A DNA stretch of 34,048 nucleotides, taken from the IMG/VR virus record IMGVR_UViG_3300028030_000039, positions 1-34,048 of that record; one strand, 5' to 3'. Position 1 is the stretch's first letter. Every line of letters starts with the position of its first letter. Shown here piece by piece: positions 1 to 34,048 of this stretch. The position numbers and the translations under genes were made by a program. The DNA comes from a virus. The notes beneath the pieces were generated by a model. It saw nothing but the letters and a program-made list of their open reading frames with translations, ran no database searches and was not told the DNA's origin.

Positions 1-82
1 CATATAAAATGAATGTCTTTTCAAAAGAATTATTGTTTGATAGAGGATTTAAAATTATTAGAAGAGTTAATTTATAAGTTTT

Positions 83-259
83 ATGAAAACATTTTTACAA
101 ATTTTAGGAGTTGCGTTAGCAGTAGCAGGAGTGTTCGCTATCGGTTATCTTATTTCAGTTGGGCTTGCTTGGATTGTGGTAGCGATAACAGGCTGGAAGA
201 TTTCCGTGTGGACACTCGGAGCAGTTATATTCGTTCTTCATTATATTTTTTCAAAGTAG
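83..259 (+). CDS. small membrane protein, 58 aa
   Basis: The reading frame from ATG 83 to TAG 257-259 encodes 58 residues. It has two hydrophobic stretches, roughly residues 5-36 and 42-55, broken by a short polar segment with W38 and K39, so two membrane passes are likely. The ATG follows an A/T-rich TTTATAAGTTTT that resembles the initiation boxes found elsewhere in the window. The stop is three bases before the next ATG, so the two genes are probably translationally coupled. An overlapping longer frame (13-357) looks like a shadow. No family is recognised; small phage membrane proteins include holins and exclusion proteins, but nothing here decides the role. Confidence 0.6.
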   Translation: MKTFLQILGVALAVAGVFAIGYLISVGLAWIVVAITGWKISVWTLGAVIFVLHYIFSK

Positions 260-262
260 CGT

Positions 263-607
263 ATGGAAAAGATTTACATTGGCAATGCAAAGACATTGAA
301 CATTACAAAAAATGGAAATACATTTCAAGTCATCAAAGGGAGTATCTGTTTAGATGATATTCCGCAGATTGAACCGCACGAGAATGGAAAGCGGTATGTA
401 AACTTCTTCGTTCAAAAGCGAAGGCAAAAAGATAACTTCGGAAATGATTTCTCAATCGTATTCCTCCCACCGAGAAAGCAAGAGGAAACAAAAAAGCAAG
501 GAGGTTGGGCAGGAAGCACAATGAATGTTCCTACGGATATTCAAAAAGAGGTTGAGAATATAGACTATCCGAAAGAAGAAAGCAATCCAGAAGACATTCC
601 GTTTTAG
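263..607 (+). CDS. protein with SSB-like acidic C-terminal tail
   Basis: This 114-residue protein has a beta-rich N-terminal part (about residues 1-75), a Gly/Trp linker, and ends in an acidic tail finishing NPEDIPF. That end closely resembles the D-D-D-I-P-F tip of bacterial single-stranded-DNA-binding proteins, which recruits repair and replication partners. The body does not show the usual SSB OB-fold signature, so it may be a divergent ssDNA-binding protein or another protein that borrowed the tip. The SSB-like gene at the other end of the window (33662) lacks such a tail. The start TAG-CGT-ATG is coupled to the membrane-protein gene upstream. Function is inferred only from the tail. Confidence 0.6.
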   Translation: MEKIYIGNAKTLNITKNGNTFQVIKGSICLDDIPQIEPHENGKRYVNFFVQKRRQKDNFGNDFSIVFLPPRKQEETKKQGGWAGSTMNVPTDIQKEVENIDYPKEESNPEDIPF

Positions 608-762
608 TTTTCTTCTTCGGGGTGGTGTGGTGCAAGAATGCTTTTCCTTCTCTGAAAAACTCCTCCCACCACTCCGAAAAAGGACGCTATCTCGGTAACT
701 GAAATGCAATAAAAAAAAGAAAAAATCAATACAAAAACACTTGCAAAGAAATTGCATTTTGC
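608..762. other. intergenic region with a long inverted repeat
   Basis: No credible gene is seen. Positions 616-627 pair with 667-678 (12 bp including one G-T), enclosing about 39 nt with only weak internal pairing. No T-run follows directly, so it is not a typical intrinsic terminator, although it lies at the end of the 83-607 unit. After it comes an A-rich tract leading into the promoter at 741-775. Confidence 0.45.
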
Positions 763-775
763 TATACTATAAGTG
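741..775 (+). promoter_or_regulatory. promoter, extended -10
   Basis: A -35 box TTGCAA (741-746) is followed 16 nt later by TATACT (763-768), preceded by TG in TTTTGC. The same arrangement recurs at 30767-30800. Predicted transcript start is near 775, which is where a hairpin begins. Confidence 0.7.
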
Positions 776-827
776 TGCAAAGATAGGAAAAGCACATTTA
801 TCAAGTTAAGTTTTAAGTTTAGAAATT
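774..827 (+). promoter_or_regulatory. 5' leader: start-site hairpin plus TTAAG box
   Basis: The predicted transcript begins with a 5-bp hairpin (774-778 with 792-796), followed by a degenerate CATTTA box and then TTAAG TTTTAAG TTTAG, ending 5 nt before ATG 828. It belongs to a family of leaders in this window that share this order of parts but differ in stem sequence. Confidence 0.55.
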
Positions 828-1145
828 ATGAGTAGGAAATTATCACTTGCAGAAAGAATTACTGCTGTTCAAAAATATATAGCAATGTTAGATAGGCAGG
901 CAGTTATAGAGGGAGTGTTCAATGGTTCAGGAATAGTTCTTATTCTCACAAAAAACAAAGCTCTTGGAAAAAGTTTAGGATTGAAAAAGTTTGATAACAA
1001 GCGTTATATATTCCGCTCGGTTTCCTCAAATGGAAACATTCAAATTGCAGAGGATACAGCGAAAGAAGAGTTAGAAGCATTCAAGCAAGATTTTCCAGAA
1101 GACGAAGTTTCAAAAGAAATAGAAATAAGAACAATACTTTTGTAG
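828..1145 (+). CDS. hypothetical protein, 105 aa
   Basis: This is a soluble, charged 105-residue protein. The N-terminal 30 residues look helical (LAERITAVQKYIAML), the middle is beta-rich (about residues 31-70), and the C-terminal third is acidic and ends in a strand-like IEIRTILL. No family is recognised. It is the first gene of the operon that continues to the MoxR/VWA pair, driven by the promoter at 741-775 and preceded by the hairpin/TTAAG leader. The start is supported by the leader boxes ending 5 nt upstream. No signal peptide or membrane segment is visible. Confidence 0.65.
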   Translation: MSRKLSLAERITAVQKYIAMLDRQAVIEGVFNGSGIVLILTKNKALGKSLGLKKFDNKRYIFRSVSSNGNIQIAEDTAKEELEAFKQDFPEDEVSKEIEIRTILL

Positions 1146-1179
1146 AGAGATGATTGGAAAGAAAACTTCTTTCCTTTCA

Positions 1180-1227
1180 CCTCTTCGCAAGAGGAGGAAA
1201 GCATTATTCATTAAGTTAAGAAAAAAT
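1180..1227 (+). promoter_or_regulatory. 5' leader: hairpin, GCATTA and TTAAG boxes
   Basis: A perfect 6-bp stem (1180-1185 with 1189-1194, loop CGC) is followed by AGCATTATTCA and TTAAGTTAAG (1211-1220), 7 nt before ATG 1228. No clear promoter lies directly upstream, so this copy is probably transcribed from the 741 promoter, which argues for a role in RNA rather than only in DNA. Confidence 0.55.
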
Positions 1228-1608
1228 ATGACAAGAGGAAAATTAGTTTATTTAGAAAATGGGAATATCCATATTTCTGATGAGTTCAACGGAGATATGT
1301 ATGTAAAAGGAGGACACGGAGAGTTACTTTTGAAACTCCTCCCGTATGTTCAAACTACGAGAGACTTTTACAAGACAGCATTATTCTTCAATGATTTAGT
1401 GTTTGAGTATGAAAACTTTCATTTTGAAACAAGATACGGAGTAGAAGTGATTGATTTGAGTAAAGATTATTTCGGAGAATGGTTTTCAGATTATCTCTAT
1501 TTCATTGTTAGAACTCCAATGACTTTTATTCAGAAAGACGGAACAGAATACAAAGCAAAGAGAGGAGAGATACTTGTATTCAATTTCGGTAAGTTAGAAC
1601 TGCTATGA
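1228..1608 (+). CDS. hypothetical protein, 126 aa
   Basis: The frame is open from ATG 1150, but I choose ATG 1228 because the hairpin, GCATTA box and TTAAGTTAAG end 7 nt before it, and because residues encoded before it (a basic run rich in K and R) come from the hairpin itself. The resulting 126-residue protein starts MTRGKLVYLENG, is rich in Tyr, Phe and Gly, and looks mostly beta. No family is recognised. Its last codons overlap the next start by 4 nt (ATG 1605), so it is coupled to the coiled-coil gene in the MoxR/VWA operon. Confidence 0.65.
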   Translation: MTRGKLVYLENGNIHISDEFNGDMYVKGGHGELLLKLLPYVQTTRDFYKTALFFNDLVFEYENFHFETRYGVEVIDLSKDYFGEWFSDYLYFIVRTPMTFIQKDGTEYKAKRGEILVFNFGKLELL

Positions 1609-2450
1609 ACACAGCGTTTTATCACATAACATACGAACCGCTTGAAGGAACTTTCCTTCCAGAAATCAACATTGCAGTTGAGTATGAGAATGATGAAATT
1701 TTCTTCAAAGTGAATGGACACGACCTCACAGAAAAAGCATTTAAGAAAAATGAAAATGGAGAATATGTAGTTCTTGATATAGCGAAAGATTTTGAGTTGT
1801 TCATTTTTACTATGGATTTTCAATTCACTTATGATGTCTTGAACATAGAAGGCTTTCTCTATTCTGCAAAAAGCAGAGTAAAAATTATCAACGGAAAAGC
1901 AGAAGAGTTTGTAAACTTCACTCCTTCTATGCTTGAAAAGTTCGCTAACAAAGTAGATGAGTATCTCAATGAAACAAACAACATTATGAAAGAGGTAGTT
2001 GAGCAACAAGCAGAAAAGAAAATTAAAAAGGAGAAAGAGAAAGCAAAAAAGCTCAAACAGGAAGTAAAGAAAGAAAAGACAGAAAAAGAAAAACTCAAAG
2101 AAAAGTTAGAGCAAGTAAAAGAACTTGCAAAAAAGAAACTTACAGACCAAATTTTAAAATTACTTCATGGAGAAAATCTTGTATTTGATGAAGCAGAGAA
2201 AATTATCGAGCAAGAAGTCAAAGACAAGAAACAAGCAGAGAAGTTGAAAAAAGAAGTAAAAAGAGGAGCAAAGAAAGACAACGCACAAGAAGTTGTAAAT
2301 CTTCTACAACGCTTTTCAAACGAGGAATTTAAATTAGCTATTTCAGATAGGTATCAAGCAGATATTTTCCGAAAAATAATCAACGCTTCACGCTCTGTGA
2401 AGAAAAACTTTATCCAGACAGAACGAGGTAAAAAACTTTATGACTTATGA
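1605..2450 (+). CDS. coiled-coil protein in the MoxR/VWA operon
   Basis: The 281-residue product has an N-terminal beta-rich domain (about residues 1-115), then a long Lys/Glu-rich coiled coil (about 120-235), then a short helical C-terminus. No enzyme motif is visible. It overlaps the upstream gene by 4 nt and the MoxR-type ATPase downstream by 4 nt, so these proteins are likely made together and may form a complex. MoxR/VWA systems usually have one or more poorly conserved partner proteins acting as substrate or adaptor; this gene is a candidate for that role by position only. Confidence 0.65.
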   Translation: MNTAFYHITYEPLEGTFLPEINIAVEYENDEIFFKVNGHDLTEKAFKKNENGEYVVLDIAKDFELFIFTMDFQFTYDVLNIEGFLYSAKSRVKIINGKAEEFVNFTPSMLEKFANKVDEYLNETNNIMKEVVEQQAEKKIKKEKEKAKKLKQEVKKEKTEKEKLKEKLEQVKELAKKKLTDQILKLLHGENLVFDEAEKIIEQEVKDKKQAEKLKKEVKRGAKKDNAQEVVNLLQRFSNEEFKLAISDRYQADIFRKIINASRSVKKNFIQTERGKKLYDL

Positions 2451-3535
2451 TTTACATTTCAGACGAACACAAAGCAATTCTTGAAACAGGAATTGAGTTA
2501 AATGCTCCTATTCTCCTTGTAGGAGAAACAGGAACAGGAAAAACTACAATCATCAATCACTATGCAAAAGAAAAAGGAAAAACACTTCATCGTATTTCCG
2601 TAAATGGAGCAACAACGATTGAGGAGATTGTAGGAAAGTTTCTTGCAAAGAAAGGGACGACTTATTGGCAAGACGGACTTCTTGTAGAAGCAATGAAGAA
2701 AGGCGATTGGGTAGTATTTGATGAGATAAACGCCGCACTTCCAGAAATTTTATTCGTGCTTCACTCACTTTTAGATGACGACAGGAAAGTTACGCTTGTA
2801 GAAAAAGATAATGAAGTTGTAAGACCTCACAAAGATTTCCGCTTCTTCGCTACAATGAACCCTACTGACGACTATGCAGGAACAAAGGAATTGAACAAAG
2901 CATTTGAAAACCGCTTCCTTGCAAAGATTTTCATTGAACCGATAGAACCTGCGGAAGAGTTGAAACTTTTAGAGAGTAAAGGTATTTCAAGGGAAACAGC
3001 AGAGTATCTTGTAACAATAGCAAAGCACGCACGAGACTTGAAGAGAGAAGAAAAGATTTACTATTTCCTATCGACACGAGACCTTATCCACGCAGGAAAA
3101 CTTATAGACAAAGGAGTTCTTCGCACAACAACCTTGAAACATTCTATTCTTTCAAAAATGCACCACGAAGATAAAGTTACTCTTCTTGAATACTTGGACG
3201 CAAATGCAAACATTCAAATAGACCTCACTACAAGAGATGAAAAATTGAAAGAAGCAGAAGAAAAAATAAAAGAACTTGAAAGAACACTTGCTTCCTTACA
3301 GAGAGAGTTGATAGAAAAAGAGGTAAAAATTAAAGAAGAGAAAGCACAGAGTGAAATCTTGAAAGATGAAATTGAAAAGCGTGCAAAAGAATTGGGACAA
3401 GAAAGAAAAAAGAAACCTGCAAAACAAACTGACTTGATGAAGAAACTTTCTGCCGAAATGGTAAAACTACTCAAAGAGAAAGATGAACTCCTCAAAAAGA
3501 TAAGCGAGTATGAACAGCAAAACATTCAAAAATAG
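2447..3535 (+). CDS. MoxR-type AAA+ ATPase
   Basis: Residues 26-33 are a Walker A loop (GETGTGKT) and residues 91-95 (FDEIN) the Walker B with its Glu. The following segment containing FFATMNPTDDYAG and ENRF matches sensor 1 and the arginine-finger region of the MoxR/CobS/GvpN branch of AAA+ proteins. From about residue 250 the protein becomes a long charged coiled coil, longer than in typical MoxR proteins. MoxR ATPases remodel partner proteins and usually act with a VWA-domain protein, and one is encoded directly downstream with a 26-nt overlap. Family assignment is firm; the substrate is unknown. In phages such pairs are sometimes annotated CobS/CobT, but no cobalamin role is implied. Confidence 0.9.
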   Translation: MIYISDEHKAILETGIELNAPILLVGETGTGKTTIINHYAKEKGKTLHRISVNGATTIEEIVGKFLAKKGTTYWQDGLLVEAMKKGDWVVFDEINAALPEILFVLHSLLDDDRKVTLVEKDNEVVRPHKDFRFFATMNPTDDYAGTKELNKAFENRFLAKIFIEPIEPAEELKLLESKGISRETAEYLVTIAKHARDLKREEKIYYFLSTRDLIHAGKLIDKGVLRTTTLKHSILSKMHHEDKVTLLEYLDANANIQIDLTTRDEKLKEAEEKIKELERTLASLQRELIEKEVKIKEEKAQSEILKDEIEKRAKELGQERKKKPAKQTDLMKKLSAEMVKLLKEKDELLKKISEYEQQNIQK

Positions 3536-4262
3536 AATAACTTCTATCTTGAAAGATAATGCTATTGACCGAGAAGTCCGTAAAAGAAAGCGAGGAAAAC
3601 TTGATACAAAAAGTCTTGGAAAGATTGGAGTGAGTGAAAAGATTTTCAAAAAGAAAGAAGCGTTAGGAAAAAGGGAATACAAGTTTACTTTCTTGATAGA
3701 TGTTTCAGGTTCTATGTCAGGTTGGAGAATGGAAGCAACAGCAAACGCGTTTATCAAATTGTTTGAACTCTTGAATGAAATAAAAGGAATACAGATAAAA
3801 GTGTTTCTTTATGCACGGGATATTCTTCTTTTGAAGGATTATGAAGAAGAGCTTGATATGGAGTATTTCTACAATTTTTCAAATTGGCTTGCAGAAGGCG
3901 GTGGTGATTATGACCCAGTTGATGATTTCTCATCAAAACAAATAGCAGGAAGAAGTCTATTTCTTTCTATGAAAAAAGGTAGTTCTACACATTTTGAAAA
4001 TGGTGCTACAATTCCTGTAAATGTTTTGAAAGTTTCAAAAAAAGATGATGGACTATTCGTTTTTACAGATGGGTATTTCAATGAAATAGCTAGACAAGGA
4101 GCAAAAATCTTACGAGATAGAGACGCACTTTTCTTCGGAATAGAAACGACTTCTATTTATAATGAAGCTCCACCGAACAAGTGTATTTATCTTGCAGAAC
4201 CTTCGCAGATTTTCGAAGCGTCATTACGGAAGATTTCAAAGATGATAAAAAGACGAGGATAG
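3510..4262 (+). CDS. VWA-domain protein, partner of the MoxR ATPase
   Basis: The 250-residue product starts with a basic N-terminal segment and then a von Willebrand factor A domain. A complete MIDAS motif DVSGSMS is visible at residues 64-70, and FVFTDGYF lies later in the fold where the third metal-contacting loop is expected. VWA proteins of this type bind Mg2+ and serve as the partner of MoxR/CobS-like ATPases. The gene overlaps the ATPase by 26 nt, so co-production is likely. The stop codon lies in the loop of the terminator that ends this operon. Biological role in the phage is unknown. Confidence 0.88.
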   Translation: MNSKTFKNRITSILKDNAIDREVRKRKRGKLDTKSLGKIGVSEKIFKKKEALGKREYKFTFLIDVSGSMSGWRMEATANAFIKLFELLNEIKGIQIKVFLYARDILLLKDYEEELDMEYFYNFSNWLAEGGGDYDPVDDFSSKQIAGRSLFLSMKKGSSTHFENGATIPVNVLKVSKKDDGLFVFTDGYFNEIARQGAKILRDRDALFFGIETTSIYNEAPPNKCIYLAEPSQIFEASLRKISKMIKRRG

Positions 4263-4276
4263 TTGCTCGTCTTTTT
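4251..4276 (+). terminator. intrinsic terminator of the MoxR/VWA operon
   Basis: A 7-bp stem AGACGAG/CTCGTCT (4251-4257 with 4266-4272) is followed by T5. The stop codon of the VWA gene (4260-4262) lies in the loop. The flanking A and T runs would make it act in both directions. Confidence 0.8.
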
Positions 4277-4296
4277 CATTTTGCTATAATGTATGT
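4263..4296 (+). promoter_or_regulatory. promoter giving a leaderless parB-like mRNA
   Basis: TTGCTC (4263-4268) and TATAAT (4285-4290) are 16 nt apart and the -10 is extended (TGC). Only 6 nt separate the -10 from ATG 4297, so the mRNA should start at or within a base or two of the start codon. The -35 box overlaps the terminator stem. Confidence 0.75.
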
Positions 4297-4773
4297 ATGA
4301 TTGATTGGAAAGTAGAAAAAAGACGGATTGGAGATTTAGTTCCAGCAGATTATAATCCGAGAAAATTATCAGAAAAACAGCGTGAAGATTTAGAAAAAAG
4401 TTTGAAGAAATTCGGACTTGCCGAGATACCTGTTATCAATCTCAATAACAACATCATTGCAGGACATCAAAGAATAAAAATTCTTGCAGATTTATATGGA
4501 GAAGATTACGAAATAGATGTTAGAGTTCCAAGTCGCCTCCTGACTATAAACGAGGAGAAAGAATACAACATTCGCTCCAATAAGAATACAGGAGATTGGG
4601 ATTTTGATAAATTGATTACAGAGTTTGATAAAGATGAGTTGGTTGATTGGGGATTTGAAGAATGGGAAATTCCAGAAGATAGTTTTGATTTATCAGATGA
4701 AGATTTAGTAGACAAGAACAGAGAGGATAAACAAGTAAAAAAAGTTTGTCCTAACTGCGGATACGAACTATGA
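4297..4773 (+). CDS. ParB/sulfiredoxin-fold protein beside dpdA
   Basis: The 158-residue product shows the ParB N-terminal domain signature: NPRKLSEKQREDLEKSLKKFG (about residues 23-43) and the GHQR box near residue 53. There is no HTH of a partitioning ParB. The C-terminus is acidic and ends CPNCGYEL, half of a zinc-binding site. Phage ParB-like domains of this kind are often joined to, or encoded beside, DNA-modifying enzymes and can bind nucleotides. Here the gene overlaps the DpdA-like gene by 4 nt (ATGA), so a role in DNA modification is a reasonable inference, not proven. The abrupt end after CxxC could mean loss of a longer C-terminal domain. Confidence 0.82.
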   Translation: MIDWKVEKRRIGDLVPADYNPRKLSEKQREDLEKSLKKFGLAEIPVINLNNNIIAGHQRIKILADLYGEDYEIDVRVPSRLLTINEEKEYNIRSNKNTGDWDFDKLITEFDKDELVDWGFEEWEIPEDSFDLSDEDLVDKNREDKQVKKVCPNCGYEL

Positions 4774-5561
4774 GAATATATCTTGCTTACATTTCAGTTT
4801 TCGATAGAGTTTCCTCAAAAGTTAAAGAAAAACAAATTCCTTATTCTCTGATTTCTTTTGAAGTGATACGAAGAAAACCTTCTCTTTTCAAGACTATCCA
4901 AAGAGTTACAGAATTCAAGCAAGAATTGCTATTGGATAGTGGGGCATTTACTTTTATGGCAAACAATGTAAAAGGAAAAAGTGATAAAATTGACTGGGAC
5001 TCTTACATTGAAGAATATGCTGATTTCATCAATAAAAACAATATCAATTACTTTTTTGAACTTGATATAGATGTTCTTGTCGGATTGAAAGAAGTTGAAA
5101 GATTGAGAGCAAAACTTGAAAATCTTACAGGCAAAAAAAGTATTCCTGTATGGCACGCTCATCGTGGAATTGATTATTGGAAGAAAATGGTTGATGAATA
5201 TGAATATATTGCTATTGGCGGGCTTGTTCCGCAAGCAAAGGATGTAAGGTATAAGGTAACTCACGACACAATCAAAAAACTTGTAGAATATGCTCACAAG
5301 AAAGGAGTAAAGGTTCACGGATTAGGTTTTACAAATCTCAAACAGATGTTTCGCATTCCTTTTTATTCAGTAGACAGCACAAGTTGGGCAGGAGTTCGTT
5401 TCGGATATGTAAGGTTTGTGTATAAAGGAAAACATCTTTTAGGGAGAAAAGTTATAAAAAATTTCAATCCACAATATATTCCAGAAATTGTTTACAACAA
5501 TCTTGAAGCGTGGATTAGTCTTGCAAAATATGCAGACAAGAAAAATTATCCGTATTTTTAA
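4770..5561 (+). CDS. dpdA: DpdA-like DNA guanine transglycosylase
   Basis: The 263-residue product matches the tRNA-guanine transglycosylase fold in its phage DpdA form: LLDSGAFTFM (about residues 51-60, including the conserved DSGAF), FELDID near 93-98, PVWHAHRG near 128-135, AIGGLVP near 149-155, HGLGF, and YSVDSTSW toward the end. DpdA enzymes exchange guanine in DNA for a 7-deazaguanine such as preQ0. The complete preQ0 pathway in the same window (queC next door, queD/queE/folE at 28-30 kb) supports this over a tRNA role. It lacks the long C-terminal extension of bacterial DpdA, as phage forms do. It is coupled to the ParB-like gene and separated from queC by 13 nt. Confidence 0.85.
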   Translation: MRIYLAYISVFDRVSSKVKEKQIPYSLISFEVIRRKPSLFKTIQRVTEFKQELLLDSGAFTFMANNVKGKSDKIDWDSYIEEYADFINKNNINYFFELDIDVLVGLKEVERLRAKLENLTGKKSIPVWHAHRGIDYWKKMVDEYEYIAIGGLVPQAKDVRYKVTHDTIKKLVEYAHKKGVKVHGLGFTNLKQMFRIPFYSVDSTSWAGVRFGYVRFVYKGKHLLGRKVIKNFNPQYIPEIVYNNLEAWISLAKYADKKNYPYF

Positions 5562-5574
5562 TCGAAAAATAACT

Positions 5575-6231
5575 ATGAAGAAAAAAGTATTAGTAGTATG
5601 TTCAGGAGGGCTTGATAGCACAGTTCTCTATCACAAATTACAAGCAGAAGGAAATGAAGTAACTCCTATCAATTTTTCTTATGGTTCAAAACATAATCAA
5701 AGAGAAAGACAGAGTGCAAGAGAGATATTCGGAGACAAACTCATTGAAATTGATATAGATTTATCCTTTTTGAAAGGAAGCTCTCTTATCAATAGAGATA
5801 TAGAAGTTCCAAAAGGACATTACGAAGATGAAACAATGAAATCAACAGTTGTTCCTTTCAGAAATGGAATAATGCTTGCGTATGCAACTGCTTATGCAGA
5901 AGATAATGGTTTTGACGCAGTAGCACTTGGTTCTCACTTCGGAGACCACGCCATTTATCCAGATTGTAGAGAGAGTTTTTCAAAAGCAATGAAAGAAGCA
6001 ATCAAAGAGGGAACTTATAACAACATTGAGCTTCTAACTCCATTTTCAAATATAAGAAAAGAAGATATTGTAAAAATTGGAGCAGAACTTGATATTTTAG
6101 ATATAATGGCGAAAACTTATTCTTGTTACGAAGGGAAAGAAAAGCATTGTGGAAAATGCGGAACTTGCGTTGAAAGGAAAGAAGCGTTTGAGCTTGCAGG
6201 AGTAGAAGACCCAACAGAATATCAAGAATAA
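5575..6231 (+). CDS. queC: 7-cyano-7-deazaguanine synthase QueC
   Basis: QueC converts 7-carboxy-7-deazaguanine to preQ0 using ATP and ammonia. The PP-loop SGGLDST is at residues 9-15, and the C-terminal zinc site (SCYEG, then HCGKCGTCVERKEAF) carries four cysteines. The frame is open from 5488, but ATG 5575 is chosen because family members begin a few residues before the PP-loop and because the longer form would overlap dpdA; the resulting 218 residues fit the family. It is the third gene of the parB-like/dpdA/queC unit. No amidotransferase (Gat) domain or QueF-like reductase is seen, so preQ0 is the expected end product. Confidence 0.93.
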   Translation: MKKKVLVVCSGGLDSTVLYHKLQAEGNEVTPINFSYGSKHNQRERQSAREIFGDKLIEIDIDLSFLKGSSLINRDIEVPKGHYEDETMKSTVVPFRNGIMLAYATAYAEDNGFDAVALGSHFGDHAIYPDCRESFSKAMKEAIKEGTYNNIELLTPFSNIRKEDIVKIGAELDILDIMAKTYSCYEGKEKHCGKCGTCVERKEAFELAGVEDPTEYQE

Positions 6232-6237
6232 AGACTT

Positions 6238-6403
6238 CACCAACCTTGTCGTTGGTGTGTAGGGAAGATAAAGGTTAAGTTATCACAGGGCTACCTGCTG
6301 ACCGAGCAACGGACTACTAACTGCTTATCAGGTAGAGCATTAGTAAGGAAAATCAAACTAGGCTTTTAGAAGCAATATGCAGTGCAAAGATAACTCCCTA
6401 CAC
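6238..6403 (+). ncRNA. candidate structured RNA between queC and terS
   Basis: No gene is seen in 6232-6436, but the sequence holds long matching arms. A 7-bp hairpin (6238-6244 with 6251-6257) is followed by an enclosing stem of 8-9 bp (6257-6265 with 6395-6403), a second stem continuing inward (6279-6284 with 6389-6394) after a 13-nt bulge, and a 7-bp arm (6291-6297 with 6329-6335). The nested order is what a folded RNA would give. It may be a non-coding RNA processed from the queC message or, since terS follows, a packaging (pac) region. No known RNA family is recognised. Confidence 0.55.
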
Positions 6404-6419
6404 ACTGATGATAAGATTA

Positions 6420-6436
6420 TGATATAATATAGGCAT
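6420..6436 (+). promoter_or_regulatory. extended -10 promoter, near-leaderless terS
   Basis: TGATATAAT (6420-6428) lies 8 nt before ATG 6437. No -35 box is obvious. The expected transcript start is within a couple of bases of the start codon. Confidence 0.65.
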
Positions 6437-6826
6437 ATGGAAAAACAGGAAAAAAAACAGAAAACTCCAAAGAATGGAAAACCTGAAACTCTTTTCAAAA
6501 AAGGACAATCAGGAAACCCTAACGGAAGACCAAAAGGAAGAAAGAACTACAAGACAATCTTAATGGAGGCGGCGGAGGAAATTGCAAAGAAAGAGGGCTT
6601 CGTAGATGAAAAAGGAAATCCAGATAAAGATTATGTTCTTTCGCTTGTTTTTCAAAAGCACCTTGCACGAGCAGTAAAAGGAGACGCAAAGCACTTTACT
6701 ATTCTCACAGATAGACTTTTCGGAAAAGTTCCTCAAACTATCAATCTTTCTGTAACAGAAGAAGACCTTGAAGAAGCAAAGCAGAAGTTAGAGCAAATGG
6801 TAGATGTATGGGAAGAAAGCGAGTAA
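6437..6826 (+). CDS. terS: terminase small subunit (DUF5681-like)
   Basis: The 129-residue product begins with a basic region containing KKGQSGNPNGRPKGRKN (residues 22-38), the signature of the DUF5681 family that commonly sits directly before large terminases. The rest is helical and ends in an acidic stretch. Its position (19-nt overlap with terL) and size indicate the small terminase subunit, which recognises phage DNA for packaging. Family match of the N-terminus is clear; the role as TerS is from family and context. It has its own near-leaderless promoter immediately downstream of the structured region at 6238-6403. Confidence 0.8.
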   Translation: MEKQEKKQKTPKNGKPETLFKKGQSGNPNGRPKGRKNYKTILMEAAEEIAKKEGFVDEKGNPDKDYVLSLVFQKHLARAVKGDAKHFTILTDRLFGKVPQTINLSVTEEDLEEAKQKLEQMVDVWEESE

Positions 6827-8262
6827 ACTTAAAGAACAAGGAGGTTCAAGACATTCTCGTTAATCCAGAAAGACGAGCGGAGCGTATCTTGCTCGTAAAG
6901 CAAGACTTCAAGGCATACATTTTCGCTTATCTTCAAAAGAAGTTCCAGCTTCCTCCTGCTCCCTTCCACAAGAAACTTATTGAAGACTTACAGGACGACA
7001 GCAAGAGGTTCTATGCAGTTATGGGCTTTCGTGGAAGTGCAAAGACGACTATTCTTGAAGCGTATGCAGAATGGCTTTTAGTTACAGGGCGTTCAAACTT
7101 CATCGTATGGATTGGAGCAAGCGATACAGACGCAAAAGAAAGCGTAATGAACATAAAAAGCTCTATTGAGGAAAACCCAAAACTCCGTGCAGACTTCGGA
7201 ATTGATATTGTTACAGACAAGAAAAAGATAGCAGAGAAATGGACGGAAAGTCAGCTTATAGTAGGAAACTCAACAATCATTGCTCGTTCTCGTGGGCAAA
7301 AAATTCGTGGACGAAAGTTTAGAAATCATCGTATAGATACAATCATCGTAGACGACTTGGAGGATACAGAAAGCACACGAAACTTGGAGCAAAGAAAGAA
7401 AACAAGAAAATGGTTCTTCTCCGAAGTTATCAACGCTACGAAACAAGGAACGCTTGGAGACGATATCAAGGTGGTTATGCTTGGAAACCTCGTGCATAAA
7501 GATTGCTTGCTCTCCTACTTGATGAAAAGCGATGTCGTAGATGTATACCGCTTCCCGCTTATAGACGAGAATGGAGAAATCACTTGGAAAGCACTCTTTC
7601 CAGATATGGAAGCAGTAGAAAAAGAGAAACAGAAAGTCTTGCTTGCAGGAAAAGGAATGGGAGAAATTATATGGCAAAGGGAATATCTCTTAAAACTTAT
7701 TGACGAAGAAGACCAAATCATAAAGTATTCCGACATACAGACTTACGACCCTTCTTGGCTACAAAAACCTTTCGTTCAGGGTGGCGTTGGAATAGACCTT
7801 GCTATCTCCAAAAAACAAACAGCAGACTTCACTGCTATGGTAAAAGGCGTTGTAGTGAAAAATGATTACGGAGAGCGTAGAATACTTGTGCTTCCAAACG
7901 CTATTAGAGAAAGATTAGACTTCTCGGAAACGATACAAAAAGCAATTCAAATCAAAGCAGAAATGCCAGACAATACTACTTTCTTCGTTGAAGATGTAGC
8001 GTATCAAAAGGCGGCGATAGAAGTGATGAGAAAGAACGGACTTCTCGTAAAACCTATGCGAGCAACAACAGACAAGCGAAGTCGCTTGATGTCCGTTTCT
8101 TCGTATATCAAAAGTGGAGTAGTTTTATTTCCAAAAGAAGGGCTTGATGATATAATAGAGGAAGTAGTGAACTTCGGAGTAGAAGAACACGATGACGGAA
8201 TGGACGCACTCGTTCACTTGATAACAGGACTAACAGACACCAAAGAAGTAGTATTCATATGA
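6808..8262 (+). CDS. terL: terminase large subunit
   Basis: This 484-residue motor packages DNA into proheads using ATP and cuts it with its nuclease domain. A Walker A variant GFRGSAKTT is at residues 73-81 and the Walker B IIVDDLED at 179-186. The C-terminal RNase H-like nuclease has acidic residues D330 (GIDLA), E395 (VEDVA) and D462/D463/D466 (HDDGMDAL). Length is normal. It overlaps terS by 19 nt and the portal gene by 4 nt. All expected catalytic elements are present. Confidence 0.96.
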   Translation: MGRKRVNLKNKEVQDILVNPERRAERILLVKQDFKAYIFAYLQKKFQLPPAPFHKKLIEDLQDDSKRFYAVMGFRGSAKTTILEAYAEWLLVTGRSNFIVWIGASDTDAKESVMNIKSSIEENPKLRADFGIDIVTDKKKIAEKWTESQLIVGNSTIIARSRGQKIRGRKFRNHRIDTIIVDDLEDTESTRNLEQRKKTRKWFFSEVINATKQGTLGDDIKVVMLGNLVHKDCLLSYLMKSDVVDVYRFPLIDENGEITWKALFPDMEAVEKEKQKVLLAGKGMGEIIWQREYLLKLIDEEDQIIKYSDIQTYDPSWLQKPFVQGGVGIDLAISKKQTADFTAMVKGVVVKNDYGERRILVLPNAIRERLDFSETIQKAIQIKAEMPDNTTFFVEDVAYQKAAIEVMRKNGLLVKPMRATTDKRSRLMSVSSYIKSGVVLFPKEGLDDIIEEVVNFGVEEHDDGMDALVHLITGLTDTKEVVFI

Positions 8263-10169
8263 AAAACTTTTTTAGAAAATTGCTAGGCATTGAAGTAAAA
8301 CCTAGTTTCAGCATTGCTCTCCCAGAGAGTTTTGTAGATAAAAAAACACTCGCTTCCTACAAGAACTCGCTTTATCTCTTTACAGGGATTGAGCGTATTC
8401 TTACTGCACTTACAAGGCAAGAAATAGAACTACGAAAATATCTGAACACAGACGGCGAGTATGAAGTAGTAAAAGACCACGAGTTTTTAGACTTCTTCAA
8501 CAAACCTAACGAAATCCATACGAAAGATGAGTTTCTGCGTATTTTTATTACAAACTACATTCTTTCAGGAGAAGCGTTTGTTCGTAAAGTATTTGATAAC
8601 GGAAAACTTATCGGCTTGATAAACATTCGTCCAGACCTTGTAGAAGTAGAAGTAAAAGAACAAGATATTATTTACAAAGTTTACTATCCAGACGGAACTT
8701 TCAAAACTTACACTCGTGAAGAAGTTTCCCATATTTACAAACCTACGCCAGACAATCCGTTACGAGGTTCAGGTATTCTCACTCCTATCTTTACTCGTGT
8801 TACAGCAGAACAAAGAGCAGGAGAGTTACAGAGTAGAAGTTTCATAGGGCGTCCAGAAGGAATTCTTTATGTAGAAGGAGTAGACGCAAAACTTGCAGAG
8901 CAAATCAAGAAGCGTGTAAATCATCAATTCAAAGAGGGCGAACCTGTTTTTGTTACAAGCAACGAAACGAAGTTCCAAACTATTTCGCTTTCAAAGAAAG
9001 ACTTGGAATTCATTGAAAGTATGAAGTTCCTCCGTGAGGACATTATCGTTGCTCTCGGTATTCCAAAAGAGCTTCTCACTCTTGAAGATGTAGGAAAACT
9101 CTCTTCAAGCGGAGATAGAGGAATGCGACTTTTTGAAAAGTATACGCTTGACCCATTGATGAAAACTTATCTCGGCTTCTATAACACGGAAATCTTGGAC
9201 AAGCTCTATGAGGAACCGCTTGCTCTCGTTGCTCCAAATGTCGTTAGACAAGATAGAAAAGAATTGATTGAAGAAGTAACAAAACTTGTGAATGCAGGAG
9301 TTATTTCACAGAACGAAGCAAGGCAAGAACTTGGATACGAAGAGAAAGAAGGTTACGATGACTTGAAAGCAACTCCAACACTTTTGAAGAAAATAGAAAT
9401 CTTCCAGAGGAGAAAGAAACTTCTTGAAAAGACAATCAACACTATCGTGAGAAAGAAACTCTTCAAAGGCGAAGGGCGTTATGTTTACAAAAACCTTGTG
9501 AACCGCAATGTAGAAAATCTTGAAAAGCGTTTCCAGAAGAAAGCGAAAAGATATTTTGAAGAACAAAAGAAACGAGTAGTAGAAAACTACAAAGCAGGAA
9601 GACACCCTCTTGATATAAAAAGTGAAGTAGAAATCACTTACAACTTCGCAAGAGAAAGCTATGAACAGATAGCAAGGCGAGGGGCAGAGGTTGGAGTTTC
9701 GCTCTTGAAAATGATAACAAAGGCACAAGGCGATTATTCAATCTCTCCTGCTGTTCTTCACGAGTTAGAAAGCAGAGCAAGAATGTTTGCTGAAAATGTA
9801 GTCGGAGTTACTTATGACGAAGTGATGAAAATCATTGCGGAAGCGGAGCGTGAAGGGCTTGCGATAGATGAAATCCAAACAATGTTAGAAGAAACTTTTG
9901 AAGGAATGGCAGAAGTCCGTAGTTCAAGAATAGCAAGAACAGAAACAGGCTTCGTTGCAAATCTTGGCTTGAAAGACGCTTATGAGCAATCTCCTGTCGT
10001 TACAGGTATGGAATGGGTAACTGCGAAAGATAATAGAGTTCGTCCAGAACACCAGCTCAATGACGGAGTAGTTGTTCCGAAAGGCGGTATTTATCCGAAT
10101 GGGGAGCATTTTCCAGCAGAAAAGACTATAAACTGCCGATGTGTGCTTGCTCCTGTGTTAGATAAATGA
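8259..10169 (+). CDS. portal protein fused to MuF-like domain
   Basis: The first ~380 residues are an HK97-type portal: an N-terminal LLGIEV segment, the conserved strand/helix region around SGEAFVRK and YKPTPDNPLRGSGILTP, and the helical stem near FLREDIIVALGIPKELL. From about 400 the protein is charged and helical, and the last ~54 residues carry the MuF (Mu gpF) signature: ARTET, WVTAKDNRVRPEH and NCRC. Portals of this family are usually 380-450 residues, so the 636-residue length is a genuine fusion, with no stop or restart between the parts. The portal forms the DNA channel; MuF domains are minor head proteins. The stop TGA overlaps the extended -10 of the next promoter. Confidence 0.92.
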   Translation: MKNFFRKLLGIEVKPSFSIALPESFVDKKTLASYKNSLYLFTGIERILTALTRQEIELRKYLNTDGEYEVVKDHEFLDFFNKPNEIHTKDEFLRIFITNYILSGEAFVRKVFDNGKLIGLINIRPDLVEVEVKEQDIIYKVYYPDGTFKTYTREEVSHIYKPTPDNPLRGSGILTPIFTRVTAEQRAGELQSRSFIGRPEGILYVEGVDAKLAEQIKKRVNHQFKEGEPVFVTSNETKFQTISLSKKDLEFIESMKFLREDIIVALGIPKELLTLEDVGKLSSSGDRGMRLFEKYTLDPLMKTYLGFYNTEILDKLYEEPLALVAPNVVRQDRKELIEEVTKLVNAGVISQNEARQELGYEEKEGYDDLKATPTLLKKIEIFQRRKKLLEKTINTIVRKKLFKGEGRYVYKNLVNRNVENLEKRFQKKAKRYFEEQKKRVVENYKAGRHPLDIKSEVEITYNFARESYEQIARRGAEVGVSLLKMITKAQGDYSISPAVLHELESRARMFAENVVGVTYDEVMKIIAEAEREGLAIDEIQTMLEETFEGMAEVRSSRIARTETGFVANLGLKDAYEQSPVVTGMEWVTAKDNRVRPEHQLNDGVVVPKGGIYPNGEHFPAEKTINCRCVLAPVLDK

Positions 10170-10181
10170 TAAAATAGAGGT
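10147..10181 (+). promoter_or_regulatory. promoter giving a leaderless protease mRNA
   Basis: TTGCTC (10147-10152), 17-nt spacer, TAAAAT (10170-10175) preceded by TGA, which is the portal stop codon. The -10 is 6 nt from ATG 10182, the same spacing as at several other genes. Confidence 0.7.
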
Positions 10182-10832
10182 ATGAATAAAAAGTTTTTAA
10201 ATGCAAAAATCAAAAGTATAGGCGATGCTTCCATTACTTTCGTTTTTTCAAAAGAAGTTGTAGATAGACACGGAGATGTGATAGATATAGAAAGTGTGAA
10301 GTTTGATAACTTCTTGAACAATCCCGTTTTCCTTCCACAGCATAGAAGCAATGAGCTTCCTATCGGAAAAGTAACTCGTATCTGGGTAGAAGACAAAGCA
10401 GACGGAAAAGAACTACTTGGAGAAGTAGTTTTCGCTGTAGATGAGTATCCGCTAGCAAAGACTTATTATAAACTCTACAAGAATGAGTTTCTCAATGCAG
10501 TTTCTATTGGCTTTCTTCCAGGACGAGTAGAACAAATGGAAGTAAACGATAGCGTTGTTACAATTATTTATGACGCAGAACTACTTGAAGTGTCCGCAGT
10601 TTCCATTCCAGCAAATCAACTTGCACTTGCAGTGAGAAAAGGAATTGACATTACACCTTTTAAAAAGGAAGTGATAGAAGAAGCAAAGAAGCTCGCTATT
10701 CAATCACAAGAGTTATTAAAAGCTCTTGAAGCTGAGGAAAAGAAAGTTGATGTGATTACAAACTTTCCAAAAGTAGAGAAAAAGAAAAAAGCAATTCGCT
10801 ATCTCTTGAAAGCGATTAGAAACATTCAATAG
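10182..10832 (+). CDS. HK97-family prohead protease
   Basis: The 216-residue product matches the caudoviral prohead protease fold. The likely catalytic residues are H54 in FLPQHRS and S108 in NAVSIGF, with the conserved LLEVSAVSIPANQ segment near 133-146; family spacing (His about 50 residues before Ser) is right. It cleaves the scaffold part of the capsid protein and itself during head maturation. It lies between portal and major capsid genes, as is usual. The C-terminal ~55 residues are basic and probably target the enzyme into the prohead before being removed. The mRNA is predicted to be leaderless. Confidence 0.9.
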   Translation: MNKKFLNAKIKSIGDASITFVFSKEVVDRHGDVIDIESVKFDNFLNNPVFLPQHRSNELPIGKVTRIWVEDKADGKELLGEVVFAVDEYPLAKTYYKLYKNEFLNAVSIGFLPGRVEQMEVNDSVVTIIYDAELLEVSAVSIPANQLALAVRKGIDITPFKKEVIEEAKKLAIQSQELLKALEAEEKKVDVITNFPKVEKKKKAIRYLLKAIRNIQ

Positions 10833-10843
10833 ACTTTCCAAAG

Positions 10844-10916
10844 TAAGATATCAGAGGGCTTGACCCTCCGCTACTCCTGAAAGGGACTGGAATTATTCGT
10901 TATTTACTAACAAAAT
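10844..10916 (+). promoter_or_regulatory. structured leader of the capsid gene
   Basis: A weak -10-like TAAGAT (10844-10849) is followed by a 5-bp hairpin (10854-10858 with 10864-10868, loop CTTGA), then GGAATTATTCGTTATTTACTAAC before ATG 10917, closely resembling the 26731-26744 leader. This may provide a separate strong transcript for the major capsid protein. The promoter call is uncertain; the hairpin is clear. Confidence 0.4.
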
Positions 10917-12194
10917 ATGTTTTATAAAATTATTGACGGAAAAAAAGTTCTCGTAAATGCCAAAGGAGAAGTTATCAAGAACGCAGAAGGCGAGGCAGTA
11001 GAAGTTTCTGATGAGAACCTTGAAGAGTATTCCGAAGACAAAGAAACAGAGGAAGATGATGAAGTAGTTGAGGAACTCAAAGCATACTTCAAAACTCTTT
11101 CCGCTGATATCGCTTCACAGGCAGGAAAGAAAGTAGAGGAAGTGCAAGGAAAACTTTCAAAAGAATTTCTTGATGAACTCCGCTCTCTTACAACTCCTGA
11201 AAAGAAGCAAGAAGGAATTGACGCAGAAGAAATTAAAACACTTCTTAAAGAGGTAAAACTTGGAAAGAAGCGAAATGTAGCTTTCAATGTGAAGACACTT
11301 TCCGAGCTTAACTCACTTACAGGAGATGTTATTCAACCTGACCGCGACCCAGCAATCGATGAACCTGTAAAGCGAGACCCTTATCTCTTCGAAGTTGCTC
11401 GTTCAGAAACTACAAACTCCGATAAAATTGAGTGGGTAGAAGCATTCAATGCACAAGGAGAACCTGCTGACACAGCAGAGCTTGCAACTATTCCAGAGCG
11501 AGATTGGGACTTCAAGACCGTGCGTGAGGAAGTGCGAAAGATTGCAGTGCTTGGAAAGAACTCAAACGAAATTCTTGAAGACGCACCACAGCTTGTAGCA
11601 TTCCTTCGTGATGAACTTATGTCTTCTCTTAAATTGAAGACAGAGGAGAAGTTCCTCAAAGGAACAGGAACTAACGAGTGGAATGGACTTCTCAATCGTG
11701 TTCCTACATTCTCCGCAGGTTCACTTGCAAATACTCTTCAAAACGGAAGTGCAAATTATATTGATGTTCTCCGTGTCGCTATCTCACAGATTAGAAAGGC
11801 AGGAAAAGGTTCAAAAAGGTTCGTTCCTAACGCTATCTTTATGAACCCAGAGGACACTGTGAAACTTGACCTTGCAAAGGATAGCAACGGAGCATATGTT
11901 CTTCCTCCTTTCACAGCACCAGATAGAACAACTATCAAAGGTGTAAGGATTTACGAAACTCCTCTCATTGACGCAGGAAACTTCCTCGTTGGAGACTTTA
12001 CAAAGGTTGCACTCGTAACTCGAAGAGGATTTACTATTCAGGCTTCCACAGAGAACTCTGATGACTTCGAGAAAGATATGGTAACCTTCCGCATTACTTA
12101 TCGTGGAGCAATCAAACTCAAAACAAACGATAACGGTGCATTCGTAAAGGGAGTATTCGCAACAGCAATCGCTGACCTTGAAGCAGATGCGTAG
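10917..12194 (+). CDS. HK97-fold major capsid protein
   Basis: The 425-residue product has an acidic, coiled N-terminal region (about 1-115) that fits a built-in scaffold (delta) domain. It is followed by a capsid domain with the usual N-arm, spine helix region (LRDELMSSLKLKTEEKFL), P-loop and C-terminal strands (FRITYRGAIKLKTNDNGAFV). The protease encoded upstream would cut near the basic KKRN stretch around 117-120; the exact site is inference. The N-terminus also has a short beta segment of unknown role. Order (portal-protease-capsid) and length support the call. Confidence 0.9.
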   Translation: MFYKIIDGKKVLVNAKGEVIKNAEGEAVEVSDENLEEYSEDKETEEDDEVVEELKAYFKTLSADIASQAGKKVEEVQGKLSKEFLDELRSLTTPEKKQEGIDAEEIKTLLKEVKLGKKRNVAFNVKTLSELNSLTGDVIQPDRDPAIDEPVKRDPYLFEVARSETTNSDKIEWVEAFNAQGEPADTAELATIPERDWDFKTVREEVRKIAVLGKNSNEILEDAPQLVAFLRDELMSSLKLKTEEKFLKGTGTNEWNGLLNRVPTFSAGSLANTLQNGSANYIDVLRVAISQIRKAGKGSKRFVPNAIFMNPEDTVKLDLAKDSNGAYVLPPFTAPDRTTIKGVRIYETPLIDAGNFLVGDFTKVALVTRRGFTIQASTENSDDFEKDMVTFRITYRGAIKLKTNDNGAFVKGVFATAIADLEADA

Positions 12195-12195
12195 T

Positions 12196-12390
12196 ATGAT
12201 TTCCGCAGGAAATTATCTCGTGAAAGGAGAGTATACTGCAAAGGTTCTTGGAGTTCACGAAAATGGAACGATAGAAGCAACGAAATGGCACAAGACAAAA
12301 AAGGAAGCAAAGAATGATAAGGTTGTAGGGCTTCGCCTTTCTGACATCAAAGAACTTGGCATAAAAGTAGAGAAAAAGAAGAAGGATTAG
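12196..12390 (+). CDS. small capsid-linked protein, 64 aa
   Basis: The frame is open from 12178, but ATG 12196, one base after the capsid stop (TAG-T-ATG), is the likely start, giving 64 residues. The protein begins with a beta-rich part and ends in a very basic tail (KVEKKKKD). Position directly after the capsid gene is typical of a head decoration or completion protein, but no family is recognised. The stop codon lies within the terminator hairpin that ends the head operon. Confidence 0.65.
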   Translation: MISAGNYLVKGEYTAKVLGVHENGTIEATKWHKTKKEAKNDKVVGLRLSDIKELGIKVEKKKKD

Positions 12391-12406
12391 CGTCCTTCTT
12401 TTTTTT
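12379..12406 (+). terminator. terminator of the head operon
   Basis: An 8-bp stem AAGAAGGA/TCCTTCTT (12379-12386 with 12393-12400) with loop TTAGCG runs into a T8 tract. The stop codon of the 64-aa gene is in the loop, and the next promoter starts only 2 nt after the T-run. Confidence 0.85.
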
Positions 12407-12407
12407 G

Positions 12408-12422
12408 TGATAAAATAGAGAT
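12408..12422 (+). promoter_or_regulatory. extended -10 promoter, leaderless
   Basis: TGATAAAAT (12408-12416) sits 6 nt before ATG 12423, immediately after the terminator T-run. No -35 is visible. Confidence 0.7.
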
Positions 12423-12740
12423 ATGACGAACATAAAGATTTACAGAGGAGATATAGAAAAACTCAACTTCGTCTTCACGAAAGATAATGCTCCGATAGAC
12501 ATCACAGGTTACACCGTGACGCTGACAATTAAGAAAGAGAAAGGGGGACAGCTTGTCTTGCAGAAACAGCAGACAACGCACACTGACCCTACAAACGGAA
12601 AGACAGAGATTGTTCTTGATAGCACGGATACAGACTTGGAAGAGGGCTTCTATGTCTACGATATCCTTTTAGAAAAAGGAACGGAATTCAAAAAGACTAT
12701 TCTCGTAGATAGAATAGAAATCTTGAAAACAGCACGATGA
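12423..12740 (+). CDS. BppU-like baseplate/fibre N-domain protein
   Basis: This 105-residue protein resembles the Ig-like N-terminal domain of phage upper baseplate proteins: alternating strands with PIDITGYTVTLTIKKE near 24-39 and a later GFYVYDILLE strand. These domains anchor fibres to the virion. It is the first gene of a unit of fibre-like and lysis genes and overlaps the next gene by 4 nt. The family call rests on strand pattern and the DITG-T-LTIK motif, so confidence is moderate. Confidence 0.65.
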   Translation: MTNIKIYRGDIEKLNFVFTKDNAPIDITGYTVTLTIKKEKGGQLVLQKQQTTHTDPTNGKTEIVLDSTDTDLEEGFYVYDILLEKGTEFKKTILVDRIEILKTAR

Positions 12741-13336
12741 GTAACATAGCAACGACAAACATTTTCCCGAAAGTCGTTGATGAAGAAATTAAGGTTGAAA
12801 TACGAACGCATAACTTTTCTATCAATCTTTCGGAGGAAATCAAAGCAGAAGTCTTACAGCATACTTTCCAGATAGAAACAGATTGTCTTATTACGAGTGC
12901 GAAGTGGGGGCAGATACAGGGAGATATTGATAATCAAACAGACTTGAAAGATGTTCTTGATAGCAAAGCAGACCTTGTAAATGGAAAAGTTCCAGCTTCT
13001 CAACTTCCGTCCTATGTAGACGATGTTTTGGAATTTGACACTTTTGCAGACTTCCCAACGACAGGAGAAACAGGAAAGATTTATGTAGACAAGGAAAAGA
13101 ATGAAACCTATCGTTGGAGTGGCTCGCAGTATGTAAAGATAGGAAGCAGTGGCTCAAAAATAGGTTGCCAAGACTTCCACTACGATTTCTCCCAACCTGA
13201 CTACGATTATGTAGGAGGAGAGAACAAGGACGGAGTTTTCCAAATCAACCGCTATACCAAAACCCAACCCATAACTATCTCCTACGCTTTCGGAGATTGG
13301 AATAATCGTTATTCGCTAACTTATACAAACATATGA
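12737..13336 (+). CDS. tail fibre-like protein, 199 aa
   Basis: Two similar short strand motifs open the protein. The central part WGQIQGDIDNQTDLKDVLDSKAD followed by GKVPASQLPSYVDDVLEF and a segment with TGKIYVDKEKNETYRWSGSQYVKIG (about residues 57-136) is the repeat type seen in many phage fibre and appendage proteins. The remaining 60 residues are beta-rich. It probably forms a trimeric fibre segment on the virion. It overlaps the next gene by 4 nt. The C-terminal domain is not recognised. Confidence 0.75.
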   Translation: MSNIATTNIFPKVVDEEIKVEIRTHNFSINLSEEIKAEVLQHTFQIETDCLITSAKWGQIQGDIDNQTDLKDVLDSKADLVNGKVPASQLPSYVDDVLEFDTFADFPTTGETGKIYVDKEKNETYRWSGSQYVKIGSSGSKIGCQDFHYDFSQPDYDYVGGENKDGVFQINRYTKTQPITISYAFGDWNNRYSLTYTNI

Positions 13337-13620
13337 CTTACGAAGAAGCAAAGACAAAGTTCACATTTGAAAAAGACAAGGCTGACTTCATTTATAACAA
13401 TGAAGGCTATGTAACCTTTGATACTTTCCAAGTAGAACCGACAACAACCTTCTCGGAGATATTTCAAAACTCAATTCCATTCACTGAATACATGGAACTG
13501 AAACTCACGAAAGAGGGTATTCAAGATGAAATCATCAAGAAGCAAGAGCGAATTGCAGAGCTTCAAGGAGAGATAGAAACTCTCAATCAAGAAATCGCAG
13601 AGCTACAAGCTCGACTATAA
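13333..13620 (+). CDS. small coiled-coil structural protein, 95 aa
   Basis: The N-terminal ~58 residues are mixed and aromatic-rich. The C-terminal ~35 residues form a clear heptad coiled coil (IIKKQERIAELQGEIETLNQEIAELQARL region). Such a layout fits a trimerising fibre or chaperone subunit. It lies between two fibre-like genes, overlapping the first by 4 nt and 6 nt before the second. No family is recognised. Confidence 0.6.
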   Translation: MTYEEAKTKFTFEKDKADFIYNNEGYVTFDTFQVEPTTTFSEIFQNSIPFTEYMELKLTKEGIQDEIIKKQERIAELQGEIETLNQEIAELQARL

Positions 13621-13626
13621 AGAATT

Positions 13627-14913
13627 ATGGCTACAAATTATGACGCAACAAACGACATACTTACAGTAGGAGATGGGACAAAAACAAATCCCATTACTTT
13701 CGAGGACTTATACAACATCGACCAAGCGAACGGTTGGGGGGTAGTCAAAAAGCAGGGTGATAGGCAATATGAAATCACAAGTCATTTTCAAATCATAAAT
13801 GGATACCTAAGAGATAAAAACGCACAAATCCTTCTCTCAAAACAAGATTTAGATTTCAAAATCTACTACAATCATTCAGGGATACACTTAGGAGAGTTAG
13901 ACCCATACGGAAACCCTGTAAACGGTTGCACATTAGACGCTCCCAACATTAAGTATCTCAGACCCTACAACATCAACCGTATTGGAGATGTCTACTTCTA
14001 CGACAGCAAAATAAATCTTCCAACAGACCTCACACTCTATCAAGAAAGTAATGCTTTCCTCAAATTGCTTGGAAACGAAATCACGGCAAAATCAATGACG
14101 GTAAAGAAACACTTTGAAATAAGAGGAAACTACTTTCCAAAACAGATGGACAAATTCATTTATCCAGCATCAGCAGGGAGCGGAGTGCATGATAGCATCT
14201 CAGATAATCATATCGTGTCAGCTTCCACAGGAATAGTCCACTACGCAAGAGATAACAACTCGGCAACTGAAATCTACAGGAATATCAGAATAGACCACAC
14301 ACAAATAGCAGACATTCTCCTCTACACACGACCAGAAAACACACCACTTTATCTAGTGGATTGTATCTTCCCACATGCAGATGATAGCTTGGTAATCAGC
14401 AGACAATATAATTATGAAACCGATGTCTATGTTCAGCATAGCTTTGACCCTGTTTTCTATGATGCACAAGGAAACCTCCTCGTAGGATACGATGTAGAAC
14501 TCAAAGATGCAGACGGAGATATAGTATTCCAAGATAGCACGAATGTAGAGGGAAAACTCAACAACGGAGCAAAAGATGTTACAAATTACCGCTATCATTT
14601 TGTTCAAAATGGCTTACAGATTGAAAACAAAAACCCTCACACTCTCCATATCACAAAAACAGGAGAGCTTGATGTAACGATGAAGCTCGTTATAGATAGA
14701 AAAATGGGAGAAGTCCCTATTGTCGTAGACCCTGTGAACAATGTGCATTCGTTTGACGATGTCTACGATGCGGTGCTACAAGTTCCAGAAGAAGTATGGA
14801 AAGAAGACAGCACACAAGACTTCGGAGATGACAGTATGGGAGAACTTGTTAAAGAAACAAACATTCACGCAAAATTAGCAGACCAAAACACATTCGTAAA
14901 TCAACAACAGTAA
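13627..14913 (+). CDS. putative beta-helix virion fibre protein
   Basis: The 428-residue product is rich in Asn, Asp, Tyr and short strands and has no enzyme motif. Its recurring turns of 15-25 residues with N-H-I, N-x-F and R-I-D-H type edges in the region 80-260 suggest a right-handed beta-helix, as in phage fibres and tailspikes. Residues 260-350 look like an Ig-like domain (DVELKDADGDIVFQDSTNVEGKL). The C-terminal 70 residues are acidic and helical. Position among fibre genes supports a surface role. The beta-helix call is pattern-based. Confidence 0.55.
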   Translation: MATNYDATNDILTVGDGTKTNPITFEDLYNIDQANGWGVVKKQGDRQYEITSHFQIINGYLRDKNAQILLSKQDLDFKIYYNHSGIHLGELDPYGNPVNGCTLDAPNIKYLRPYNINRIGDVYFYDSKINLPTDLTLYQESNAFLKLLGNEITAKSMTVKKHFEIRGNYFPKQMDKFIYPASAGSGVHDSISDNHIVSASTGIVHYARDNNSATEIYRNIRIDHTQIADILLYTRPENTPLYLVDCIFPHADDSLVISRQYNYETDVYVQHSFDPVFYDAQGNLLVGYDVELKDADGDIVFQDSTNVEGKLNNGAKDVTNYRYHFVQNGLQIENKNPHTLHITKTGELDVTMKLVIDRKMGEVPIVVDPVNNVHSFDDVYDAVLQVPEEVWKEDSTQDFGDDSMGELVKETNIHAKLADQNTFVNQQQ

Positions 14914-14914
14914 T

Positions 14915-15211
14915 ATGACAGCAAGAAAGAAAGAACCTGCAACGATAGGAGAAATACAAATCGTATTGGAGCAAATCTTGGAGAAACAAGATGAGCTTTT
15001 GAATATGATGAGAAGCACTGAAAATCAAGTGCAAGCAAATACTGCTTTTCGAATCCGCTATCAAGATGAAATTCAAAATACAAGTCTTGAAGCGTTAGAC
15101 AAAAGGTATGCTTCGAAGAGTGTGGAGTCTGATGTGAAGAAGGTTGGCTGGGCTATCATTTCAGCAGTAGTAGTCGGACTGCTGAATATATTATTCGGTA
15201 AACATTACTAG
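14915..15211 (+). CDS. coiled-coil protein with C-terminal membrane anchor
   Basis: The 98-residue product has a charged helical N-terminal region (about residues 10-60) and one hydrophobic segment near the C-terminus (WAIISAVVVGLLNILFG, about 78-94). This is the layout of phage XhlA/haemolysin-like proteins that work with holin and lysin. The amidase gene two genes downstream makes a lysis role plausible. It starts one base after the previous stop. Function is inferred from topology and position. Confidence 0.6.
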   Translation: MTARKKEPATIGEIQIVLEQILEKQDELLNMMRSTENQVQANTAFRIRYQDEIQNTSLEALDKRYASKSVESDVKKVGWAIISAVVVGLLNILFGKHY

Positions 15212-15215
15212 GTAT

Positions 15216-15635
15216 ATGTTTAGAATCATCGGTTATATTTTAGGAACACTCATCTTTATTCTACTTTCAATAGTAGGAGTGTTCTATACGCTTATCAAGC
15301 ACCTTGTGAAAGGAGATTACTCTTTCAAAAAGCAGTTTCTCCCTATCTTCAAAAACCTTGCTCTTGTCTTTGATGGCTTTGCAAATGCAACGGCGGGAGA
15401 ACTCTTAACAGATATGCTTTTGAAGCATAGAAAAGACGGAGATGTATATCATAATGCAGTGAAATATAGTAAATACTTTCACACAATCTCCGCTATCACA
15501 GGAGTAAACAAAAAGAAAGGAACACTTGAAAAAATAGGAAAGCGTTTCAACGCCATGCTTGATTTCTTCTTAGGGGCGAATCACTCTATCAACGCAATTA
15601 ACGAATGTATAGATTATGAATGCAAGAGAAACTAA
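15216..15635 (+). CDS. membrane protein upstream of amidase, possible holin
   Basis: The 139-residue protein opens with a long hydrophobic segment (about residues 4-29, IIGYILGTLIFILLSIVGVF). After it there is a mostly soluble, basic region with several short helices. A single N-terminal membrane segment plus position directly before the amidase, with a 20-nt overlap, make it a candidate holin or lysis regulator, but no known holin family is recognised. Confidence 0.6.
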   Translation: MFRIIGYILGTLIFILLSIVGVFYTLIKHLVKGDYSFKKQFLPIFKNLALVFDGFANATAGELLTDMLLKHRKDGDVYHNAVKYSKYFHTISAITGVNKKKGTLEKIGKRFNAMLDFFLGANHSINAINECIDYECKRN

Positions 15636-16158
15636 CACATACAAGCGATTGAAGAATAGTCCGCAGGACAACTTCCCTCGCTGGATTATTGTCCACCACA
15701 CAGGTGGAACAGATAAGTATCCGCTAGCAGATACCTCTCATCACACCGCAGAGATTATTGAGCAATGGCATTTATCAAAAGGTTGGGACGGAATTGGGTA
15801 TCACTTCGTCATAGAGAAAGACGGAAAGATAGCACGAGGGCGTCCTGAACATTATCACGGAGCACATACTCGTGGAAAGAATTTAAGCTCAATTGGAATT
15901 GTTCTCACAGGAAACTTTGACGCTTTTCTTCCTACGAAAGCACAGCAGGAAGCTCTGAAAGAAGTGTTAGAGTATCTCGTAAAGAAGTATCGCATTTCCA
16001 AAAAGAAAATTGTTCCTCATAGAAAGTTCGCTCGTAAAACCTGCTACGGAAGAAAGCTCTCTGATGATTGGGCAAGGAAACTTCTTCAAGAGGAAAATTG
16101 TTTGAAGAAGTATAGCAACGAACAGCTCTTGCAAGAATTGATGGAGAGGTTAAAATAA
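15616..16158 (+). CDS. N-acetylmuramoyl-L-alanine amidase endolysin
   Basis: This is a 180-residue Amidase_2/PGRP-type enzyme that cuts the bond between muramic acid and the stem peptide of peptidoglycan. Zinc ligands are visible as H27 (IIVHHTGG), H135 (VPHRKF) and C143 (KTCYG); the GIGYHFVI and GAHTRGKNLSSIGIVLTGNF motifs are intact. No signal peptide is present, so release would need a holin, consistent with the membrane proteins upstream. The C-terminal 20 residues form a short helix, not a recognisable wall-binding domain. It overlaps the upstream gene by 20 nt. Confidence 0.93.
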   Translation: MNARETNTYKRLKNSPQDNFPRWIIVHHTGGTDKYPLADTSHHTAEIIEQWHLSKGWDGIGYHFVIEKDGKIARGRPEHYHGAHTRGKNLSSIGIVLTGNFDAFLPTKAQQEALKEVLEYLVKKYRISKKKIVPHRKFARKTCYGRKLSDDWARKLLQEENCLKKYSNEQLLQELMERLK

Positions 16159-16277
16159 TAATGCCGAAAAGGCAATATATAAATACTTCGAATTTATATA
16201 GTTCATATTTTATATAATTATTCGTAAGCATAGATTGCTATTGAGTAGCAATTGCGTTTCGATGTGTGTAAAGAAGG
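16159..16277 (+). ncRNA. hairpin-rich 3' region after amidase
   Basis: Between the amidase stop and the terminator are a TGCC-GAAAA-GGCA hairpin (16162-16174), a perfect 9-bp A/T-only stem (16176-16184 with 16192-16200, loop ACTTCGA), and a perfect 7-bp stem (16234-16240 with 16246-16252). Together with the terminator they form a run of four hairpins that could be a 3'-UTR-derived small RNA. An 18-codon frame starting at 16161 overlaps the first two hairpins and is probably chance. Confidence 0.4.
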
Positions 16278-16303
16278 AGCGGATTTCGTCCGCTTTTTCT
16301 TTT
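16278..16303 (+). terminator. terminator of the fibre/lysis operon
   Basis: A 6-bp stem AGCGGA/TCCGCT (16278-16283 with 16289-16294) with loop TTTCG is followed by TTTTTCTTTT. Confidence 0.85.
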
Positions 16304-16304
16304 A

Positions 16305-16320
16305 TGGTAAAATAGAGATA
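16305..16320 (+). promoter_or_regulatory. extended -10 promoter for the HNH gene
   Basis: TGGTAAAAT (16305-16313) follows the terminator directly. Here the ATG is 27 nt downstream, so this transcript has a short leader, unlike the leaderless ones. Confidence 0.6.
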
Positions 16321-16340
16321 GAACCTTAAAACTTTCAAAA

Positions 16341-16613
16341 ATGAAGCGTCCTGTCCAACAATGTCCGAAATGTGGAAGAGTGAGAAAAATGACCATTCAC
16401 CACATTTACCCAAAGACACACTTCAAGGGAAGAAGTGAAACTGCTTACATATGCCGAGAATGCCATAATGAATTGGAGCATTTCATAGAGCAACACGAGG
16501 GAAGAAACAGAAAAGGAAAACGAAACAAACTCCCTGCTCAAATGTATGTTTCCCTTTATGAAGCATTCATCGGAAAAAGAAAACTTAATGTGCGTGTAAA
16601 AGGTGCGAAATAG
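16341..16613 (+). CDS. HNH-type nuclease, 90 aa
   Basis: The product has paired zinc-binding cysteines C8-x-x-C11 and C38-x-x-C41 with the HNH-type core IHHIYPK (H20, H21) and HNELEHF after the second pair. HNH proteins cut DNA; in phages they may aid packaging or be free-standing homing nucleases. This one has its own promoter and terminator and lies between the amidase and the lytic transglycosylase, away from the terminase genes, which makes a free-standing mobile nuclease at least as likely as a packaging role. The stop codon is within the terminator loop. Confidence 0.82.
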   Translation: MKRPVQQCPKCGRVRKMTIHHIYPKTHFKGRSETAYICRECHNELEHFIEQHEGRNRKGKRNKLPAQMYVSLYEAFIGKRKLNVRVKGAK

Positions 16614-16624
16614 CACCTTTTCTT
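16598..16624 (+). terminator. terminator of the HNH gene
   Basis: A 9-bp stem AAAAGGTGC/GCACCTTTT (16598-16606 with 16613-16621) with loop GAAATA is followed by a short T/C tract. The stop codon TAG lies at the loop edge. Confidence 0.8.
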
Positions 16625-16654
16625 TCCTCTCGGAAATAAAATAAAATAGAAGTT

Positions 16655-16723
16655 TTGTCCATAGCAATTCTGAAAACAATATAATATAATTATAGTGTTA
16701 CAAGTTAAGTTAAGAATTATTAT
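16655..16723 (+). promoter_or_regulatory. promoter and TTAAG leader of the transglycosylase
   Basis: A TTGTCC (16655-16660) and TATAAT (16680-16685, or a second overlapping copy at 16685-16690) lie upstream. The leader holds TTAAGTTAAG (16705-16714) 9 nt before ATG 16724 but lacks the hairpin of the other leaders. Confidence 0.55.
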
Positions 16724-17128
16724 ATGAAAAAGTTTTTGATGTTAGTTCTTCTTCCTCCGCTTTTGTTAGTAGTCCTTCCAAAGGATTTGATAGCAAAAGA
16801 CTTCACAGAGGAAACGAAGAATATCCAAGTAAAAATTATTCGTGAAACTCCACGAAGTTACATAGAAAAGAAGTTCGGTAAAGACGCTCGTATTGCTCTT
16901 GCTATTGTTTCCGCTGAAAGTAGTTGGAATGAAGAAGCAGTAAACAAGAACAAGAACGGAAGTATTGATGTAGGACTTTTTCAAGTAAATTCTATTCACG
17001 GATACGACATAGAAGACTTGAAAGACCCGTTCTACAACATAGATATTGCCTACAAGATTTTTAAGAGAGATAGTTGGAAAGCGTGGGCAACTTACAATAA
17101 TGGAAGATATAAAAACTTTTTGAAATAA
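16724..17128 (+). CDS. exported lytic transglycosylase (SLT fold)
   Basis: The first ~25 residues form a signal peptide or membrane anchor (MKK, then a Leu/Val-rich core). The mature part is a small SLT-type transglycosylase domain: catalytic E65 in SAESSWNEEA, then GLFQVNS and AWATYNNGRY. These enzymes cleave the glycan strand of peptidoglycan. At 134 residues it is near-minimal. With its own promoter and signal, it may act late in lysis or be carried for cell entry; the separate transcription unit suggests independent timing from the amidase. It is followed within 30 nt by the structured RNA gene. Confidence 0.9.
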   Translation: MKKFLMLVLLPPLLLVVLPKDLIAKDFTEETKNIQVKIIRETPRSYIEKKFGKDARIALAIVSAESSWNEEAVNKNKNGSIDVGLFQVNSIHGYDIEDLKDPFYNIDIAYKIFKRDSWKAWATYNNGRYKNFLK

Positions 17129-17135
17129 AAAAATC

Positions 17136-17150
17136 TGCTATAATGAGATT
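17136..17150 (+). promoter_or_regulatory. extended -10 promoter of the structured RNA
   Basis: TGCTATAAT (17136-17144) predicts a transcript start near 17151, exactly where the first hairpin of the structured RNA begins. Confidence 0.7.
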
Positions 17151-17376
17151 GCAGGAGCAAACCTGCGGTAACATTCAAGTTATGGATTATATCCTCTGCG
17201 TATCCAAAAAAACATTCACACCAGAGTGTTCGTCTATAACTTCGTCCGCCTCTCTGTGCTATTCCTTCGAGGGTAGTGTGGAGAGGTAAATGAAAAACAT
17301 TGCTTTTCTACAACGATGAGTGCCGTTAAGCACGCCTAGAAGAAAAGAAGCTGGTATGACTTCTTTTCTTTTTTTT
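17151..17376 (+). ncRNA. candidate novel structured RNA, about 225 nt
   Basis: This stretch is bounded by its own promoter and terminator and folds throughout. Helices: 17151-17155 with 17162-17166 (5 bp); 17177-17183 with 17236-17242 (7 bp, long-range), enclosing 17184-17187 with 17202-17205 (4 bp) and 17211-17217 with 17224-17230 (7 bp with one G-U); a 16-bp hairpin 17249-17264 with 17271-17286 in which four central pairs are G-U; 17303-17309 with 17341-17347, enclosing 17320-17323 with 17330-17333; then the terminator stem. Such dense complementarity is strong for a functional RNA. It matches no family I recognise (not tRNA, tmRNA, RNase P or SRP). A 35-codon frame (17182-17289) lies inside but is probably incidental. 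Confidence 0.65.
17341..17376 (+). terminator. terminator of the structured RNA
   Basis: A perfect 10-bp stem AGAAAAGAAG/CTTCTTTTCT (17341-17350 with 17360-17369) is followed by T8. Its 5' arm can alternatively pair with 17303-17309 (CTTTTCT), so the terminator has a possible competing partner. Confidence 0.85.
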
Positions 17377-17377
17377 G

Positions 17378-17392
17378 TGATATAATAGATAT
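17378..17392 (+). promoter_or_regulatory. extended -10 promoter, leaderless connector gene
   Basis: TGATATAAT (17378-17386) lies 6 nt before ATG 17393, right behind the terminator T-run. Confidence 0.75.
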
Positions 17393-17959
17393 ATGTATAC
17401 GACAGAAGAAAATGTAAAAGATTTTACACAGATTGAAGAGAATAGCGAGAAAACAAACTACTTGATAAAAGTTGCTTCCGATATGATAGACAAATATCTC
17501 GGCTACAAGGCAGGGGGAAGTAACGATGTGCAGAAAGTCTTTCTTGGACAAGGACATAGCACATACTTCTTCAATGATGTTTTTCACGACTTCCAAAAGG
17601 TAGAAAAAGACGGAAACGAGATTGATATTTTCCTAGTAGAAGACGGCTTCTTCCTGATTGAAAGAAAGAACGGAGTTTTTGATAAGGGACAAGAGTTCAC
17701 ACTCTACGCAAAAGAAGGACGCTTTCATATTGATTGGGAAGGACAAAATCACACGCTTCCAAAAGATATTGAGCACGCTTGTGTTCTCTTGGTTGGTATG
17801 CTTCGTGAAGGAGCAACAAATGAAATTATCAGTGGAGCGATTAAGAGTGAAAAGACTTCGCAGTATTCCGTAACTTATGCAGATATTCCTACTTCTTCGC
17901 AGGAGTTTATCAAGGTGAAGTCTATTCTTGACCGCTACAAACTTCCTTTTGTATTTTAG
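17393..17959 (+). CDS. head-tail connector, HK97 gp6-like
   Basis: The 188-residue product starts with a helical region (TQIEENSEKTNYLIKVASDMIDKYLGY) that fits the first helix of gp6/gp15-type adaptor rings. It is followed by beta-rich inserts and a final helical part (IEHACVLLVGMLREGA). These proteins form the ring under the portal. Gene order, with a gp16-like closure protein, gp10-like protein and tail terminator following, supports the assignment more than sequence does. It is longer than HK97 gp6 (about 110 residues) because of the beta insertion. Confidence 0.7.
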   Translation: MYTTEENVKDFTQIEENSEKTNYLIKVASDMIDKYLGYKAGGSNDVQKVFLGQGHSTYFFNDVFHDFQKVEKDGNEIDIFLVEDGFFLIERKNGVFDKGQEFTLYAKEGRFHIDWEGQNHTLPKDIEHACVLLVGMLREGATNEIISGAIKSEKTSQYSVTYADIPTSSQEFIKVKSILDRYKLPFVF

Positions 17960-17960
17960 T

Positions 17961-18287
17961 ATGTTTACTTCATTATTAAACAAAGAAATATCAATCTTGG
18001 AGCGTGTGAGGACAAAGAATGCTATTGGAGAAGCAGTAGAAAGTCTTGTTCCGAAAGGAGTAGCAAAAGGACGCTATGAAAAACTAGGAAGGGAGAAAGT
18101 TATCCGTGAAGGGTATACGCTTACGACAAATGACTACATTTTCTATTTCGATAAAGATGTAGATGTAGCGTTATCCGATTATCTGGAAGTGGACGGACAA
18201 AAGTTTGAAATCTTGGAAGTTGAGTTGATTTATGGAAAGTCCGCTCCGCACCATAAAGAAGTATTCGCAAGGGCTTATGAAAGATGA
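17961..18287 (+). CDS. head closure protein (head-tail joining)
   Basis: The frame is open from 17928, but ATG 17961, one base after the upstream stop (TAG-T-ATG), gives a 108-residue product of the expected size. The sequence is beta-rich with GRYEKLGREKVIREGYTLTTNDYIFYFD and ends FEILEVELIYGKSAPHHKEVFARAYER, which resembles the small-barrel head-tail joining proteins that close the portal after packaging. Position between the connector and gp10-like gene supports this. It overlaps the next gene by 11 nt. Confidence 0.72.
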   Translation: MFTSLLNKEISILERVRTKNAIGEAVESLVPKGVAKGRYEKLGREKVIREGYTLTTNDYIFYFDKDVDVALSDYLEVDGQKFEILEVELIYGKSAPHHKEVFARAYER

Positions 18288-18672
18288 TATAAAACTTATC
18301 AACAAGACTTGGAAGTTCATCAAGAAGCTGGACGAAGCACAAAGTCTTGCATTGGAACGAGTGCTACGAAATAGTCAAAGGCAAGTTATTCTCTCGTTTA
18401 CAAAAAACTTTCCTATTCATCAAAAAGGTATTCCTGTTACTCCTGAAAAGTCGCCTATTGATACAGGACGATTGAGACGCTCTATCAAAGCAGAGCAAAA
18501 GGACGGAGAGGAAGGGAAAGTCTACACGAATGTAGAATACGCCGCCGAAGTGGAATACGGAAATACAAGAATGCCACCTCGTCCGTATTTTAGGAAAGGA
18601 ATGAAAGACGCCGAAGAGTATAACAAGCGTATCATTGCAAGCGTATTAAAAGAATTCACGAAAGATGTTTGA
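18277..18672 (+). CDS. HK97 gp10-like neck protein
   Basis: The frame is open from 18232; ATG 18277 is preferred because it limits overlap to 11 nt and gives 131 residues. The signature SPIDTGRLRRSIKAE (about residues 58-72) followed by VEYAAEVEYGNTRMPPRPYFRKGM is characteristic of the HK97 gp10 family, which acts at the head-tail junction. It overlaps the next gene by 8 nt. Confidence 0.87.
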   Translation: MKDDIKLINKTWKFIKKLDEAQSLALERVLRNSQRQVILSFTKNFPIHQKGIPVTPEKSPIDTGRLRRSIKAEQKDGEEGKVYTNVEYAAEVEYGNTRMPPRPYFRKGMKDAEEYNKRIIASVLKEFTKDV

Positions 18673-19015
18673 GTATGTATATCAAAAACTAAATAGCATT
18701 CCTGATGTGGAAGTGTTCGCTCTGGAAGTTCCGAAGGGAGTTACTTTTGAAAAAGCGATTATCTTTTATCCGTTATCGTCTTCTTATAACTTTATAGGAA
18801 AACAGACAGAAGTGCAGATTTCTATCTTCGCAAAAACAATGTTAGAAACTGCTTCGCTTGTGAAAGAAGTGGTAAAGATTTTCGCTAACAAAAGGGACAC
18901 AGGGCAAGTATTATCCACGCAGGTTGTATCTTCACAGGAGTTCGTTCTGAAAGACGGAGACTACTATCAAGGAGTAGTTGAGATAAAAGTTCTCTCTACA
19001 AAAGAGTTGGAATAG
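18665..19015 (+). CDS. tail terminator / tail completion protein
   Basis: The 116-residue product begins with a short helix (FEYVYQKLNSIP), continues with alternating strands (FEKAIIFYPL, TEVQISIFAKT) and a helix (MLETASLVKEVVKIFAN), and ends in a strand VVEIKVLS. This is the pattern of phage tail terminators (lambda gpU and DUF3168-like proteins), which cap the tail tube. The assignment rests on fold pattern and location just before the major tail protein. Confidence 0.68.
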   Translation: MFEYVYQKLNSIPDVEVFALEVPKGVTFEKAIIFYPLSSSYNFIGKQTEVQISIFAKTMLETASLVKEVVKIFANKRDTGQVLSTQVVSSQEFVLKDGDYYQGVVEIKVLSTKELE

Positions 19016-19041
19016 TTTCTCTCTTGTGATACAATATAGAT
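19007..19041 (+). promoter_or_regulatory. promoter, leaderless tail operon
   Basis: TTGGAA (19007-19012) and TACAAT (19030-19035) are 17 nt apart; TG precedes the -10. The -10 is 6 nt from ATG 19042. Confidence 0.7.
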
Positions 19042-19188
19042 ATGGCAAGGAAGAAATACAAAGTGCTTGCTACAACAAACACTCTTTACGAAGGAAAGTT
19101 CGTAAAGGCAGGAACAATTATTTCTGTTCCGAAATCTTATTATCAGCGTATCATCTCTGAAAGAGATAATCAGTTCAAAGCATTATGA
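19042..19188 (+). CDS. small basic protein before the tail-tube gene, 48 aa
   Basis: The 48-residue product (MARKKYKVLATTNTLYEG...) has a basic start, a short beta region with an EGKFVKAGTIISVP turn, and a helical end. It sits between its own leaderless promoter and the major tail protein, overlapping that start by 4 nt (ATGA). Small proteins with a similar 'KAGTIISVP' turn occur in phage tail and head operons without known role. The promoter spacing and the overlap strongly support that it is a real gene. Confidence 0.72.
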   Translation: MARKKYKVLATTNTLYEGKFVKAGTIISVPKSYYQRIISERDNQFKAL

Positions 19189-19952
19189 GTCAAACTACTA
19201 TCCAAAAAAATAACTCAATCCGTTTCGGTTCAATCCGTTTAGAGATTGGAGAAAGTCTTTCATCTCTCGTAGATGTAGGAGCGTTACGAGATATTTCGCT
19301 TAAATCAAAAGCGGAAGTAACTGCATTGCAGTTTGATAACACTCCCGAAATTAAGACTTTCATCGATGGGGACAAGTTCTCTCTGGACGCTACACTTGTA
19401 GAAATCAATGCAAACAACCTTGCACTACTCAATAAAAATTGGGTAGAAATTACAAGCGTTGCTGGAACTCCTGTGTCAGGAGCAACTCAAACGCTTGCGA
19501 ATGGTGCTTGGAAGTTTGATGAGGTTTACGAGTTAGAAGGACAGAATGCAGACGGAACTGCTCCTACAATCAATTCTGTTACAGGAAGCACTGATGGAGC
19601 AACTTCCGACTACACTCTTGTAAAACTAGGGAATGGAAATTGGGGAATTGCTATCAAGAGTGGAGGTTCTATCACAACCGAAGCACAAGATGTCGTAGTT
19701 GATTACGACTACACTCCTTCCGCTTCAAAGAAAGTTACTTTCAAGACAAACGGAATTCTTGGAGAAATGTTTATGAGAATTACGAACACCAATCAAGACG
19801 GAAAGAAATGGACAAAGACTTTCAAAGGAGTTGCAAATATCACGCCTCTTGAAATCTCTTATCCTTCCGACCACGAGAATGAAGTAGCAACAACTCCTAT
19901 CTCGCTTGAAGGATATGTGATTGATTGGGTAGACGAACAACAAACAACATAG
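19185..19952 (+). CDS. major tail tube protein
   Basis: The 255-residue, strand-rich product begins with IRFGSIRLEIG and a conserved tube-like segment (VDVGALRDISLKSKAEVTALQFDNTPE), then an inserted Ser/Gly/Asn-rich region (about residues 100-180) that could be a surface domain. It ends with ISLEGYVIDWV. Its place after the tail terminator and before the chaperone genes is the standard position of the siphophage tail tube protein. It has no membrane segment. Confidence 0.83.
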   Translation: MSQTTIQKNNSIRFGSIRLEIGESLSSLVDVGALRDISLKSKAEVTALQFDNTPEIKTFIDGDKFSLDATLVEINANNLALLNKNWVEITSVAGTPVSGATQTLANGAWKFDEVYELEGQNADGTAPTINSVTGSTDGATSDYTLVKLGNGNWGIAIKSGGSITTEAQDVVVDYDYTPSASKKVTFKTNGILGEMFMRITNTNQDGKKWTKTFKGVANITPLEISYPSDHENEVATTPISLEGYVIDWVDEQQTT

Positions 19953-19955
19953 CGT

Positions 19956-20351
19956 ATGGAATATCCCTACAAAGAAAGGGGTTTCCACAAAGTTGAAGTA
20001 AAGGAGCGAGAAGGTGGAATTAGAACCTTTCTCGTTCCTTTTGAGCTTATAGTGGAAGACCTTGAACGCTTGCTTGAAAGGCAGATAAAAATCGAGGAGA
20101 TTTTAGAAGAGGAGGTAGATATTTTAGAAGAACCTGAAACTGCCATTGATAAGATACGGCTTGTGCATAATCTCCTCTTGGAGCAACTCCTTATCTTGTT
20201 TGAAAGACACAACGAAGTAACACTTGATTGGTTGCGTAAAAACATTTCGCTTGAAGAAGCACAAAGGATACTTCAATTTTTTGAGAATGAACGCTTTTAT
20301 AAAGGAGAAGGTGGGACGGCTCAAAAAAAAACAAAACTCTCCGAGAATTGA
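19956..20351 (+). CDS. tail assembly chaperone, short (G) product
   Basis: The 131-residue acidic, helical product starts three bases after the tail-tube stop (TAG-CGT-ATG). Its place between tail tube and tape measure genes is that of gpG-like tail assembly chaperones. Near its end a run of nine A (20323-20331) contains A AAA AAA in frame, allowing a -1 shift into the frame that continues to 20521. The unshifted product ends at TGA 20349-20351. Confidence 0.85.
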   Translation: MEYPYKERGFHKVEVKEREGGIRTFLVPFELIVEDLERLLERQIKIEEILEEEVDILEEPETAIDKIRLVHNLLLEQLLILFERHNEVTLDWLRKNISLEEAQRILQFFENERFYKGEGGTAQKKTKLSEN

Positions 20352-20521
20352 GACAGATAATTACTTTTCTTGTTCGTAATGGCTTTTCCTTGATAGAAGT
20401 GAGGAAGCTCTACATAGACGAAATGATTGAGTTTTACAACATTCTCTTGGAGCAGTTAGGAGCGAAAGAGAAAACTACTAACGACCCTGACGAGGTTAAA
20501 CGATTTTTTGAAGGCTTATGA
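20330..20521 (+). CDS. -1 frameshift extension of the tail chaperone (GT)
   Basis: Reading -1 from the A9 run gives 63 further codons with no stop until TGA 20519-20521, which overlaps the tape measure start (ATGA). The encoded part (RNGFSLIEVRKLYIDEMIEFYNILLEQLG region) looks like a typical T-domain: helical and with a phage 'I-x-x-V-R-x-x-Y-x-x-E' style motif. The frame has no good start codon of its own near the junction, so it is most likely made as a fusion of about 188 residues with the G part. This matches the conserved G/GT system of siphophages. Confidence 0.82.
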   Translation, partial: NKTLRELRQIITFLVRNGFSLIEVRKLYIDEMIEFYNILLEQLGAKEKTTNDPDEVKRFFEGL

Positions 20522-22191
20522 AAATAACATTAGGAGAACTACTCTATAAAATAAAAGTAACAAAAGATAAGAACTTCGATATTGGAATGAAGAAGGCGGA
20601 AAAGTCTTTCCTGAAAGTTTCCAAAAGTACAGGAAAAATGAAGAAAGGACTTTCCAAACTCACAGGAAGTTTCAAAGGTTTTGTTTCAAAACTGATGAAT
20701 GTAAAAACTCTTATCGGTGGCTTTCTTGTTGGTGCAGTAGCAAGACTTACAGGAGAGTTTATCAATCTTGGAGGAGAAGCACAAAAAATAGAACAGACTT
20801 TTGATATTCTCAATCAAACGCTTGGAGAGAGTGCAGATGTTTCTCTTAAAAAAATGAGAGAAGCAACACGAGGACTTGTTTCTGATTTAGATTTGATGAA
20901 AGCAGGAAACAAACTCGTTTCTATGCACCTTGCAAACAATTCTGATGAAATGGCAAAACTTGCAAAAATGGCTGTTACTCTTGGTGGAGCAATGGGAAAG
21001 GACGCAGTTGGAGCAATGGAAGACTTCGCACTTATGCTTGCAAATCAGTCTATTCCACGACTTGATACTTTCGGTATTTCTTCTGGACGAGTGCGTGCAA
21101 GGATTGAGGAACTCCAAAAAGCAAACAAAGGAATGACACGAGAGCAGGCTTTCTTGAATGCTGTTATGGAGATTGGAAGCAAGAAAATGGAGCTTCTTGG
21201 AGATAAAACATTGACGACAAGTGAGCGTATCCAGCAGATGAAAGTAAAGTTGCAGAACTTGAAGACAAACATTGCAAAAGCAGCACTTCCAGCAGTGGAA
21301 AGTCTTGTAGAACAATTTACAGGCGTTATAGGTGGGGCAGAGATGTCCAGTGAACAAGTAAATAAACTTGCATTCACGATGTATAAAGGAGCGAATTATT
21401 TTGTCGCTTTCTTAAAAACGCTTGGTCTTCTTGGTAAGGGATTAAAAACATTTGTGGGTGTTTTAGGCAGAGTGTTAGCTGGTATAATTCAAGGAATGGA
21501 AGATGTTGGGAACACTGTATTAAAAACACAAGAAGCAGTATTACTTTTTATATCAGGAAAGTTTAAGAAAGGTAAAGAAGCATTTTCATCTATAGATTTT
21601 AAAAAGACAAAGTTTGTTTTTAATGATTTAAAAAATTTCTTTAATAAACAAGGAAATGATATAAGTAAACAGATTGAAAATATCTACGATAGCTTTGATA
21701 AAGCACACGGAAAGGGCTTCAAGAAGTTAGTTGATAAAAAAGTAGATGTTTCTTCTATTATCGCAAAACAGAAAATGCGAAATATGATACAGAAGCAAGT
21801 TGCTCCTGAACCTGAACCTGTTCGTAAGAAAAAAGTTGAAAGAGTGAGTGCAAAAGAAGCGAAAGACTTCATAGAAGTAAAAGACGACTTACTGAAAGCA
21901 TACGAAGAAGTGGACGCAAAGAAGCGAAAAATAGAGGAAGACTTTACGGCTTTCATCAAAGAGCAAAACAATCAACGCTTACAGAGTTACAGAACATACT
22001 TGAACTACTCCGTAGGAATGATAAAAGGACTTCGTCACCAATATGAGCAACTTTACAAACTGCAAGAAGACCACCTCGCAAAAGTAACAAATGTTACGAC
22101 AAATGTTTCTATTGACGGAGGAGTGAAAGGTGGCTTCACCGCAGAAGAACTTTCTAACATTCTCGGCTTCGAGATAAAGAAAAAACTATGA
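20518..22191 (+). CDS. tape measure protein
   Basis: The 557-residue, mostly helical product directly follows the frameshifted chaperone gene. It has a basic N-terminal helix region, a hydrophobic segment (LIGGFLVGAVARL, about residues 65-77), a conserved tape-measure core (MEDFALMLANQSIPRLDTFGISSGRVRARIEEL) and coiled coils near the C-terminus. The tape measure sets tail length; at roughly 0.15 nm per residue this suggests a short tail of about 80 nm. The stretch 21415-21690 is richer in A/T and uses more TTA and GGT codons than its surroundings, hinting at a recently exchanged block. Confidence 0.88.
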   Translation: MKITLGELLYKIKVTKDKNFDIGMKKAEKSFLKVSKSTGKMKKGLSKLTGSFKGFVSKLMNVKTLIGGFLVGAVARLTGEFINLGGEAQKIEQTFDILNQTLGESADVSLKKMREATRGLVSDLDLMKAGNKLVSMHLANNSDEMAKLAKMAVTLGGAMGKDAVGAMEDFALMLANQSIPRLDTFGISSGRVRARIEELQKANKGMTREQAFLNAVMEIGSKKMELLGDKTLTTSERIQQMKVKLQNLKTNIAKAALPAVESLVEQFTGVIGGAEMSSEQVNKLAFTMYKGANYFVAFLKTLGLLGKGLKTFVGVLGRVLAGIIQGMEDVGNTVLKTQEAVLLFISGKFKKGKEAFSSIDFKKTKFVFNDLKNFFNKQGNDISKQIENIYDSFDKAHGKGFKKLVDKKVDVSSIIAKQKMRNMIQKQVAPEPEPVRKKKVERVSAKEAKDFIEVKDDLLKAYEEVDAKKRKIEEDFTAFIKEQNNQRLQSYRTYLNYSVGMIKGLRHQYEQLYKLQEDHLAKVTNVTTNVSIDGGVKGGFTAEELSNILGFEIKKKL

Positions 22192-23075
22192 TTGGGCTTG
22201 AAATAAAAATTAAAAACAACGAAACAGGAAAGGAGATTTTCTTGAATAAGAGAGTAGGGAATGAGATTATCGCTCTTCAAGAGTATCCTGTCTTCGCTTC
22301 CGAAATACAAGAAGAAAAAGAGATGAGGTTGTTTCGGCACGGATACTTTCGGCTTCCTTCTTTCTATCGTGGGAAGTCTATTGTTCTCACAGGGCTGATT
22401 GTAGCGGACACAAACGATAGAGTAGAGGAAATCAAAAGAGATATTGAGGAAGTTTTCATTCTTCCGAAAGACGGAGAAGGAGTTACGATTTCCTTTACTT
22501 ACGGCGGAGTTACAAAAAGAATTGAAGCAACGCTTCGCAAGGCTATCTCTTGGAATAGAAAGCTCAAAGAAGCAAACAAACTTGACTTCCAGATTATGCT
22601 TTCCTCTCCGTCCTCTTTCTTTATCGTAGATGACCCGAGCAGAGATGACCTTGTAACGATAGGAACGCTTGGAAAGAAGTTTACAGGGATTTCCTTATGG
22701 ACACATCTTCCTTTCACGCTTTCAGATAAGTATCTCAACATAGAACCTTTCACGGAAAACTTAACTTATCTTGTCTTTCCTATTGTAAAGCTCCGTGCAG
22801 ACGGAAATAAAATTATCAATCCTCGTTTTGAAAATCTTACAACAGGCGACTACATTGAGTTTACTTATACGCTTGAAGGAAGCGACTTTATAGAAATGAA
22901 CTTCCTTACAGGAGAAATGAAGAATGCAAACGGAAAAGAGGTCAGTGGATACGCAAGTGAGAGCAAAGGAGATTTCCGTTTAGCAAGTGGACAGAATGAC
23001 TTGCTCTATACTTGCTCCAATTTCAATTATCAGAATGCTCATTTTGAGATAAAAACAAAGCAAATTAGCGTATGA
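22188..23075 (+). CDS. distal tail protein (Dit-like)
   Basis: The 295-residue product fits the siphophage distal tail family. The N-terminal half has GKSIVLTGLIVADTNDRVEEIKRDIEEVF (about residues 64-92), the 'belt' region typical of Dit, followed by short strands. The C-terminal half is a beta-sandwich (galectin-like) domain ending in DLLYTCSNFNYQNAHFEIKTKQ. Dit forms the hexamer joining the tube to the baseplate. It overlaps the neighbouring genes by 4 nt on both sides, in the usual order tape measure-Dit-hub. Confidence 0.82.
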   Translation: MIGLEIKIKNNETGKEIFLNKRVGNEIIALQEYPVFASEIQEEKEMRLFRHGYFRLPSFYRGKSIVLTGLIVADTNDRVEEIKRDIEEVFILPKDGEGVTISFTYGGVTKRIEATLRKAISWNRKLKEANKLDFQIMLSSPSSFFIVDDPSRDDLVTIGTLGKKFTGISLWTHLPFTLSDKYLNIEPFTENLTYLVFPIVKLRADGNKIINPRFENLTTGDYIEFTYTLEGSDFIEMNFLTGEMKNANGKEVSGYASESKGDFRLASGQNDLLYTCSNFNYQNAHFEIKTKQISV

Positions 23076-24205
23076 GGATTTTCATTTTTGATACACAGGG
23101 AAGCAAATTAAAGCTCATTGTTCCAGCAGAACAAATAAAAACACTTTCATATTCTAACTCTCTTTTTTCTGATGGAAGTGCAAGTTTTTCAGTTGATGAA
23201 AATGATGAAGATATTTTGAAAGGTGGAATAATGGAAACTATGCAAAAAGCAATCTCTTTCCGTGAGCAAGTTTTCATAGAAGATGAAGGAAAAATTGTAT
23301 GGGGAGGTTCAATTATTTCCACAAAGATACACGGACAGCAAAGCATCTTTTCCTTGAATGGAACACTTACAGACTTGAAAAGAGTTACAGCTTCTCAATC
23401 TGTCTATGAAGGAAGTGTGAATGAAGTGCTACAACAAATGTTCCCACAGAAAGGAATTGAATTACACGAGGCAAGCAATGTACTTGGAGATATTTCTATC
23501 AAAACAAACTCCTCCGACACGATACATTCTGTTCTGGAAAAGATTTTACGAACAGTGCTTGCTCGTAGAAAGATTGTTTACGAAAAAGACGGCTTGAAAG
23601 TGAAGAAAAAGATTTTAGTGCGAGGTATCAAAGGGGTAAAACCCGAAGGAGTAGGAAAACTCTACGAAGATGAGTATTTCTCCGCTGATATTATTTCTCG
23701 TTGGAGGAACAACATTATAGACTTCTCTTACTCGGCAGATATGTCCGACCCTGTTACAAAAGCTATTGTTTACTACAAAGATGACAACGGAGTTGAGCGT
23801 AAAGTAGAAAAAGAACTCTTCACAGAGTTTTATGGAGTATATGAGAAAGCGTTTATGCTTCACTTTATTCACAAGAAAGAAGACGCAGAAAGTTTTGCAA
23901 TGAATTCATTACAACCTTATTCATTTTCTGTAGATATCAAAACTCTTGATAATTCTTTTGAGATAGGAGATAGAGTTCCTGTATGGTTTGTGTCAAAGAC
24001 AAATTCTTTCGTTGGAATCAAAGATGATAGAATAAAATATATTTCATCTCCATTTCGTGTGAATCAAAAGAAGGTTACTTTCAAAAATGGCGAGAGAGTA
24101 GTTAAATATATTCTAGGAAATGCTTTATTTCCATTCGGAAACTCTATCGTTGAAATAGTTTCAAGAAACAAGCAAGATACACGAGAAATTAGAAGTATGA
24201 TATAA
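23072..24205 (+). CDS. tail hub / Tal-like baseplate protein
   Basis: The 377-residue product follows Dit and begins with a strand-rich part (MRIFIFDTQGSKLKLIVPAEQIKTLSYSNSLF...ASFSV) typical of phage hub proteins (gp27/Tal N-terminal fold). A central 'VNEVLQQMFPQKGIEL' helix and the late IGDRVPVWF strand also fit. No protease or lysozyme domain is present at the C-terminus, unlike many Tal proteins. It probably forms the trimeric hub that closes the tail tube and holds the fibre encoded next. Confidence 0.78.
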   Translation: MRIFIFDTQGSKLKLIVPAEQIKTLSYSNSLFSDGSASFSVDENDEDILKGGIMETMQKAISFREQVFIEDEGKIVWGGSIISTKIHGQQSIFSLNGTLTDLKRVTASQSVYEGSVNEVLQQMFPQKGIELHEASNVLGDISIKTNSSDTIHSVLEKILRTVLARRKIVYEKDGLKVKKKILVRGIKGVKPEGVGKLYEDEYFSADIISRWRNNIIDFSYSADMSDPVTKAIVYYKDDNGVERKVEKELFTEFYGVYEKAFMLHFIHKKEDAESFAMNSLQPYSFSVDIKTLDNSFEIGDRVPVWFVSKTNSFVGIKDDRIKYISSPFRVNQKKVTFKNGERVVKYILGNALFPFGNSIVEIVSRNKQDTREIRSMI

Positions 24206-24215
24206 TAGAAGTAAT
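24198..24215 (+). promoter_or_regulatory. extended -10 promoter of the fibre gene
   Basis: TGATATAAT (24198-24206) lies 9 nt before ATG 24216, so the transcript would have at most a few leader bases. The box overlaps the end codons of the hub gene. Confidence 0.65.
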
Positions 24216-26675
24216 ATGATTTATTTTTTAGATAGCACAAACAGAAAATACCACGACAAAGAATTGAATGCTCTTCACAAAATACTTTTTGAGAACGGCT
24301 TCTTCAATTCTAACAATCTCTCTCTTTCCGATTGGGAAACGCAGGGGGATTTCGCAGTAGTTCCTTCGGCAGTTGATTTATCTGTCCTTCTGAAAGCAGG
24401 GCTTGCTGTGAACGAAGTTCTTGGGCAGAAAGTGATTATTGAGAACGATAGCGACAAGTCGCTCACTATTTCCTCAAACTCTTCTGGAAGCGACCGCTAT
24501 GATACGCTCATTATTCGCATCAAGAAAACGCTCATTCAGAATGACCAAATAAACGAGGACGGAACAAACATAATCTCTTTTGAGATTTTAGAAGGAGGAA
24601 CTGCTCCGCTTACAGACGCAGAGATACAGACATTGATTGCTGATGATATTTTCATTCGTGTAGCTGATATTCGCATAGCAGACGGAGCAACAACTCCTAG
24701 TGAAGTGATAGACAAGCGAGTGCTTGTGAAAGGTGTTGCTTCATACAAACCGACTTTTGAAAAGGTAAACTTCAAAGAAGATAGTGAAACAGATAAGGAG
24801 ATTGGAGATTTCTGGGTAAGAAATGGAAGTCTTTTCTTAAAAACTTCAAGCGGAGTGATTGAGTTTGCTTCAACGAAACTTGATTTCTATGGGGTGATTT
24901 TAGAGCAGACGACAGGAAACTCTTATGTGAATTACAATGGAGAAAAAGTTGGAGAAGCAAGAACAAACAAATTCAATTCTGAAAGTGAAACAATCACAAC
25001 AGAATGGTTTCAACCTTTCATCGCAGGGCAATCAGTAGGGCAAATCTGGCTAAAAAAAGGAGACAATGACCCAGACGGAGTTGGAGATGCGGTAATAAAA
25101 ATTACCGAAGTAACAACTGATGGAAATGGAGTAAAAATCCCGTCAACGGTAAAAGAAACTTTCACTTTCGGTGGTAGTGAATGGGGAGAACTAAAAGAAA
25201 ATCGCTTTTTCAAAATCATCACTGATAGCTCTCTCTACACACAAGGAACGGAGTATGGGGTTCTCTTCACAAACACATTGAATTCAAATGGGAAGGAAGC
25301 TAGACTATGTCTTACAGAAAAAGGACAAAATCAAGGAGCAACAAAAATCTATCGTAGACCTACTAGTGGTGACCTTTTCTATGAGCAAAATGCGACTTTT
25401 GCAATGAAAGTTGATACAATTTCAGAAATTCCTTTCGGGAAGGATACTGATTACGAAAAAGTCGCACAGACTTTTCTTGGAGTTGGTTCGCTTTCAAAAA
25501 TCATCTTACAAAAAGGAGAAGATGTAGGCTCGCCTACGGAGAAAGTGAAATGTTTCATTCAAGAATTTGATGAAAGCACAAAAACACTTGTAGGTGATGT
25601 GATAGCAGAAGCGGAAAATGAATGGAAAGATGATGAGATTGTTTTTGAGTTTTCAACATATCTTGATAAATCAAAGCGATATGCTTTTGTGTTGGACACT
25701 CCGACAAAGTCAGATACAGATTACAGAAAAGTGCAGTATTCAAATCTCGTAGACGGATATGACGATGGAAAACTTTATAGGTATGATGGAACTCAATTCA
25801 TTGAAGAAAATTATGACTTATGGTTCAAGATAGTTGGAGGAAAGAGTGATGTTTTTGTGAAAACAGACGGAAGCGGAAAAATTCCAGAAGAACTTTTGCC
25901 AAAGCAGACATTAGTAGTTGAAGAAACACGAATTCTTTTCAACAAGTCTCAAAATTCACAAGCTGGAAATCTTATGGCTCTTGCAGTGTCTCCGAATGGG
26001 AAATTCTTGGCAGCAATACGCCATAATGGAACAAATTCAAGCAATAGTAAATTGTATCTCTATGAGATAATTCAAAGAACTTTGAAGTTAAAAACAATCA
26101 TTTCTATTGGTGCAACAAATACAACTTACGGGCTAGCTTTTCAAGGAAATGAAAAATTGCTTCTTGTAAAAAGAGATAGCTATACAAGAAAATTATATGT
26201 GATAAGTGATTTTACTTCTACTACTCTTCCTACGGAAGTTCATTCAAGTGGAGCTGCATATCCATATCTTTTCTTTGATGAAGTAAAAAATAAAATCTTT
26301 TTAAAGAATTCATCAACAGATAAATGGCAGAAAATCAATGCTGATGATTATTCCGATGAGCTTGAAGTTTCGTTGTCTAACTTGCCAACAGCGGATAATG
26401 AGAGAATGCCGTCTGGAACTTTTCGCAGAAAGCTTTTCTATCTCGATTACGATAATATCAAAGTATATGAAATGACTCATAGTGGATATGATTTAGTTGA
26501 AACAATTAGTTTTGATGATTTAGCAAAAGATTTCTATGGAACTTCGTCTAGAAATTATAGACGAGTCGTTCACCCATATGAAGATGAAATTGTAGTCTTG
26601 CAGAAGATTTTCCAGAAAGAAGCTGGAAGTGATAAATTTGTGGAAACTTATCATCTCTATTCAATAAAGCGTTAA
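24216..26675 (+). CDS. receptor-binding / tail fibre protein, multidomain
   Basis: The 819-residue product begins with a baseplate-binding domain (about 1-190) containing LLKAGLAVNEVLGQKVIIEN and DTLIIRIKK strands, typical of fibres that attach to the hub. Two similar beta-sandwich modules follow (about 250-390 and 410-540), each with a 'IWLKKGD / IILQKGED' strand and a later 'TYLDKSKRYAFVL / SLYTQGTEYGVLF' strand. The last ~260 residues look like a beta-propeller of repeated strands (LMALAVSPNGKFLAAIRHNG, then SKLYLYEI). This layout suits host-surface recognition. It has its own promoter and terminator. Confidence 0.78.
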   Translation: MIYFLDSTNRKYHDKELNALHKILFENGFFNSNNLSLSDWETQGDFAVVPSAVDLSVLLKAGLAVNEVLGQKVIIENDSDKSLTISSNSSGSDRYDTLIIRIKKTLIQNDQINEDGTNIISFEILEGGTAPLTDAEIQTLIADDIFIRVADIRIADGATTPSEVIDKRVLVKGVASYKPTFEKVNFKEDSETDKEIGDFWVRNGSLFLKTSSGVIEFASTKLDFYGVILEQTTGNSYVNYNGEKVGEARTNKFNSESETITTEWFQPFIAGQSVGQIWLKKGDNDPDGVGDAVIKITEVTTDGNGVKIPSTVKETFTFGGSEWGELKENRFFKIITDSSLYTQGTEYGVLFTNTLNSNGKEARLCLTEKGQNQGATKIYRRPTSGDLFYEQNATFAMKVDTISEIPFGKDTDYEKVAQTFLGVGSLSKIILQKGEDVGSPTEKVKCFIQEFDESTKTLVGDVIAEAENEWKDDEIVFEFSTYLDKSKRYAFVLDTPTKSDTDYRKVQYSNLVDGYDDGKLYRYDGTQFIEENYDLWFKIVGGKSDVFVKTDGSGKIPEELLPKQTLVVEETRILFNKSQNSQAGNLMALAVSPNGKFLAAIRHNGTNSSNSKLYLYEIIQRTLKLKTIISIGATNTTYGLAFQGNEKLLLVKRDSYTRKLYVISDFTSTTLPTEVHSSGAAYPYLFFDEVKNKIFLKNSSTDKWQKINADDYSDELEVSLSNLPTADNERMPSGTFRRKLFYLDYDNIKVYEMTHSGYDLVETISFDDLAKDFYGTSSRNYRRVVHPYEDEIVVLQKIFQKEAGSDKFVETYHLYSIKR

Positions 26676-26693
26676 AAACGCTTTTTTCTTTTT
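26666..26693 (+). terminator. terminator of the fibre gene
   Basis: An 8-bp stem AAAGCGTT/AACGCTTT (26666-26673 with 26677-26684), loop AAA containing part of the stop codon, is followed by a T-rich tract. Confidence 0.85.
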
Positions 26694-26700
26694 TTTATTT

Positions 26701-26716
26701 TGCTATAATATAATTA
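26701..26716 (+). promoter_or_regulatory. promoter of the replication operon
   Basis: TGCTATAAT (26701-26709) lies directly behind the fibre terminator and predicts a transcript start near 26716-26717, where the leader hairpin begins. Confidence 0.7.
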
Positions 26717-26756
26717 CCTTCAAGAGAAGGCATTATTCGTTTAATAAAAAAGTATT
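26717..26756 (+). promoter_or_regulatory. 5' leader: start-site hairpin and GCATTA box
   Basis: A hairpin CCTTC-AAGA-GAAGG (26717-26730) at the predicted 5' end is followed by CATTATTCGTTTAATAA and then ATG 26757. It is a member of the recurring leader family and most like the capsid leader. Confidence 0.55.
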
Positions 26757-26825
26757 ATGATAGCAATTTTCACATCACCAGAAGTTCTTGCAGAGATTTT
26801 GAAAACTTATCACATTTTTCTCTAA
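26757..26825 (+). CDS. 22-codon upstream reading frame
   Basis: ATG 26757, located at the end of the leader boxes, opens a 22-residue frame (starts MIAIFTSPEV, ends TAA 26823-26825). It stops 6 nt before the wHTH-HNH gene start. It may be a leader peptide that couples translation to the replication genes, or simply a very small gene. The evidence is the leader's position relative to this ATG rather than anything in the peptide. Confidence 0.45.
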   Translation: MIAIFTSPEVLAEILKTYHIFL

Positions 26826-26831
26826 CGGCTT

Positions 26832-27277
26832 ATGGACTTCATACCAAACTTTACGCAAATTCCAAACATTGTGTTTGATGAATTGATGGCGGAATTATCG
26901 ACTTGTGAATTGAAAATACTTTTGTATCTCATTTACAAAGGTGGTTTAGAAAAAAGAGTAGAGATTTCAACTCGAAAACTCATAGAAGATGTTGGCTGTT
27001 CGGCAAGTATTTTTCACCCTTCTATTAGAAAACTCATAGCAAGAGATTTAGTTATGAAAGGAGAAAGAAGAAGCGATAGAGAAGTATTCTCTCTACTCAA
27101 TAAAAAGAATTCAAAAAAAGGTTGTTTATTTTGTGGAATAGACGATATTCCACTTGAGAGACATCACTTTCCAATCAGGAGAGTAGATGGAGGAAAGGAA
27201 ACTATAAAACTATGTCCGAATTGCCATAGAAAGTTTCACGAGTTAGCAGATTATACATTTCCTTATAGGGTAAAATT

Positions 27278-27281
<4 letters not shown>
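26832..27281 (+). CDS. winged-helix protein fused to an HNH motif
   Basis: Residues 1-95 form a winged-helix domain like the N-terminus of phage replication proteins (FTQIPNIVFDELMAELSTCELKILLYLIYKGG). Residues 98-149 hold an HNH-type zinc module: CLFC, the ERHHFPI core, then CPNCHRKFH. The linker is short and basic. It is fused in one frame, with no stop between. It lies directly upstream of the replication initiator, overlapping by 4 nt, so it may act at the origin, for example as a nicking or regulatory factor, or the HNH part may be a captured homing nuclease domain. Either is inference. Confidence 0.78.
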
Positions 27282-27946
<665 letters not shown>

Positions 27947-27949
27947 ATT

Positions 27950-28165
27950 ATGAAACTATCGGTATATCTCAAAGAGTTAGAAAAGATACAGAAGCTCTAT
28001 GGAGGCAATCTTGAAATTGTCTACTCCGTAGATGATGAAGGAAATACTTACAATCCTGTGCTATTCGCTCCAACTATTGCGAAAGTTGAAAAAGTGAAAG
28101 CATTTATGGATAGCGACGACTTCGATTTTGAAACAGAAACACCGAATGTAGTTATAATCAACTAG
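27950..28165 (+). CDS. small hypothetical protein, 71 aa
   Basis: The 71-residue product opens with a helix (KLSVYLKELEKIQKLYGG), then a strand-rich part (LEIVYSVDDEGN), and ends in acidic residues and a hydrophobic VVIIN. This short 'Y-G-x-L-x-x-V-x-x-V-D-D-E-G-N' style protein is common in phage early regions, without known role. It starts 3 nt after the initiator stop, in the replication operon. Confidence 0.65.
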   Translation: MKLSVYLKELEKIQKLYGGNLEIVYSVDDEGNTYNPVLFAPTIAKVEKVKAFMDSDDFDFETETPNVVIIN

Positions 28166-28169
28166 GCGT

Positions 28170-28448
28170 ATGGCGAGAATAAAAGAAAAAGAAGAAAAGC
28201 AAGAAGTAGTGCTTTTCACGAAAGAGGAATTCAAAAAAGAAGCAGAAACACTCACAAGGGAAGTTCATTTGAACGGAATAAAAAACTTGTGGGTGAAATA
28301 CTTGAAATCAAAAGGCGTTATCTCTCAAATTTTTGAGAAGCAAGGCGTGATGTATTTTAGAGCAATTACAGACGCTCGACTTTTTACAAAGTATGATAGA
28401 ATTTATTCATCTTGGATAAGTAAGAATAAAATGTTATGGAAACGATAA
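28170..28448 (+). CDS. hypothetical basic protein, 92 aa
   Basis: The 92-residue product has a charged N-terminus (Lys/Glu-rich, about 1-35), then a mixed hydrophobic region with VKYLKSKGVISQIFEKQGVMYFRAI. No family or enzyme motif is recognised. It starts 4 nt after the preceding stop (TAG-GCGT-ATG) and overlaps queD by 13 nt, so it is co-translated with the deazaguanine gene. A link to that pathway is possible but not shown. Confidence 0.62.
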   Translation: MARIKEKEEKQEVVLFTKEEFKKEAETLTREVHLNGIKNLWVKYLKSKGVISQIFEKQGVMYFRAITDARLFTKYDRIYSSWISKNKMLWKR

Positions 28449-28873
28449 TCACAAAAGAAATTCAAATTGATATGGGACATAGAGTTCCAAATCACGAAGG
28501 TAAATGTTATAATCTTCACGGACATAGGTATAAAATCATTGCAGGAGTAAACGGAAAAGTTATTGATGAAAAAGGAAATCCTTCAGAGGGAATGGTTATA
28601 GATTTCACAGACCTTAAAAATATTCTCGTTGAAGTAGTTGATAAAAAACTTGACCACGCTTTTATGCTTTACAAAGAAGATAAGTTTTTTGAAGACTTCA
28701 AACCTTTTGTAGAGAAAATGAAATTCGTGATTGTAGATTTTGTTCCTACGGCTGAAAACATTGCACGCTATCTTTACGAACAAATGGAAGGGAAATTAAA
28801 AGAAAAGGGTATTAAGTTGGTTTTCGTTGAAGTTTACGAAACTCCAACATCAGTTGCAAGATATACCTTGTAA
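28436..28873 (+). CDS. queD: 6-carboxytetrahydropterin synthase QueD
   Basis: QueD makes 6-carboxy-5,6,7,8-tetrahydropterin from dihydroneopterin triphosphate, the second step toward preQ0. The family motif C24-x3-H28-G-H30 (CYNLHGH) with H15 gives the zinc site and catalytic cysteine. Later motifs VIDFTDLK, LDHAFML, PTAENIARYLYE and VEVYETPTSVARY are intact. Length (145) is normal. It is the last gene of the replication operon, and the stop codon overlaps the -35 box of the promoter for queE. Confidence 0.95.
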   Translation: METIITKEIQIDMGHRVPNHEGKCYNLHGHRYKIIAGVNGKVIDEKGNPSEGMVIDFTDLKNILVEVVDKKLDHAFMLYKEDKFFEDFKPFVEKMKFVIVDFVPTAENIARYLYEQMEGKLKEKGIKLVFVEVYETPTSVARYTL

Positions 28874-28901
28874 GAATATTTCGTTATAGTATAATGGAAG
28901 T
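28868..28901 (+). promoter_or_regulatory. promoter for queE-folE
   Basis: TTGTAA (28868-28873) and TATAAT (28890-28895) are 16 nt apart. The ATG is at 28923, so a leader of about 20 nt is predicted. The -35 contains the queD stop codon. Confidence 0.65.
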
Positions 28902-28922
28902 AAACATCAAAAATTCAATACA

Positions 28923-29606
28923 ATGTTACACAAAAAATTTTTTATCGATGCAGATATTGTTCTTCAAGGTGAAGGACAATTAGCAGGTGTTCCGCACTTG
29001 CTTTTACGAACGACAGGTTGTAACTTGAAATGTCCTTGGTGTGATACACCATATTCAAGTTTGAAACCTGAAAGACCTACAATGTCGTTAGAAGACGCTC
29101 TGCGTATCTTGCGACAAAATCCGCAAATCAAGAATGTTATGCTGACAGGTGGAAATCCTTCTATTGTGAAAGAGCTTCCTCAAATCTGTGAAGTATTGAG
29201 CGAATGGCATATTACATTGGAAGATAACGGAACAATTTACAGAGAAAATTTGAAAGTAGATTTAGTTTCCTTATCTCCGAAATTAAGTAATTCAATTCCA
29301 GAAGGAAGACATCGTGAAACGCATATCAAATTCATTGCGAATTGGAATGCGTATGAAAAATGGATAACAAATTACAATTATCAATTGAAGTTTGTTATTC
29401 AAAATGAGTTGGATATTCTTGAAGCGTTGCGGATAATCAATTACATAAGTGCAGACAAGAGTAAGGTATATTTTATGCCAGAAGGGAGAACAAGAGAAGA
29501 GTTAGCACAACGAAGAGTTTGGCTTGCTGAAAATTGTATTTCTCTTGGTGTAAATTACACAGACCGCCTGCACATAATCATTTATGGAGATAAAAGAGGA
29601 GTATGA
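28923..29606 (+). CDS. queE: 7-carboxy-7-deazaguanine synthase QueE
   Basis: QueE is a radical-SAM enzyme that contracts the pterin ring to 7-carboxy-7-deazaguanine. The iron-sulfur motif CNLKCPWC (C33, C37, C40) is followed by DTPYS, and the TGGNP motif lies near residue 75. The N-terminus [11 protein letters not shown] matches the substrate-binding start of the family. Length (227) is normal for QueE. It is the first gene of a unit with folE and overlaps it by 4 nt. Confidence 0.95.
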
Positions 29607-30190
29607 AGAATGAAAAGAAACAACAATTTAATCCCAACAAAGGAGAGGAACTCTTCGGAGAATTCCTCTCTTCTTTGGGATTTGATTGGAAGAACGACCC
29701 GAATATGGTGGGAACACCAAAACGCATTGTAAAAATGCTAACAAAAGAGATTGCAAAATCTCGCTACGAAGAACCGCCAAAGATAACAGCTTTTGACAAT
29801 GAGGAACATTATAGTGGTTTGGTCTTTCAAGGAGATATAGAAGTGAAAAGTTTATGTTCACATCATTTTCTTCCATTCATTGGAAAAGCGTATGTCGCTT
29901 ACATACCAAATCCGAACGGAAAAATTATTGGACTTTCAAAGTTGAATAGAATAGTAGAATACTATTCTCGACAACCGCAAGTGCAAGAAAATCTCACACA
30001 GCAAATACATAAAGCAATAGATGAAGTTATTCCAGACAATCTTGGAGTTGCAGTTTTGATAAAAGCAAAACATATGTGCGTCTATATGAGAGGAATAGAA
30101 CACGATTCGGAAATGAAGACGAGTAAATTATCAGGAGCGTTTCTTACAGACGCAGATGCTCGTGCAGAGTTCTATTCTTTCATAAAGTGA
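29603..30190 (+). CDS. folE: GTP cyclohydrolase I
   Basis: FolE opens GTP to dihydroneopterin triphosphate, the first step of the preQ0 (and folate) pathway. The zinc-site Cys and catalytic motif [14 protein letters not shown] (about residues 84-97), GLSKLNRIV and QPQVQENLT, and [11 protein letters not shown] near the end are all present, as in type IA enzymes. At 195 residues the length is normal. In this context, beside queE and with queD upstream, its role is most likely to supply the deazaguanine pathway rather than folate. Confidence 0.95.
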
Positions 30191-30191
30191 T

Positions 30192-30527
30192 ATGGCAATT
30201 CCGAAGAAACTTCTTGAAGAAATTTTAGCGGACGACTTTTATCAAAAATGTATCCGCTCGCACGAAGGGACTTGCAGAGGAAGAGTTACTTTTGAACACG
30301 CTATCATTTACGCAGGGAAACAGGTTCAAGAGAAATGGGCTATCGTTCCTCTATGTGAGTATCACCACGATGTTCTTTCATTCCAAGATAGAGGAGACTT
30401 GAAAAAAGATTACGGACAATGGGTAGCACTGAACAGAATGACAGAAGCGGACGAGAAAAAATATCCGAAAAGAAATTGGAAGAAAGAACGAGAACTATTG
30501 AACAAAAAGTATGGCAAAGAAAGGTAA
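30192..30527 (+). CDS. HNH-type nuclease-like protein, 111 aa
   Basis: The product contains a zinc/HNH arrangement: C20 and C28 (KCIRSHEGTCRGRVTFEHAI), the core FEHAIIY, and CEYHHDV, where the final His pair lies. This layout (two spaced cysteines, a 'G-R-V-T-x-E-H-A' strand and 'P-L-C-x-x-H-H') is common in phage recombination-related HNH proteins. The C-terminal part is basic and helical. It starts one base after the folE stop and overlaps the HU-like gene by 17 nt. Substrate is unknown. Confidence 0.75.
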   Translation: MAIPKKLLEEILADDFYQKCIRSHEGTCRGRVTFEHAIIYAGKQVQEKWAIVPLCEYHHDVLSFQDRGDLKKDYGQWVALNRMTEADEKKYPKRNWKKERELLNKKYGKER

Positions 30528-30738
30528 AAAAATAATCTTGCGGACGCAAGATGTAGAAAAGATACGCAAGCACCTCATTGAAGGAGGACGGCTTATGATT
30601 GAAGGGATAGGAGTTATCTCGTTGAGTGATGTGGTGCGAAAAGACAATCCTCTCGCAGAAGGGAAGGTTGCTTTTCGGCGTATGAAGATACGAGCGTCCA
30701 CTGATTTCAAGAAAATGATAAAATCGGAAATACAATAA
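30511..30738 (+). CDS. short HU/IHF-like DNA-binding protein
   Basis: The 75-residue basic product resembles the second half of HU-family proteins: GGRLMIEGIGVISLSDVVRK matches the strand and arm (HU: V-x-I-x-G-F-G-T-F), followed by NPLAEGK in the place of the HU arm tip N-P-x-T-G, and a final FKKMIK helix where HU has F-K-x-G-K. It is shorter than HU (about 90), with a reduced N-terminal dimer part. HU/IHF proteins bend and compact DNA and often assist replication or packaging. Family assignment is by pattern, so moderate. Confidence 0.6.
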   Translation: MAKKGKKIILRTQDVEKIRKHLIEGGRLMIEGIGVISLSDVVRKDNPLAEGKVAFRRMKIRASTDFKKMIKSEIQ

Positions 30739-30747
30739 AAAAAGAGA

Positions 30748-30780
30748 GAATGCAAGAGAAAAATGCTTGCATTCTTTTTT
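30748..30780 (+). terminator. terminator of the queE-folE unit
   Basis: A perfect 9-bp stem GAATGCAAG/CTTGCATTC (30748-30756 with 30766-30774) is followed by T6. The 3' arm also supplies the -35 (TTGCAT) of the next promoter. Confidence 0.88.
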
Positions 30781-30800
30781 CATTTTGCTATACTATAATT
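30767..30800 (+). promoter_or_regulatory. promoter, extended -10
   Basis: TTGCAT (30767-30772), 16-nt spacer, TATACT (30789-30794) with TG at -15. The core is nearly identical to the promoter at 741-775. Confidence 0.72.
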
Positions 30801-30849
30801 GTTCCAAAGAGAAGGAACAGCATTACAAGTTTAAGTTAAGAATAAAATT
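30800..30849 (+). promoter_or_regulatory. 5' leader: start-site hairpin, GCATTA and TTAAG
   Basis: A 6-bp stem TGTTCC/GGAACA (30800-30805 with 30814-30819) begins at the expected transcript start. AGCATTACAAG follows, then TTTAAGTTAAG (30830-30840), 9 nt before ATG 30850. It is the clearest member of the leader family. Confidence 0.6.
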
Positions 30850-31041
30850 ATGTTTAGAATTATTATTTCTGGAAGTTCATTATCAAGAACATTTGAAGTA
30901 AGTGGAAGTCGTGACTTCGTTGAAGGTTACGCAGAAGCATTACTTGATACATTAGTATTAGATAGTGGAGTTGTAACTCAAAGACCTACAAGTGCTAGAA
31001 TTGAAAGAGACGGAAGTTGGGTTACAACAATTACTTGTTAA
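30850..31041 (+). CDS. small hypothetical protein, 63 aa
   Basis: The 63-residue product alternates short strands and a helix (IIISGSSLSRTFEVSG, SRDFVEGYAEALLDTLVL, TSARIERDGSWVTTITC), a beta-alpha-beta pattern of a small compact domain. No family is recognised. It has a clear promoter and the hairpin/TTAAG leader. Its stop codon lies inside a TTAAGTTAAG copy that precedes the next gene. Confidence 0.65.
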   Translation: MFRIIISGSSLSRTFEVSGSRDFVEGYAEALLDTLVLDSGVVTQRPTSARIERDGSWVTTITC

Positions 31042-31055
31042 GTTAAGTGAAAATT
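31038..31055 (+). promoter_or_regulatory. internal TTAAGTTAAG initiation box
   Basis: TTAAGTTAAG (31038-31047) lies 8 nt before ATG 31056 and contains the stop codon of the preceding gene. No promoter or hairpin is present, so this copy suggests the box itself helps initiation of translation. It also favours ATG 31056 over the upstream GTG 31047. Confidence 0.5.
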
Positions 31056-31520
31056 ATGATGAACGAAATTTTTGAAAAGCAAAACAAAGTTATTCAAGAG
31101 GAAATGCGAAAGATGTTAGAGCGAGAAGAAAATGATAAGAAACTCCGCAAAGCATTCCTCGATTATATCAAAGCAGTGGTTGATGAAAATGGTTTCGCAG
31201 ATGAAAGACGAAGAGATTTATTTGAAGTCATTTACGACCTTTACAAAGAGGAGAGCGACCCAGAGCTTGAAGTAGTGATGAATGAAGAGTTTGAAATCAA
31301 GCGAGCAATGGAAGACACTGCACTCACAGACTTGCTCGAAGACAAAGAATTCTTTTCAGAGGTGTATGAAATTTACACAGAAGTGAAAGATAGCAGAAAA
31401 GAAACTCTCCTCTACGAAGCGTTGAAAAGTTTTTGTGAAAGTTGTGCAGACATTCTATTCGATGACTTCCACGAGTTGGAATTAGAACCGAAACCTACAA
31501 TGGAAGAATTGATGAGGTAG
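31056..31520 (+). CDS. acidic helical hypothetical protein, 154 aa
   Basis: The frame is open from a GTG at 31047, but ATG 31056 is preferred because the TTAAGTTAAG box ends 8 nt before it; this gives 154 residues. The product is strongly acidic and almost wholly helical, with Glu/Lys-rich segments (MLEREENDKKLRKAF, LLEDKEFFSEVYEIYTEV). No family is recognised. Acidic all-helical phage proteins of this size include DNA mimics, but nothing here proves that. It is the second gene of the 30789 unit. Confidence 0.6.
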   Translation: MMNEIFEKQNKVIQEEMRKMLEREENDKKLRKAFLDYIKAVVDENGFADERRRDLFEVIYDLYKEESDPELEVVMNEEFEIKRAMEDTALTDLLEDKEFFSEVYEIYTEVKDSRKETLLYEALKSFCESCADILFDDFHELELEPKPTMEELMR

Positions 31521-31536
31521 TTGGAATGAGATGCTT

Positions 31537-31611
31537 GGAGAGCAAAGCTCTCCTTGCACCTCCTTCCAACAGGAGAAGGAGAAGCATTATCAGTTTAAGT
31601 TTTAGAGAAAT
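31537..31611 (+). promoter_or_regulatory. double hairpin leader with GCATTA and TTAAG boxes
   Basis: A perfect 7-bp hairpin GGAGAGC-AAA-GCTCTCC (31537-31553) is followed by the leader hairpin TCCTTC/GAAGGA (31561-31566 with 31575-31580), AAGCATTATCAG and TTTAAGTTTTAG (31594-31605), 6 nt before ATG 31612. No promoter is visible, so a processing or attenuation site within the operon is likely. Confidence 0.5.
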
Positions 31612-31824
31612 ATGAAAAAGACACAGATTGACTTCGTGAGAAGTAGACTTCAACGCTATGGAAGCATTACGAGAAATCAAGCGTTGAGAAATTACATCAG
31701 TAGACTTTCTGCAATCATTCATACCTTGCGACACGAGGAAGGAATGGAGATTGAAGGAACATACATTAAGACAAAAACTCCATTCGGAGAAGGTCGAGAT
31801 TATAAGTATTTTTTGAAGAAGTAG
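31612..31824 (+). CDS. small helix-turn-helix protein, 70 aa
   Basis: The 70-residue basic product fits a phage-type helix-turn-helix domain: RSRLQRYGSITRNQALRNYISRLSAIIHTLRHE forms helix-turn-helix with the conserved 'G-x-I-T-R-x-Q-A-L' and 'R-L-S-A-x-I-x-x-L-R', followed by a beta wing (EIEGTYIKTKT, DYKYFLKK). Such proteins bind DNA and may regulate phage genes. It has a leader of the recurring type and is the strongest transcription-regulator candidate in the window. Its target is unknown. Confidence 0.75.
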   Translation: MKKTQIDFVRSRLQRYGSITRNQALRNYISRLSAIIHTLRHEEGMEIEGTYIKTKTPFGEGRDYKYFLKK

Positions 31825-31825
31825 T

Positions 31826-32224
31826 ATGATAGCAAAAGAAATAAAACGATTGAAAGAATTGATTGAAAAAAGAAAAACTACTATTCAAAAACTTGAAGAG
31901 ATGACAAAAATCTTGAAGAGTAAAAACTACAAGAAAGTTACAAAAAGAACTTTCCCTACATTCAATTGGACGAAAGACGGCTGGCTTATTATCTCGGACG
32001 GATACTATGTTTATGAAGGAACACGAGATAGAGAAGAAGTCTTACAACATTTGATTGAAGTTCTTGAAGGAGAAAAAAGTCGTTTGAAACAGAACGAGGA
32101 AAGACTTCAAACAATGAAAAACTTGAATGAGGAAGCACTCATAAAAGACATACAAGCAGTTGAAAAGAAATATAATCTTCCTCCATTCTTTTTATCCGAA
32201 TTCATTAAGTATTATCGATTATGA
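31826..32224 (+). CDS. coiled-coil protein, 132 aa
   Basis: The 132-residue product has a charged coiled coil at the N-terminus (about residues 1-35), a central beta-rich piece (TFPTFNWTKDGWLIISDGYYVYEGT), and a second coiled coil with a hydrophobic end. No enzyme motif is seen. The start is one base after the HTH stop (TAG-T-ATG) and the gene overlaps the next by 4 nt, so it belongs to the recombination-gene unit. Function is unknown. Confidence 0.62.
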   Translation: MIAKEIKRLKELIEKRKTTIQKLEEMTKILKSKNYKKVTKRTFPTFNWTKDGWLIISDGYYVYEGTRDREEVLQHLIEVLEGEKSRLKQNEERLQTMKNLNEEALIKDIQAVEKKYNLPPFFLSEFIKYYRL

Positions 32225-32817
32225 AACAAATAAAAGTTTACGATTTTCAAAACTCCGCTTCGCTCATCAATATGGCAAGCACTCTCAAAGAGCATATCGT
32301 TTCGCAGAAACTTTTCGTTCCTGTAAAAGGAAAGAACTATGTTCTCGTTGAAGGTTGGCAATTCGCAGGAGGACTTACAGGAGTTTTTCCGAGAGTTACT
32401 TCTCTGGAAAATCAAAGCACGGACAAAGAAATCAAGTATCGTGCAGAGGTTGAACTTGTCCATATGAAGAGCGGACAAGTTGTAGGAACAGGAATGGCAG
32501 TTTGTTCTAACAAGGAACGAGGAAAGCAAGCGTTTGAAGAATATGCTATCGCCTCAATGGCACAGACACGAGCAGTTGGAAAAGCATTCCGCCTCACATT
32601 CGGTTGGGTTATGAAAATGGCAGGTTACGAGGCAACGCCAGCAGAAGAAGTTATTGTGAGCGAAGATGAAGAAGAAAAGATTGAAGAGGAAACTATTTTC
32701 AATCTTGCAAGAAGCGTTGCGAATGCAGACCTTGAAAACAGAGAGCAGTTTTACAAATCTTATGAGCAATTCATAGAGAACAAAGATGAACTCAAAAAAA
32801 TCCTCTCACTTTCCTAG
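32221..32817 (+). CDS. possible single-strand annealing-type protein
   Basis: The 198-residue product has a strand-rich region with VEGWQFAGGLTGVFPRV, then an 'R-A-E-V-E-L...G-x-V-x-G-x-G' segment, and the motif YAIASMAQTRAVGKAFRLTFGWVMKMAGYEATPAEE (about residues 105-142). This motif defines a widespread uncharacterised phage/bacterial family that I believe is related to Rad52/Erf-type annealing proteins, but the relation is tentative. A RecB-like nuclease gene directly downstream (32-nt overlap) and an SSB two genes later make a recombination module likely. Confidence 0.6.
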   Translation: MKQIKVYDFQNSASLINMASTLKEHIVSQKLFVPVKGKNYVLVEGWQFAGGLTGVFPRVTSLENQSTDKEIKYRAEVELVHMKSGQVVGTGMAVCSNKERGKQAFEEYAIASMAQTRAVGKAFRLTFGWVMKMAGYEATPAEEVIVSEDEEEKIEEETIFNLARSVANADLENREQFYKSYEQFIENKDELKKILSLS

Positions 32818-33409
32818 ACCTTACATCTCTTTTTCGCAGATTTCCGCTTTTGAAAACGGAGTGTGGGTAAAGAGGTATGTGCTAGAAAAGGAAACATTCC
32901 AGAGCAAAGCATTGCTACTTGGGAAAGAGTTTGCAGACGCTATGGAAGGGAAATTGCAAACAGGAAAAACTGCTCAATTCGCACAAGCATTCAAGCACTA
33001 TCTTCCTAGTGGTGGAAAGTTTGAAAACGAAATCCGTGCAACAATAGAAATTGACGGAGAGAAATATAAACTCTATGGGAAAGTGGACTATGACGCTGAT
33101 AAGATTTATGAGTTCAAAACAGGCACAAAGAAATGGATGCAGACACGAGCAGACTTGCACGGACAGGTTCAATTCTATCAGTTGATTTACTTTCTCAACG
33201 GAATAGAAAAAGAAGGAGAATATATTCATATCCAGACCGCAAGGAAAGACGGACGCTTGCAATTCACAGGCGAGATAACTTCATTGAAGATACCTTTCAA
33301 GGTTGAAGCGATTGAAGATATCAAAAGACGATTATTCAGATACATAACATTCGTAAAAGACTATGGAAGAAAAATTGAAGGAATACAAGGAGAAGAAAGA
33401 ATTGATTGA
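32786..33409 (+). CDS. RecB-like PD-(D/E)xK exonuclease
   Basis: The 207-residue product has the pattern of RecB/Cas4-type nucleases: an N-terminal YISFSQISAFENG helix motif, GKVDYDADKIYEFKTG (about residues 98-113, providing D and E-x-K), and HGQVQFYQLIYF, the conserved Q-x-x-x-Y helix. There are no cysteine clusters of Cas4. It would resect DNA ends for the annealing protein encoded upstream. It overlaps both neighbours (32 nt and 47 nt). Confidence 0.82.
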   Translation: MNSKKSSHFPRPYISFSQISAFENGVWVKRYVLEKETFQSKALLLGKEFADAMEGKLQTGKTAQFAQAFKHYLPSGGKFENEIRATIEIDGEKYKLYGKVDYDADKIYEFKTGTKKWMQTRADLHGQVQFYQLIYFLNGIEKEGEYIHIQTARKDGRLQFTGEITSLKIPFKVEAIEDIKRRLFRYITFVKDYGRKIEGIQGEERID

Positions 33410-33665
33410 ACTTCTCCAAAATCAGTTGCAGGAATTGGAAAAGGAAATCTTGGAAGCACTTCCAGATGACCTTGTGATTGAAACCGAAGACTTCAAGGCA
33501 CAGAAAAAGTATTCTGTTCGCTACAAGTATTCGGAGAAAGTGGAAGAGTTCCAGAAAGAAAAAATCAATCCGCTACTTGAAGAATTGAAGGAACTCAAAG
33601 ACTATGAAAAGAAGACAGGTGTAGCGGAAAAATTACTCGGTAAAGCAAGAATTCAAATCGTATGA
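33363..33665 (+). CDS. coiled-coil protein, 100 aa
   Basis: The 100-residue product begins and ends with charged coiled coils (residues 1-33 and about 60-92) around a short beta segment (DLVIETEDFKAQKKYSVRYKY). It lies between the nuclease and the SSB gene with overlaps of 47 and 4 nt. Position suggests an accessory factor of the recombination module. No family is recognised. Confidence 0.62.
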   Translation: MEEKLKEYKEKKELIELLQNQLQELEKEILEALPDDLVIETEDFKAQKKYSVRYKYSEKVEEFQKEKINPLLEELKELKDYEKKTGVAEKLLGKARIQIV

Positions 33666-33934
33666 ACATAGTAATGATACTCGGAGAGGTTACAACAACT
33701 CCTATGGACTATGGCGGAGTGGTCGGCTTCACAATTAAAAATGTGAGAGATTGGAAAGACCGCTACGGAAAACAGTATTTCAAAGAAATCTTTATCCCTA
33801 TCAACGCGTTTGATAGTGTTGGGGAAGCAGTCGCAAATAATCTTGAGATAGGAGAAAAGGCAATCTTCATCGGACGGCTTGAAAGAAACAAGCGAGGAAT
33901 GATTGTGATTTTAGAAAAGTTTCACAAAGTTTAG
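33662..33934 (+). CDS. ssb: single-stranded DNA-binding protein, tail-less
   Basis: The 90-residue product has an OB-fold SSB pattern: MNIVMILGEVTTTPMD opening strand, WKDRYGKQYFKEIFIPINAFDSVGEAVANNLEIGEKAIFIGRLERN, which matches the SSB core ('F-x-x-I-x-x-F-x-x-x-A-E-x-x-x-x-L-x-K-G-x-x-x-x-x-x-G-x-L'). It ends shortly after the fold, without the acidic DDDIPF-type tail that normally recruits partners. A separate protein with such a tail is encoded at 263-607. It starts within the previous gene (4-nt overlap). Confidence 0.82.
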   Translation: MNIVMILGEVTTTPMDYGGVVGFTIKNVRDWKDRYGKQYFKEIFIPINAFDSVGEAVANNLEIGEKAIFIGRLERNKRGMIVILEKFHKV

Positions 33935-33937
33935 CGT

Positions 33938-34048
33938 ATGTATTTTTCCTTCAAAAAAGAAGACAAGGAGAAAGCAAAGAAAGCGTTGGAATGCTTGCGT
34001 TCTTTTATGAAATCGGTTGATTTTGACGCACTTATGGCAGACATAGAG
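33938..34048 (+). CDS. partial gene cut by the window end
   Basis: ATG 33938 lies three bases after the SSB stop (TAG-CGT-ATG), the coupling seen elsewhere, and the frame stays open for 37 codons to the end of the window. The visible part (MYFSFKKEDKEKAKKALECL...) is basic then helical. Too little is present to name it. Confidence 0.6.
   Translation, partial: MYFSFKKEDKEKAKKALECLRSFMKSVDFDALMADIE

Follow-up and report, generated by a model that had tools for sequence, protein, structure and literature searches.

A viral locus encoding a ParB-like protein, a short DpdA and a complete preQ0 pathway, with 7-cyano-7-deazaguanine as the predicted base in virion DNA

Hutinet et al. 2019 assembled the phages that modify their DNA with preQ0 into group 2, and the measured members of the group, Rosebush and CAjan, carry dPreQ0 at about 28% and about 32% of their guanines, respectively (PMC6884629). 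Deletion of dpdA from CAjan abolishes dPreQ0 (PMC6884629). Proteins related to ParB have been described beside more than one DNA modification enzyme. DpdB of the bacterial Dpd systems, a ParB-like ATPase, works together with DpdA (PMC12839542), and ParBc proteins accompany CmoX in phage cytosine modification, in a role that the authors call unknown (PMC12783734). The authors of a 2019 study of phage CRB2 suggested that the neighboring ORF1 might be DpdB-like (PMC6392294), and the idea of a link between ParB and DpdA is therefore not wholly new. A literature search found no paper stating or testing a ParB-dpdA rule that holds across a clade. The window analyzed here is the whole of an IMG/VR virus record, a linear stretch of 34,048 bases that may be incomplete, and it encodes a ParB-like protein together with DpdA and the genes for preQ0.

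The unit that the sequence-only reading had placed at 4297-6231 is confirmed in its open reading frames and in its families, all on the plus strand. It encodes a ParB-like protein of 158 aa (4297-4773; phrog_620, E 2.9e-27, with a fold match), a short-clade DpdA of 263 aa, a DNA-guanine transglycosylase (4770-5561; phrog_887, E 2.4e-56, with a fold match), and QueC, a preQ0 synthase of 218 aa (5575-6231; PF06508, E 1.5e-57, with its motifs). The ParB-like frame and dpdA overlap by 4 nt, and 13 nt separate dpdA from queC when the latter is read from the ATG at 5575. This ATG is most likely the QueC start; it gives the canonical beginning MKKKVLVVCSGGLDS, and the TTG at 5488 would mean a 74-nt overlap with dpdA. 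Directly 3' of the unit, on the same strand, are a terminase small-subunit candidate and the large subunit (6437-8262, by family search). The 205 nt that separate queC from the small terminase candidate (6232-6436) are gene-free, adjoin the packaging genes and have no Rfam match; they are possibly a packaging or regulatory site. Directly 5' of the unit lie genes for a MoxR/CobS-like AAA+ ATPase (2447-3535) and a VWA-domain protein (3510-4262). The window contains no tRNAs, and a search of it with Rfam at gathering thresholds found no RNA element, hence no known preQ1 riboswitch.

Comparison of the 4770-5561 product with the DpdA and TGT families gives one answer by sequence and another by fold. 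By sequence its place among the phage DpdAs, and not among the tRNA TGTs, is well supported, and the clustering with tRNA TGTs that would have refuted the earlier reading is not seen. It is 30.7% identical to the DpdA of phage 9g at 73% coverage, and a BLAST search with it returned 225 phage records, in which the annotated entries among the matches listed are for the most part labeled queuosine or queuine transglycosylase; 9g DpdA is one of these. Bacterial DpdA models (NCBIfam and PADLOC) match it weakly, the NCBIfam match falling under the curated cut-off, and a profile search of PDB sequences returned no TGT. Fold alone leads to TGT: the AlphaFold model (pLDDT 89, pTM 0.88) aligns to the TGT structure 1p0d with a Z of 15.9 and an rmsd of 3.8 over 243 of 263 residues, and the best 50 structural matches in a second-look alignment are all TGTs. 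The ligands of the TGT zinc site are three cysteines and a histidine; the window DpdA has no cysteine at all and therefore cannot form this site. The DSGAF motif noted in the earlier reading is present at residues 56-60, and D56, S57, G58 and A59 of the motif do not vary among 62 relatives; nor do E97, D99, H129, G150, H183, D202, S203 and W206. By motif and fold, D202 would be the counterpart of the TGT nucleophile and D56 that of the second catalytic aspartate. H183 aligns with H196 of 9g DpdA, the conserved histidine that separates DpdA from DpdA2, which does not have it (Hutinet et al. 2019).

The sequence-only reading was wrong in taking QueC as the sole preQ0 gene in view, because QueD (6-carboxytetrahydropterin synthase, 28436-28873), QueE (the radical SAM 7-carboxy-7-deazaguanine synthase, 28923-29606) and FolE (GTP cyclohydrolase I, 29603-30190) are also encoded, again on the plus strand. 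All three were identified by family search and have their motifs, namely CxxxHGH as CYNLHGH in QueD, CxxxCxxC as CNLKCPWC in QueE and CSHH in FolE. QueC scores 194.9 bits against PF06508 (cut-off 22) and 169.5 bits against TIGR00364 (cut-off 150.3), and in alignment with solved QueC structures, including 2pg3, its SGGLDS, YPDCR and C-x7-CGxCxxC zinc motifs are intact. The window thus holds the whole pathway from GTP to preQ0. As the earlier reading had it, tailoring enzymes were not found: QueF, Gat-QueC, ArcS and DpdC are all missing among the predicted genes searched of this linear, possibly incomplete record, outside which such a gene (QueF, ArcS or DpdC) could lie. A 111-aa open reading frame 3' of FolE (30192-30527) was weighed as a possible tailoring gene and rejected; it has no family support and looks HNH-like by eye. 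DpdA together with FolE, QueD, QueE and QueC, and without an amidotransferase or QueF in a record that may be incomplete, is the gene content that defines group 2. In the absence of a recognized tailoring enzyme dPreQ0 is therefore still the best prediction, as originally proposed, and the genes missed before and the Rosebush precedent strengthen it.

The two halves of the pathway appear to be expressed from one class of promoter. The element ATTTTGCTATAMTRTA occurs in four exact copies, at 756, 4278, 26697 and 30782, and a pattern of this kind, written after a repeat search had found the family, is expected 0.15 times in the window even when 2 mismatches are allowed. The copy at 4278-4293, ATTTTGCTATAATGTA, precedes the ParB-like gene, and the exact copy at 26697-26712 is 5' of the operon that reaches QueD-QueE-FolE; it is this second position that places both halves under the same class. 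Only 6 nt separate TATAAT at 4285-4290 from the ParB ATG, so that the leaderless start envisaged from the sequence is likely. Just 5' is a hairpin with an 11-bp stem and a T tail (4247-4276, plus strand) that is terminator-like and would end the AAA+/VWA unit, parting it from the ParB-DpdA-QueC unit. A generic sigma-70 scan of the window gave 6 hits against 7.5 in shuffles, no excess, and the promoter claim therefore rests on the repeated element. A second promoter-like element, RTGATAHAATAGA, has 7 matches at no more than 1 mismatch against 0.16 expected and lies 5' of several structural genes (sites at 10166, 12407, 17377, 19026 and 24197), with a TATAAT-like core 6-9 nt from some of the ATGs; it is probably a late, leaderless promoter class. 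A Shine-Dalgarno-like motif precedes only 2 of the 49 predicted genes of the window, which suggests a host whose translation starts independently of SD or on leaderless messages. Near-perfect inverted and direct repeats (TAGTAAAGAAACTTWACT) cluster at 27523-27621, inside a DnaD/O-like replication gene (27278-27946), in an arrangement resembling a replication origin.

The ParB-like protein is predicted from its model (pLDDT 89.6) to adopt the ParB/Srx NTP-binding fold and to bind nucleotide. The model matches a pNOB8-like ParB N-domain with a Z of 12.5 and the CTP-bound ParB of M. xanthus (7bnr) with a Z of 12.2, at 1.7 A over 90 residues; sulfiredoxin comes next after the ParB N-domains (Z 6.4-7.9). 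The G-x-x-R motif of the nucleotide pocket is kept in the family as GHQR or GNxR, with G56 invariant and R59 at least 90% conserved, and N95 is at the position of the ParB EN motif. In the window protein, the motif takes the form G-H-x-R and a CPxC half zinc ribbon stands at the C terminus, where 37 of 80 family members have such a CxxC half ribbon. No parS-binding HTH domain is recognized in it. Of 65 family members, 62 match a type II ParB-methyltransferase model, which is the best match. The suggestion made for phage CRB2 that the ParB gene is DpdB (PMC6392294) finds no support in profile matches, the DpdB model having no reported match among the same 65 members.

The association of this protein with short DpdAs extends well beyond the window. 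A scan of viral contigs with a single DpdA sequence returned nothing, and profile scans were needed for relatives there. The loci were chosen solely for their DpdA similarity, and only afterward were their open reading frames scanned with a ParB profile (three seeds, iteratively extended). In the short-DpdA clade, where the query held three ParB-linked DpdAs and the sample is biased toward the clade and not toward ParB presence within it, ParB lies directly 5' of dpdA, no more than 1 kb away, in 103 of the 104 viral loci with room upstream, and directly 5' of it in 16/16 loci from bacterial genomes with such room; in the 9g clade, ParB is upstream of dpdA in 0 of 78 loci. In the only short locus that lacks ParB (L086), the dpdA frame is incomplete and nothing upstream is recognizable as ParB. 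Over all ParB-linked loci, in a first count, the exact 4-nt overlap of ParB and dpdA is shared by 56 of 106 pairs. The ParB profile matches all of the tested ParB-type whole records, and it matches nothing in the whole records of 9g, BcepGomr, Bhz54 and R7M or in 14 viral records of the 9g clade. The sampled loci are thus sharply divided, with one broad DpdA lineage nearly always accompanied by ParB and the 9g lineage never.

A tree of 46 DpdAs, in which several branches are long and exact placement is uncertain, groups the window with locus L052 (100/99) in the short clade and puts the ParB-linked DpdAs of actinobacteriophages (Rosebushvirus, Finch and Typha) on the side of the 9g clade. The root as drawn therefore has ParB linkage to either side of it, and this pattern would fit two gains of the linkage or its loss on the way to the 9g lineage. 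A mirror-tree test of ParB-DpdA contact gave a rho of 0.64 for ParB and DpdA, no better than the 0.70 for QueC and DpdA, and therefore no specific signal of coevolution. DpdAs of the 9g type work without a linked ParB; the chemistry therefore does not in general require ParB. Two loci have two tandem dpdA genes behind the ParB gene (L212, 7827-9514; L058, 618-2229). Fusobacterium phage phiFN37 (L009, 7354-9663) has ParB-DpdA and, one gene later, a YhhQ-type queuosine precursor transporter, with no preQ0 synthesis genes at that locus, and this phage may import its precursor.

ParB of the window type is also found with other modification enzymes. It is gene 1 in Bclasvirinae, where the modification genes downstream differ. 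In Rosebushvirus, DpdA and the preQ0 genes come after it. In Mycobacterium phage Acadian (L229, 1-3588), a gene with a weak TET/JBP match comes next, and then a TET-associated glycosyltransferase (E 6.5e-38), a PIG-L deacetylase and a nucleotide kinase; this is a different DNA hypermodification cassette in the ParB slot. In Gordonia phage Evaa a ParB-N methyltransferase comes after the ParB gene, and the phage matches to window-type ParB, among those listed, are mostly genes annotated as DNA methyltransferase. By analogy, these neighboring chemistries and the precedents of DpdB and CmoX favor a general role for ParB as a partner in DNA modification.

The reading that best accounts for the whole locus, with a probability of roughly 0.72, is that the phage has its own preQ0 pathway, a DpdA that exchanges the product into phage DNA and a ParB-like partner that loads the enzyme on DNA. 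FolE, QueD, QueE and QueC of the phage would convert GTP to preQ0, and DpdA would put preQ0 in the place of guanine in phage DNA, exchanging the bases in the manner of a TGT. Virion DNA would then be expected to carry 2'-deoxy-7-cyano-7-deazaguanosine, which could shield it against host restriction enzymes. The ParB-like protein, apparently made from the same transcript, would be the NTP-dependent loading partner of the short DpdA, its NTP-binding ParB-N domain and short tail recruiting the transglycosylase to DNA or holding it there, and it may act likewise for other modification enzymes. A bolder proposal, put forward tentatively and at somewhat less than even odds, is that DpdAs fall into two mechanistic classes, one with ParB as its obligate, NTP-switched DNA-loading factor and the other, that of 9g, having dispensed with it, and that ParB is a generic adaptor which phages reuse across base exchange, methylation, TET/glycosyl hypermodification and carboxymethylation.

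Other readings differ on what ParB does or on what becomes of preQ0. That the ParB-like protein is a partition, packaging or regulatory protein, merely linked to the cassette and tied for instance to the adjacent terminase, is unlikely. The fold is that of ParB, the slot after the cassette is occupied by terminase in the window, Rosebushvirus, Typha and MT835752 alike, and in Bclasvirinae ParB stays constant at position 1 as the modification genes change. However, in Rhodococcus phage Finch ParB is still with dpdA though the cassette is away from terminase, relatives of the protein are fused to or beside methyltransferases, and neither a parS-type HTH in the protein nor a ParA among the families of the window was recognized; these observations argue against such a role.

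It is distinctly unlikely that the same cassette ends in a DNA base other than preQ0, such as ADG, CDG, preQ1 or archaeosine, by way of a tailoring gene that is unrecognized or missing, of the host, or of a DpdA that accepts other pathway intermediates. Such outcomes have precedents in Vibrio phage nt-1, which has a mixture of bases, and in Dp-1, which has dPreQ1 (PMC6884629), and several window genes have no family in a record that is linear. Against this, the tailoring families are missing among the predicted genes searched, and the measured phages with such gene content and no tailoring enzyme, Rosebush and CAjan, contain dPreQ0 (PMC6884629). It is very improbable that the module would instead raise queuosine in host tRNA and leave phage DNA unmodified. 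FolE, QueD, QueE and QueC also serve the synthesis of tRNA queuosine, and the DpdA model is folded like a TGT, but the relatives found at the sequence level are DpdAs, the enzyme is 263 aa long and free of the cysteines of the zinc site, and 9g dpdA fails to rescue an E. coli mutant in tgt (PMC6884629).

Among described systems, those of Enterobacteria phage 9g and Escherichia phage CAjan share with the window DpdA and FolE, QueD, QueE and QueC, as well as the conserved DSGAF and histidine, but a ParB gene was found neither beside dpdA nor elsewhere in those whole records that were searched, and 9g has Gat-QueC and makes dG+. Bacterial Dpd resembles the window in that DpdA works with a ParB-superfamily ATPase, DpdB (PMC12839542); it differs in that the reported matches of the phage ParB are to ParB-methyltransferase models and not to DpdB, and in that no DpdC was found in the window. 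Where phages have ParB-N domains joined to, or lying next to, DNA methyltransferases and other modifiers, the same ParB family stands beside a DNA-modifying enzyme, whereas the chemistry there is methylation, carboxymethylation or TET-type oxidation and base exchange is predicted here. The closest relative is a contig binned as Persephonella sp., in which QueD-QueE-FolE-ParB-DpdA-QueC are contiguous; the proteins are 47, 39, 57, 53, 53 and 56% identical to their window counterparts, the ParB and DpdA frames are broken in the assembly, and the rest of the stretch has no similarity to the window. The six genes therefore behave as a single cassette, divided in the window into two parts. A host assignment through the Persephonella MAG was rejected, as that genome has no match to the window terminase.

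If ParB is required, this would explain why ParB domains recur beside unrelated DNA-modifying enzymes, where their role has been called unknown (PMC12783734), and it would give a rule for reconstituting such pathways. The closest known arrangement is that of Rosebushvirus. Its gene order, ParB-DpdA-QueC-QueD-QueE-FolE-terminase, was read in Phantasmagoria, a congener of Rosebush, the phage in which dPreQ0 was measured (PMC6884629). The window differs from it in having the cassette split into two operons, in the lengths of DpdA (263 against 346 aa) and ParB (158 against 263 aa) and in a DpdA that falls in another deep clade. Taken with the dPreQ0 of Rosebush, this shared gene order means that the window cassette is of an already known kind. 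A modified-guanine cassette is in itself a known anti-restriction strategy of phages, and with DpdA and preQ0 already described, the partnership with ParB is the part that merits experiments.
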